Source of the DNA: Caulobacteraceae bacterium
GTDB lineage: Bacteria; Pseudomonadota; Alphaproteobacteria; Caulobacterales; Caulobacteraceae
NCBI GenBank assembly: GCA_947475845.1
Contig: CANJMO010000010.1
Location: forward strand, 1-48,748
Length of the DNA: 48,748 nucleotides
Reading direction: 5' to 3'
In this document: one piece after another, positions 1-48,748 of the stretch
Layout of the letters: the number at the start of each line of letters is the position of its first letter
Numbering within the stretch: the first letter of the stretch is position 1
The notes under the pieces: generated by a model
What the model was told of the DNA's origin: nothing
The model's input: only the letters and a program-made list of their open reading frames with translations
Database searches by the model: none
Made by a program: the position numbers and the translations under genes

Positions 1-150
1 CAGCGCCTATACCGCGAGGAGCGCCTGACGGTGCGCCGCCGCGGCGGCCGCAAGCGCGCGATGGGGACCCGGCGACCGATCGAGACGCCGCTGACAGCCA
101 ACCAGCGATGGAGCCCGGACTTTGTCTCCGACCAGATGACGGACGGGCGT
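1..150 (+). pseudogene. IS3-family transposase (OrfB) internal fragment
   Basis: The frame from base 1 reads without a stop through about base 150. It gives a peptide typical of the stretch of IS3-family OrfB just before and at the start of the DDE integrase core: LTVRRRGGRKRA, then NQRWSPDFVSDQMTDGR. The Asp in the WSPDFV segment is probably the first catalytic acid. The family normally continues with RRFRxLxVVDDxTREC, but here the similarity stops abruptly after TDGR. The rest of the catalytic domain and the inverted repeat are absent. The left part lies outside the window. This is a broken element next to a truncated helicase gene. Confidence 0.75.
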
Positions 151-154
151 GGCT

Positions 155-237
155 GGGCCGCGCCCGTCGAACCACGCGGCGAAGCGTGGGGGCAGGACGG
201 GGCCCAACTCGGCGGCCGCTTTGGCCTGGATGTTCAA
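155..237 (-). pseudogene. 5' fragment of ligase-associated Lhr-type DEXH helicase gene
   Basis: On the minus strand a TTG at 237 opens a frame that reads LPPRFAAWFDGRG after a short leader. This matches the usual N-terminus of ligase-associated Lhr-like helicases, where FAAWFxxRGWxPRxHQ precedes the Walker A motif. After about 27 residues the frame enters the complement of the IS3 transposase fragment and similarity is lost. The helicase motifs are therefore missing and only the start of the gene remains. The start is inferred, since no ATG and no clear ribosome site are visible. Identity rests on about 15 recognisable residues. Confidence 0.55.
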
Positions 238-307
238 CGCGTCACCATCAGCTCGGATATAGCATGTTCCTGTTCCGTTTCACGGGCGAAGCGGCTAACT
301 AACGAAG

Positions 308-3103
308 GTGAACGCGCTCGCCCCGAGTCTCGACCTTGCCCCCGCCCTGGTGGTCCTGCCGGGCCCTAAGGCGGCGATCGCCGATGGCGCCGGCGCGCGT
401 CCGGTGCGGGCCCCCGAGGCGCGCGATCTGATGGAAAGCGGCATGGCGCTGGTGGCCCACGCCGGCCTGACCGCGCGGCGGCTGGGGCTGTCGGGCGCGG
501 TGCGCTCACGCGACCTGTTCGACGCGTTGGAGCTCTACGCCTTCGTCCGGCCCGCGCGGTTCTGCGCGCCGTCGGCGGTGGGGCTGGCCCAGGCGCTGGG
601 ACTGTCGGAGCCGAAATCGCCGGCCGAGCAGGCGACGATGCTGCAGACCGCCTGCCGCCAATTGCTGGGCGAGATCGCCGAAAATCCCTGGCCGACTCGC
701 GAGGAATGCCTGGCCCTGGCCGAGACCATGGGCCGCGCCGGCTGGGCTTGGTCGCCTTCGGTGGTGATGGCGCTGAGGTCCAGGCCTGTGCGCGAGGGCT
801 GGCGCGGGTCGGGCCTGGAGGTCTGGGGCCGAATCCCGGAGTGGGAAGACCAGGCGCCGCCGGGCGAGTCGGGCACGCGGCCGGTGGAGCCGGAAGCGGC
901 GCGGGCGCGGCTGGCGGAGCTGCTGCAACGGGCGGGGCTCGACGAAGCGCGCCCGACCCAGGCGGAGTTCGCCGCAGAGGCCGCCTTCGCCTTTTCGCCG
1001 CGCGAACGCGAGGGCGAACCACGCATGATGCTGGCCGAGGCCGGCACCGGCGTCGGCAAAACCATGGCCTATCTGGCGCCGGCGAGCCTGTGGGCCGAGG
1101 CCAACGGACCGGCGGTGTGGGTGTCGACCTACACTCGCGCCCTGCAGCGCCAGATCGAGCGCGAGAGCCACGCCATCTATCCCGACCCCGCTATCCGCGC
1201 GACCAAGGCGGTGGTCAGGAAGGGGCGCGAGAACTACCTGTGCCTGCTGAACCTGCAGGAGATGGTCAACGCAGCCCAGTTGGGCAACGGCGACCTGATC
1301 GGGGTGGCCCTGGCAGCGCGCTGGGTGCGGGCGACGCGCGACGGCGACATGACCGGCGGCGACTTCCCCGCCTGGCTGCCGACCCTGTTCGCAGTGGGCG
1401 CACAGATGCAGGGCAGCGCCGCCAATCTGGTGGACCGGCGCGGGGAGTGCATCCACGCCGGCTGCATGCACTACCGCTCCTGCTTCATCGAGAAGTCGGT
1501 GCGGGCGTCCAAGCGGGCCGACATCGTCATCGCCAACCACGCGCTGGTTTTGACCCAGGCGGCGTTCGACGGCGCCCGGCTGGCGCGAGGCGGCAAGACC
1601 GACGGCGAGTCGACCACGCTGAAGCGGATCGTGTTCGACGAAGGCCACCATCTGTTCGACGCCGCCGACAGCGCCTTCTCCGCCGCCCTGTCGGGCCAGG
1701 AGGCGGCCGAGCTGCGCCGCTGGATTCGCGGGCCTGAGGGGCGCGGCCGGCGTGGACGCGGGCTCGAGCAGCGGCTGATGGACATGCTCGGCGACCGCGA
1801 GGAGGCCAAGAAAAACCTGCACGACGCCATCCGCGCCGCCGCCGCCCTCCCGGGCGAACAGTGGTCTGGCCGGATCGCGCCGGCCACCGGCGAGATCAAT
1901 CCGATCGGGCCGATCGAGCAGTTCCTGGTGACGGTGATCGAGCAGCTGCGCGCGCGCGCCGAGCCGTCGGAGATGGGCCAGGAATGCGCCGCCCGCCCGG
2001 CCCTGGAACTGGTGCGCGAAAGCGCCCGCGCCGCCGCCCGCGCCCTGGCCGAGATCGAGGCGCCGTTGCTGGCCCTGGCCCGGGCGCTGGAGGATGTGCT
2101 GGACGAGGAGGCCGAGACCCTGCCGCCCAACGAGCGCGGCAGAATTGAAGGCGCTTTGCGTGGGCTCGATAGGCGCGCGCGGATGACCCTGCCGGCCTGG
2201 CGCTCGATGCTGCGGGCGATCGACGAAGACAGCGAGGACGACCCTGATTTCGTCGACTGGTTCGAGTCGACTTACGCCTTTGGCCGGGTGGTCGACGCCG
2301 CCTACCGCCGCCATTGGGTCGATCCGACCGAGCCCCTGCGCGCGGCGGTGCTGGCCCCGGCCCACGGGGTGCTGGTGACCAGCGCGACCCTGGCCGATCC
2401 GGCGCTTGCCGACCCCTTCGCCCTGGCCGAGATGCGGACCGGAGCCGCGCGCCTGCCCGACCGGCCCAAGACCCTCAAGCTGGCCTCGCCGTTCGACTAT
2501 GCCAGCAACTCCCGCGCGTTCGTGGTGACGGATGTCGGCCGCGAGGACCCGCGCCAGGTGGCCGCCGCGATGCGCGAGCTCTTCTTGGCCGCCGGGGGCG
2601 GGGGGCTCGGCCTGTTTACCGCGATCCGCCGCTTGCGCGCCGTCTACGACCGCCTGGCCGCGCCGCTGGCCGAGAAGGGGTTGCCTCTGTATGCCCAGCA
2701 CGTCGATCCGCTGGAGGTCGGGGCCCTGGTCGACATCTTCCGCGCCGAGGAGAACAGCTGCCTGTTCGGCACCGATGCGGTGCGTGACGGCGTCGATGTC
2801 CCCGGCCGCTCGCTACGCCTGCTCGTGTTCGACCGGGTGCCGTGGCCGCGCCCGGACATCCTGCACAAGGCGCGCCGTCAGCGGTTCGGGGCCAAGGGGT
2901 ACGACGACGCTATCGCCCGCGCCCGCATCAGCCAGGCGTTCGGCCGCCTGATCCGCAGGGCCGACGACAAGGGGGTGTTCGTCATGCTCGACGCCGCCGC
3001 CCCGACGCGCCTGTTCTCCAGTCTGCCGCCGGGGGTGGAGCTGCAGCGCGTGGGGCTGGTGGAGGCGATCGAGGCGACGGCGGCTTTCCTCAAGACCGAC
3101 TGA
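308..3103 (+). CDS. ATP-dependent DNA helicase, DinG/Rad3 (XPD-like) family
   Basis: A 931-residue superfamily 2 helicase expected to unwind DNA with 5'-3' polarity in repair or replication-fork rescue. Walker A is AGTGVGKT near residue 246 and Walker B is the DEGH box (VFDEGHH) near residue 442. The motif VI-like QAFGRLIRR lies near residue 877. Four cysteines suit the Fe-S cluster of XPD/DinG enzymes: one in ENYLC and three in GECIHAGCMHYRSC. About 190 N-terminal residues precede the helicase core; their function is unknown. A GTG start at 308 is chosen because the N-terminal segment (DALELYAFVRPARFCAPSA) looks family-conserved. It is divergent from the helicase remnant at 237. Confidence 0.9.
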   Translation: MNALAPSLDLAPALVVLPGPKAAIADGAGARPVRAPEARDLMESGMALVAHAGLTARRLGLSGAVRSRDLFDALELYAFVRPARFCAPSAVGLAQALGLSEPKSPAEQATMLQTACRQLLGEIAENPWPTREECLALAETMGRAGWAWSPSVVMALRSRPVREGWRGSGLEVWGRIPEWEDQAPPGESGTRPVEPEAARARLAELLQRAGLDEARPTQAEFAAEAAFAFSPREREGEPRMMLAEAGTGVGKTMAYLAPASLWAEANGPAVWVSTYTRALQRQIERESHAIYPDPAIRATKAVVRKGRENYLCLLNLQEMVNAAQLGNGDLIGVALAARWVRATRDGDMTGGDFPAWLPTLFAVGAQMQGSAANLVDRRGECIHAGCMHYRSCFIEKSVRASKRADIVIANHALVLTQAAFDGARLARGGKTDGESTTLKRIVFDEGHHLFDAADSAFSAALSGQEAAELRRWIRGPEGRGRRGRGLEQRLMDMLGDREEAKKNLHDAIRAAAALPGEQWSGRIAPATGEINPIGPIEQFLVTVIEQLRARAEPSEMGQECAARPALELVRESARAAARALAEIEAPLLALARALEDVLDEEAETLPPNERGRIEGALRGLDRRARMTLPAWRSMLRAIDEDSEDDPDFVDWFESTYAFGRVVDAAYRRHWVDPTEPLRAAVLAPAHGVLVTSATLADPALADPFALAEMRTGAARLPDRPKTLKLASPFDYASNSRAFVVTDVGREDPRQVAAAMRELFLAAGGGGLGLFTAIRRLRAVYDRLAAPLAEKGLPLYAQHVDPLEVGALVDIFRAEENSCLFGTDAVRDGVDVPGRSLRLLVFDRVPWPRPDILHKARRQRFGAKGYDDAIARARISQAFGRLIRRADDKGVFVMLDAAAPTRLFSSLPPGVELQRVGLVEAIEATAAFLKTD

Positions 3104-3118
3104 TCGCTAGTCAGGGGT

Positions 3119-3691
3119 ATGAGCCACACGCCGTCGCAAAACCCTGCGCCGCCTGACCCCACCGAACTGGAGCTGTTCACCGGCTTCCTCGGCGCCAGCC
3201 TGCGCGGCTTCGGCGGGGTGTTCGTCATGGGCCGGCGGATGCTGGTGGAGGAGAAGCGATGGCTGACCCCGGACGAGTTCGTCGAGATCCTTGGCGTCTG
3301 CCAGTTCCTGCCGGGGGCTAACATCGTCAACGTCTCAGTGGCGGTCGGCCAGAGGTTCAGGGGCTGGCGCGGTTCGCTGGCGTCCCTGGCCGGGCTGATC
3401 GTCGCGCCGGGCGCCATCTCGGTCGGACTGGCGGCGCTGTTCCTGCACTACGCCTTCATCCCGCAGGTCTCGCGGGCGATGGGCGCGGTCGCGGCGGCTG
3501 CTGCGGGGCTGGTGATCGGAACGGCGGTCAAGATGGCCGGGCCGCTGCTCAAGCAGGACGGGGTGTTGGCCATTCCCATCTGCCTTGGCACTCTGATCGC
3601 GGCGGGGGTGCTGCACTGGCCGCTGATCGTGGTGCTGCTGGTCATGGCGCCGGCCGGCGCGGCCCTGGCCTGGGTCAGGCGGGCGCGATGA
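3119..3691 (+). CDS. chrA: Chromate transporter, N-terminal-type half protein
   Basis: This 190-residue inner-membrane protein carries one CHR domain. The family is represented by FTGFLGASLRGFGGVF and by the segment EFVEILGVCQFLPGANIVN, which matches the conserved P-G-x-N motif region. Four to six hydrophobic segments follow. Short-chain CHR proteins work as pairs that export chromate. The ATG at 3119 is 15 bases after the helicase stop. The stop overlaps the start of the second half gene (ATGA at 3688-3691), so the two are translationally coupled. The substrate is assigned from family only. Confidence 0.9.
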   Translation: MSHTPSQNPAPPDPTELELFTGFLGASLRGFGGVFVMGRRMLVEEKRWLTPDEFVEILGVCQFLPGANIVNVSVAVGQRFRGWRGSLASLAGLIVAPGAISVGLAALFLHYAFIPQVSRAMGAVAAAAAGLVIGTAVKMAGPLLKQDGVLAIPICLGTLIAAGVLHWPLIVVLLVMAPAGAALAWVRRAR

Positions 3692-4221
3692 GCGAGACCC
3701 CGTCGCCGCTCGGCCCCATCGCCATCCAGTTCGCCCTCTTGTCCGTGGTGGCTGTCGGCGGGGTCAACGCGGTCACCCCGGAAATCCATCGCCAGGTGGT
3801 GGAAACCAGCCACTGGATGAGCTCGCGCGAGTTCTCCGAGCTGTTCGCGGTGGCCCAGGCCACGCCCGGCCCCAACATGCTGATCGCGACCCTGGTGGGC
3901 TGGAAGGTCGGCAGCTGGCTGGGAGCCATCGTCGCCACGGTCGCCGTGGTCGGGCCGTCTAGCGTGATCGTCTACACCGTGTCGCGCCTGTGGGACCGCT
4001 TCCGCGACCTGCCGTGGCGCAAGGTGGTGCAGGCGGGCATGGCGCCGGTGGTGGTCGGGCTGATCGGCTCGTCCGGCTACATCCTGGCCAAGGGCGGAGC
4101 GGCTGACTGGCGGGGGATGCTGGTGGTGGCCGCCTCCGCCATCCTGATCTGGCGAACCCGGCTCAACCCGCTGTGGATGCTGGCGGGCGCGGCGGGGCTG
4201 TCGCTGCTGGGCGTCGTCTAG
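3688..4221 (+). CDS. chrA: Chromate transporter, C-terminal-type half protein
   Basis: This 177-residue membrane protein is the second CHR domain of a split chromate transporter. It contains FALLSVVAVGGVNAVTPEIH and the motif FAVAQATPGPNMLIATLVGW, which corresponds to the P-G-P-N signature of the family. Several hydrophobic helices follow. It starts with the ATGA overlap at the end of the preceding half gene and probably forms a heterodimer with it. Convergent to the CDF transporter gene ending at 4244, with a 22-base gap. Confidence 0.9.
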   Translation: MSETPSPLGPIAIQFALLSVVAVGGVNAVTPEIHRQVVETSHWMSSREFSELFAVAQATPGPNMLIATLVGWKVGSWLGAIVATVAVVGPSSVIVYTVSRLWDRFRDLPWRKVVQAGMAPVVVGLIGSSGYILAKGGAADWRGMLVVAASAILIWRTRLNPLWMLAGAAGLSLLGVV

Positions 4222-4243
4222 CGCACACTGACCTCAAGCAGCT

Positions 4244-5233
4244 TCAGTGGTGGTCCGGGTGACAGTCGAAGCCCTGGCGCTCGATCTGGAAGGTCGCGTG
4301 TTCGATCCTGAACCGGCGCTCCATGGTCTTGCACAGTTTCTGCAGGAAGGCGTCGTTGTTGGCTTCCTCGGGCATGACGAGGTGGGCGGTCATGGCTAAC
4401 GAGGACGCGCCCATGGCCCAGACGTGCAGGTCGTGGACTTCGCTGACGCCGGGCTGCTGGCACAGGTAGTCGCGCACGGCCTTGACGTCGATCGAGCGGG
4501 GGGCGGCGTCCATGGCCATGTCGGTAGCTTCGCGCAGCAGGCCCCAGGTGCCGTAGAGGATCACCAGAACGATGACGATGCTGGCCAGGGGGTCGATCCA
4601 GCTGGCCCCGGTCAGCATGACCAGCAGGCCGGCGGCGATCACCCCGACCGAGATCAGGGCGTCGGCGGCCATGTGCAGGAAGGCGGCCTTGACGTTGGTG
4701 TCGTCCTCGCGGCCGCGCATGAACATCAGGGCGGTGGCGCCGTTGATCAGCACGCCGAGGCCGGCGGTGACCATGACCATGGTGCTCTGCACCGGCTCGG
4801 GCTCCAGGAAGCGATGGAAGGCCTCCCAGACGATGGCGCCCGAGGCGAACACCAGCAGCAGGCCGTTGATCAGGGCGGCGAACACGGTCGCCTTGCCGAA
4901 ACCATAGGTGCGCTGGCTGCCGCTGGGCTGCTTGGCCAGCCATACCGCGCCGCCGGCCAGCGCCAGGCCGAGGACGTCGGACAGGTTGTGGCTGGCGTCG
5001 GCGAACAGGGCGGTGGAGTTGGACAGCACGCCGGCGATGGCCTCGGCGATGACGAAGGCCAGGTTCAGGCCGATGCCGATCAGATAACGCCAGTCGCCCA
5101 GGCTGCCGGGCGGGGCGTGATGGTGGTGATGGCCGTGCCCATGTCCATGGTTGTGATGGCCGTGATCGTGGTCATGATCGTGCGCGTGATCATCATGGCC
5201 GTGTTCGTGCGGATGGTCGTGATCGTGGGCCAT
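4244..5233 (-). CDS. Cation diffusion facilitator (Zn2+/Cd2+ efflux), CzcD/ZitB type
   Basis: A 329-residue metal/proton antiporter of the inner membrane. The first 40 residues are almost entirely His and Asp with a few Gly, a likely metal-buffering tail. Six helices follow. The binding-site signature is split as ALFADASHNLSDVLGLAL in TM2 (HxxxD type) and HMAADALISVGVIAAGLL in TM5. A cytoplasmic CDF C-terminal domain ends the protein (VSEVHDLHVWAMGASSLAMT). It lies 9 bases after the stop of the prephenate dehydrogenase gene, so it may be the last gene of the aromatic operon. Zinc is the likeliest substrate by family. Confidence 0.9.
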   Translation of the reverse strand: MAHDHDHPHEHGHDDHAHDHDHDHGHHNHGHGHGHHHHHAPPGSLGDWRYLIGIGLNLAFVIAEAIAGVLSNSTALFADASHNLSDVLGLALAGGAVWLAKQPSGSQRTYGFGKATVFAALINGLLLVFASGAIVWEAFHRFLEPEPVQSTMVMVTAGLGVLINGATALMFMRGREDDTNVKAAFLHMAADALISVGVIAAGLLVMLTGASWIDPLASIVIVLVILYGTWGLLREATDMAMDAAPRSIDVKAVRDYLCQQPGVSEVHDLHVWAMGASSLAMTAHLVMPEEANNDAFLQKLCKTMERRFRIEHATFQIERQGFDCHPDHH

Positions 5234-5242
5234 GACTCGACC

Positions 5243-6217
5243 TTAAGACTTATCCGGAGGGGTCAGGGTTTGATCCACCGCAACCGGCGCCGCGCCGTTA
5301 TGGCGGCCGAAGTCGGGTTCGGCGGTTTCCTGGCCGGCCTCGATGATGCCGCGGCGGATGGCGCGGGTGCGGGTGAACAGCTCCTGCAGCTTGTCGCCGT
5401 CGCCCCAGCGGATCGCCCGCGACAGAGCCTGCAGGTCCTCGTTGAAGCGGCCGAGGATTTCCAGCACCGCGTCCTTGTTGTTGAGGAACACGTCGCGCCA
5501 CATCACCGGGTCGGACGCGGCGATGCGGGTGAAGTCGCGGAAACCGCCGGCGGAGTACTTCATCACCTCGGCCTGGGTCACCTCTTCCAGGTCCGCTGCG
5601 GTGCCGACGATGTTGTAGGCGATCAGGTGCGGCAGATGGCTGGTCACCGCGAGCACCAGGTCGTGGTGCTGCTCGTCCATGGTCTCGACCTTGGCTCCGA
5701 TGGCGGTCCAGAAGGCGGACAGCTTCTCGACGGCGGCCAGGTAGGCGGGGTCCTGCGAGGGGCCGGGCGTCAGGATCGTCCAGCGGTTCTGGAACAGTTC
5801 GGCGAAACCGGCGTCGGGGCCGGAGTGCTCGGTCCCGGCGATCGGGTGGCCCGGGATGACGAACACATGGCCCGGGGCGCTGGCGCGCATGGCGTTGCCG
5901 GGGGCCGCCTTGACCGAGCCGACGTCGCTGATGATCGCGCCGGGCTTGTAAGCGGGCGCGGCCTCTTCCGCGGCCTCGCCGACGGCGCCGACGGGGGTGG
6001 CGAAGATCACCAGATCGGCGTTCCTGACCGCGTCCTGCAGATCGTCTGTAACCCGGTCGGCGATGCCCAATTCCTCGACGCGGGTCTTGGCGGCGCCGCG
6101 CTCGGCCACGACGATAGTCCAGGCCGCGCCGGTGGCGCGCACCGCGCGGACTACTGAGCCGCCGATCAGGCCGCAGCCGATCACCGCTATGGTGTCGAAG
6201 ACCGGGGTGTTGCTCAT
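5243..6217 (-). CDS. tyrC: Prephenate/arogenate dehydrogenase (cyclohexadienyl dehydrogenase)
   Basis: A 324-residue NAD(P)-dependent enzyme that converts prephenate (or arogenate) to the tyrosine precursor. The Rossmann motif is IGCGLIGGS near residues 12-20. Family motifs include GHPIAGTEHSGPDAG near residue 120 and VTSHLPHLIAY further on, both around catalytic and substrate-binding His residues. The ATG at 6217 is preferred because it overlaps the hisC stop (ATGA, 6214-6217) and places the Rossmann motif at the usual distance from the N-terminus. Third step gene in a chorismate mutase-hisC-tyrC operon. Confidence 0.93.
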   Translation of the reverse strand: MSNTPVFDTIAVIGCGLIGGSVVRAVRATGAAWTIVVAERGAAKTRVEELGIADRVTDDLQDAVRNADLVIFATPVGAVGEAAEEAAPAYKPGAIISDVGSVKAAPGNAMRASAPGHVFVIPGHPIAGTEHSGPDAGFAELFQNRWTILTPGPSQDPAYLAAVEKLSAFWTAIGAKVETMDEQHHDLVLAVTSHLPHLIAYNIVGTAADLEEVTQAEVMKYSAGGFRDFTRIAASDPVMWRDVFLNNKDAVLEILGRFNEDLQALSRAIRWGDGDKLQELFTRTRAIRRGIIEAGQETAEPDFGRHNGAAPVAVDQTLTPPDKS

Positions 6218-7326
6218 GACGCCATGAAGGCCTGCAGGGCCTCGACCACGGCGCGGTTGTGCTCTTCCAGGCCGATGGTGATGCGGACGTGGTCGGGCAG
6301 GCCGTAGTTCTTGACCCCACGCACGATCCAGCCGCGGTCGGCCAGCCAGGCTTCCGCCGCCAGGGCGTTGTGCTTGTCCGGCGCGGCCGGGAAGCGGGCC
6401 AGGACGAAGTTGGCGTGCGAGGGCGTCACCTCCAGGCCGAGGCCGCCGAGCTGCTGGGTCAGCCACGGCCGCCACTGTGCGACCAGCGCCAGGGAGCGGT
6501 CCTGGAAGTCCTGATCGGCGAGGGCGGCGATGGCCGCGTCCTGGCCCGGCAGGACCACATTGAACGGCAGGCGGATGCGGTCCAGCGCGGCGACGACGGG
6601 CTCAGGCGCATAGGCCCAGCCGACGCGCAGGGCGGCCAGGCCGTGCAGTTTGCTGAAGGTGCGGGTGACCACGATGTTATCGGCCGCGCGCGCCAGGTCG
6701 AGGCCGTCGCTGAAACCGGGCGCGGACGAGAATTCGCAATAGGCCCCGTCGATCACCAGGATCACATTGCCCGGCAGGCCCTCGTGCAGGCGCCGGACCT
6801 CGGCCTCGCTGAGAACGGTGCCGGTGGGGTTGGACGGGTTGGCGAAGAACACCAGCCGGGTGCGTTCGTCAACCAGGGCCAGCAGGTTGTCGACGTGGGT
6901 GGTCAGTTCCGGCTCGTCGGCGTAGCGCACCTCGCCGCCGCAGGCCTTGGCCCCGATGGCGTAGGCGGCGAAGCCGTACTGGCCCATGACGATGTTGTCG
7001 CCGGGCTGCAGATAGACCTGGTTGAGCAGGGCGAAGATCTCGTCCGAGCCGCAGCCGAACACCAGCCGCTCGGGCTCAAGCCGGAAGTGGCCGGCGATGG
7101 CGGCCCGCAGGTCGGCGTTGGTGGAGTCCGGATAGCGGTTCAGGCGTGAGCCGGCGGCCTCGAACGCCGCCAGGGCGGCGGGGCTGCAGCCGAGCGCGTT
7201 CTCGTTGGACGACATCTTGACCGGGACGACGTTGGGATTGGTGGCCTTGGATTTGCCAGGCACATAGGCATGGATATCCAGGATGCCCGGCTTGACCTGC
7301 GGTGTGGGTTTTGAGGGCGCGCTCAT
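6214..7326 (-). CDS. hisC: Histidinol-phosphate / aromatic aminotransferase
   Basis: A 370-residue fold-type I PLP aminotransferase. It shows the HisC hallmarks: SSNENALGCSP near the N-terminus, RYPDSTNADLR, the FANPSNPTGT motif, and the Schiff-base lysine in RTFSKLHGLAALRVGW. A C-terminal Arg lies in PDHVRITIGL. Between chorismate mutase and prephenate dehydrogenase, it probably acts in phenylalanine/tyrosine synthesis (HisC2/AroJ role) as well as, or instead of, histidine synthesis. The start is 9 bases after the chorismate mutase stop. Confidence 0.92.
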   Translation of the reverse strand: MSAPSKPTPQVKPGILDIHAYVPGKSKATNPNVVPVKMSSNENALGCSPAALAAFEAAGSRLNRYPDSTNADLRAAIAGHFRLEPERLVFGCGSDEIFALLNQVYLQPGDNIVMGQYGFAAYAIGAKACGGEVRYADEPELTTHVDNLLALVDERTRLVFFANPSNPTGTVLSEAEVRRLHEGLPGNVILVIDGAYCEFSSAPGFSDGLDLARAADNIVVTRTFSKLHGLAALRVGWAYAPEPVVAALDRIRLPFNVVLPGQDAAIAALADQDFQDRSLALVAQWRPWLTQQLGGLGLEVTPSHANFVLARFPAAPDKHNALAAEAWLADRGWIVRGVKNYGLPDHVRITIGLEEHNRAVVEALQAFMAS

Positions 7327-7335
7327 GGGCGCTGC

Positions 7336-8133
7336 TTACACGTCGAAGGGGGCTGATGCAGCCCCAATCACGCCCTTGAGCTTGCCGGGCGCCAGCTTCA
7401 GCCGCTCGTCGTCGCGCTGCACATAGCCGGCCAGGACGAACAGCTTCAGCCCGCCGGCGTCGGCCAGCAGTTCGGCGGCGAAGCCGATCGTGCCGAGATG
7501 TTCGATCAGAACCGGGGCCTGTTGCGGCGCGTCGGTGACCCAGAAGGTCTCGTCGCGGCCGGAGGGTTCGACCTCCACCTGGGCCACGGCCAGGGCGGTG
7601 TGCGGGCCCCAGCGGCGCAGACACGGCAGGGAGGCGAAGACGTTGAGCTTGGGTTCGGCCAGGAGCTTGCCCCACCACGGCGTCGTTGAGGCCAGGGCCA
7701 GGACGCCGACCCCGCCAAGCGTCTTGGCCGCCGAGATGGCGTCGTCGGGGCGCGCGGCGCCACGGATGGCGACGCCGGCCCCAAAGCGGATGCGGGCCAG
7801 TTCAACCGTGCGCACCAGGTTATTGCCGCCCCACAGGCTGATGTGGAAGGCGCCCTGCCGCGCCAGGCTGTCGGCCATGATCTGCCGCCACAGGCCGATG
7901 ACGACTTCGGTGGAGACCGACGGATCCTTGGCCAGCAGCAGCCGTCGCAGGATCTGGGCCTCGCGCGCCGGCCGCAGGCCGAAGCTGAGTTCGCCGCGCG
8001 CGCGCTTGGCCTTGGCCACCGACGAGGCCAGCCCGGCGCGCTCGGCGATCAGGGACAGCACCTGATCGTCGATGGCGTCGATGCGCTGGCGCACATCATC
8101 CAGAGACAGGGTTTCCGGCGGCTTATCTGCCAT
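7336..8133 (-). CDS. Chorismate mutase (AroQ type) with long C-terminal extension
   Basis: A 265-residue protein. Residues 10-95 form an AroQ helical chorismate mutase domain: VRQRIDAIDDQVLSLIAERA, then KAKR and RPAREAQILRRLL. The remaining roughly 170 residues look like a degenerate prephenate-dehydratase-type module and a possible ACT-like end (GTIGFAAELLADAGGLKLF). The Thr-Arg-Phe catalytic motif of prephenate dehydratase is not visible. It makes prephenate for the downstream hisC and tyrC products. The extension could be a regulatory domain; that is inference. Confidence 0.88.
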   Translation of the reverse strand: MADKPPETLSLDDVRQRIDAIDDQVLSLIAERAGLASSVAKAKRARGELSFGLRPAREAQILRRLLLAKDPSVSTEVVIGLWRQIMADSLARQGAFHISLWGGNNLVRTVELARIRFGAGVAIRGAARPDDAISAAKTLGGVGVLALASTTPWWGKLLAEPKLNVFASLPCLRRWGPHTALAVAQVEVEPSGRDETFWVTDAPQQAPVLIEHLGTIGFAAELLADAGGLKLFVLAGYVQRDDERLKLAPGKLKGVIGAASAPFDV

Positions 8134-8204
8134 CGTCTATAACTCTCGCGCCCCAGCGACAAAGACGGCGCGGACCATAGACATTGCGCTCACCGGCGCA
8201 ACCT

Positions 8205-9197
8205 TCAGTACACCTTCAGCGCGGCGCCGACCGGGAAGCCGCCGAAGGCGGCGCGGCCGTCCTCGAACTTCAGGGGCATGGAGCCGGAGAAACTGAGGCC
8301 GCCGATATTGAGGCCGCCCAGGCGGATGCCACCCAGGTTCACGCCGCCGCCACGGCTGACGGTCATGCCGACGGAGCCGCGCAGACGCCCGTCATCGCCC
8401 ACCGTCAGAGGACCGCCGGAGCCCTGCAGGGTGAGGCCGCCGAGCGCCAGCTTGCCATCGGCCACGCTCATCGCCCCGCCCGCCGCCGTCCAGGCGCGCA
8501 CCGCATTGGCCCAACCGACGCCTTTGAACGCCGACAGGTGAGACAGGCGCGAGTCCCAGGTCAGCTCCAGGGTGGTGGCGATGTGCGACAAGGCCGAGCC
8601 TGGCTCCAGCTTGGCGTCCTCCACGCGGATCAGCAGAGCGGCCTGATCGTCCGGGCCGGGCTGCAGGTGCAGTTCAAAACGGTCGGCGGCGGAGAAGGCG
8701 GCAGGCTGGCCGCCTGGAGCGGGGGACAGCGACAGGTCCAGGCCCTCGAACGACAGGCGCGGTTCCGAGCCGCCGAGACCGCTGACGCTGGCGCGGATGG
8801 CGCGGCCGGAGACGGCCAGGGGGCCCTTACCGGGGCGGGTCAAGGTCAGGCCGTCGGCGGCGGCGAAGGTCCAGCGGTCGGGAGCCCAGGGCGCCGAGAC
8901 GCCCTTCAGGGCGGGCATTGCCAGGGCCCAGCCGGACGGTTCGCCCAGGCGCGGATCGGTGAGGGAGAGTTCGAAACGGAATGGCCAGCCCTCGACCTTC
9001 ATCGCGGTCCAGGCGACTTGATAGCCTTGGGCGCGCAGGGCCTGGGCGCGGCTTTCGACCTCGGATCGCAACTTCGTGGACATCGCCCACCAGACCCCGC
9101 TCCAGGCAACGAAAGCGGCCAGGATCAGGACGTAGGGAGCAAACAGCCAGAAGCGGCCATGTCTCTTGGGTTGCGGTTCGGCGGAGGGCTCGGGCAT
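8205..9197 (-). CDS. DUF2125 domain-containing membrane-anchored protein
   Basis: A 330-residue protein with a charged N-terminus and one membrane helix (residues about 17-38, WLFAPYVLILAAFVAW). The long periplasmic part is of the DUF2125 type, including TAMKVEGWPFRFELSLTDPR and glycine-rich beta repeats at the C-terminus (NLGGIRLGGLNIGGLSFSG). Its function is unknown; the family is widespread in alphaproteobacteria. Its ATG at 9197 lies only 12 bases from the ATG of the divergent ChaC-like gene. It is upstream of the aromatic operon, with a 71-base gap to the chorismate mutase gene. Confidence 0.85.
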   Translation of the reverse strand: MPEPSAEPQPKRHGRFWLFAPYVLILAAFVAWSGVWWAMSTKLRSEVESRAQALRAQGYQVAWTAMKVEGWPFRFELSLTDPRLGEPSGWALAMPALKGVSAPWAPDRWTFAAADGLTLTRPGKGPLAVSGRAIRASVSGLGGSEPRLSFEGLDLSLSPAPGGQPAAFSAADRFELHLQPGPDDQAALLIRVEDAKLEPGSALSHIATTLELTWDSRLSHLSAFKGVGWANAVRAWTAAGGAMSVADGKLALGGLTLQGSGGPLTVGDDGRLRGSVGMTVSRGGGVNLGGIRLGGLNIGGLSFSGSMPLKFEDGRAAFGGFPVGAALKVY

Positions 9198-9209
9198 GGT
9201 TGGCCGGTG

Positions 9210-9767
9210 ATGGACTCAGGACAGGACGGGACGCCCGAGGGGCGCTGGGTGTTCGGCTACGGCTCGCTGATGTGGCGGCCGGGTTTTGCCTTTGTAGAGC
9301 GTCAGGCCGCCGTGCTCCACGGGCGCCGGCGTGCTTTCTGCATCTATTCGGTTCACCATCGCGGTACGCCGCAGCGGCCGGGACTGGTCCTGGGGCTGGC
9401 GCCGGGCGGGGCGGTGCGCGGGGCCGCCTTCCGCGTGGCCGAGGCCGACTGGCCTCAGGTCTACGCCTATCTGCTGGAGCGCGAGCAACCGACCGAGACC
9501 TATGTGGAGACCCAGGTGCAGGTGCGCCTGGCCGATGGGCGGCGCGCGCCGACCTTGGCGTTCCTGTCCGACACCGCCCACCCGCAATGGGCCGGCGACC
9601 TGGACCTGGAGCAGCAGGCGCGGCTGATCGCCGGATCGTCGGGGCTGTCGGGGCGCAATGTCGATTACCTGCGCGACCTGGTCGAGCACCTGCGCCAAGA
9701 CGGGGTCGTCGACCGCGGCATGGAGCGCCTGCTGGCGCGCGTCGAGGCGCTGGAGCGTGCGGCCTAA
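9210..9767 (+). CDS. Gamma-glutamylcyclotransferase, ChaC family
   Basis: A 185-residue enzyme that should release 5-oxoproline from glutathione or gamma-glutamyl peptides. The substrate-binding loop VFGYGSLMWRPG is at the N-terminus, followed by GRRRAFCIYSVHHRGTPQRPG, and the catalytic Glu is probably in LLEREQPTETY. These are ChaC hallmarks. The frame is open far upstream, but the ATG at 9210 (or GTG at 9207) is chosen because the family begins just before the WVFGYGSLMW motif and 9197 is the start of a divergent gene. Its stop overlaps the converging lipoprotein gene by 4 bases. Confidence 0.9.
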   Translation: MDSGQDGTPEGRWVFGYGSLMWRPGFAFVERQAAVLHGRRRAFCIYSVHHRGTPQRPGLVLGLAPGGAVRGAAFRVAEADWPQVYAYLLEREQPTETYVETQVQVRLADGRRAPTLAFLSDTAHPQWAGDLDLEQQARLIAGSSGLSGRNVDYLRDLVEHLRQDGVVDRGMERLLARVEALERAA

Positions 9768-10390
9768 CCGGGTTTGCGCGCCGCCGCCGGGGCTGCCGGA
9801 CGGGGGGCGCGGCGGGCGGGCGCGGCTGCCGCGGCGGTTAGCGGCACCTGCAGGGTGCGGCCGGTGACCGCGGTCACCCGGCGCATCACCACCTTCGGCC
9901 CGGTCGCGTCGCCCACTTCGGCGATGACGAAGAACGAGCCGGCGGGCAGGCCGTCGAAGGCGAACACGCCGGTGGTGTCGCAGCGCGCGCCGCGCACATA
10001 GCCGCGCATGGCCGGGTTGTCGTTCGAGATCACCTTGGCGCGCACGATATCGGTGGGGACCACGGCGTATTCAGTGGAGCCGTACAGCCGGCCGATGCGC
10101 TCGCGCGAATAGGGGGTGTCGGGGGTCAGAGCGACAGCGTTGCCGGCGCAGCTCTGGGCCGGAGCGCTCATTCCGTGGATGCGCGCTGTGCCCGGCGCGG
10201 TGGACCAGGCGAAGTCCTCGGCGCGGAAGGGAGTTTGTATGATGATGCCGCTCTGCACGGCCGCGGGCGGCGGCGGCGGAGGGGGCGGGGAGGGCGGGTG
10301 GTCCAACGGAGTGGAGGCGCAGCCGGCCAAGGCCAGGATCGAGACCAGGCCAATGGCGGACCAAATGCCGCGAACGCTGGATTTCAGCAC
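9764..10390 (-). CDS. Putative outer-membrane or periplasmic lipoprotein, carboxypeptidase-regulatory-like
   Basis: A 208-residue protein with a lipoprotein signal ending in the lipobox LAGC near residues 21-24. A proline run follows (PPSPPPPPPPP), probably a spacer across the periplasm. The middle contains a beta-sandwich-like stretch (RGARCDTTGVFAFDGLPAGSFFVIAEVGD) resembling carboxypeptidase regulatory-like domains. The C-terminus is a basic Ala/Pro/Arg tail. A GTG start at 10390 is preceded by a purine-rich GGGGGAG. Function is not recognised. Confidence 0.75.
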   Translation of the reverse strand: MLKSSVRGIWSAIGLVSILALAGCASTPLDHPPSPPPPPPPPAAVQSGIIIQTPFRAEDFAWSTAPGTARIHGMSAPAQSCAGNAVALTPDTPYSRERIGRLYGSTEYAVVPTDIVRAKVISNDNPAMRGYVRGARCDTTGVFAFDGLPAGSFFVIAEVGDATGPKVVMRRVTAVTGRTLQVPLTAAAAAPARRAPRPAAPAAARKPG

Positions 10391-10516
10391 TTAAGGATAT
10401 CTCCCCCGTCGTCCCGCAGGACACCATTCCCATAGGCTCTCGAGCAAGCCTCTGGAACAGGATTCTGGCGGTCCTGTGACCTCGCCTACTACGCGCGGAT
10501 TGTGTCGCTGGTTCCC

Positions 10517-10542
10517 GGAACAATCGTCCTCGCGGGCCGGTT
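10517..10542 (+). promoter_or_regulatory. Candidate EcfG/SigT promoter (GGAAC-N17-GGTT)
   Basis: GGAAC at 10517-10521 and GGTT at 10539-10542 are 17 bases apart. The alphaproteobacterial general-stress sigma factor consensus is GGAAC-N16/17-CGTT, so the -35 is perfect and the -10 matches 3 of 4. It lies 38 bases upstream of the ATG of the 73-residue protein at 10580. Confidence 0.4.
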
Positions 10543-10579
10543 GGTGTTGAATCGGGCGAACGCCCGGCGGAGCGCGTCC

Positions 10580-10801
10580 ATGACCCAGACCAAGGCCGAC
10601 GAAATTCAGGGCGCCCAGGCGCTGCGCAGCGCCGAAACCGCTCTGTCACGCATCCAAGGCTACGCGGAGGCTGTCCAGTCGGACACCCTTACCCCCGCGG
10701 AGGCCATCGAGCAGATTCTGGATGAGCTGGCCGCGCGGCCAGCGTTGGGACGGCTGCGTCGGGCGCTCAGCCGCAGCTTCGCTCCCGTCCAGCCGCACTG
10801 A
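10580..10801 (+). CDS. Small conserved-looking hypothetical protein (73 aa)
   Basis: A soluble, mostly helical, acidic-then-basic protein with no domain I recognise. ATG 10580 is chosen over an upstream GTG at 10502 because the extra 26 residues would overlap the candidate stress promoter at 10517-10542. The sequence has QALRSAETALSRIQGYAEAV followed by PAEAIEQILDELAARPALG, suggesting a helical bundle. The gene stops 4 bases before the converging 68-residue ORF. It may belong to the general stress response if the promoter is real. Confidence 0.5.
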   Translation: MTQTKADEIQGAQALRSAETALSRIQGYAEAVQSDTLTPAEAIEQILDELAARPALGRLRRALSRSFAPVQPH

Positions 10802-10805
10802 CGCC

Positions 10806-11012
10806 TCAGGCGGATACGGCTTCGGCCGCGCCGGACTTGGGAATGAAGAACAGGCGCGAGCCCAGGACCAGCACCTCGACGCCCTGGCAGGCGGGGTATT
10901 TGTCGATGAGTGCCTTGGCCTGGCTGAGGACATCCGCGCCATGGGCGCAGTGGGTCGTCTCCAGGGGCTCATGGTCGGCGACGGGGGCGTGGACCTTGAA
11001 GGTATAGATCAT
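10806..11012 (-). CDS. Small hypothetical protein (68 aa)
   Basis: A 68-residue ORF starting MIYTFKVHAPVADHEPLETTH and ending FFIPKSGAAEAVSA. Its composition is balanced, unlike the Arg/Ala/Pro-rich shadow frames common in this DNA, and it begins with ATG. It has no membrane segment or signal peptide. The central part (QAKALIDKYPACQGVEVLVLGSRLF) looks like an alpha-beta fold. I do not recognise the family. It converges on the 73-residue gene. Confidence 0.5.
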   Translation of the reverse strand: MIYTFKVHAPVADHEPLETTHCAHGADVLSQAKALIDKYPACQGVEVLVLGSRLFFIPKSGAAEAVSA

Positions 11013-11142
11013 GGCGGCATGATAGGCCGGTCGCGCGCGCCTGGGACTGCGGGCGACGGTCGCGCGCCTAGGTGTCGCAGGCGTAACCGTAACTTCGCGC
11101 TTGGGTTGTGTTTTCCAAGGCGCGCGATTCGGCTCTAGCCGC

Positions 11143-11610
11143 CTATAATCCCAGGTCGGACAGGCCAGGATGGTCGTCCGGACGGCGCCCTAGCGGCCAT
11201 AGGAATTTGCGGTCCGCCTCCTTGATGGGCATGTCGTTGATGCTGGCGTGACGCTCGGCCATCACGCCGACGGCGTCGAACTGCCACAGCTCGTTGCCAT
11301 AGCTTCTGAACCAGTGGCCGCTGTCGTCGCGCCATTCGTAGGCGAAACGGACCGCCATGCGGTTCTGACGGAACCCCCAGACCTCCTTGATCAGGCGATA
11401 GTCCATCTCCCGCGCCCATTTGCGGGTCAGGAATGCTTCGATGGCCGCCCTGCCGTGGATGAATTCCACGCGATTTCGCCAGCGGCTGTCCTGCGTATAG
11501 GCCAGGGCCACTCGGGCGGGATCGCGGCTGTTCCAGGCGTCCTCGGCGGCGCGCGCCTTCTGCTGGGCGTCTTCGAGGGTGGTGAAGGGCGGCAGGGGCG
11601 GGCGGGACAT
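11143..11610 (-). CDS. NTF2-like / DUF1348 family protein
   Basis: A 155-residue protein of the nuclear-transport-factor-2-like (DUF1348) family. Typical segments are [61 protein letters not shown] and the ending [12 protein letters not shown]. Members are small cone-shaped alpha+beta proteins; a biochemical role is not known for this group. ATG 11610 is used because it precedes the conserved start and has a GGAGTG-like purine stretch upstream. It lies 23 bases downstream of the PagL-like gene stop on the same strand. Confidence 0.88.
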
Positions 11611-11633
11611 AAGACACTCCTGGCGACGGCGGC

Positions 11634-12182
11634 TCAGCCGCCGAAGCGATACACCACCCGCAGACCCAGATCGTCCAGTCCCGGATTGTTCGGCCCGGCC
11701 AGATAGCCGTGACTGAGATGCAGGTAGGACAGCTCCGCGGCCCAGCGCGGCGACAGCGACACGCCCAGGGTCGCCTCCGGTTCGAACAGCAGACGCGACC
11801 CCAAATAAAGCCGCCCGTCCGGCCTCGGCTTCTGGCTGGCGGACCCGCTTTGCACCGTCCCGCCGATGCCGGCCTGGGCGTAGAGGCGGGAATTGAGATG
11901 AACGCGCCAGGCCAGGCCGGCGGAAGCGAAATTCACTCCGCCCGCGGTGTTGGCGGTGCCGAAGGCGTACAGTCTGAATTCGCCGATCCGCCGCAGCGCC
12001 GGCAGGGGATCGGTGCGGTAGCCGGCCTCGATGTCCAGGCCGCTCTGGGCGCAGCAGACCGCGACGCCGAGGTCCACGCGATTGGTGTAGAGCCCGCCAA
12101 ACACCTCGCCCGCGCGGGCCGGGACGGTCGCCGCCAGACCGACTGCGGCGAGCGAAACCATGATTTTCAGACGGCGACTCAT
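11634..12182 (-). CDS. PagL-like lipid A deacylase (acyloxyacyl hydrolase family), outer membrane
   Basis: A 182-residue protein with a cleavable signal peptide ([16 protein letters not shown]). It shows the alternating pattern of an eight-stranded barrel. The C-terminal motif [19 protein letters not shown] contains the His-x-Ser pair that forms the PagL active site, followed by NPG and a terminal aromatic-rich strand (LGLRVVYRF). PagL removes the 3-O acyl chain of lipid A. ATG 12182 is chosen for the GAGG ribosome site 4-8 bases upstream rather than a TTG at 12200. Substrate is inferred from family. Confidence 0.78.
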
Positions 12183-12289
12183 CCAACCTCGACTCGGCAA
12201 CGGGACGATGTAGCGGACAATCGCCCACGGGCGTCCAGGGCGAGAAATAAATTGATGTTTGAGGCCGCAATGTCCAATGGCTTGAGGTG

Positions 12290-14926
12290 ATGGGGAAACA
12301 ATCAGCGAGCACGGCCGCGGACGCAGCAGGCCTCCTGCAGGGGCCTGGCGGCCCGCGCCTGTACCTCGATCTGCATCTCGCCTTCGGCGGCGATCTGCAA
12401 CGCATGCCGGTGGTTCATCGGTTGCTGGCTGAAAACGTGCTGCGCCAACAGGAGCCGGCGGCGCGGGCGCGGACCATCGCCGATTTCCGCGGCTGGCTAG
12501 AGCGGGGCGAGTCGGAGGCCGAAATCACCTTCCTGCCGTCGCGCATCCTGATGCACGACACCACCTGCGGGCCCGCCCTGGTGGATATCGCCGCTATGCG
12601 CGACGCCGTGGCCCTGGTGGGGGGCGATCCGGCTCTGCTCAACCCCGATATCCCGGTCGCCACCTCGACCGACCATTCGGTGGCCGTCGATCTGGCCGGG
12701 GCGCCCGGAGCCCTGGCGCACAACATGGCGCGCGAGCTGCAGCGCAACCACGAGCGCTACAGCTTCATGAAGTGGGCGTCGCGCACGGTCAGCGGGTTCA
12801 CCGTGTTCCCGCCGGGCAGCGGCATCATGCACACCATCAATATGGAGCGCCTGGCGACCGTGGTGCGGACCCAGGTGCTGGATGGCCAGGCGTGGGCGGT
12901 TCCCGACACCCTGGTGGGCACCGACAGCCACACGCCGATGATCAACGCGCTGGGCGTGCTCGGTTGGGGCGTGGGCGGCATCGAAGCGGAAGGCGCCATG
13001 TTCGGCGTACCGATCTCGCTGCGCATCCCAAAGGTGATCGGCGTCCGGCTGACCGGCGCCTTGCCGCAGGGCGTCTGGGCTACCGACCTGGCGCTGACTG
13101 TCACCGAGGTGCTGCGCGGGCGTGGCATGGACAGCGAGTTCGTCGAGTTCTTCGGCCCCGGCGTGAGCGCCCTGACCGTCGGTCAGCGCGCATCGGTCGC
13201 CAATATGGCCCCGGAGTACGGGGCGACTACCGGCCTGTTCCCGATCGACCGGCACACCCTCGACTATCTGCGGGCGACCGGGCGGGACGAGGAGCATATG
13301 CAGCTGGTCGAGGCCTACGCCAAGGCGCAGGGGCTGTGGAGCGATCCCGAGGCGAAGCCGCGCTACACGGAGGTGGTCGACATCGATTTATCGTCGATCT
13401 CCACCTCCCTGGCCGGCCCGCGCCGACCGCAGGACCGGGTGGCGCCGTCGCGCATGGCCGCATTGCTACAGCCGATCCTGGCCGGTGCGTCGCCCGGCGC
13501 GGCAGGCGAGCCGCCGGCCGACGCGGTGGCCATCGCGGCGATCACCTCCTGCACCAACACCACCGACATCGCTCTGCTGCTGGCGGCAGGGTTGGTGGCG
13601 CGCAAGGCCCGCGCCCTGGGCCTGACCGTCCCGTCCTGGGTCAAAACCTCCCTGACCCCCGGCTCTCCAGCGAGCGAAGCGCGGCTGCGGCGGGCGGGGG
13701 TGCTGGAAGATCTGGAGGCCATGGGCTTCGCCATCGCGGGCTATGGCTGCGCCACCTGCATCGGCAATTCCGGACCGCTGGACGCGCAGGTGCTCGAAGC
13801 TGTCCGCAGCCATGGATTGAAGCCGATCGCCGTCCTGTCGGGCAACCGCAACTTCCCCGGCCGGGTCCACGCCTTGATCGACAACGCCTTCCTGGCATCT
13901 CCGCCGCTGGTGGTGGCTTTCGCCATCGCGGGCCGGGCCGCGCTCGACATCACCGCCGACGTGATCGGCGCCAGCGCGGAGGGACGTCCCGTCCGGCTGG
14001 CGGACCTGTGGCCGACCCAGCAGGAGGTCGAGGACCTGGTGCTGCGCGCGCATCGACCGGGGGGAATCGACGAAGCCTATGACGCGGCGGAGACCTCGTC
14101 CGCCTGGCGCGCGCTGGCGGCTGCGGACAGCAGCCGGTTCCCCTGGGACTCGCTGTCCACCTATCTGCGGCCGCCGCCGTTCGTGCGCTTCCAGCCGCCG
14201 GCGGCCGGCGGCGCCCTGAGCGCGAAGGTGCTGGCGGTGTTCGGCGACGACATGACCACCGATCACATCTCGCCGGCCGGGAGCATCCCCGCGGCGAGCG
14301 AGGCGGCGGCCTATCTGATCGGGGCCGGGGCCGATCCCGAGGACCTGAATGTCTATGCCTCGCGCCGGGGCAACTGGGAGGTGATGGTGCGCGGCCTGTT
14401 CACCAACCGCACGGCCATCAACAGCCTGGCCGCGGACCTGCAGCCCGGGTTCACGGTGGTCGGGGATGAGGCGATGCCGATCTGGCGCGCGGCGCGGGTC
14501 CACGCCGATCAGGGGACGCCGACAGTGATCGTCGCCGGCGAGCGCTACGGCGCCGGTTCTTCCAGGGACTGGGCCGCCAAGGGGGTGCAGCTGCTGGGGG
14601 TGCGAGCCGTGTTGGCCAACAGCTTCGAGCGCATCCACCGTTCCAACCTGATCGGCATGGGGGTGCTGCCGTTGCAGCTGCCGCAGGGGTGGCGGCCGCA
14701 GACGCTCGAGCTGGGCCCGCACGACATGGTCGCTGTGGGCTGGGACTTGCCAAGCCTGCACCCGCGCGAGTCCATCGCGGTCACCATCACGCGGCCGAAC
14801 GGCGAGGTGCTGTCGGGCATGGCCACGGCGCTGGTCGATACGGCGGCGGAGATCAGGCTGATCCAGGCTGGGGGCATGATCCCCCTGGTGCTGGAACGGA
14901 CGCTTCGGCTGGGCGCCCAGGCCTAG
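12290..14926 (+). CDS. acnA: Aconitase-family hydratase (AcnA-like, divergent subgroup)
   Basis: An 878-residue monomeric aconitase-type protein. Fe-S cluster cysteines are in TSCTNTTD (near residue 420) and [12 protein letters not shown] (near 486 and 489). The swivel domain keeps [20 protein letters not shown] near residue 754 with the substrate Ser-Arg. It also has GTDSHTP and the EFFGPGV segment. It differs from housekeeping AcnA at several places: [11 protein letters not shown] replaces the common QDFTGVPAVVD, and the N-terminus is short. The neighbours (GntR, exported lactonase, MFS carrier) suggest a dedicated catabolic hydratase rather than the TCA-cycle enzyme. Start is ATG 12290 or GTG 12287. 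Confidence 0.85.
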
Positions 14927-15816
14927 TCGGCGATCAGGTCCATCTTGGCTTCGCTGGCCCGGCTCAGGTGCCGGCGCAGGAACCGCGCGGCCTCGACCAT
15001 GTCGCCGGCCTCGATCATGTCGAGGATATCGATGTGGTCGCGGCATTCGTTGACCAGGCGGCTGCGGTCGCGGTTGACGTGGTACTCCAGCAGACGGCGA
15101 AGGCGGTTCACGCGGCGCACGCCCTCGATCAGGAAGATGTTGCCCGACGCGGCCACGATGGTTTCGTGGAAGTTGGCGCCCCGGCGGAACACCTCGGCCT
15201 TGGACAGGCGCAGCAGTTCGCCGTCCAGCATCGACTGCTGCTCGCGCCGCACCTGGTCGAAGGCCGCTTGGTCGATGGCGTAGCCGGGTTCTTCCAACGC
15301 CAGGGGTTCGATCAGCTGGCGGAAGCGGTAGCTCTGTTCGTAGGTCTTGACCGACGTCAGCACCGCCTGGAATTCCCAGCCGTGGCCGGGCAGGCGCTCC
15401 AGCCAGCCCTCATCCGACATCTGGGTCAGCAGACGGGTGAGGCGCACCCGCGTGGCGCCGTAGCGGCGGATCAGTTCGCGTTCGGTGAAGCGGAGACCGA
15501 GCGCGCCGGACAGATGGTCCTCGGCGATCCGGTAGTAGAGTTCATCCTCGCCCTGCTCGCCGGCGGTGACCGGCTGGGGCTGCAACTGCTCCCAGCCCTG
15601 CTTCAGGAAGAAACCCTGATTGGGCCGCCGTTGAACCACCGCCATGTGTTCAAGAAGCTTCAGGGCGACCCGCACCGGCGAGCGCGACACGCGGAAGGCG
15701 TCGGCGAGATCCTGTTCGCCCAGGTGCTCCCCGGCCTGCAGCCGCTGGGCGCGCACCCGCTCGACGATCTGGCTCGCGATGCGGTTGTGTAGTTGTTTCG
15801 CGCCGGAATCCGTCAT
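14923..15816 (-). CDS. GntR/FCD-type regulator with two winged-helix domains
   Basis: A 297-residue DNA-binding regulator, longer than usual FCD-family GntR proteins (about 220-250). The first GntR winged helix covers residues 10-72 (GEQDLADAFRVSRSPVRVAL). A second, less canonical winged helix covers about 88-150 (FTERELIRRYGATRVRLTRL). A helical effector domain of FCD type ends the protein (NFHETIVAASGN, then DHIDILDMIEAGDMVEAARF). It is 10 bases downstream of the lactonase gene and probably co-transcribed. Its stop overlaps that of the convergent aconitase gene. It probably represses the carrier/lactonase pair through the operator at 17086-17097. Confidence 0.88.
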   Translation of the reverse strand: MTDSGAKQLHNRIASQIVERVRAQRLQAGEHLGEQDLADAFRVSRSPVRVALKLLEHMAVVQRRPNQGFFLKQGWEQLQPQPVTAGEQGEDELYYRIAEDHLSGALGLRFTERELIRRYGATRVRLTRLLTQMSDEGWLERLPGHGWEFQAVLTSVKTYEQSYRFRQLIEPLALEEPGYAIDQAAFDQVRREQQSMLDGELLRLSKAEVFRRGANFHETIVAASGNIFLIEGVRRVNRLRRLLEYHVNRDRSRLVNECRDHIDILDMIEAGDMVEAARFLRRHLSRASEAKMDLIAD

Positions 15817-15826
15817 GCCGCCTGCG

Positions 15827-17035
15827 TCACGCCTCGATCGGCTTCAGGACGATGCAAACCGGACTGCCGACATTGACCGGATCGCCGACCCTGGTCAGCC
15901 GCCCGCTGCCTGCGTCGACCGCGAAAGTGACGATGGTGTCGGACTCCTCGTTGGCCGCGAACAGGAAGCGGTTGGCCGGATCGATGGTGAGGAAACGCGG
16001 GGTCTTGCCGAAGGTCGGCTGCCAATGGACGGGAGAAAGCCGTCCGCCGGCCGCCTCGACCGCGAATACGCCGATGCTGTCGTGGCCCCGGTTCGAGGCG
16101 TAGACGAACCGCCCGTCCGGCGAGATTTCGATTTCGGCCGCGCGGCTGTCCTCGCAGAAGGTATCGGGCAGGGACGACAGGGTCTGGATCGGAGTCAGGG
16201 CGCCGCTGGCCTTGTCGTAACTGCAGACGGTGATGCTCGATGCCAGTTCGTTGAGGATGTAGGCGCTCCCGCCCTCGGGCGAAAAGGCGATGCGGCGCGG
16301 GCCGGCGCCTTCGCGCGACGCCGCGCCGGGGCCCAGCTGGGTCAGCTTGCCCTGGGCGTCGAGACTGTAGGTGTAGGTGTGGTCGGCGCCCTTGTCGGGC
16401 ACGGCGATGAAGCGGCCTGCGCGGTCGTAAACCGCCTGATGCGGCTTGGGGAAAGGCTGCTCGACGCGGTGGGGTCCGATCTTGCCGGTCAGGGGTGTAA
16501 GGCCGACCAGCTTGCCCAGCGAGCCGTCGGCGTTGATCGGCAACACCGCCAGGGTCGAGGTGATGTGGTTGGCGACGATCAGGAATTTGTTGGTCGGATC
16601 GACGACCAGATGGACGGGGTTCTTACCCTCGGTCGACTGCTGATTGATCCGCTCCAGACGGCCGGTCCTGGCGTCGATGCGCAGGGCGGTCACTTCGCTG
16701 AGGTCGCCGTGGACGGTGTAGAGGAAGCGGCCCGTGCGGTCGAAGGCGAGGAACGACGGGTTCACCAGGTCGGCCAGCAGTTGCAGGTGGGTCCAGCGTC
16801 CGGCGGTATCGACCCTGTACACGTTCAGCCCGTCGCCATGAGCGCCGCGGTCCTTGGTCGTGCGCGCTCCGACGTAGGCGTAGTAGCTCTGGGCCTTGGA
16901 CACCTTGCCTCCCCGCCGTGAACCGCCCGCCCTGGTCTTGGGCGCCGCCGAACCCGCGCCGGCCGCGAAGCCGGACAGCGCCAGACCGGCCAGCAAGGCT
17001 CGCCGCGAGCCGTCAGCGACAGTTTGCTCTACCAT
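15827..17035 (-). CDS. Exported beta-propeller lactonase (6-phosphogluconolactonase/CMLE-like)
   Basis: A 402-residue seven-bladed propeller of the YbhE/Pgl lactonase family, recognisable from repeated blades such as PSFLAFDRTGRFLYTVH, GKNPVHLVVDPTNKFLIVAN and FLTIDPANRFLFAANEESD. The N-terminus carries a twin-arginine signal (GSRRALLAGLALSGFAAG), so it should act folded in the periplasm. Family members open sugar lactones or 3-carboxymuconate-type lactones. It is encoded with gntR and divergent from an MFS carrier, so it may open an external lactone before uptake. The substrate is unknown. ATG at 17035. Confidence 0.85.
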   Translation of the reverse strand: MVEQTVADGSRRALLAGLALSGFAAGAGSAAPKTRAGGSRRGGKVSKAQSYYAYVGARTTKDRGAHGDGLNVYRVDTAGRWTHLQLLADLVNPSFLAFDRTGRFLYTVHGDLSEVTALRIDARTGRLERINQQSTEGKNPVHLVVDPTNKFLIVANHITSTLAVLPINADGSLGKLVGLTPLTGKIGPHRVEQPFPKPHQAVYDRAGRFIAVPDKGADHTYTYSLDAQGKLTQLGPGAASREGAGPRRIAFSPEGGSAYILNELASSITVCSYDKASGALTPIQTLSSLPDTFCEDSRAAEIEISPDGRFVYASNRGHDSIGVFAVEAAGGRLSPVHWQPTFGKTPRFLTIDPANRFLFAANEESDTIVTFAVDAGSGRLTRVGDPVNVGSPVCIVLKPIEA

Positions 17036-17071
17036 TCAGCCCGGCCTCCCGTCCGGGGCAGCATAACGCGT

Positions 17072-17107
17072 GTTCTGGTTGCATTTTGTCAACACAAGAG
17101 ACAGAAC
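17072..17107. promoter_or_regulatory. Candidate GntR operator in divergent lactonase/MFS promoter
   Basis: TTGT-CAAC-ACAA (17086-17097) is a perfect 4+4 inverted repeat of the TTGT/ACAA type bound by many FCD-type GntR proteins. It is flanked by GTTCTG (17072-17077) and CAGAAC (17102-17107), a second inverted pair whose centre is 2 bases off. It sits between the lactonase start (17035) and the MFS start (17157), ideal for controlling both. Confidence 0.45.
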
Positions 17108-17156
17108 GATCAGGTCACCGCCCTGCAAAGGTCGGGGCGCAGGGGAGGGCCGAAGC

Positions 17157-18461
17157 GTGACCGCAACCGCCGCAACCGAACTGGAACGCCGCACCCGCAG
17201 CAAGGTGTTCTGGCGCATCATTCCTCTGTGCTTTGTCCTCTATGTTATCTCCTACATCAACCGCGCCTGCATCGGCTACGCGGCGCTGCAGATGAACCAG
17301 GACCTGGGTCTGACCAGCCAGGCGTTCGGCTTCGCGGCGGGCATCTTCTTCATCGGCTACTTCCTGTTCGAGGTGCCCAGCAACCTCGCCCTGGCCCGGT
17401 TCGGCCCGCGCATTTGGATCGCCCGCATTCTGGTGACGTGGGGGATCGTGGCGATCCTCACCGGATTCATAAACGCCACCTGGCAGCTCTATACGCTTCG
17501 TTTCCTGCTGGGGGTGGCCGAGGCCGGCTTCTTCCCCGGCATCATCATCTATCTGACCTACTGGTTCCGCGCCCGGGAGCAGGCCACCACCGTCGCCTGG
17601 TTCGTGGCGGCGATCCCGGTGTCGTACCTGCTCGGCGCCCCGCTCAGCACCTGGCTGATGCAGAGCATGGACCATCTGGCGGGCCTGCGCGGCTGGCGCT
17701 GGATGATGATCGTCGAGGGCGTGCCGGCGGTGCTCGGCGGCATTGTCGCCTATTTCATGCTGACCAACCGCCCCGAAGAAGCCAAGTGGCTGAAGGACGA
17801 TGAGCGGGACTGGCTGACCGGCGAGCTCGCCGCCGAGCAGGCGCGCAACACCAACGTCAAGCATCTGAGCGCCTTCAGGGCCCTGGCCGATCCGGGGGTG
17901 CTGTATCTGGCGGCGATCTACTTCGTCTATCAGTGCGGCAGTCTCGGCATCGGCTACTGGATGCCGCAGATATTCAAAAACCTGTCGAGTTCGCTCAGCG
18001 ATTTTCAGGTCGGGCTGATGTCGATGGCGCCTTACGCCTTCGCCACCGTGGTCATGGTTCTGTGGTCGATGAGTTCGGACCGCGCCAACGAGCGGCGCAT
18101 GCATTCGGCCACCCCGCTGCTGGTCGCCGCCATCGCCCTCAGTTTCGCGGGCGTGGTCACGACCGGACTGTCCGGGGTGATCCTGGTGTCGGCGGCCCTG
18201 GCCGGGCTCTACGCCTTCAAGGCGCCCTTCTGGGCCTTGCCGAGCCTGTTCCTGTCGCGATCCTCGGCGGCGGTGTCGATCGCCGCGATCAATTCGATCG
18301 GCAACCTCGGCGGCTTCGCCGGGCCCTATGCCATCGGCGTGATCAAGGATCGGACCGGCAGCGCCACGACGGGCCTACTGATCCTCGCCGGCCTGCTGTT
18401 CGTCGCCTTCGCCATGACCATGTTCGCGCGGCTGACCGAAGGGCCGAGCAAGGCCGCTTGA
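17157..18461 (+). CDS. MFS transporter, anion:cation symporter (ACS) family
   Basis: A 434-residue carrier with 12 predicted helices in the inner membrane. It has ACS-family signatures: YINRACIGYAALQMNQDLGL after TM1, GYFLFEVPSNLALARFGPRIW, and GVAEAGFFPGIIIYLTYWF. Related proteins import hexuronates, glucarate, phthalate or tartrate. GTG 17157 is preferred to an ATG at 17070 because AGGGGAGGG lies just upstream and the longer form would cover the operator. It is likely co-regulated with the lactonase and aconitase genes for uptake of an organic acid. Confidence 0.88.
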   Translation: MTATAATELERRTRSKVFWRIIPLCFVLYVISYINRACIGYAALQMNQDLGLTSQAFGFAAGIFFIGYFLFEVPSNLALARFGPRIWIARILVTWGIVAILTGFINATWQLYTLRFLLGVAEAGFFPGIIIYLTYWFRAREQATTVAWFVAAIPVSYLLGAPLSTWLMQSMDHLAGLRGWRWMMIVEGVPAVLGGIVAYFMLTNRPEEAKWLKDDERDWLTGELAAEQARNTNVKHLSAFRALADPGVLYLAAIYFVYQCGSLGIGYWMPQIFKNLSSSLSDFQVGLMSMAPYAFATVVMVLWSMSSDRANERRMHSATPLLVAAIALSFAGVVTTGLSGVILVSAALAGLYAFKAPFWALPSLFLSRSSAAVSIAAINSIGNLGGFAGPYAIGVIKDRTGSATTGLLILAGLLFVAFAMTMFARLTEGPSKAA

Positions 18462-18842
18462 TCAGTCGCCGCCGGAGGCTTCGGAGTGGGGAGAGGGGCG
18501 GGTCAGGACGAAGGCGGCGCACCCGCCCATCACAGCGCCGACGATCAGGGCCAGCTTCCAGTTCGGCCGCGCGCCCAGCCAGAACAGGGCGTAGCCCAGC
18601 GCCATGCCGCAGGAGGCCGCGATCTTGCCCTTGCGGCTGATGGCGCCGTCGGCCTTCCACGCACGCAAGGTCGGCCCGAACCGCTTGTGGTTCAAAAGCC
18701 AGGCTTCCATGCGCGGCGACGAGCGGGCGAAACAGCCGACCGCCAGGATCAGGAAGATCGTCGTCGGCATCAGGGGCACGAACACCCCGATGAAGCCGAG
18801 CGCGACCAGGACGAGACCCAGGATCAGCCAAAGAGGACGCAT
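18462..18842 (-). CDS. YbaN/DUF454 family inner-membrane protein
   Basis: A 126-residue protein with three to four hydrophobic helices. The DUF454 signature is present as GFIGVFVPLMPTTIFLILA, followed by CFARSSPRMEAWLLNHKRFGP. Function is unknown in the family. ATG 18842 gives the normal N-terminus (MRPLWLILGLVL); a longer frame would run into the tRNA gene. It converges on the MFS gene with no intergenic space. Confidence 0.9.
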   Translation of the reverse strand: MRPLWLILGLVLVALGFIGVFVPLMPTTIFLILAVGCFARSSPRMEAWLLNHKRFGPTLRAWKADGAISRKGKIAASCGMALGYALFWLGARPNWKLALIVGAVMGGCAAFVLTRPSPHSEASGGD

Positions 18843-18888
18843 GCCCTTGGGTAACGCGGGGCGGTGGGGGTTGTCTAACGTTTGAGTT

Positions 18889-18972
18889 TGGTGCCCGAGG
18901 TCGGACTCGAACCGACACACCTTGCGGTACCGGATTTTGAGTCCGGCGCGTCTACCATTTCACCACTCGGGC
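18889..18972 (-). tRNA. tRNA-Leu (anticodon CAA)
   Basis: On the minus strand the acceptor stem GCCCGAG pairs with CTCGGGC, followed by A and an encoded CCA (18889-18891). The anticodon arm reads CCGGACTCAAAATCCGG with anticodon CAA. There is a class II variable arm and a T-loop GGTTCGAGTCC. Length is about 81 bases before CCA, as expected for tRNA-Leu. It decodes UUG. Confidence 0.97.
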
Positions 18973-19146
18973 GCCGGACCCCAGCGGGGCGCGGACGGGC
19001 GCAATCTAGTCAGGGGGCGCGTCGCGTCAACGGCGCTCGGCTTGTCATGGCAAGCTGGGCCTTCCGGCGATGACGCCAAGGGCGAAGCCTGATAGCCCAG
19101 AGGCAGCCGGAATTAGCGGCGATCTCAGCGGTTTCGGGGGAAACCC

Positions 19147-19842
19147 ATGAACAGATCCATTGTCCTGAGCCTGGCCGCGATCACCTGCGCGGCCCTGTCC
19201 GCGTCCGTCTCGGCCCAGCCACAGGAACCACTGCGCAAGCATCCGCTCGGCTTCTTCGTCACCTCCGCCACGACCACCGGATCGGGCGCGCTCGGCGGCC
19301 TCGCGGGCGCCGACCGCATCTGCCAGGAGCTGGCGGCCAAGGTCGGCGCGGGCGCGCGGACCTGGCGCGCCTATCTGTCGATCCCGTCGCTCGGCGGCGA
19401 GCCCGCGGTCAATGCCCGCGACCGCATCGGCGCCGGGCCCTGGTACAACGCCGCCAATGTCCTGATCGCCGCCAGCGTCGAAGATCTGCACGGCGACGCC
19501 CTGCCCGACAGCAACAACGTGCAGAAGATGACCGTGCTGATGGAGAGCGGAGTGCGCAATCCCGGCTTCGAGGACAAGGTCTCGACCCACGACATCCTGA
19601 CGGGTTCGGACCGCAGGGGCCGCGCCTTGCCGTTCAGCATGGACGCCAGCTGCAACGGCTGGACTGACGGCACGGATAATCACAAGGCCATGCTCGGCCA
19701 CGCCGACCGCACCGGCGGCGGCGGCATCTCGTGGAATTCGGCGCATCGCAGCCTGGGCTGTTCGGCCACCGGCGGGGCCGGGAAACTCTATTGCTTCGCC
19801 GCCGACAACCTGACCCTTCCCCCGGCGCTTAAAGACCGCTAG
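19147..19842 (+). CDS. Secreted lectin-like (DUF1554-type) protein
   Basis: A 231-residue protein with a cleavable signal peptide (IVLSLAAITCAALSASVSAQ). The mature part begins GFFVTSATTTGSGALGGLAGADRICQELA, a pattern of collagen-domain/lectin-like DUF1554 proteins. It contains paired cysteines (SCNGWTDG, SLGCSATGG, LYCFAADN) that could form disulfides in the periplasm. The start follows a GGGGGAAACCC stretch. The role is unknown; it is upstream of yqaA and dsbB. Confidence 0.75.
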   Translation: MNRSIVLSLAAITCAALSASVSAQPQEPLRKHPLGFFVTSATTTGSGALGGLAGADRICQELAAKVGAGARTWRAYLSIPSLGGEPAVNARDRIGAGPWYNAANVLIAASVEDLHGDALPDSNNVQKMTVLMESGVRNPGFEDKVSTHDILTGSDRRGRALPFSMDASCNGWTDGTDNHKAMLGHADRTGGGGISWNSAHRSLGCSATGGAGKLYCFAADNLTLPPALKDR

Positions 19843-19868
19843 CGCTCGCCGCTTAACGAGGATTCTGC

Positions 19869-20447
19869 ATGCTGCGTCCGCTCTACGATTGGGCCATGCG
19901 CCTGGCTTCGGGCCGCTATGCCCTGCCGGCCCTGGCGGGGGTGGCTATGCTGGAGGCGACCTTCCCGTTCGTTCCGCCCGACGTGATGCTGGCACCGATG
20001 GTGCTGGCGCGGCGCGAGCGGGCCTGGCTCTACGCGGGTGTGTGCACCGTGGCCTCGGTGCTCGGCGGCTGCATCGGCTACGCTATTGGCTTCTTCGCCT
20101 CGGACATGGCTCTCAAATTCCTGATCGCCACCGGCCATCCGGACGCCTTGCAGGCGTTCACCAAGATGTTCGACCAGTGGGGTCTGGCGGTGATCCTGGT
20201 GAAAGGGCTGACGCCGGTGCCCTATATGCTGGTGACCATCGCCTCGGGCCTGGCCCACTTCAGCCTGCCGGTGTTCGTCGCCGCTTCGCTGGTCACGCGG
20301 GGCGGGCGCTTCTTCCTCGAGGCGGCGTTGCTGCAGCATCCACACGCCAAGGCATTCGTCGACAAGAACCTCAACGTCTTGGCGGTCATCGGGGTGGCTG
20401 TTCTGATCCCACTCTACATTGGCCTGCACTTCCTGATGAAGGGCTGA
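19869..20447 (+). CDS. YqaA family (VTT/DedA-like) membrane protein
   Basis: A 192-residue inner-membrane protein of the SNARE-associated/VTT superfamily. It includes the re-entrant-loop region MLEATFPFVPPDVMLAPMVL and the motif KGLTPVPYMLVTIASGL, where the family usually has G-x-x-x-V/I-P-x. Members are linked to lipid or undecaprenyl-phosphate handling, but the YqaA subgroup has no firm role. The gene has its own ATG 26 bases after the upstream stop, with GAGG nearby. Confidence 0.88.
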   Translation: MLRPLYDWAMRLASGRYALPALAGVAMLEATFPFVPPDVMLAPMVLARRERAWLYAGVCTVASVLGGCIGYAIGFFASDMALKFLIATGHPDALQAFTKMFDQWGLAVILVKGLTPVPYMLVTIASGLAHFSLPVFVAASLVTRGGRFFLEAALLQHPHAKAFVDKNLNVLAVIGVAVLIPLYIGLHFLMKG

Positions 20448-20493
20448 GGCCATCGGGCTTGGGGATAGGGCGCACTAGCGTTATCAGTCGCTT

Positions 20494-21003
20494 ATGCGTG
20501 CTTTCCTTCGCCCCTTCCTCGACCACTGGACCCTGACCGCGGCCTGCGCCTCGGCCGCCATGCTGGCCGTCGCCCACGCCTTCGAGAAGCTCGGCGGCCT
20601 GCTGCCCTGTCACCTGTGCTTCTACCAGCGCGACGTCTACTGGCTGGCGATCTGCATCGCCGTAGCCGGGTTCGCTCTGGGCTATATGCGCCTGCCCTGG
20701 GCCGGGCGGCTGGCGACTGTCCTTTTGGCCCTCACCTTCCTGGTGGGCGCGGGCATCGCCGCCTTCCACGCGGGCGTCGAATGGAAGTGGTGGCCGGGCC
20801 CGACCTCCTGCACCGGCGGCGGCGCGATCAACGCCGGCGACCTGTCGAGCTTCCTGGCCGGGGCCAAGGTGCGTCCGCCGCGCTGCGACGAAGCGGCCTG
20901 GATATTCCTCGGCGTCTCCATGGCCGGTTGGAACTGCATCGCTTCCCTGATCCTGGCGGGCTTCAGCGTTGTGGCCGTGCGCCGCGAGCCGGCCCATGAC
21001 TGA
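20494..21003 (+). CDS. dsbB: Disulfide bond formation protein B
   Basis: A 169-residue quinone-linked inner-membrane protein that reoxidises DsbA. Cysteines 39 and 42 form the first redox pair (LLPCHLCFYQR), with the Arg that contacts quinone. The second periplasmic loop holds a further pair in PTSCTGG and PPRCDEAAW. Four helices are visible. The stop overlaps the coq7 start by 8 bases, so both are translated from one message. Confidence 0.92.
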   Translation: MRAFLRPFLDHWTLTAACASAAMLAVAHAFEKLGGLLPCHLCFYQRDVYWLAICIAVAGFALGYMRLPWAGRLATVLLALTFLVGAGIAAFHAGVEWKWWPGPTSCTGGGAINAGDLSSFLAGAKVRPPRCDEAAWIFLGVSMAGWNCIASLILAGFSVVAVRREPAHD

Positions 21004-21562
21004 GTCCCAGCGGCCGATGCCGGCCCGTCCGGGACGCGGAGCGGGCGCCGCGCGTCTGGCCGAGATCCTGCGGGTCGATCATGCCGGAGAACTGGCGGCG
21101 GTGCACATCTATCGCGGGCAGCAGGCGGTGTTTTCCGCCGGCGGCAAGGACGCGCTGGGCGACCGTTTCAAGGACCTGCAGAGCCAGGAGGCCGAGCACC
21201 TGAAGGCGTTCGACGGCCTTCTGACCGAGCACGGCGTGCGGCCATCGCTGCTGACGCCCCTGTGGCGCGCGGCGGCGTTCGCGCTAGGGGCCGGGACCGC
21301 CCTGATGGGCGAGAAGGCGGCCCACGCCTGCACCGACGCGGTCGAGCAGGTGATCGAGGAACACTACGCCGGCCAGGTCGAGGAGCTCGGCGAGCGCGAG
21401 CCTGAGCTGGCGGCGCGGCTGGCTCAGTTCCGCGACGACGAGCTGGCGCATCAGGTCGATGCTGTGGAGCAGGGCGCGCGCGAAGCGGCGGCCTATCCGA
21501 TCCTGGCCGCGGTGATCCGCGCCGGTTGCCGCGTGGCGATTCGCACCGCCGAAAAGATCTAG
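20996..21562 (+). CDS. coq7: 3-demethoxyubiquinol 3-hydroxylase (Coq7)
   Basis: A 188-residue di-iron hydroxylase that catalyses a late ring hydroxylation in ubiquinone synthesis at the membrane. Iron-ligand motifs are LRVDHAGELAAVHIYRGQ (first Glu), SQEAEHLKAF (E-x-x-H), VEQVIEEHYAGQV, and FRDDELAHQVDAVE (E-x-x-H). Length agrees with the bacterial Coq7 family. ATG 20996 is inside the dsbB end. Confidence 0.93.
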   Translation: MTESQRPMPARPGRGAGAARLAEILRVDHAGELAAVHIYRGQQAVFSAGGKDALGDRFKDLQSQEAEHLKAFDGLLTEHGVRPSLLTPLWRAAAFALGAGTALMGEKAAHACTDAVEQVIEEHYAGQVEELGEREPELAARLAQFRDDELAHQVDAVEQGAREAAAYPILAAVIRAGCRVAIRTAEKI

Positions 21563-21571
21563 GCCGCTCCC

Positions 21572-22051
21572 ATGAGCGTCGCCTTCACGCGCGAGGAAGA
21601 CTACGAGGCCCAGGCCGCCGATCTGCCGGACCGGCCGATCTCGCCGCATGCCAATCTGGTGACGCCTGAGGGCCTGGCCCAGTTGGAGGAGGCGCTGGCC
21701 TCCGCCCGCGCCGCTTATGCGCTCGCCCAGACCGAAGGCGGGGTCAGCGCCGACCGCACAGCCATGGCCCGCGCAACGCGTGATCTGCGCTACTACGGCG
21801 CCCGCCGCGCCACCGCCCAGTTGATGGAAAATCCGGCGACCTTCGACAAGGTCGCATTCGGCTGCGCGGTGAGCTTCGAACGCGAGGACGGCCGCATCCA
21901 GAGCTTCCGCATCGTCGGCGAGGATGAAGCCGATCCGGCGGCGGGCAGCGTGTCCTATGTCTCGCCCCTGGCCCAGGCGCTGCTGGGCAAGGCGGTTGGC
22001 GACGAGGCGAACGTCGCCGGTCAGGACGTCGAGATCACGGCGATCCGCTAG
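21572..22051 (+). CDS. GreA/GreB-family transcription factor-like protein
   Basis: A 159-residue protein. The C-terminal half is a Gre-type FKBP-like domain: GRIQSFRIVGEDEADPAAG, then VSPLAQALLGKAVGDE. The N-terminal half has a shortened helical region (LVTPEGLAQLEEALASARAAY) where GreA/B have the coiled coil that enters RNA polymerase. Such proteins relieve stalled polymerase or act as Gre-fold antagonists. The two acidic residues at the coiled-coil tip are not obvious, so anti-Gre activity is possible. It follows coq7 by 9 bases. Confidence 0.85.
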   Translation: MSVAFTREEDYEAQAADLPDRPISPHANLVTPEGLAQLEEALASARAAYALAQTEGGVSADRTAMARATRDLRYYGARRATAQLMENPATFDKVAFGCAVSFEREDGRIQSFRIVGEDEADPAAGSVSYVSPLAQALLGKAVGDEANVAGQDVEITAIR

Positions 22052-22081
22052 CCGACGCCGCCTGCGCATATACATAGCGCA

Positions 22082-22293
22082 GCGTCGTGAGGTCCGCCGC
22101 CATCCGTTCGACCACGCCCTGTCGCTGCGTTTGAAGGGCGTCGACGGCGCCGTTCTGCTGGACGGCGACCCGGCGTTCGTGTCGCGCCCCGGGGGCGCCG
22201 CGGCCGGCTGTGTTGGCGGGGGCGCGGCCCTATCAGGCCTATGCCGTCCTGTACGACGCCGAGCGTGGCGTCATCGGTCTTCGTCGGCGTTAG
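22082..22293 (+). pseudogene. Decayed 3' remnant of an unidentified gene
   Basis: After the Gre-like gene, two out-of-phase coding-like pieces are visible: PFDHALSLRLKGVDGAVLLD, then AVLAGARPYQAYAVLYDAER ending GVIGLRRR and a TAG at 22291. The last part resembles the C-terminus of pepsin- or retropepsin-like proteases, but identity is uncertain. A frameshift in the GC-rich run near 22185-22205 separates the pieces and no start codon is present. The stop overlaps the end of the converging hydrolase frame. Confidence 0.3.
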
Positions 22294-23046
22294 AGCGTCC
22301 GCGCCAGCAGGGCGGCGGCTTGTCCAACCTGACCGAGTTGAGCGGATCGACGTCGTCGTCCTTGTCCCCGGCGATCAGCAGCACGGGGGGCGGTTCGGCA
22401 GGCCGGCATAGGTGATCGGCTGGCTGGCTTGGGGGTCGCCTTTGTAGGGACCGAAGGCGTCGTGAGCGTCCGGCCGCACGAAGGGATAGAAGTCATAGGG
22501 GCCGGACAGACCGACCGCGCCGCGGATGCGGGCGGGGTCCGCGCCGGCGGCGGTCAGGAATCGCTCGTCCAGAGCCAGCTGCAAGGCCATGTAGGCGCCG
22601 GCGGAATGGCCGACCAGCAGGATGCGGCGCGGATCGCCGCCGTATTGCGCCGCATGATCCTGCGCCCAGCGCACGGCGGCGGCGCAATCCTGCACGAAGC
22701 TGGGATAGATCACCTCGGGGACTACCCGGTAGTCGGGCACGACCGCCAGGCATCCGCGCGAGGCGAGGGCCTGGGCCGCGAAGGCGTAATCCTGCCGTCT
22801 GCCGGAACTCCAGGCGCCGCCATAGAAGAACACCACCACAGGCAGATCCGCCGTCGATGTCTTTGGGGCGTAGACATCGAGTTTCTGACGAGGGCCTGGC
22901 CCGTAGGCGATGTCGCGGCCCAGCCGGCTGGAGGGATCGCGGTTCTTCAGCGCTCCAAAGGACCAGCCCATCGAACTGGTATTGAGCCCCAGAGCACCGG
23001 CGGTGGACATCAAGGCGAGGAGCTGGCGGCGGGTCATGGGGCCCAT
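22290..23046 (-). pseudogene. Alpha/beta hydrolase (carboxylesterase-like), apparently frameshifted
   Basis: A Tat-like leader (MTRRQLLALMSTAGAL) is followed by an esterase/lipase fold. It has VVVFFYGGAWSSG (oxyanion HG-like loop), the nucleophile elbow VGHSAGAY, and GLSGPYDFYPF. The main frame ends early at 22375 with PNRPPCC. One extra base in the six-G run at 22385-22390 would restore RPPVLLIAGDKDDDVD, which holds the catalytic Asp. The catalytic His region was not found before the frame ends near 22290. The gene is either frameshifted and truncated, or the sequence has indel errors here. Confidence 0.7.
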
Positions 23047-23175
23047 TGCGACGAGTGGTACACTTTAACACAAGCCTCTTCTCCCAGACGGGGAAAGCTG
23101 GCAAAGCGACACAGGCGCCAAGCTGGAGGACACCCGTCCATGATCTATGCTTCCGAAATCAGGATCGGCTGACCC

Positions 23176-24168
23176 GTGGCTATGGACAAGGATACCGACG
23201 CCTATCGGCACGATCACGCTTTCCTCGGCGAGCACCACGACCGCAACGCGCGCAAGACCTGGGCGGTGGTCGCGCTGTGCACGGTGATGATGGTGGTCGA
23301 GGTGGTGTGGGGCTGGATGTTCCACTCCATGGCCCTGCTGGCCGACGGCGTGCACATGGCGACCCATACCGGGGCCATGCTGATCGCCGCGGCCGCCTAT
23401 ATGCTGGCGCGCAAGCGGCAGTCCGATCCGCGGTTCAGCTTCGGCGCCGGCAAGTTCGGCGACCTGGCCGCCTTCACCAGCGCCATCATCCTGATCTCGA
23501 CATCCCTGGCCGTGGGGGTGGAGAGCATCGTGCGGCTGTTCAAGCCCGAACCGATCGGCTTCGACGAGGCCATTCCGGTGGCGGTTCTGGGCCTGCTGGT
23601 CAATCTGGTCAGCGCCTGGCTGCTCAACGATCACGACCATGGCCATTCGCACGGGCACGACCACGGCCCCGCCCATCATGCGGCCCACGACCACGACCAC
23701 GACCACGACCATCATGATCACGACCATCACGAACACCAGCATCATGGCCATCACGACCTGAATCTTCGCGCGGCCTATGTGCATGTGGCGTCGGACGCGG
23801 CGGTGTCGCTGCTGGCCATCGTCGGCCTGCTGGCCGGGCGCCAGTTCGGCTGGGTCTGGCTCGATCCGGTCATGGGACTGGTGGGGTCGTTCGTGATCGC
23901 CAAATGGGCCTGGAGCCTGATCCAGGCGGCGGGCGGCATCCTGCTGGACGTCAATCCCGACCCGAGACTGCAGGCCCGCATCGTCGAGCGCCTACAACGC
24001 GACGGCGACCGTATCTGCGACCTGCACCTGTGGCGATTGGGGCCCGGACACAACGCGGTCATCGTCAAGATCCTGACCTCGAGCGGCAACCTTCCGAGCG
24101 TCTACCATCACCGCCTGGAGGGTCTGGCGACGCTCAGCCATGTGACTATCGAGGTCGAGCGGCTCTAG
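23176..24168 (+). CDS. Cation diffusion facilitator with His-rich loop (DmeF-like)
   Basis: A 330-residue CDF metal exporter. TM2 has LLADGVHMATHTGAMLIAA (HxxxH-type site) and TM5 has AYVHVASDAAVSLLAIVGLL. Between TM4 and TM5 is a loop of about 45 residues, roughly positions 152-195, made almost only of His and Asp. This architecture is typical of DmeF-type Co2+/Ni2+ exporters, although zinc is possible. GTG 23176 or ATG 23182 could be the start. Its metal-site pattern and loop position differ from the CDF at 4244-5233, so the two are not recent duplicates. Confidence 0.9.
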   Translation: MAMDKDTDAYRHDHAFLGEHHDRNARKTWAVVALCTVMMVVEVVWGWMFHSMALLADGVHMATHTGAMLIAAAAYMLARKRQSDPRFSFGAGKFGDLAAFTSAIILISTSLAVGVESIVRLFKPEPIGFDEAIPVAVLGLLVNLVSAWLLNDHDHGHSHGHDHGPAHHAAHDHDHDHDHHDHDHHEHQHHGHHDLNLRAAYVHVASDAAVSLLAIVGLLAGRQFGWVWLDPVMGLVGSFVIAKWAWSLIQAAGGILLDVNPDPRLQARIVERLQRDGDRICDLHLWRLGPGHNAVIVKILTSSGNLPSVYHHRLEGLATLSHVTIEVERL

Positions 24169-24195
24169 GCCAAAACCTGTGCTAGCCTCGTCGCC

Positions 24196-24678
24196 ATGGA
24201 CGCCATTTTCCGCGCCGTTGAACACAGTTGGCTGAGCCAGTGGCTGCGCGAATCGAGCGTGATGCTGCCGGCGCTGCTGGTGGTTCATACCCTGGGCATG
24301 GGCTTCGCCGCCGGGCCCAGCGTCGTCATCGACCTGCGCCTGCTTGGCTTCGGCCGCCAGATTCCCTTGGCGCCCCTGGCCCGTATCGTCCCGCTGGTTT
24401 GGATCGGCGTCATCCTCAACGCCGCATCGGGCGTTTTCCTGCTGGCGGCCTATCCGACCAAGGCGCTGACCAACCCGGTATTCTTCCTCAAGCTGGCGCT
24501 GATCGCCGGTGCCGTGACCCTGATCGAACCGTTGCGCCGGCAGCTGGCCGACCCTGATCGCTCGGCCAAACGCCTCGCCGCCCTGTCGATAATCCTCTGG
24601 ATGGGCGCGATCACCGCCGGGCGCCTGCTGGCCTACACCCACACCCGGCTGCTGGTCGATCTGAAGGCGCACTTCTGA
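24196..24678 (+). CDS. DUF6644-like four-helix membrane protein, paralogue A
   Basis: A 160-residue inner-membrane protein with four helices. It shares with three other genes in this region (24678, 26870, 27412) a set of invariant features: a His opening helix 2 (VVHTLG), D-x-R-x-L-G after it (IDLRLLG), a Pro in IVPLVW, F-x-x-K in NPVFFLKLAL, and G-R in the last helix (AGRLLAY). No enzymatic motif is recognised. A GCTAGC -10-like hexamer at 24181-24186 would give a nearly leaderless mRNA. Coupled to the next gene by a TGATG overlap. Confidence 0.82.
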   Translation: MDAIFRAVEHSWLSQWLRESSVMLPALLVVHTLGMGFAAGPSVVIDLRLLGFGRQIPLAPLARIVPLVWIGVILNAASGVFLLAAYPTKALTNPVFFLKLALIAGAVTLIEPLRRQLADPDRSAKRLAALSIILWMGAITAGRLLAYTHTRLLVDLKAHF

Positions 24679-25184
24679 TGGATGTCGGGATCGCGCCCTG
24701 GGAGGCCTGGGTGCGGGCCGCCTGGCTGCACCAGTTCATTCTGGGCCACGCCAAGGCCTGGCCGGTGCTGGAGACCCTGCACTATTTCGGCCTTTCCCTG
24801 GTGCTCGGGACCATCTGCCTGTTCGACCTGCGCGTGCTGGGCTTCGCCAAGCCGGTTCCGGTCATGGCCCTGCACCGCCTGGTTCCCCTGGGCGTGGCCG
24901 GTTTCTTGCTGAACCTGGCAACCGGGATCTGCTTCTTTTTCGGCTATCCGGACCAGTACGCCTACAACAACGCCTTCCGGCTCAAGCTGGCGCTGATGGC
25001 TGTGGCCGGCGCCAATATCGCTCTGTTCTACGGGTCGGTATTCGGCGGGCTGAAGACGGTCGCGCCCGGGGCCGAGGCGCCGCGAGCCGCCAAGCTGCTG
25101 ACCGCGGTGTCGCTGTTGTGCTGGATCGGCGTCCTGGTCTGCGGCCGCCTGCTGACCTTCTTCAGGCCGCCGTTCTTCCACTGA
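24678..25184 (+). CDS. DUF6644-like four-helix membrane protein, paralogue B
   Basis: A 168-residue paralogue of the preceding gene. The family markers are TLHYFGLS (conserved His), LFDLRVLGF, RLVPLGVAG, NNAFRLKLALM and VCGRLLTFF. Four hydrophobic helices are present. The ATG at 24678 shares its A with the stop codon of paralogue A, so the two are probably made in equal amounts and may form a hetero-oligomer. It converges on the cytochrome c operon with 30 bases between. Confidence 0.82.
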   Translation: MDVGIAPWEAWVRAAWLHQFILGHAKAWPVLETLHYFGLSLVLGTICLFDLRVLGFAKPVPVMALHRLVPLGVAGFLLNLATGICFFFGYPDQYAYNNAFRLKLALMAVAGANIALFYGSVFGGLKTVAPGAEAPRAAKLLTAVSLLCWIGVLVCGRLLTFFRPPFFH

Positions 25185-25210
25185 CGCTGACCTTCCAGGA
25201 CTGGCGTCAG
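25181..25210. terminator. Possible bidirectional terminator hairpin
   Basis: CTGACGC (25181-25187) and GCGTCAG (25204-25210) form a perfect 7-bp stem with a 16-base loop. It is exactly between two convergent genes. No T-run follows on either strand, so termination efficiency is doubtful. Confidence 0.35.
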
Positions 25211-25214
25211 ATCC

Positions 25215-25559
25215 TCAATTCACGCCGCTCACATAGGCGGCGAGATCGGCGATGTTCTGCGACGAGGCGCTGAAGGTCGGCATGGGCCGGTGCGGACTGA
25301 TGAGGCCGCGCGCCAGAATTTCGTCGAGGGTCTGGCCCGGATGGAGCCGGCCGAAGTCGCCGAATCGCGGCGCGCCCTGGACAGGGCTGAACGGCTGCCC
25401 GCCCACCGCGTGGCACTGGGCGCATACGCGCCGCGCCAGGAAGGCGCCGCGGCTGGGGGACGCCTGCGAAAGCGGTTCGCTCGCGCAGCCGCCCAGGCCG
25501 ATCAGAGCGGCGAGAATCAGCCCCGCTCCCGGCGCCCGATGGCGTGGCTTGGGGTTCAT
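25215..25559 (-). CDS. Lipoprotein c-type cytochrome
   Basis: A 114-residue exported cytochrome c. The signal peptide ends in a lipobox (LGGC, lipid-attached Cys25), so the protein should be anchored to a membrane facing the periplasm. The heme site is CAQCH at residues 46-50, and Met93 in HRPMPTF is the likely sixth ligand. This is the layout of a class I mono-heme cytochrome. Its ATG overlaps the stop of the 46-residue membrane ORF (ATGA at 25556-25559). It probably shuttles electrons to or from the membrane proteins of this locus; the partner is unknown. Confidence 0.88.
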   Translation of the reverse strand: MNPKPRHRAPGAGLILAALIGLGGCASEPLSQASPSRGAFLARRVCAQCHAVGGQPFSPVQGAPRFGDFGRLHPGQTLDEILARGLISPHRPMPTFSASSQNIADLAAYVSGVN

Positions 25560-25696
25560 GGCGTGTGCGTGAGTACAAGCAGGACAACGATGTAGCCAAG
25601 GATCAGGCCCAGGCCGATCACTATCCCCACCGCAAACGATCCCGGCAGGTCCTCGTCAGCGGCTTTCGGCGGAAGATCGTCTGGCAAATTGATCAT
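25556..25696 (-). CDS. 46-residue single-helix membrane protein
   Basis: A very short ORF with an acidic cytoplasmic head (MINLPDDLPPKAADEDLPG) and one strong transmembrane helix (FAVGIVIGLGLILGYIVVLL), ending LTHTP. The ATG at 25696 is 15 bases after the stop of the upstream gene (25712) and its stop overlaps the cytochrome c start. Size and layout resemble small oxidase subunits such as CcoQ or CydX, but there is no clear sequence match. The tight fit between two genes is the main support. Confidence 0.62.
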   Translation of the reverse strand: MINLPDDLPPKAADEDLPGSFAVGIVIGLGLILGYIVVLLVLTHTP

Positions 25697-25711
25697 GACA
25701 TCTGGCCCGCG

Positions 25712-26110
25712 TCAGAACGGCTGCAGCGAGACGACCTTGAGGACATGCTCGCCGTCCGGACGGATCACCGAGATGTATTCGCCCGGCGTAAAGCGCTCCA
25801 TATCGAAGCGGAACGCCACGTCGACCGACTTGGCCTCGTCGTCGAATTCAAACACCCACTGCGATTCGTCATTTCGGCGCAGGCAGCCGTGCGCCTTGAG
25901 CCCGCGAGAGGTCCGCGCCACAGTGCACAATTCGGGGAAGGCGTCCCAGCCGCTCTTGTCCAATGAGCCGTCGCTCTTGAGCGGAAGCACCAGGGTGTAG
26001 CGCTCGTCGTGCGATCCTGTCGGGTGAGCCCGCTCGCGTGCGGTGTCGAGGTGGACGATCTGGAAGTGGACTCGCGGGTGGGTCCGGATACGGGTCTGGT
26101 GGGCATGCAT
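25712..26110 (-). CDS. Hypothetical soluble protein (132 aa), first gene of the cytochrome c operon
   Basis: A 132-residue protein with no signal peptide or membrane helix. It is rich in charged residues with beta-type segments (RYTLVLPLKSDGSLDKSGWD, QWVFEFDDEAKSVDVAFRFD, GEYISVIRPDGEHVLKVVSL). I do not recognise the family. GAGGAA lies 8 bases before the ATG. Upstream is a FixK/FNR box with class II spacing, so this gene heads the operon 26110-25215 with the tiny membrane protein and the cytochrome. Confidence 0.75.
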   Translation of the reverse strand: MHAHQTRIRTHPRVHFQIVHLDTARERAHPTGSHDERYTLVLPLKSDGSLDKSGWDAFPELCTVARTSRGLKAHGCLRRNDESQWVFEFDDEAKSVDVAFRFDMERFTPGEYISVIRPDGEHVLKVVSLQPF

Positions 26111-26146
26111 GACCGGCTTCCTCGTGGGCTGGATGGCGCTGGACGC

Positions 26147-26187
26147 AATCTAGGAAGCCGGCGGATCACCGCATTGCGTTCGATCAA
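26147..26187 (-). promoter_or_regulatory. FixK/FNR-type class II promoter of the cytochrome c operon
   Basis: On the minus strand TTGATCGAACGCAA (26187-26174) has one perfect TTGAT half-site and a CGCAA half, a common alphaproteobacterial FNR/FixK variant. After 21 bases comes TAGATT (26152-26147), a good -10. This puts the box centre near -41 from a start around 26140, the class II activator position, and leaves a 29-base leader with a ribosome site. Confidence 0.65.
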
Positions 26188-26216
26188 CACGGCCAGACGC
26201 CAAGTCAGCCGGATGC

Positions 26217-26873
26217 CTAGGCGGCCGGGTCGGCCCCTTCCAAGAGGTTCAACGCGGCGGCGGCGGCGGCCAGCAGGCCGGCGCAAGCCGCGCCGATCCA
26301 CAGGGCGGCGAAGCCCAGATCGGAGAAGGCGCCGGCCCCGGCGACGGCGCCCGCCACCAGTCCGAGCCACAGCAGCAGGTGGGGAACCCAACCGAACACC
26401 GCTTCTCCGGCCAGGGCTCCGGCGATGCGCTGGCCAACCTTGACCAGGGTTCCGGTCATGTAGGTAACGCCGATGCTGACCTCGCCATTGCGCTCGAAGA
26501 AGGTGTTTTCAACGCCCATCGCCAGCGCCAGCATGGCGGTGGCGGGCACGACCAGACCGGCGGCGCCCAGGCTCGCCGCCGCGCCCAGGAGGGCGGCGAC
26601 CACGACCAGGATCAAAGGTTGCCGGTACGCAGGGAGTCTCCGTCCAAAAAACGCGCCGCAGATGACGCCCAGCAGGAAGAGCAAGATCAGACCGACAGCG
26701 AAGCCCGCATCGGCGGAATGACGGGCGGCGCCTACCGCCAGCCGGGTCGAGTTTCCGCTCATGAACGATACGAAGAAGCCGGCGGACGCGAGGAAGCCGA
26801 CGGCGTCCACATAGCCGGCCAGGGCCGAAAGACCGACCGCCAGCAGCTGCGTGCGCCGGCCATAGCCGATCAA
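26217..26873 (-). CDS. DUF1275 (YoaK-like) membrane protein
   Basis: A 218-residue protein with about six hydrophobic helices. It has the DUF1275 hallmarks ALAGYVDAVGFLAS and FVSFMSGNSTRLA near the N-terminus, and MGVENTFFERNGEVSIGVTYMTGTLVKVGQ in the middle (given here in family terms). TTG 26873 is inferred as start because it overlaps the stop of the upstream paralogue C gene (TTGA); an ATG at 26978 would sit deep in that gene. The role is unknown. It is probably the last gene of the crp-type operon. Confidence 0.8.
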   Translation of the reverse strand: MIGYGRRTQLLAVGLSALAGYVDAVGFLASAGFFVSFMSGNSTRLAVGAARHSADAGFAVGLILLFLLGVICGAFFGRRLPAYRQPLILVVVAALLGAAASLGAAGLVVPATAMLALAMGVENTFFERNGEVSIGVTYMTGTLVKVGQRIAGALAGEAVFGWVPHLLLWLGLVAGAVAGAGAFSDLGFAALWIGAACAGLLAAAAAALNLLEGADPAA

Positions 26874-27358
26874 AGCGAGAAGCCCACCTGGCGCCCGCAG
26901 ACGATGATGGCGCCCCAGAACAGCAGCGACAGCGCGCCGGCCACGCGGGCGCCCGTCGCCGGCTTGCCGGTGTCCCATTTCGCCATGTTGCGCTGGGTCA
27001 CCAGATGGAAGACCACCATGTTCAGCCCCGCCAGAGCCATGAACACGAACTTGGCGTTGAAGGCCGGCAGGGCGATGTAGTCAGCCGCCCGCGAGGTGAA
27101 CAGCAGCGATCCGCTGGCTACCGCCAGGCCGAAGGCGGCCCAGGTCCAGGGCAGCATGCTGTGGATCAGGGCGCTCGCCGGCCGGCCTTTGGAGGCCCAG
27201 CCGAGCAGGCGCAGATCGACGATGGCGATGGACCCGAGCACCACTGCAAGGGCGAAGACATGGATCGTCTCGATGGTCGGGAACATCCAGGTGGATTCGG
27301 TGATGGTGATGCCGACGACGGACGCCTGCAGCGTCTCAAAGATGGCGGGAACGGTCAT
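26870..27358 (-). CDS. DUF6644-like four-helix membrane protein, paralogue C
   Basis: A 162-residue member of the same family as the genes at 24196, 24678 and 27412. Markers: TIHVFALA (His), IVDLRLLGW, SMLPWTWAA, LPAFNAKFVF, and VCGRQVGF in the last helix. ATG 27358 is chosen because GAGG lies 8 bases upstream and it matches the family N-terminus. It is 54 bases downstream of paralogue D on the same strand. Function unknown. Confidence 0.82.
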   Translation of the reverse strand: MTVPAIFETLQASVVGITITESTWMFPTIETIHVFALAVVLGSIAIVDLRLLGWASKGRPASALIHSMLPWTWAAFGLAVASGSLLFTSRAADYIALPAFNAKFVFMALAGLNMVVFHLVTQRNMAKWDTGKPATGARVAGALSLLFWGAIIVCGRQVGFSL

Positions 27359-27411
27359 GGCCGGAACCTCGGTGTTCTGATGAAAAGGGAAATCGGCTGG
27401 AGGGCCTCGGC

Positions 27412-27891
27412 CTATGGCCCGTAGGCGATCCAGCGGCCGGCGACGACGATCAGCGCCCATAGCGCCAGGGACGCACCGCCGATCAGCTTGGCGCGGCCCC
27501 GCATGTCGGGCCTGGTCCAGCGATCGGGATGCCGATGCACGGCCTTGGCCAGCATCCAGGTCAGGATGCAGACCGCGACCACAGCGGCCATCTTGATCTG
27601 GAAATAAGGGTTCAGAAGCGCCCGTTTGGGTTCGGCGACCATCAGCAGCAGACCTGTCATCAGCAGCGTCAGCACGCCCCATCCGACGGAGGGCAGGAAG
27701 CGGGCGGTCATCCGCTGCAGCGGCTGGTCGCGGTCGGTCACGCCCAGCAGGCGCATGTCGACGACGGCCGCGGAGGTGAACACCAGGGCCAGGGCCATGA
27801 TGTGGACGGACTGGATCACGGGAATGGTCCAGTTGGTGTTCTGCATGAATTGACTGAGCGAGGTGCGCTCGACGGCGTCTAGGAAGGACAT
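27412..27891 (-). CDS. DUF6644-like four-helix membrane protein, paralogue D
   Basis: A 159-residue family member, closest to paralogue A at the N-terminus (MSFLDAVERTSLSQFM against MDAIFRAVEHSWLSQWL). Markers: SVHIMALA (His), VVDMRLLGV, RFLPSVGWG, NPYFQIKMAA, and VAGRWIAYG. ATG 27891 is preferred to GTG 27921 because GGAG lies 6 bases upstream and because it aligns with paralogue A. It follows the 29-residue ORF. Confidence 0.82.
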   Translation of the reverse strand: MSFLDAVERTSLSQFMQNTNWTIPVIQSVHIMALALVFTSAAVVDMRLLGVTDRDQPLQRMTARFLPSVGWGVLTLLMTGLLLMVAEPKRALLNPYFQIKMAAVVAVCILTWMLAKAVHRHPDRWTRPDMRGRAKLIGGASLALWALIVVAGRWIAYGP

Positions 27892-27917
27892 GAAGGGCTC
27901 CGGTTCAGACGGAAGGG

Positions 27918-28007
27918 TCACTTGCGTTGCGACCAGACCGAGACAAATCCCAGGGTCGCGCCGAAGGCGGCGAACAGGGCGATGACCAGCATCAGGAAGG
28001 GGTGCAC
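27918..28007 (-). CDS. Candidate 29-residue single-helix membrane peptide
   Basis: GTG 28007 opens a 29-codon ORF reading HPFLMLVIALFAAFGATLG, then FVSVWSQRK and stop. It has one transmembrane helix with a basic C-terminus. GGAG lies 8 bases upstream, inside the end of the crp-type gene, and the start is 5 bases after that stop. The size and layout recall CydX/CcoQ-type accessory peptides. Support is the ribosome site, the helix and the operon position only. Confidence 0.42.
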   Translation of the reverse strand: MHPFLMLVIALFAAFGATLGFVSVWSQRK

Positions 28008-28012
28008 CGCGC

Positions 28013-28672
28013 CTACTCCACCATGTCGAGCAGGGCCGCGCGGTCGCGCAGTACGATCCGGCGCGAGGTCGGGATGTAGATCATCCCATCGACCTGCAGC
28101 TGGGTGAGGGTGCGCGAGACCGTTTCGATGGTCAGGCCCAGATAGTCGGCCATGTCCTGACGCGACATCGGCACCTCCAGGGTGCGCGGGTTGCCGGCGC
28201 GCTCCGACAGGTCCAGCAAAAGGCTGGCGACCCGCTCGCAGGCGCTTTTGCGGCCCAGCAGGACGACGTGGTCCTGGGTGCGTTGCAGACCCTCGACGGT
28301 CAGCTTCAGCAACTGGCGGGCGATGTCGTTGTCCTGACCGGCCAGGCCGGCGAGGCTGATGCGCCGCGCGATCAGCACTGTGGAGTCGGCTATGGCCTCG
28401 GCGCTGGTGCGGTGTTCCTCGCCCGCCTCGATGCCGAAATAGCCGCGGGCGAAGTGGAATTCATCGATCTGGCGGCGACCGTCGCGCAGTATGCGATAGG
28501 TGCGCACCGCGCCCGACAGCACCTTGTAGACGTAGATCGCCGGCTCACCCTCGCCGAAGATCTCTTCCTCGCGGGCATAGCGAATCTGCACCCCGTCGAA
28601 GGGCGAGGTTCCGCGGCTGTCGCCAAACACCGCGGCGGCGGGCGTCTCAATCAGTTGGGCATCGAACGGCAT
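28013..28672 (-). CDS. Crp/Fnr-family regulator, FixK type
   Basis: A 219-residue regulator. An N-terminal cyclic-nucleotide-like beta roll (EIFGEGEPAIYVYKVLSGAV) precedes the dimer helix and a C-terminal winged helix with QDMADYLGLTIETVSRTL. The Glu and Ser-Arg of its recognition helix are those used by FNR/FixK to read TTGAT. The N-terminus lacks the cysteine cluster of FNR, and only one Cys is visible overall, so oxygen would be sensed upstream (as in FixLJ-FixK). It heads an operon with the 29-residue ORF, paralogues D and C and DUF1275. A matching box lies at 28779-28792. Confidence 0.9.
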   Translation of the reverse strand: MPFDAQLIETPAAAVFGDSRGTSPFDGVQIRYAREEEIFGEGEPAIYVYKVLSGAVRTYRILRDGRRQIDEFHFARGYFGIEAGEEHRTSAEAIADSTVLIARRISLAGLAGQDNDIARQLLKLTVEGLQRTQDHVVLLGRKSACERVASLLLDLSERAGNPRTLEVPMSRQDMADYLGLTIETVSRTLTQLQVDGMIYIPTSRRIVLRDRAALLDMVE

Positions 28673-28778
28673 GGGGAAGTCCCTCTCGATCTATAGGCCA
28701 AGGCTAGTCGGGAGGGCCGCGGCGGGACATTCAGGGCGGACGCATAAGGGGAACTACCTAGGCCGAAGCCTCGCGGTG

Positions 28779-28820
28779 TTGCGTTGGATCAAGGACGCGG
28801 CCGGCGCGGCCCTGTCTAAT
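28779..28820 (+). promoter_or_regulatory. FixK/FNR-type class II promoter of the response regulator gene
   Basis: TTGCGTTGGATCAA (28779-28792) differs by one base from the box at 26174-26187. It is followed after 22 bases by TCTAAT (28815-28820), a good -10. The predicted start is about 28827, next to ATG 28828, implying a leaderless message. The same box could also serve the divergent crp-type gene (start 28672). Confidence 0.58.
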
Positions 28821-28827
28821 GGCGACA

Positions 28828-29250
28828 ATGAGCATTCCGCCCGCCCCCGTTGTTCAACATGACGTCCGCCCTGCGCCCCGTCCGTGCGTGCTGGTTCTTG
28901 AGAACGACGTCGCCCTTCTCAGCGCCCTGGAATTCGCGCTGGAGGCGGAGGGCTATGACGTGCGCGCGTTCTCCAACCAGATGCAGTTGCTGTCTGGCCA
29001 GGACATCGTCTCAAGCGCCTCGTGCCTGGTGGTCGACTATCGGCTGAGCCCGCTGAACGGTCTGGAAGTCTTCGCCCTGCTGCAGAGCCGAGGCATGAAG
29101 GCGCCGGCGATCCTGATCACCAGCAGCCCGGACACCCAGTGCATCGAGGATGCCGCGCGGCTGGGTGTCGAGCTTGTGGAAAAGCCGCTGCTGACCGACG
29201 CCTTGAGCCGCAAGATCGCCGAGATGATCGGCGCCCGCAGCCTGCACTGA
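28828..29250 (+). CDS. Single-domain response regulator (receiver only)
   Basis: A 140-residue CheY/FixJ-like receiver without an output domain. It has the acidic pair in VLENDVALL, the phosphoacceptor Asp in CLVVDYRLSPLNG, Thr/Ser in ILITSS, and the conserved Lys in LVEKPL. ATG 28828 is preferred to ATG 28819 because the -10 at 28815-28820 overlaps the upstream ATG. It may pass phosphate signals to the FixK system or act as a phosphate sink; the partner kinase is outside the window. Confidence 0.88.
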   Translation: MSIPPAPVVQHDVRPAPRPCVLVLENDVALLSALEFALEAEGYDVRAFSNQMQLLSGQDIVSSASCLVVDYRLSPLNGLEVFALLQSRGMKAPAILITSSPDTQCIEDAARLGVELVEKPLLTDALSRKIAEMIGARSLH

Positions 29251-29329
29251 CCTCAAGCTTTGCGGGCGCTCTCCGCCGCCATGGCCATGCGCACCAGGCC
29301 CGCCAGGGAGTCGGCCTGCATCTTGAGTG

Positions 29330-29584
29330 CTAGACGCGGCGGCGCACGACGGCGTGGTAGATCAGAAGCACCACGATGGAGCCGATCACAGCCACGAAGA
29401 TGCTGTAGATGTTGATCCCGGTCGCCGTCGAGTGGCCGAAGAAATTGAAGATGAAGCCGCCGACAATCGCGCCGACGATGCCGAGCACGATGTCCATCAC
29501 CACCCCTTCGCCGGTCTTGTTGACGATCTTGCTTCCTATGAAGCCCGCGATCAGGCCGACGACGAGCCAAGCTAAGATTGACAT
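29330..29584 (-). CDS. GlsB/YeaQ/YmgE family stress-associated membrane protein
   Basis: An 84-residue protein with three glycine-rich helices, typical of the transglycosylase-associated/YeaQ family (AWLVVGLIAGFIGSKIV, DIVLGIVGAIVGGFIFNFFG). Members are often induced by general stress. GGGAGG lies 6 bases before ATG 29584. A GGAAC at 29645-29641 upstream has only a poor -10 match at the right spacing (GCTT), so stress control here is suggestive at best. It converges on the response regulator. Confidence 0.9.
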   Translation of the reverse strand: MSILAWLVVGLIAGFIGSKIVNKTGEGVVMDIVLGIVGAIVGGFIFNFFGHSTATGINIYSIFVAVIGSIVVLLIYHAVVRRRV

Positions 29585-29720
29585 GAGAGCCTCCCAAGAG
29601 CGCTGATTGCGCTCGGTAAGAAGCCGCACCTGCCGGCGCTGTTCCGAAACCGGCTGGAGAATTTGGGCGCTAGCAACTCGACGTCCAAGCCCAGCCGTTT
29701 CCTGTTCGGCCCACTCCCAT

Positions 29721-29945
29721 TCACCGATCCAGACCACGTTGCCCGGCACGCTCAGGAAGCCGCGTCCGACGCCAATCGAAGCTTGTGCCAGCGTCGGGGC
29801 GTCGGGGCGTCGGGCTGTAGATAGCCGATCTGGCTTGCAGAATGGACTTCGCGTCTTCGACCGCCTGCTGTTCGGTCACGCACTCCATTTCGACCGCTTC
29901 GGATGGCTCGCCGTTAATGCGCACCACGAATGTCAGGTCCACCAT
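29721..29945 (-). CDS. Small hypothetical protein (74 aa) behind an EcfG promoter
   Basis: The N-terminal half (MVDLTFVVRINGEPSEAVEM, then CVTEQQAVEDAKSIL) looks like a real small alpha-beta domain, resembling short DUF6894-type proteins. The C-terminal half is Arg/Pro-rich and contains a tandem 8-base repeat (GCGTCGGG x3, 29791-29814) whose copy number would shift the frame. No good ribosome site is seen. A perfect GGAAC-N17-CGTT promoter lies upstream, which supports expression. Confidence 0.55.
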   Translation of the reverse strand: MVDLTFVVRINGEPSEAVEMECVTEQQAVEDAKSILQARSAIYSPTPRRPDAGTSFDWRRTRLPERAGQRGLDR

Positions 29946-29964
29946 GACGTCGTTGCCGGGTGTT

Positions 29965-30016
29965 ACCGTCTCCTGGGAGGGAGCGGTTCCAACGGCATGC
30001 GAGGCATGGCGGTTCC
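29965..30016 (-). promoter_or_regulatory. Tandem EcfG/SigT-type promoters
   Basis: On the minus strand GGAAC (30016-30012), 17 bases, and CGTT (29994-29991) match the general-stress consensus perfectly. A second GGAAC (29990-29986), 17 bases, and CGGT (29968-29965) follow directly. Both point to the 74-residue ORF starting at 29945. Confidence 0.6.
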
Positions 30017-30119
30017 GGCAGCAGTCATGGGTTCCTACCCAGATTCTTTCGCCCAAGGGCAGAAGCACCATGCTCGGAGCGCTGTACGCTCCAGGGACTC
30101 GGCGGCGAGCTGACTGGAT

Positions 30120-30144
30120 GGAACCGTGGGGCGGCGAGGCGGTT
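30120..30144 (+). promoter_or_regulatory. Candidate EcfG/SigT promoter of the transglutaminase gene
   Basis: GGAAC (30120-30124), 16 bases, GGTT (30141-30144): perfect -35 and 3 of 4 at -10. It lies 44 bases upstream of ATG 30189, divergent from the tandem promoters at 29965-30016. Confidence 0.42.
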
Positions 30145-30188
30145 TGTTGCGCGCCATCTGCCTTCGCGCCATCCATTCCGAGCTCTTC

Positions 30189-31022
30189 ATGAAAATTCGA
30201 GCGGGCTACAGCATAACCTTCGACAGTGCGGCGTCGACGCCGATCAACCTCATGCTGAGCGTGCATCCTGAACGCCGCGCCGATCTGATCACCCCAGACG
30301 TCTGCGCGCCGGATACGGATTGCCGGATCGACACCTTCAACGACAGCTTCGGCAACTTGATTACGCGGGTGCTGGCCCCGCCGGGCCCGGTGACCTTCAG
30401 CTCTGATTTCCTGATTATGGACGATGGTTCGCCAGACCCGGCCGCGCCCGCCGCCCGCCAGCTCCCCATCGACGATCTGCCAGGGGATACGCTGCAGTTC
30501 CTGTTGGCGAGCCGCTACTGCGAAACTGACGAACTGAGCCCTATGGCGTGGTCCCTGTTCGGACACATCAACCCGGGGTGGGATCGGGTGCAGGCCATCG
30601 TCGATTGGACCCACCAACGCCTAGGCTATGATTACAAGCGCGCACGACCGACCCGAACCGCTCGCCACGCGCATGACGAACAGACCGGGGTCTGCCGTGA
30701 CTACGCTCACCTCGCCATCGCCCTGTGCCGCTGCATGAACATCCCGGCGCGCTATTGCACTGGCTATCTCGGCGACATCGGCGTGCCGGCTTTGCCGACG
30801 CCAATGGATTTCCATGCGTGGTTCGAGGCGTATCTGGACGGCGCCTGGTACACCTTCGACGCCCGCCACAACGCACGGCGGATCGGCCGCATCCTCATTG
30901 CACGCGGCCGGGACGCTGCCGACGTGGCGATCAGCACGACGTTTGGCACGACATGGCTGACGCAGTTCAGCGTCACGACTGAGGAAGTTCATGAGCAGGC
31001 GGTTCTGTTCGCCGCGGAATAG
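30189..31022 (+). CDS. Transglutaminase-like cysteine protease-fold protein
   Basis: A 277-residue cytoplasmic protein. It has an N-terminal beta domain (RAGYSITFDSAASTPINLML) and a transglutaminase core with the triad Cys in TGVCRDYAHLAIALCR (near residue 169), His in PMDFHAWFEAYL (near 208) and Asp in WYTFDARHN (near 223). Bacterial relatives probably act as proteases or amidases. ATG 30189 fits the conserved N-terminus. Likely part of the general stress response if the upstream promoter is used. Confidence 0.9.
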   Translation: MKIRAGYSITFDSAASTPINLMLSVHPERRADLITPDVCAPDTDCRIDTFNDSFGNLITRVLAPPGPVTFSSDFLIMDDGSPDPAAPAARQLPIDDLPGDTLQFLLASRYCETDELSPMAWSLFGHINPGWDRVQAIVDWTHQRLGYDYKRARPTRTARHAHDEQTGVCRDYAHLAIALCRCMNIPARYCTGYLGDIGVPALPTPMDFHAWFEAYLDGAWYTFDARHNARRIGRILIARGRDAADVAISTTFGTTWLTQFSVTTEEVHEQAVLFAAE

Positions 31023-31041
31023 CGAAGCTCACGGCAAGCGC

Positions 31042-31602
31042 CTAAGCCTCCAGCTCGATGTCCCAGTACAGGTAATCCAGCCAGCTTTCGTGCAGGTGGC
31101 CGGGCGGGAAGCGGCGGCCGTTGTCCTGCAACTCGTAGCTGGAGGGGCGCTCGGGGTGGCGGCGCGGATGCATGTGCGCCTCGCGTGGGGTGCGGCCGCC
31201 CTTGTCCAGGTTGCAGGGCGCGCAGGCGGTGACGATGTTCTCCCAGGTGGCGCGCCCGCCGCGCGAGCGCGGGATCACATGGTCGAAGGTCAACTCGTCC
31301 GGCGAGCCGCAGTACTGGCAGGCGAAGGCGTCGCGCAGGAACAGGTTGAAGCGGGTAAAGGCTGGCGGCCGCTCCTGCGGCACATAGTTCTTCAGCGCCA
31401 CGACGCTGGGCAGGTTCATCTCGAACGAGGGTGAGCGGACCACATGGTCGTAGGTGGAGATCACGTCCACCCGGTCGAGGAACACCGCCTTGATCACTTC
31501 CTGCCACGGCCACAGCGACAGCGGATAGTAGGACAGCGGCCGGAAGTCGGCGTTCAGCACCAGGGCCGGCGCGCCGGACGGCGGGAGCTTAAGCACCTGC
31601 AT
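31042..31602 (-). CDS. HNH endonuclease family protein
   Basis: A 186-residue protein beginning VLKLPPSGAPALVLNADFRPLS. Its HNH domain has CQYCGSPDELTFDHVIPRS and a second pair in VTACAPCNLDKGGRTP, giving a zinc-bound HNH site. This type is conserved in alphaproteobacteria as a stand-alone housekeeping gene with an unknown role. ATG 31602 is chosen for the strong GGGAGG 7 bases upstream. Confidence 0.92.
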   Translation of the reverse strand: MQVLKLPPSGAPALVLNADFRPLSYYPLSLWPWQEVIKAVFLDRVDVISTYDHVVRSPSFEMNLPSVVALKNYVPQERPPAFTRFNLFLRDAFACQYCGSPDELTFDHVIPRSRGGRATWENIVTACAPCNLDKGGRTPREAHMHPRRHPERPSSYELQDNGRRFPPGHLHESWLDYLYWDIELEA

Positions 31603-31770
31603 GGCAGGCCCTCCCGGCATTGGGTTGTTGGGGGTAAGCGACAGGCCTGAAGACGGGTCTCCTTGCACTCAGCTTGGCCGGCCAGAATCAGGGGCCGTCT
31701 CTAGACGTTCGATCTATACGGAGGATTCCGCAACAGGCGCGTGACGGCGAGGTTGGGTTATGGTCGACGC

Positions 31771-32643
31771 ATGACCTTCACGACACGGTTCGCGCCGTCG
31801 CCCACCGGCTATCTGCACAAGGGGCACGCCTTCTCGGCCCTGACCGCCCATGCCGCCGCCCGGGCCGCGGGCGGGCGCTTCATCCTGCGCATCGAGGACA
31901 TCGACGCCACCCGGGCGCGGCCGCAGTTCGACGCCGCCATCCTCGAGGACCTGGCTTGGCTCGGACTGGATTGGGAAGAGCCGGTGCGCCGCCAGTCACG
32001 GCACATGGCCGACTATGAGGCCGCTCTCGACTGTCTGCGCGAGGAAGGGTTGATCTACCGCTGCTTCCGCACCCGGCGCGAGGTGCTGGACGAGATCGGC
32101 CGCGCGCCGCACGGGCCGGGCGAGGGGACGTCGGGCACGGTCTTCCGCGGCGCGCCCCTGGCGTCGGCAGACGAGGCGCGGCGGCTTGAGGCGGGGGAGG
32201 CGTTCGCCTGGCGGCTATCGCTCGACGCGGCGGCCGGGTGGCTCGGCGAAAACGGCTGGGAGGCCCTGACCTTCCACGAACAGGGGCGCGGACCTCAAGG
32301 CCAGCACGGCATCCTGCAGGCCCGGCCCGAGCAGGCCGGCGACGTGGTCCTGGCGCGAAAGGATGTCGGGGTCGCCTATCACCTGGCGGTGGTGGTCGAT
32401 GACGCCCTGCAGGGGGTCGATCATGTGATCCGCGGCGAGGATCTGCACGAGGCGGCCCATATCCAGCGCCTGTTGCAGGCCCTGCTCGGTTTGCCGACCC
32501 CGGCCTATCGCCACCACGGCCTCTTGATGTCCGACGCCGGCCAGCGCCTGGCCAAGCGCGACAAGGCCGAGACCTTGCGGGATTTGCGGGCGCGCGGCGT
32601 TTCGCCTGAAGCGCTGCGGGCCGAGCTGGGTTTCGACCCATGA
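31771..32643 (+). CDS. gluQ: Glutamyl-Q tRNA(Asp) synthetase
   Basis: A 290-residue truncated GluRS paralogue lacking the anticodon-binding domain. It attaches glutamate to queuosine in tRNA-Asp. It has the RFAPSPTGYLHKGHAFSAL segment (HIGH-type motif HKGH), RIEDIDATRARP, VIRGEDLHEAAHIQRLL and a KMSKS-like LAKRDKAETL. Only one Cys (IYRCFRTRRE) remains where zinc-binding members have several, so this one is probably zinc-free. ATG 31771 starts the conserved TFTTRFAPSPTG. Confidence 0.93.
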   Translation: MTFTTRFAPSPTGYLHKGHAFSALTAHAAARAAGGRFILRIEDIDATRARPQFDAAILEDLAWLGLDWEEPVRRQSRHMADYEAALDCLREEGLIYRCFRTRREVLDEIGRAPHGPGEGTSGTVFRGAPLASADEARRLEAGEAFAWRLSLDAAAGWLGENGWEALTFHEQGRGPQGQHGILQARPEQAGDVVLARKDVGVAYHLAVVVDDALQGVDHVIRGEDLHEAAHIQRLLQALLGLPTPAYRHHGLLMSDAGQRLAKRDKAETLRDLRARGVSPEALRAELGFDP

Positions 32644-32675
32644 AAAAGGGCGCCGGCTCTTTCGAACCGGCGCCC
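32643..32675 (-). terminator. Rho-independent terminator of cspA
   Basis: GGGCGCCGG (32648-32656) and CCGGCGCCC (32667-32675) form a 9-bp GC stem with a 10-base loop. On the minus strand it is followed by TTTTT (32647-32643). It lies 25 bases past the cspA stop and directly after gluQ, so it may also stop gluQ transcripts. Confidence 0.85.
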
Positions 32676-32699
32676 CCATCTTATGCGATCCTTGGAGCC

Positions 32700-32903
32700 C
32701 TAGAGGGCTTGCAGGTTCACCGCGGCGGTCTTGCCGCGTTCGTTCTGCAGTTCAAAGCTCACCCGTTGACCTTCGTTCAGGCCGCGCAGGCCGGCCTTTT
32801 CGACCGCGCTGACGTGGACGAAAACGTCCGTGCCGCCGTCTTCAGGCTGGATGAAGCCGTAACCCTTGGTGGTGTTGAACCACTTCACGGTTCCAGTGGA
32901 CAT
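32700..32903 (-). CDS. cspA: Cold-shock domain protein
   Basis: A 67-residue single cold-shock domain that binds single-stranded nucleic acid. RNP1 is [12 protein letters not shown] and RNP2 is [16 protein letters not shown] lies 8 bases before ATG 32903. The leader upstream (32904-33098) has no gene and could carry a cold-responsive 5' UTR, as common for cspA genes; no specific structure was established. Confidence 0.95.
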
Positions 32904-33098
32904 ATCGCTGTCTCCTCAGACTAGCCATTCCAGTTTCACGGTCGCCGCCGATGCGGCCCGTACAATCGCAATTCTGGGGTAGCGGCTCGACGTCAGAGGG
33001 GTTTGGAAGCCCTCTATAGGAAGATAGCGAGGCCAAGAACTCGGATTGCTGGCCGAAGAGAAACCCAAGGCGCCGGTTTCGGTCAACCGGAAATGCGG

Positions 33099-33701
33099 TC
33101 AGCCCTTTTCCGCCAGCACCGTGTCCATCACCTTCTTGGCCTGTTCGGTGGACCAGTCGGCGCCGCCGCTGAGGCGCGCTCGCTCGCGGCCCTGGCGGTC
33201 GTAGATCAGGGTGGTGGGGATGCCATCGGCGCGCGGATTGAGCGCGAAGGGCAAGGCGAACTTGGGGTCGTTGTAGAAATCCAGGCCGCCGTGGCTTTTG
33301 AGGAATTCCTTGGCCGCGGGGCCTTCCTCGGGCCGGTCGACGCTGATCGCCACCACCTTCAAATCCTTGCCGGCGTAGTCCTTGGCCAGCTTGGCCAGGC
33401 TCGGCATCTCTTCCTTGCACGGGCCGCACCAGGTGGCCCAGAAGTTGACCACCACCACCTGGCCCTTCAGATCGCCCAGATGCATGGCTTTTCCGTCCGG
33501 TCCGATGAACTCCGAGGTCGGCTGGCCGCCCGGCGCGGCGGGCACCGCCAGCTTGGCCATGGGTCCCGTCGCCAGGGTCTTCAAATCTGCGGGTTTGGAA
33601 CAGCCCGAAATCATGGCGTATAGGACCGCCGCTAGGGTAAGCGTGACCACCCTCGCCGCTTTCGCTTGTCCTTTTACCGGCTCTGCTGGACTGATCTTCA
33701 T
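33099..33701 (-). CDS. TlpA-like thioredoxin-fold lipoprotein
   Basis: A 200-residue protein with an N-terminal lipoprotein signal (YAMISGC, lipid Cys) and a redoxin domain with the active site [14 protein letters not shown]. The cis-Pro region is [10 protein letters not shown]. It should act in the periplasm as a thiol-disulfide reductase, e.g. for cytochrome c or other cysteine proteins. ATG 33701 directly abuts the argH ATG at 33702 (CATATG), so the genes share start regions. An upstream start at 33857 would lie inside argH and is not credible. Confidence 0.9.
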
Positions 33702-35111
33702 ATGACCGACGACGCCTCCAAAACCACCGCAGACGGCCAGACCATGTGGGGTGGCCGCTTCTCCGCCAAACCGGCCGAGCTGATGCAGGCGATCAACGTC
33801 TCCATCAGCTTCGACCGCCGGCTGGCGCCGCAGGACCTTGCCGGGTCCCGGGCGCACTGCGCGATGTTGACCAAGGCGGGCGTTATATCAAGCGCCGATG
33901 GCGCCAGAATTCTTGAGGGCCTTGATACTATTGAACAGGAGATGGCCTCCGGCGCCTTCCCGTTCCGCGACGAATTCGAAGACATCCACATGAATGTGGA
34001 GGCCCGGCTCAAGGAGCTGATCGGCGAGCCCGCCGGCCGGCTGCACACCGCCCGTTCGCGCAACGACCAGGTCGCGGTCGACTTCCGGCTGTGGGTGCGC
34101 GAGGCGTGCGAACGGTCGGCGGCGCAGCTGCAGGCGCTCCAGCGGGCGCTGCTGGCCAAGGCCGAGGTCAACGCCGACACCATCATGCCCGGCTTCACTC
34201 ATTTGCAGCCGGCCCAGCCGGTCACCTTCGGCCACCATCTGATGGCCTATGTCGAGATGTTCGGCCGCGACGCCTCGCGTTTCGCCGACGCCCGCGCGCG
34301 GATGAACGAAAGCCCGCTGGGCGCCGCCGCCCTGGCCGGCTCGCCGTTCCCGATCGACCGGCACATGACCGCCAAGGCCCTCGGCTTCGACGCCCCCACC
34401 GCCAATTCGCTGGACAGCGTCTCGGCCCGCGACTTCGCCTTGGAAGCCCTGGCCGCCGCCTCTATCTGCTCGACCCACCTGTCGCGCTTGGCCGAGGAGA
34501 TCGTGCTCTGGGTCACGCCGCAGTTCGGCTTCATCAAGCTCACGGACGCCTTCACCACCGGCTCCTCGATCATGCCGCAGAAGCGCAACCCGGACGCCGC
34601 CGAGCTGGTGCGCGCCAAGGTCGGTCGCATCCTCGGCTCGCTGGTCAGCCTGATGACGGTGATGAAGGGCCTGCCCTTGGCCTATTCCAAGGATATGCAG
34701 GAAGACAAGCAGCCGGTGTTCGAGGCTTTCGACAGTCTGTCCCTGGCGCTGGCCGCCATGACCGGGATGGTCCTGGACCTGGAGCCTGAGCGCGAGCGCA
34801 TGGCCGCCGCCGCCGGGGCCGGTTTCTCCACCGCCACCGACCTGGCCGACTGGCTGGTGCGCACCCTGAACATGCCATTCCGTCAGGCTCACCATATAAC
34901 GGGGGCCGCCGTGAAGCGGGCCGAGGGTCTGGGCGTTGATCTGCCGAACCTGCCTTTGGCCGAACTGCAGGCGCTCGATCCGGGCATCACGGCCGAGGTC
35001 TACAAGGTGCTGACGCCCGCCGCTTCGGTCGCCAGCCGCACCAGCTACGGCGGCGCCGCGCCCGCCCAGGTCCGCGCGCAAATCAAGCGTTGGAAGGAAC
35101 TCCTGCCATGA
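33702..35111 (+). CDS. argH: Argininosuccinate lyase
   Basis: A 469-residue homotetrameric lyase that cleaves argininosuccinate to arginine and fumarate. The fumarase-superfamily signature is [18 protein letters not shown]. It also has [14 protein letters not shown] near the N-terminus and [20 protein letters not shown] with the catalytic His. ATG 33702 leaves no space to the divergent tlpA-like start, so the mRNA may be leaderless. The stop overlaps the lptM-like start (ATGA). Confidence 0.95.
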
Positions 35112-35467
35112 CCCGCCGTCTCCTGATCCCCGCCGTCCTGCTGGCGACCCTGGGCCTGGCCGCCTGCGGCAAGCAGGGCCTGCTGGAGCGCCCTGCGCCC
35201 CTGTTCGGCGAGAGCGCCCGCGCCGAATATTTCCGCGCCCAGCGCGCCGCCGCCCGCGCCAACGGCGAGAGCAACGTCAACCAGAGCGCCACCTCGCAGA
35301 CCAACGGCGACCTGACCCAGGCGCCCGATGGCGGCTCCAAGGACCCGGCCCTGCGCCCCATGCGTAGCGACCCCCCGGTCGGGATGCAGTCCGGCCCGTT
35401 CGGCACGCGCTCGATGAGCGGCGTCCTGCCCGATCCCTTCGCCGACCCCAACCGCACCCCGCGATGA
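35108..35467 (+). CDS. lptM: Small lipoprotein (LptM/YifL-like) upstream of lysA
   Basis: A 119-residue lipoprotein with signal and lipobox ([15 protein letters not shown]). The C-G-x-K/Q-G-x-L-x-x-P motif after the lipid Cys defines LptM/YifL, which helps LptD mature in the outer membrane. The tail is longer than in Escherichia coli and rich in Asn, Ser and Pro. It is coupled by ATGA overlaps to argH upstream and lysA downstream, a conserved order. Confidence 0.85.
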
Positions 35468-36729
35468 ATTTCTTCGACGTCAGGGACGGCGAGCTGTGGT
35501 GTGAGGACGTGCCTCTGCGGCGGATCGCCGACGAGGTGGGCACGCCGGTCTATGTCTATTCCACTGCCACCCTGGAGCGGCACTACACGGTGTTCCGTGA
35601 CGCCTTCGCGCGGCGCAAGGTGCTGGTGGCCTATGCGGTGAAGGCCAATCCCAACCTGTCTGTGCTGAAGACGCTGGCCAGGCTCGGCGCCGGCGCCGAC
35701 ACCGTGTCGGAAGGCGAGATCCGCCGGGCGCTAGCCGCAGGCGTGCCGCCCGACCGCATCGTCTTCTCCGGCGTCGGCAAGACCCGCCGCGAACTGGCCT
35801 TCGCCGTCGAGATCGGCGTGTCCGAGATCAATGTGGAGTCCGAGCCCGAGCTGGACCTGCTGTCCGAGGTTTCCGAGCTTCTGGACGCCAAGCCCGCCAT
35901 CACCTTCCGCGTCAATCCGGACGTGGCGGCCGGCGGCCACGCCAAGATCGCCACCGGCAAGAGCGACAACAAGTTCGGCGTGTCCTTCTCCGAAGCCGAG
36001 CGGCTCTACGCCAAGGCCTCGGCCGACCCGCACCTCAATCCGATCGGCGTCTCCTGCCACATCGGCAGCCAGATCACCGACCTGGCCCCCATGAGCGAGG
36101 CCTTCGCCAAGATGCGCGGGCTGGTGGAGAAGCTGCGCGCCGGCGGCTTGCATGTGGAGCGCCTGGACCTGGGCGGTGGCCTCGGCGCGCCCTATTTCGA
36201 TAGCCCCGATCCGCCCGAGCCGGCCGAATACGCCGCGGCGGTCGAGAGCGTGCTGGAAGGTCTCGACATCGAACTGGTGTTCGAGCCCGGCCGCGTGATC
36301 TCGGCCAATGCGGGCGTTCTGCTGTCACGGGTGATCCATGTCCACGAACGGCCCGAGGGCCGCCGCTTCCTGGTGGTCGACGGCGCCATGAACGACCTGG
36401 TCCGCCCGGCCATGTACGACGCCTTCCACGACATCCGCCCGGTCGAGACCCCCCGTCCGGGCGCCAATCTGTCCGCCTACGACGTGGTCGGGCCGATCTG
36501 CGAGACCGGCGACACCTTCTGCCGCGACCGCGAACTGCCGCCGCTCAACGCGGGCGATCTGGTTGCCTTCATGACCGCCGGCGCCTACGGCTCGGCGATG
36601 TCGAGCGAGTACAACACCCGCCCGCTCGTGCCCGAGGTGCTGGTGCGCGGCAATACCTACGCCGTGGTGCGGCCCCGCCCGACATACGAGGAGATGCTGG
36701 CGCGCGAACCTTTGGCGCCCTGGCTTTAG
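35464..36729 (+). CDS. lysA: Diaminopimelate decarboxylase
   Basis: A 421-residue fold-type III PLP enzyme that makes lysine from meso-diaminopimelate. The PLP lysine is in VAYAVKANPNLSVL near residue 61. Other signatures are GVSCHIGSQITDL, LDLGGGLGAPY, and the C-terminal site CETGDTFCRDR followed by MTAGAYGSAMSSEYN. The ATG overlaps the lptM stop (35464-35467). End of the argH-lptM-lysA operon. Confidence 0.96.
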   Translation: MNFFDVRDGELWCEDVPLRRIADEVGTPVYVYSTATLERHYTVFRDAFARRKVLVAYAVKANPNLSVLKTLARLGAGADTVSEGEIRRALAAGVPPDRIVFSGVGKTRRELAFAVEIGVSEINVESEPELDLLSEVSELLDAKPAITFRVNPDVAAGGHAKIATGKSDNKFGVSFSEAERLYAKASADPHLNPIGVSCHIGSQITDLAPMSEAFAKMRGLVEKLRAGGLHVERLDLGGGLGAPYFDSPDPPEPAEYAAAVESVLEGLDIELVFEPGRVISANAGVLLSRVIHVHERPEGRRFLVVDGAMNDLVRPAMYDAFHDIRPVETPRPGANLSAYDVVGPICETGDTFCRDRELPPLNAGDLVAFMTAGAYGSAMSSEYNTRPLVPEVLVRGNTYAVVRPRPTYEEMLAREPLAPWL

Positions 36730-36929
36730 CGTCCGCGCGCTGCGTCATGACCGGACAACTTCAAAAGTCCGCAGCATAACTGTAACAAAACCGACACACG
36801 AACCTCATATCTGACGGCCAAGACAAGCGTTGCGGTCATTGCCCGAGCATATCTGGGCGATCCGCCGTGGTCGGATAAAAATACCTGCCGGATAACGGCG
36901 GAAATAACCTTGATATCTAAAGCAAAAGA

Positions 36930-36943
36930 CCTGCGTTCGCAGG
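36930..36943. repeat. 14-bp perfect palindrome upstream of the TonB receptor gene
   Basis: CCTGCG-TT-CGCAGG lies 50 bases before ATG 36993 in the 263-base AT-richer intergenic region 36730-36992. It could be an operator or an mRNA hairpin. No other feature is clear in this gap. Confidence 0.35.
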
Positions 36944-36992
36944 CTGCTTCGCCGTGCCTGTTTGAGAACGACTTCCGGGGATTGATAAAATC

Positions 36993-39407
36993 ATGAACAC
37001 CAAGAAATTCTACATGAATAGCGCTGCCCTGCTGGCGTGCGCCGGCCTGATGCTGGGCGCCTCCGCCGCCCGCGCCGCCGAAGTCGCCGAAACGGCCGTG
37101 GCCGACACCGGGCGGATCGAGGAAGTCCAGGTGTTCGCCCGCAAGCGGTCCGAGAACGTGCAGCAGGTGCCGGTCACCGTTCTCACCAGCCAGCAGATGG
37201 CCCGTCAGAACCTGGTCAGCTTCACCAACTTCCAGTTCAAGTTCCCCGCCTTCTCGGTCTACCTGACCAACCCCAAGCAGCTGAACCTCGGCATCCGCGG
37301 CATCCGCGGCATCGGCAACAACGGCTTCAACACTGACGGCATCGACGGTTCGGTCGGGGTGTTCGTCGACGGCGTCTATACCGGCCGTCCCGGCATGGTG
37401 TCGGGCGACTTCAACGACATCGAGCAGGTCGACCTGCTGCGCGGCCCGCAAGGCACCCTGTTCGGCAAGAACACCACCGCCGGCGCGGTGATCATCAACA
37501 CCAGGAAGCCCAGCTTCACCCCCGAGCTGAACCTCGAGGCCAGCGGCGGCAGCTACGCCTACCAGCAATACAAGTTCAGCGCCTCTGGCCCGGTGATCGC
37601 CGACAAGGTCGCGGTGCGCCTGTCCGGCTACTACAGCAACATGGCGGGCACCTATCCGAACATCTATCCGGGCGGCGCCGACGCCAACGCGCGCCAGGGC
37701 TAGGGCGTGCGGCTGCAGGTTCTCGCCACCCCCACCGAACAGTTGAGCTTCCGCCTGATCGCCTCGGTCGGCAGCCAGAACTTCAACACCATCGGTCCGG
37801 TGACCCTGTCGGTCTACACGCCCACGGCCTTGCAGGCGCGGATGGCGGCGGCGGGCTACACCCTCTACACCGGCGGCAACGCCTCCAACCGCCAGGTCAA
37901 CATCAACTCGACGTTGAACGCGGTCACCCACTCCAACTTCGTCAGCGGCCAGTTCGACTACGACCTCGGCGGCAAGGGGGCCCTGACCGCGATCAGCGCC
38001 TATCAGGCGTGGGGCTGCTACACCAACAACGACAACGACTACACCCAGCTGGACGCCCTGCGCGACTATGGCTCGTGCAATACCGAGCGCCAGTTCTCGC
38101 AGGAGCTGCGCTGGGCCTCGCCCAAGGACAAGCCGGTCGAGGCCGTGGTCGGGGCCTTCTATTCGACTCAGCACGTCGACGTGGATTCCCGCGTCCAGTT
38201 CGGCAACCAGTACAACATCTGGGCGGCCAACCCCTCGGCCACCGTCTTTCCCAACGTCGGGACCCAGACCTGGGCCCAGGGCGCCTACATCGGTAAGCTG
38301 ACCGGCTTCGGCATCTCCTCCCACGCCAACTTCAACACCACCACCAAGGCCATCTTCGCCAACGCCAACTGGCATCCGGACGCCGAGCGTAAGTGGGCGG
38401 TCGACTTCGGCCTGCGCCAGACCTGGGAAGACCGCAACATGGACTACCTGGGCAAGGTCGCGTCCAATCCGGGCGGCCTGACCCAGGCCCAGATCAACGT
38501 CATGTCGGCTTCAGGCGCCAACGCCCAGCTGGGCAATGCGCAGGACGCGATCGTCGACGTCTCGCTGGGCGGCCAGGCCAGCCTCAGCTACCGCATCACC
38601 CCCGACGTGATGGCCTATGTCTCGGCCGCGCGCGGTCACAAGTCGAAGGGCTTCAACCTGCTGCCCGAGAACGCCACCAACCCCGATCCGGGCGTGCTTC
38701 TGGCCATCGCCCACGGCGGCACCCAGGACATCCTCGGCGAGACCGCCGACAACTTCGAAGGCGGGATCAAGAGCGAGTGGTTCGACAAGCGCCTGCTGCT
38801 CAACGCCACCGTCTTCCACACCCTGGTCACCAACGCCCAGGCCAATGAGTCCATCGGCGTCGGCAACACCGCCACCAAGTTCCTGGCCAACGTCGGCAAG
38901 GAGAAGTCGGTCGGCATCGAGCTGGAGGGTGAGGCCTGGGTCCCCGGCGGCATCCACCTGAAGGGTTTTGTCGGCTATGACGAGGCGACCTACGCCTCCT
39001 TCACCAACTCGGTGTGCCCGGCGCAGTCGACGGCGCTGAGCTGCGACCTGACCGGCCGTCAGGTGGCCTGGGCGCCCAAGTGGACCACCGACTTCACGGT
39101 CGACTATTCGCACCCGATCGCTGAAGGCGTGAACGGCTACGTCGTGGCCGACGTCAATTGGCGCTCGGAGCAGAACACCACCATCACCCTGGACCCGGCG
39201 GCCCAGATCAACGGCTACGCCCTGGCCTCGTTGCGGGTCGGGGCCCTGCTGCGCCACGACACCGTGGACCTGCAACTGTGGGTCGAGAACCTCGGCGACA
39301 CCAAATATTACATCAACCTGCTGGGCCTGACGAAGGCGACCGGCATCGTCCAGGGCTACCCCGGCAACCCTCGCACCTTCGGCGGCACGGTCAAGGTGCG
39401 CTTCTAG
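36993..39407 (+). pseudogene. TonB-dependent receptor with internal in-frame amber codon
   Basis: One frame from ATG 36993 to TAG 39407 encodes a full-length receptor of 803 residues plus one internal TAG at 37701-37703 (codon 237). The signal peptide is LLACAGLMLGASAARA. The plug domain has VFARKRSENVQQVPVTVLTS and LRGPQGTLFGKNTTAGAV. The barrel runs to a terminal Phe (GGTVKVRF). Upstream of the TAG comes DANARQG and downstream GVRLQVLATPTEQLSF, which suits a TonB receptor if TAG replaced Tyr (TAC/TAT). No other lesion is visible. It is either a very recent pseudogene, a base error, or a read-through gene. Substrate unknown. Confidence 0.85.
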
Positions 39408-40135
39408 CTCCTGGCCTGGAACACCATGCTGAGGATCACCGGCGCGTCGGGCACCACCTTGCCCTTGTCCTGCGCCGGCTTGACCTCGCTCAGCGCCACG
39501 ATCTTCTTGGCCGCCTCGACGAAGGCCGCCTGGGCCGCCGGTATCGGCGAGACCAGGTTGCAGTCGTGGACCTGGCCGGTCGCGCCGACCTTGCACTTGA
39601 GATCGACCACCAGGTTCGCGGCCAGGGGCTGGTCGGGGATCATGGGTCTGATCGTGCCGAAGCCGGGGCCGGACACTACCTTGGGCGCGGTGTCGAAGGT
39701 CATCAGGTCCAGGTCCGAGACCCCCATCTTGCGGTAGCGGTCGATCACGGCCGGATCCATCTTGACCGCCTCCACCTTCTTCAGGTTGCCGCCGGCCTCG
39801 CCGATCGCCTCCAGGCTCAGGCCCAGGCCGAATTCGGCGTCGGCGTCGGCCGGGTTCTCGCTGAGCAGGATCTGATAAGTTTGGCGGGCCGTGGACAGGC
39901 CCCCCGACTTCAACCGCAGGAACGCCATCTGGCGGCGCAGGGCGGCGTCTTTGGGCGCGGAGGCGAGGGCCTGTTTACAGCCGTCGATTCCCTTGGCCGG
40001 ATCGGCCGAGGTCATGCAGACCTGGGTCGGCGTCAGTTCGGGCGGGCCCTTTTTTTCGCAGGCCTCCATCGCCAGAGCCGCCAGTGCGAGCGCGCCAAGG
40101 CGCATGGCGGTTTGACCGCCTTTGAACAGCGTCAT
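39404..40135 (-). CDS. Lipoprotein-like TPR/TonB-C-terminal-like protein
   Basis: A 243-residue protein with an N-terminal hydrophobic leader ending in MEAC (a weak lipobox). A short TPR-like helical region follows (GLSTARQTYQILLSENPADA). The C-terminal domain resembles the TonB energy-transducer fold (LVVDLKCKVGATGQVHDCNL, then AAFVEAAKKIVALSEVKPA). The stop overlaps the TonB receptor stop by 4 bases in a convergent arrangement. It may help energise or sense that receptor; inference only. Confidence 0.72.
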   Translation of the reverse strand: MTLFKGGQTAMRLGALALAALAMEACEKKGPPELTPTQVCMTSADPAKGIDGCKQALASAPKDAALRRQMAFLRLKSGGLSTARQTYQILLSENPADADAEFGLGLSLEAIGEAGGNLKKVEAVKMDPAVIDRYRKMGVSDLDLMTFDTAPKVVSGPGFGTIRPMIPDQPLAANLVVDLKCKVGATGQVHDCNLVSPIPAAQAAFVEAAKKIVALSEVKPAQDKGKVVPDAPVILSMVFQARS

Positions 40136-40220
40136 TCTTGTAGCCCCCGGGCGTTTCCCCACGGTGGAGCTAGCGCTCAAATCAGCCTTATGGGAAGGGC
40201 CGCTGTTTTCAGTCCCGGTT

Positions 40221-40757
40221 TCAGTCCATGACCCCGACATAGGGCAGGCCGCGCCAGGCGCCTGCGGAGTCCATGCCGTAGCCCACCAGATAGCGCGGCG
40301 GCGCCTCCCAGCCGACGAAGTCGGGCTGCAGGGCGCGGGGCTGCGGCCACGGCTTCCTGGCGAACACCACCGACAGGACCTCGGCCGCCCCGGCCTCGCG
40401 GGCGAAGCGCCCGGCCTCGCGCAGGGACAGGCCGGAGTCGAACACATCGTCGACCAGCAGGACCTGGCGCCCGGCTACCGGCCGTTGCAGCCCGGCGCGC
40501 ACCTCGCAGCGGCCGCTGGAGGTGCGCTCGTCGCCATAGGACGCCAGCCACAGGGCGTCGAACTTCAGATGGCGCCCGCACAGGGCCAGGGCCCGGGTCA
40601 GGTCGGCGGCGAACCACAGGCCTCCGGTCAGCAGCGCCACCGCGACGGTGTCGTCGGTGGTGCGCGGGGCGATCGCTTGGGCCAGGCGCTCGACATGCTG
40701 GGCGATGGCCTCGGCGGCCAGCAGCACAGGCGGCGCGGAGGTCACGGCGCCGTCCAC
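40221..40757 (-). CDS. hpt: Hypoxanthine-guanine phosphoribosyltransferase-like protein
   Basis: A 178-residue type I phosphoribosyltransferase. The PRPP loop is VLLVDDVFDSGLSLREA near residue 103, preceded by a flexible acidic loop. The motif ALLTGGLWFAADLTRAL contributes to pyrophosphate binding, and WEAPPRYLVGYGMDSAGAWRGLP to base binding. It salvages hypoxanthine or guanine to nucleotides. A GTG start overlaps the stop of the zinc-ribbon gene (TAGTG). Confidence 0.88.
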   Translation of the reverse strand: MDGAVTSAPPVLLAAEAIAQHVERLAQAIAPRTTDDTVAVALLTGGLWFAADLTRALALCGRHLKFDALWLASYGDERTSSGRCEVRAGLQRPVAGRQVLLVDDVFDSGLSLREAGRFAREAGAAEVLSVVFARKPWPQPRALQPDFVGWEAPPRYLVGYGMDSAGAWRGLPYVGVMD

Positions 40758-41530
40758 TAATGATGCTCCGGTTTGGGAGCGTCGGGCGGCTTGGCCAGGG
40801 CGAAGGTCACGGCGATGTCCTGATAGCCGGCCGGCGGGTCGGCGACCCCCAGCGAGAAGGGCCGCGTTTCGCCCGGTTTCATCGGTGAGGCGGCGATCTG
40901 GATGATCTTGCGGTCCAGGGCGTGGCCGGCCTTATCGAAGATATCGACGCGGAAGGCGGGGACCGTCACCGGAGCCCCGGCCACGTTGCGCAGGACGCCG
41001 GTCACCGTCAGGGCCTTGTGGCCCTGGATCGTCGAGGGATCGGCGCGGACCTTCTCGATCAACAGGCCGGCGGCGTTCACCGGCAGGCCGACCTTGGCAT
41101 AGGCGGTGGCGGTTCCGGGGAACAGGCGCGCCACCTGCTCGCGGAATACGGCGGCCAACACCAGCACCAGGGCCACCGCGCCGGCCAGTCCGGCCCAGAC
41201 CGCGGCGTTGACGGTGGAGGCCTGCTTGGACTTGCGCTCGGCCTCGGCCTTCTTCTCACGCAGAATCTCGGCCCGGCGCAGGGCGGCGGGCGACACCGCG
41301 CCTTCAGCTTCGGCCGCGGCCTCTGCGGCGGCTTCGGCCTGCAGAGCGGCGGCGAAAGGATTGCGCGCGGGTTCGCCCTCGGCGGGCGCTTCGGCCTCGA
41401 CGGATTCAGGCTTGGCGAACTCGCGCCAGGCGTGGCCGCATTGGGCGCACTTCACCTTGCGTCCGCCCTCGCCAATCTGGACGTCGGGCAGGAAATAGCG
41501 AGTAGCGCACTCAGGACAGGTCAGTATCAT
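40757..41530 (-). CDS. DUF3426 / MJ0042 zinc-ribbon membrane protein
   Basis: A 257-residue protein. The N-terminal zinc ribbon has CPECATRYFLPD and VKCAQCGHAWR. A charged Ala/Glu linker precedes one membrane helix (VWAGLAGAVALVLVLAAVF), then a periplasmic DUF3426 domain (GLLIEKVRADPSTIQGHKAL). Role unknown; the family often neighbours ftsE in alphaproteobacteria, as here, where ftsE is divergent. ATG 41530. Confidence 0.9.
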   Translation of the reverse strand: MILTCPECATRYFLPDVQIGEGGRKVKCAQCGHAWREFAKPESVEAEAPAEGEPARNPFAAALQAEAAAEAAAEAEGAVSPAALRRAEILREKKAEAERKSKQASTVNAAVWAGLAGAVALVLVLAAVFREQVARLFPGTATAYAKVGLPVNAAGLLIEKVRADPSTIQGHKALTVTGVLRNVAGAPVTVPAFRVDIFDKAGHALDRKIIQIAASPMKPGETRPFSLGVADPPAGYQDIAVTFALAKPPDAPKPEHH

Positions 41531-41589
41531 GGCTGGCGAATCGGAACGCTCCTGCACCCCGGCTATGGAGGTCGCCGATTTCTCTCATC

Positions 41590-42342
41590 ATGTCCAGAAA
41601 CCCGCGCCAGACCTCAAGCTTTCCCGACGCGGCGCATGACGCCGCCGCGCCGGCGCCGGTGCTCAGCTTCGCCGGGGTCAGCATGCGCTACGGCCGCGGC
41701 CAGGAGACCCTGCGCGGTGTCTCGTTCTCGCTGCAGCCGGGCTCGTTCCATTTCCTCACCGGCCCCTCGGGGGCGGGCAAGAGCACTTTGCTCAAGCTGA
41801 TTTACCTGGCCGCGCGGCCCTCGCGCGGGCTGATCACCCTGTTCGGTCAGGACCTGGCCGTGCTGCCGCCGCGCCAGCTGCCGCACCTGCGTCGCCGCAT
41901 CGGCGTGGTGTTCCAGGAGTTCCGCCTGCTGGACCATCTCAGCGCCTTCGACAACGTGGCGCTGCCCCTGCGCATCGCCGGCAAGAAGCCCAAGGCCTAC
42001 CGCGACGACGTCGCCGAGCTGTTGTCCTGGGTCGGGCTCGGGCCGCGCCTGCACGCCATGCCCGCGACCCTGTCCGGCGGCGAGAAACAGCGCCTGGCCA
42101 TCGCCCGCGCCGTGGTCAGCGGCCCCGACATCCTGCTGGCCGACGAGCCGACCGGCAATGTCGACGACGAGATGGCCCAACGCATCCTGCGCCTGTTCGT
42201 CGAGCTGAACCGCCAGGGCACGACGGTGCTGATCGCCAGCCACGACCGCGATCTGGTGGCCCGTTCCGGTATGCCCGAGTTGCGCCTGGAGCAGGGACGG
42301 CTGTTCGATCCGGCCGCGGACTCCAGGATGACGCCCGAATGA
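41590..42342 (+). CDS. ftsE: Cell division ATP-binding protein FtsE
   Basis: A 250-residue ABC ATPase that partners FtsX at the division site and drives peptidoglycan hydrolase activation. Walker A GPSGAGKST, Q-loop VVFQEFRLLDHLSAFDN, signature LSGGEKQRLAIARA, Walker B ILLADEPTGNVDDE, and the switch His in IASHDRD are present. The N-terminal 25 residues are an extra low-complexity tail. The stop overlaps ftsX. Confidence 0.94.
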   Translation: MSRNPRQTSSFPDAAHDAAAPAPVLSFAGVSMRYGRGQETLRGVSFSLQPGSFHFLTGPSGAGKSTLLKLIYLAARPSRGLITLFGQDLAVLPPRQLPHLRRRIGVVFQEFRLLDHLSAFDNVALPLRIAGKKPKAYRDDVAELLSWVGLGPRLHAMPATLSGGEKQRLAIARAVVSGPDILLADEPTGNVDDEMAQRILRLFVELNRQGTTVLIASHDRDLVARSGMPELRLEQGRLFDPAADSRMTPE

Positions 42343-43256
42343 GCGCCGAAGCCGCCCAGTCCTTCCTGCGCCGATGGACGCCCGGCCCGCTGATGCCGCG
42401 AGGCGACGTACGCGACGCCAGCCTGGTGTTCGTGATCGCGGTGCTGTGCTTCTTCGCCTGCCTGGCGGCGCTGGCGGCCCTGGCGGCCGACCGCGCGGCG
42501 GGCGGTTGGGCGGCGCAGCTGCAGGGTTCGGCCACGGTGCTGGTGCGCCCCACCGGCGGCGAGAGCGTCGACGCCGCCGCCGCCCGCGCGGCCGAAGCTC
42601 TGTCGGGGGTGCGGGGTGTCAACGAGGCCGTCGCCCTGGAGAAGGACAAGGCCCTGGCCTTGCTGCAACCGTGGCTGGGCAAGGACGCTCTGGACGACGA
42701 TCTGCCGGCCCCGCGCCTGGTGACCCTGGACCTTGACCCGATCGCCCCGGCCAGCGCGGCGGACCTGGGCGCCGCCTTGAAAGCCGCCAACATCGACGCC
42801 ACGGTCGACGACCACAGCCTGTGGATCAAGGACATCGTCCGCGCCGGGGCCTGGGCCCGGGCCGCCGCCGTTGGGGTGTTCGCCCTGACCGCCCTGGCCG
42901 CCGCCGCCGTCATCGCCCACGCCGCCCGCGCGGTGCTGGCCGCCCGCCACGAGATCGTCGAGGTGCTGCACGTGTCCGGGGCCGAGGACCGCTTCATCGC
43001 CGGGCTGCTGCTGCGCCGGTTCGCCGCCATGGCCTTCGTCGCCGGCGTGATCGCGGCGGCGGGCGCGGGGGTGCTGGGCGCCGCCGTGCGGCTGGCCGGG
43101 GGCGGGGAGGGCCTGACCCCGCCCCTGCCGGTTGCCTGGATCGATCTGGCCGCGCTTTTGCCCTGTCCGCTGCTTGCCGCGGGAGTCGCGGCCCTGTCGG
43201 CGCGCTTCTCGGCCCTTGGCCTGCTGCGGGACATGTCCAATAAGGATTGGACATGA
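42339..43256 (+). CDS. ftsX: Cell division protein FtsX
   Basis: A 305-residue inner-membrane protein with four helices. A large periplasmic domain lies between TM1 and TM2 (SVDAAAARAAEALSGVRGVN). The FtsX/permease region is WARAAAVGVFALTALAAAAV and HEIVEVLHVSGAEDRFIAGL. It transmits FtsE ATP hydrolysis to cell-wall hydrolases. ATG 42339 overlaps the ftsE stop and its own stop overlaps the next gene (ATGA), so it is in a four-gene operon. Confidence 0.93.
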   Translation: MSAEAAQSFLRRWTPGPLMPRGDVRDASLVFVIAVLCFFACLAALAALAADRAAGGWAAQLQGSATVLVRPTGGESVDAAAARAAEALSGVRGVNEAVALEKDKALALLQPWLGKDALDDDLPAPRLVTLDLDPIAPASAADLGAALKAANIDATVDDHSLWIKDIVRAGAWARAAAVGVFALTALAAAAVIAHAARAVLAARHEIVEVLHVSGAEDRFIAGLLLRRFAAMAFVAGVIAAAGAGVLGAAVRLAGGGEGLTPPLPVAWIDLAALLPCPLLAAGVAALSARFSALGLLRDMSNKDWT

Positions 43257-43849
43257 AAGCGCTCGCCGCCCTCCTGGTGATCGCGATGCTGTGGGCGACC
43301 GGCCTGTTCGCCTTCGCCTCGCGCATCGCCCACTCCACCCCGCCCGCCGATCCCGGCCGAGCGCAGGGCATCGTCGCCTTCACCGGACCCTCGCCGATGC
43401 GCATGACCGAGGCCATCGCCCTGTTGCAGGAGCGGCGCGGCGAGCGCCTGCTGATTTCCGGCGTCAACCGCATCAATACCCGCGACAGCATCCGCCGCGC
43501 CGCCCGCGCGGTCGCCGGGCCGGTCTACGACTGCTGCGTGGATCTCGGCTTCGAGGCGATGGACACCATTGGCAACGCCCGCGAAACCGCCGACTGGGCC
43601 CGCGCGCGCGGCTACGATCAGGTGATCGTGGTCACCGCCGACTACCACATGCCCCGCGCCCTGCTGGAGCTGAAGGGCTCCATGCCCAAGGCCAGGCTGA
43701 CGCCCTATCCCGTGGCGACCGACGAAATGAACGCCCGCGCCTGGTGGCGCAACACCTTGCAGGCCCGCCGGCTGTGCCTGGAGTACACCAAATATCTGGT
43801 GATCCTGACGCGCGAACTGGTGCTGGGCCTGGGACCCAAAACGACATGA
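43253..43849 (+). CDS. YdcF/DUF218 family protein
   Basis: A 198-residue protein with one N-terminal membrane helix (LLVIAMLWATGLFAFASRI) and a DUF218 Rossmann-like domain: GIVAFTGPSPMRMTEAIALL, RLLISGVN, and VVTADYHMPRALLELK with the conserved His. Relatives of this type (ElyC/SanA) affect envelope polymers. ATG 43253 overlaps the ftsX stop; its stop overlaps plsC. Operon position suggests an envelope role. Confidence 0.88.
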   Translation: MKALAALLVIAMLWATGLFAFASRIAHSTPPADPGRAQGIVAFTGPSPMRMTEAIALLQERRGERLLISGVNRINTRDSIRRAARAVAGPVYDCCVDLGFEAMDTIGNARETADWARARGYDQVIVVTADYHMPRALLELKGSMPKARLTPYPVATDEMNARAWWRNTLQARRLCLEYTKYLVILTRELVLGLGPKTT

Positions 43850-44553
43850 TCCGTCTGCGCGCCATCCTCTACGGCATCTGGCTTTACGGCCTGACGGCCG
43901 TGCTGAGCATCGTCTTCCTGCCGCTGCTGCTGGCGCCCCGCAACGCGCTGCGGGCCGGGATCAGGGGCTGGTCCTGGCTGGCCATGTTCGGCTTGCGCTG
44001 GATCGGCGGCGTGCGGGTCGAACTGCGCGGGCAGCATCTGCTGCCGACCGGGGCCTTCCTGGTGGCGTCCAAGCACCAGAGCATGTTCGACATCGTGCCG
44101 CCGTTCGCCGTGATGCCCGACCCCATCTTCGTCATGAAGAAGGAGCTGATGGGCATTCCGCTGTTCGGCTGGCTGTGCCGCAAGGCGGGCATGGTCGCGA
44201 TCGACCGCGGCGCCGCGGCCCAGGCCATGCGCCAGCTGATCGCCGACGCCCGCGACCGGCTCAGCGAGCCGCGCCAGCTGATCATCTTCCCCGAAGGCAC
44301 CCGCCAGGCGCCCGGCTCGCCCCCTGACTACAAGCCCGGCGTCGCCGGCATATACCGCGATCTGGAGCTGCCCTGCGTGCCGGTGGCGACCAACTCCGGC
44401 GTGCATCTGGACGTCAACGGCCTAGTCAGGAAGCGCGGGGTGGTGGTGGTCGAGGTGCTGGAGACCATTCCGCCGGGGCTGAAGCGGGCCGACTTCATGC
44501 GTCTGCTGCAGGAGCGGATCGAAACCGCGTCTGACGCGCTGCTCAGGGAATAG
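43846..44553 (+). CDS. plsC: 1-acyl-sn-glycerol-3-phosphate acyltransferase
   Basis: A 235-residue membrane-bound acyltransferase making phosphatidic acid. Block I is SKHQSMFDIVPPF (usually NHxxxxD, here KHxxxxD), block III is FPEGTRQAPG, and the Arg motif lies in VAIDRGAAAQAM. Two N-terminal hydrophobic segments are seen. Last gene of ftsE-ftsX-ydcF-plsC, coupled by ATGA. Confidence 0.92.
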   Translation: MIRLRAILYGIWLYGLTAVLSIVFLPLLLAPRNALRAGIRGWSWLAMFGLRWIGGVRVELRGQHLLPTGAFLVASKHQSMFDIVPPFAVMPDPIFVMKKELMGIPLFGWLCRKAGMVAIDRGAAAQAMRQLIADARDRLSEPRQLIIFPEGTRQAPGSPPDYKPGVAGIYRDLELPCVPVATNSGVHLDVNGLVRKRGVVVVEVLETIPPGLKRADFMRLLQERIETASDALLRE

Positions 44554-44568
44554 CCCCTTAGCCCACCG

Positions 44569-46161
44569 CTATCTCAGGCTGCCGCGGAGGCCGAGCGGAT
44601 CGCCGGCCGCCGTCTGGGTCGGCTTGGCCGCCGCTGTCTTGGCCGGCACCGGCTTGGCGCGCGGGGGAGACGGCGCGGCTGAAGCAACCACCGCCGCCGC
44701 AGACTTGGGCACCGCGGGGGTCGAAGCCTGGACCGGAGCAGGCGTAGGGGCGGCCGGCCTCGGCGCCGGCGGGGCTGAAGCCTGGACCATGGCAGGGGCG
44801 GCGGGTTTGGGCGCGGGCGGCGCCGCGGCCTGAACCACGGCGGGCGCGGCGGGCTTGGGCATGGCCCCCGCGGTGGCCAGGACCTCGGACGGCGGCGATG
44901 CCGTCCTGGCCGCCGGAGCAGCCGGGGCCGGCGGCGGGGCGGAGGCGACGATGGTGCGGGCCGCGGCGGCCGGGGCGGCGCCGCCGCGCTGCAGGTCGTC
45001 CTGAGCCAGGAACAGCAGGGCTTCGCAGGTCCGGGTCCCCTTGGCCGCGCCTTCGCCCTTGGCCGCTTCGGCCAGCACCTGGGCGGCGTTGGCCTTGCCC
45101 GAGAAGTAGTCGATCAGGGGCGCGGGCCAGATCTTGTGGTTGAGCTTGGCGGTGTTGGCCTCGAACTCGCCTCGGTCGTCGGTCCCCGACTTCAACCGGG
45201 CCAGGTGCAGCCAAAGGATGTTGTAGGGATCGTTGGTTTTCAGGCTGACGGCTATGGCCAGCTCTGAGGCGGCGGCGGGGTTCTTGCCCTGCACCAGCAT
45301 CATCCGGCCGCGCGCCCAGTAGCCGAACTGGCCCTTGGGGTTGCGCTTGATCCACTCGTCATAGTCGGCGATGGCCAGGTCGAAACGGCCGATCTGCTCG
45401 TAGGCGTCGGCGCGGCTGGTGCGGTTGGTGCTGTCGGAGGGGTCGATCGACAGAGCCCGGGTATAGTCGGCGATCGCCTTGGCCGTGTCCTTCTTGCGGT
45501 AGCGATAGGCGTAGGCGCGCAGCCAGTAGGCTTCCATATCCTTGGCATCGAGCGCGATGGCGCGGGTCTCGTCGGCGATCGCCTTGTCGTCCTGGTTCTG
45601 GTTCAGGTAGGCGTGGCCGCGGGTGCGGTAGGCGAAGCCGTAGTTGGGCTGGCGCTTGATCGACTCGTCGAGGTCCTTCAAGGCCAGGTCGAGCTGGCCG
45701 GTATAGACATAGGCATGGCCGCGCTCGGCATAGAGGTCGGCGCCTTGGCCGCCCAGCTTGATGGCCTGGGTCAGGTCGTCGATGGCGTCGTCGAAGCGGT
45801 ACTGATCCAGATAGATCGTGGCCCGATTGAAGCGGGCGTCGGGGCTGTCGATCAGCTTGAGCGACTCGTTCAGATCGTCGAGCGCGACCTCGGTCTGACC
45901 CTTGGTCAGATAGGCGCGTCCGCGCAGGTTCAGGGTCACCGCCTGGTTGGTCCGCGCCAGGCCGCCCAGGGTGATGGCGCGCGAGAACAGGGCGATGGCT
46001 TCATCGACCTTGCCGGCGATCAGGGCCTCGCGGCCGGCGTTGCCGTCGGTGATGCCGTCCGCCCGCGCCGTCGGGACGGCGATGGTCAGCGCAAGGCCCA
46101 GCGCGCAGGCGGCGGCGCTGCTCAGAAAGAGGGCGGTGCGGGACGCGGAAGGCTGTTTCAA
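44569..46161 (-). CDS. Exported TPR-repeat protein with Ala/Pro-rich repeat tail
   Basis: A 530-residue protein with a signal peptide (FLSSAAACALGLALTIAVPTARA). About eight TPR units fill residues 35-280, for example AYLTKGQTEVALDDLNESLK and GHAYVYTGQLDLALKDLDES. The C-terminal 150 residues are low complexity with near-identical units of about 16 residues built on PKPAAPAVVQAAAPPA. TPR domains mediate protein contacts; this one should be periplasmic. Gene converges on plsC. Confidence 0.85.
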   Translation of the reverse strand: MKQPSASRTALFLSSAAACALGLALTIAVPTARADGITDGNAGREALIAGKVDEAIALFSRAITLGGLARTNQAVTLNLRGRAYLTKGQTEVALDDLNESLKLIDSPDARFNRATIYLDQYRFDDAIDDLTQAIKLGGQGADLYAERGHAYVYTGQLDLALKDLDESIKRQPNYGFAYRTRGHAYLNQNQDDKAIADETRAIALDAKDMEAYWLRAYAYRYRKKDTAKAIADYTRALSIDPSDSTNRTSRADAYEQIGRFDLAIADYDEWIKRNPKGQFGYWARGRMMLVQGKNPAAASELAIAVSLKTNDPYNILWLHLARLKSGTDDRGEFEANTAKLNHKIWPAPLIDYFSGKANAAQVLAEAAKGEGAAKGTRTCEALLFLAQDDLQRGGAAPAAAARTIVASAPPPAPAAPAARTASPPSEVLATAGAMPKPAAPAVVQAAAPPAPKPAAPAMVQASAPPAPRPAAPTPAPVQASTPAVPKSAAAVVASAAPSPPRAKPVPAKTAAAKPTQTAAGDPLGLRGSLR

Positions 46162-46257
46162 AAGGTGAGTCTCATTTAAGCCGCAAGGTTAGGCCGCCCG
46201 GATTCGCTCGGCAACAGCGCGTCTTGGCGCAGGGCGGTTGACTCTCGCCCGGCATGA

Positions 46258-46272
46258 GAACAAATTAGGAAC
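46258..46272 (+). promoter_or_regulatory. LexA (SOS) box
   Basis: GAAC-AAATTAG-GAAC is an exact GAAC-N7-GAAC direct repeat, the alphaproteobacterial LexA site. It lies 16 bases upstream of ATG 46289 of the imuA-like fragment, the usual position in SOS mutagenesis operons. Confidence 0.82.
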
Positions 46273-46288
46273 AAATCCGCCTCCCGCC

Positions 46289-46552
46289 ATGAAAAACCTC
46301 ATCCCCTCCTTCGCGACCCCCATCTTGACTGACGGCGCCTTGCCCGATCCTGTCCCCTTCGAAGAGGTGGCGGCGGCGCAGCCTCAGGACATGGCCTCGG
46401 CCATCGCTTTCGCCCTGTCGCGGGCCTTGCACCCATCCATGGACTCAAAAGTGGGCCGTCCCGTGGCGTTGATCGTCACCCCGGCGTTCCAGAATGAGCG
46501 TGGCCGGATGCTGGGCTGGGGGGCCGCAGGGCTGGGCCTGGCTCACGACCGT
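46289..46552 (+). pseudogene. imuA-like 5' fragment (SOS mutagenesis), truncated
   Basis: From ATG 46289 about 88 residues resemble the N-terminal part of ImuA/RecA-like inducible mutagenesis proteins. It has FEEVAAAQPQDMASAIAFAL, then GRPVALIVTPAF and ERGRMLGWGAAGLGLAHDR, comparable to E-x-GR-x-x-x-GLAALGL. Identity is strengthened by the LexA box just upstream. After AHDR the frame loses similarity and another gene's 3' part begins in a different phase. The Walker and C-terminal regions, and the usual imuB-dnaE2 partners, are absent from the window. Confidence 0.6.
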
Positions 46553-47109
46553 ACGAGCCCGCCGTGTTCGTCCCCTACGACGGGGCCACACGCACCGCCT
46601 GCGGTCAGGGCCAGTCGGCCATGGGGCCGTTCTATTGCCCCGGCGACCGTCGGGTCTATGTCGACCTCAGCTTCTACCGCGAGCTGCGCGACCGCTTCGG
46701 CGCCCCGGGCGATTTCGCCCAGGCCTATGTCATCGCCCACGAAGTCGGCCATCACGTCCAGACCTTGCTCGGCCAGGATCGGGAAGCCGAGCGCGCCGCC
46801 CAGGTCTATGGCCGCAAGGGCGCCACGGGCTCCTCGGTGCGGGTCGAGCTTCAGGCCGACTGCTACGCCGGGGTCTGGGCCAACCGGGCCAACGCGACCC
46901 AGCACATCCTCGAACCCGGCGATGTCGACCAGGGTCTGGCCGCCGCCGCCGCTGTCGGCGATGACAAGCTTCAAAAGCAGTCTCAAGGGCGCGTTATGCC
47001 GGACAGCTTCACCCATGGCTCCTCGGCCCAGCGGGTCCACTGGTTCCAGCGCGGTTTCGAACGCGGCGCGCTGGAGGCCTGCGACACCTTCGGAACCGAC
47101 GGTTTGTAG
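46553..47109 (+). pseudogene. Neutral zinc metallopeptidase (YpfJ-type), 5'-truncated
   Basis: About 185 residues form the C-terminal two thirds of a YpfJ-type metallopeptidase. It begins YEPAVFVPYDGATRTACGQG and continues with GPFYCPGDRRVYVDLSFY. The zinc site AYVIAHEVGHHVQTLLG and the ELQADCYAGVWA motif follow. The usual N-terminal part with the membrane helix is missing and its place is taken by the imuA-like fragment. A GTG at 46564 could start a short protein, so the active-site domain might still be made. Confidence 0.8.
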
Positions 47110-47190
47110 ACGAAACCTCCAGATCGTCCGGACGAATTGTCCATGTCCGCCTTGCACCCCCGTCCCTAGACTCCTAATCTCGCCCCGTTG

Positions 47191-48748
<1,558 letters not shown>

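Follow-up and report, generated by a model that had tools for sequence, protein, structure and literature searches.

CopC/CopD copper uptake (YcnJ in Bacillus subtilis), like the gene families described here, combines a periplasmic candidate histidine-brace protein with a membrane protein that carries a conserved His. The protoporphyrinogen oxidase HemJ (PF03653) has four membrane helices, as do the DUF6644 models presented below. The biology of CopC/CopD and of proteins with an N-terminal His is treated in parts of PMC12362106, PMC13344008 and PMC12537917. Passages of PMC12537917 describe anglerases and other metalloproteins in which a His directly follows the signal peptide, anglerases being fused to a membrane permease; DUF4198, Ang-1 and Ang-2, which also have an N-terminal His, are judged there to serve metal binding or transport. 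The membrane family examined here, Pfam DUF6644 (PF20349), is given no function by Pfam, as the first-pass annotation had stated, and our literature search found no paper naming DUF6644 or DUF6152, nor the pairing and the DUF6152 link reported below.

We analyzed a 48,748-nucleotide stretch of a Caulobacteraceae genome (contig CANJMO010000010.1; hereafter the window), in which four related small membrane genes had been proposed. Both their positions and their homology are confirmed. Genes A (24196..24678, + strand) and B (24678..25184, +) open and close one pair, and D (27412..27891, - strand) and C (26870..27358, -) open and close another. Comparing four out of six possible pairings gave 33% identity for A-D (E=1e-17), 38% for B-C (E=5e-22), 34% for A-B (E=4e-25) and 26% for C-D (E=1e-14). 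The proteins are 159-168 residues long. C (29.3 bits) and D (40.9 bits) pass the PF20349 cut-off of 27; A (19.6 bits) and B (14.7 bits) miss it and, being clear homologues of C and D, are classed as divergent homologues. On these comparisons, A, B, C and D are four homologues in or near DUF6644, a family with 11 copies in the source genome. A PDB sequence search with the DUF6644 profile returned no relative at E 10, and a defence-library search gave a single weak match, for D. Elsewhere, six DUF6644 chains are 272-289 residues long and contain a second weak domain match.

The start codon of B and the stop codon of A share one base, and an identical overlap occurs in a genome of the same genus (G024, locus L041). 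Among 98 tandem pairs with a gap below 200 bp, 74 are of type D-C and none of type C-D, 23 are of other types, and one, scored as 'D-other', is the window's own pair. Removing repeat copies leaves 92 distinct pairs (68 D-C, 0 C-D, 23 other, 1 'D-other'). The tree was built from 228 domains (216 distinct; 12 tips are second copies of loci present in both collections), and window C, truncated to 80 residues in the input, is missing from it. Repeat locus copies stay in the counts given below for the AxA-HH motif, DUF6152-DUF6644 proximity, DW-DUF6152 spacing and FixK boxes. Gene calling relied on a simple script, which overlooked some genes and made others too long (3 of 80 loci show no DUF6644 ORF), and some apparently single DUF6644 genes do have a partner that the script missed. 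The DUF6644 family comes in fixed pairs, most often a D-type gene followed by a C-type gene, and none of the pairs collected has the reverse order. Since this order is fixed, the hetero-oligomer suggested by the first-pass annotation gains support; each tandem pair, A+B or D+C, would encode a membrane complex made of two dissimilar halves.

All motif residues originally listed (a His, D-x-R-x-L-G, a Pro, F-x-x-K and a G-R) are invariant across A, B, C and D. Among the domains collected, one His, one Gly and one Lys are present in 228/228, and a Phe (222), two Arg (220 and 219) and a Trp (214) are nearly invariant. Separate alignments show that window C also carries the invariant residues. Each chain has just one invariant His. 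Confident AlphaFold2 models of C and D (mean pLDDT 95.3 and 94.4) display four long helices preceded by two short N-terminal ones, and the His, formerly placed at the start of helix 2, is in the first long helix, 8 residues from its beginning. Its invariance supports the first-pass annotation, as does its orientation in type C, at about 48 degrees to the conserved side of the helix; in type D it is about 84 degrees off a weaker conserved face. In C, His33, Gly83, Lys103 and Gly155-Arg156 would cluster within the third of the membrane nearest the periplasm. Sidedness was deduced from loop charges, and the type C loop 3-4, which the proposed topology places in the cytoplasm, goes against the charge rule in being acidic, with averages of 0.9 basic and 1.8 acidic residues. 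The fold searches yielded no Foldseek match at E <= 0.001, and what they returned otherwise were common helix bundles. A fold search with C listed the de novo heme-binding protein 4D2, cytochrome b561, cytochrome b6f and hydrogenase cytochrome b at Z 7-11, and with D it listed 4D2 (12.0) and hydrogenase cytochrome b (10.1), values that the tool itself regards as unremarkable for helical bundles. CopD and HemJ are absent among the matches listed for C and D.

Likeness to these two families was seen in profile comparisons. When 53 DUF6644 members were scanned against Pfam at E <=1, DUF2214 was matched by 20 (best 3.1e-6), CopD by 11 (best 8.1e-5), UPF0093/HemJ by 5 (0.024), SirB and DUF2269 by 4 each, and TctB, MatE and PsbX by 3 each. 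In hhalign, type A2 scored 25.8 against HemJ and 20.8 against CopD, type D 29.2 against CopD and 21.0 against HemJ, and type C 25.0 against HemJ, where reversed profiles reached 10-16 and three decoys 16-21. One decoy (21.4) outscored A2 against CopD, type C against CopD (11.9) fell under its own reversed control (14.1), and the hhalign probabilities were low, 16% at best. At this low probability the DUF6644 His, Gly and Lys align with H156, G207 and K235 of the second CopD half, invariant in nine CopD proteins, and also with residues invariant in seven HemJ proteins, HemJ sharing the His and Lys. These weak profile matches point to a CopD/HemJ-like fold. There are also differences. D is below the cut-offs of CopD (PF05425; 13.5 vs 32.1 bits) and HemJ (15.4 vs 34.2 bits), and A, B and C match neither at E 1. 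CopD is a single chain of about 300 residues, whereas DUF6644 chains are half as long and would act as a heteropair, whose 4+4 helices make the helix count comparable. The N-E-x-P of the last HemJ helix, with N, E and P invariant in seven HemJ, has no counterpart in the columns conserved across 53 DUF6644 members, and the source genome has a separate HemJ.

We found that the conserved partner of DUF6644 is DUF6152, rather than the window's type of cytochrome. Across 60 genomes, 25 have both families, 32 neither, 2 DUF6644 alone and 1 DUF6152 alone (Fisher P = 1.7e-13, which ignores kinship apart from a check of mixed genera: in 6 of the 8 genera mixed for DUF6644, presence of the two families matches in every genome). 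Copy numbers are correlated in the 25 genomes (rho 0.85). Of 65 DUF6152 genes, 18 have a same-strand DUF6644 gene no more than 150 bp away, and in 17 of these DUF6152 comes in front (overlaps read by start). Gene rows include DUF6152-DW-A-B (L053) and DUF6152-A-B (L058), DW being an unnamed secreted family. DW genes occur within 300 bp of 50/67 DUF6152 genes vs 90/1353 other genes. An AxA-HH motif, in which a putative signal-peptide end is directly followed by His-His, is found in 66/67 DUF6152 proteins (63/64 distinct ones) vs 14/1489 other neighbours; a crude cleavage predictor places His at +1 in just 20/64. The second His and a Pro-His are invariant in 27 aligned sequences. We read DUF6152 as a small protein of the periplasm that, once mature, probably starts with His-His, and its N-terminal His as a candidate copper histidine brace. 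The main text of PMC12537917 does not name DUF6152, which we liken to the families there for its candidate N-terminal His. PDB sequence searches with single DUF6152 and DW proteins gave nothing at E 1, and one with the DUF6152 profile gave five chance-level matches (best E 0.12). Single genomes carry as many as 13 DUF6644 genes, 42 DUF6152 genes and 40 or more DW genes; these numbers exceed what simple copper uptake would be expected to require and count against a copper relay. Because a search of the window turned up no DUF6152 or DW gene, DUF6152 would act there in trans. The cation efflux gene 27 bases upstream of A on the same strand (23176..24168, +; PF01545, 128 bits), which encodes a His-rich loop, was rejected as a conserved partner: its sole homologue among the collected neighbour proteins is another window gene.

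Around the directly observed pairing, invariant residues, co-occurrence with DUF6152 and AxA-HH motif, our leading and still tentative reading is a CopC/CopD-like metal relay, with copper as the candidate metal, whose membrane part is split and heterodimeric. DUF6152, in place of CopC, would bind Cu(II) through its N-terminal histidine brace and hand either copper itself or electrons travelling via copper to the His/Lys site formed by the DUF6644 pair, presumably a heterodimer of 4+4 helices with a CopD/HemJ-like fold.

It is somewhat unlikely, in our estimation, that the DUF6644 pairs are instead b-type heme or quinone-binding electron-transfer subunits. Each half would then bind heme through its invariant His, and electrons would move between the quinone pool and c-type or PQQ proteins of the periplasm. 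The weakly similar HemJ, with the same His and Lys, is reportedly a b-type heme protein (Skotnicova 2018, cited in PMC7133116). CxxCH proteins are enriched near DUF6644 (21/260 genes within 1.5 kb vs 7/403 beyond 4.5 kb), so that c-type cytochromes in general may be partners; a PQQ dehydrogenase cluster is present in 17/80 loci, its representative matching Pfam PQQ; and one DUF6644 paralogue, fused to DUF2231 stretches, lies 97 bp from the pair of a cytochrome c gene. Against this, each chain offers only one invariant His, and the co-occurring partner, DUF6152, is better suited to metal handling than to heme or quinone. The lipid-anchored cytochrome c of the window (25215..25559, -) does exist, with CAQCH, a PF00034 match (25.3 vs 21.3 bits; PF13442 is narrowly missed, 26.9 vs 27) and an LGGC lipobox read by eye. 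Its proposed role as periplasmic partner did not survive: its family, defined at E <= 1e-8, co-occurs with DUF6644 at chance in 60 genomes (both 9, cytochrome only 10, DUF6644 only 18, neither 23; P = 1), and is found with FixK in genome G006, which has no DUF6644. A and B run towards the cytochrome gene on the opposite strand and hence do not form one operon with it; we judge that this cytochrome belongs with the Fix genes.

We regard as doubtful that a single oxygen-controlled functional module unites the pairs of the window with FixK, the receiver and the cytochrome. The FixK-type regulator (28013..28672, -) was correctly recognized (NCBIfam NF050806, 309.9 bits vs cut-off 300). It heads a run on a single strand comprising a putative single-helix ORF of 29 residues from GTG (27918..28007, -), D, C, a membrane protein of the DUF1275 family encoded between C and the cytochrome (26217..26861, -; 114.5 bits, start uncertain), a soluble 132-residue protein (25712..26110, -; the 25.7-kb gene), a second putative single-helix ORF of 46 residues (25556..25696, -) that overlaps the cytochrome start by 4 bases, and the cytochrome. 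Both tiny ORFs noted earlier are present, as putative coding sequences. The receiver-only protein (28819..29250, +) has its best partial matches to FixJ and FixT, both below cut-offs. Relatives of the 132-residue protein lie elsewhere beside FixK or this type of cytochrome, adjoining FixK in L165 by eye; the names FixL, FixJ and TonB in other loci were likewise assigned by eye. Exact FixK/FNR boxes (consensus TTGAY-N4-RTCAA) lie within 300 bp upstream of 6/229 DUF6644 vs 6/1353 other genes (P = 0.004 in a one-sided test in which one locus counts twice), or 16/229 vs 41/1353 with one mismatch (P = 0.005), and in G016 a FixK homologue adjoins a DUF6152 gene whose ORF start is preceded, at 89 bp, by an exact FixK-type box. 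However, the window has no exact box, hence none upstream of A or D, and its three one-mismatch boxes are about chance; no exact box precedes any of 67 DUF6152 or 136 DW genes in the tested loci. FixK was present in 6/8 genomes searched, and in the 5 besides the source genome it lies on a separate contig from every DUF6644 gene, so that FixK as a conserved neighbour is not supported. FixK with the cytochrome (G006), and the cytochrome with the family of the 25.7-kb gene (G022), also occur without DUF6644. Looking for cytochromes and FixK in other genomes thus gave a divided answer, negative for the window-type cytochrome and for FixK linkage, positive for CxxCH proteins and FixK boxes. For the copper relay, the Fix genes that surround or adjoin the window pairs (FixK, receiver, cytochrome, 25.7-kb gene) make micro-oxic expression of these pairs possible, and FixK might control them.

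Least probable is a reading of DUF6152 as a small copper oxygenase or peroxygenase of the periplasm, with DW as substrate-binding partner and the DUF6644 pair feeding electrons: the multi-copy expansion of DUF6152 and DW, their joint gene units and loci that also encode esterases, PQQ dehydrogenases and, judged by eye, proteins resembling TonB receptors agree with it, but the N-terminal-His proteins DUF4198, Ang-1 and Ang-2 are judged otherwise in the passages of PMC12537917 cited above. We know of no activity for DUF6152. It would be a long shot to extend this to an undescribed, multiplied periplasmic copper enzyme system, with DUF6152 as a minimal histidine-brace oxygenase, DW as the substrate binder, the split CopD-like pair as the source of copper or electrons, and a different substrate locus for each copy.

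Together, three anonymous families, DUF6644, DUF6152 and DW, become one testable system. If copper binds, the system would be a split CopD-like importer or relay with a new N-terminal-His family; if heme binds, the DUF6644 pair would be a heterodimeric relative of HemJ.

Two tandem pairs of one family lie in the window, A (24196-24678) and B (24678-25184) on the plus strand, and D (27412-27891) and C (26870-27358) on the minus strand. Sequence comparison showed that all four are homologous; C and D fall inside Pfam DUF6644, and A and B score under its cut-off. The minus-strand order is a FixK-type regulator (28013-28672), a tiny ORF, D, C, a DUF1275 gene, a gene for a 132-residue protein (25712-26110), another tiny ORF and, last, the gene of a lipoprotein cytochrome c (25215-25559). 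A and B run toward the cytochrome from the opposite strand, and a cation efflux gene lies 27 bases ahead of them. The first-pass annotation, which described a four-paralogue cluster beside a cytochrome and FixK, was sound and understated the case. The 2.65-Mb source genome carries 11 copies: the two pairs in the window, one pair each on contigs C25, C33 and C4, and a single copy on C2. One member of the C4 pair is fused to DUF2231 stretches. At loci L011 (7844-9250), L044 (8594-10006) and L050 (7551-8990) the DUF6644 domain forms the C-terminal part of a protein of 468-479 residues; at L011 two DUF2231 stretches precede the domain, and a cytochrome c gene is nearby. Elsewhere in the window, 4244-5233 and 23176-24168 encode distant relatives with His-rich stretches (23% identical), the latter, the one of the two that was scanned, passing Pfam Cation_efflux. 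Two ORFs that look TonB-receptor-like by eye (36993-37703 and 37707-39407) share a frame with a stop between them, so that either the gene is broken or the sequence contains an error.

DUF6644 was found in 27 of 60 genomes of the same taxonomic family, source genome counted. Phylum-wide, the Pfam model matched in 11 of 150 genomes at E 0.001, and in 8 of these the match exceeded the Pfam cut-off. Scanning named genomes, we obtained 227 relatives; the best 80, whose loci we analysed, are labelled mainly Sphingomonadales, Caulobacterales, Bradyrhizobium or beta-/gammaproteobacterial MAGs. A literature search, with subscription papers mostly outside its reach, found no paper naming DUF6152, DUF6644, PF19649 or PF20349.

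To examine gene pairing we used a domain tree with 228 tips (216 distinct sequences; window C absent). The D type and C type, first and second gene of a pair like the window's D/C, form separate groups of common ancestry (hhalign E 7e-39). Among 98 tandem pairs, 74 have the order D-C and none the reverse, 23 combine other types, including A/B, and one is the window D/C; removal of second copies left 92 pairs (68, 0, 23 and 1, respectively). Thirteen D and nine C domains had no called partner. The fixed order lends good support to the hetero-oligomer proposed at first pass, and is the pattern that an obligate D-C heterodimer would give.

DUF6152, a small putative periplasmic protein, co-occurs closely with DUF6644. 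Both occur in 25 of the 60 genomes and neither in 32, with DUF6644 alone in two and DUF6152 alone in one. DUF6644 is present in some genomes and absent from others in eight genera; in six of these the presence of the two matches in every genome (exceptions, g18 and g19), and copy numbers correlate across the 25 genomes (rho 0.85). An AxA-HH motif is found in 66 of 67 DUF6152 proteins, and a Pro-His is invariant in the 27 aligned. An unnamed secreted family, DW, occurs in 57 of the 80 named loci (best 80 of 227 relatives) and within 300 bp of 50 of the 67 DUF6152 genes; one representative had no Pfam match, and three had no NCBIfam match above cut-off. DW was not found in six genomes carrying DUF6644, five of which have one DUF6644 and one DUF6152 each, and thus the minimal unit appears to be DUF6152 plus DUF6644. 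DW gave at least 40 matches in a 2.65-Mb genome (G000), several copies carrying in-frame stops, and contig C30 of G016 has a tandem array in which DUF6152 genes alternate with DW genes. A HupE/UreJ permease cluster is near DUF6644 pairs in 10 of the 80 named loci, for example at L144 (6433-7617); this member, the one of the cluster that was scanned, has a His right behind an AxA-like signal peptide end, like the anglerases of PMC12537917.

A redox role for DUF6644 proteins may also be considered. CxxCH proteins are generally enriched close to DUF6644 (31 of 77 loci have one no more than 4 kb away), which keeps this role in play; seven of the 31 lack DUF6152 and DW, and 14 of the 77 have none of the three. 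A link to FixK is possible: exact boxes (TTGAY-N4-RTCAA) precede 6 of 229 DUF6644 genes (one locus, counted twice, accounts for two of the six) versus 6 of 1353 others, and none was found in the window. In G016 (contig C52; L242 2911-3000) a DUF6152 gene lies behind a FixK homologue, and between the two there is an exact box, 89 bp before the DUF6152 ORF. FixK and a cytochrome of the window's family share a contig in G029, G039 and G006, and the cytochrome and 132-residue families occur together in G022; DUF6644 is absent from G006 and G022. Since none of these loci shows the complete set, we infer, rather than observe, a common Fix module, with DUF6644 pairs set into or beside it in the window. 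At L238 (4722-5519) a protein that looks receiver-like by eye adjoins a FixK homologue and matches the 132-residue family at 38%. The window cytochrome as partner, also proposed at first pass, was not borne out, its family occurring in 19 of the 60 genomes irrespective of DUF6644; DUF6152 is the better-supported partner.

Weak Pfam matches (E up to 1) of 53 DUF6644 members were to DUF2214 (20), CopD (11), UPF0093/HemJ (5), SirB (4) and DUF2269 (4), and fall in one group. CopD, HemJ and DUF2214 belong to one Pfam clan. In profile comparison, HemJ/CopD outscored the reversed profiles in all but one of six pairings (type C with CopD) and outscored two of three decoys, the third scoring about as A2, another profile group, with CopD. 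We regard this likeness as weak profile similarity and claim membership in neither family.

AlphaFold2 models of C and D (mean pLDDT 95.3 and 94.4) display four long helices after two short ones. Loop charges favour an outside N-terminus: the N-terminal part of type C averages 0.8 basic versus 3.0 acidic residues and its loop 1-2 has 2.9 versus 0.5, with loop 3-4 (0.9 versus 1.8) a misfit; type D is less clear. With the N-terminus outside, the invariant His, Gly, Lys and Gly-Arg would sit in the outer third of the membrane.

For the families it studied, PMC12537917 describes copper or nickel binding by proteins in which a His immediately follows the signal peptide. PMC12362106 and PMC13344008 describe YcnJ, whose CopC part uses a histidine brace to bind Cu(II); the proposal is that it passes copper to the CopD part, where His295 is required for function. 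By analogy, DUF6152 together with the DUF6644 pair would act as a CopC/CopD-like metal relay.
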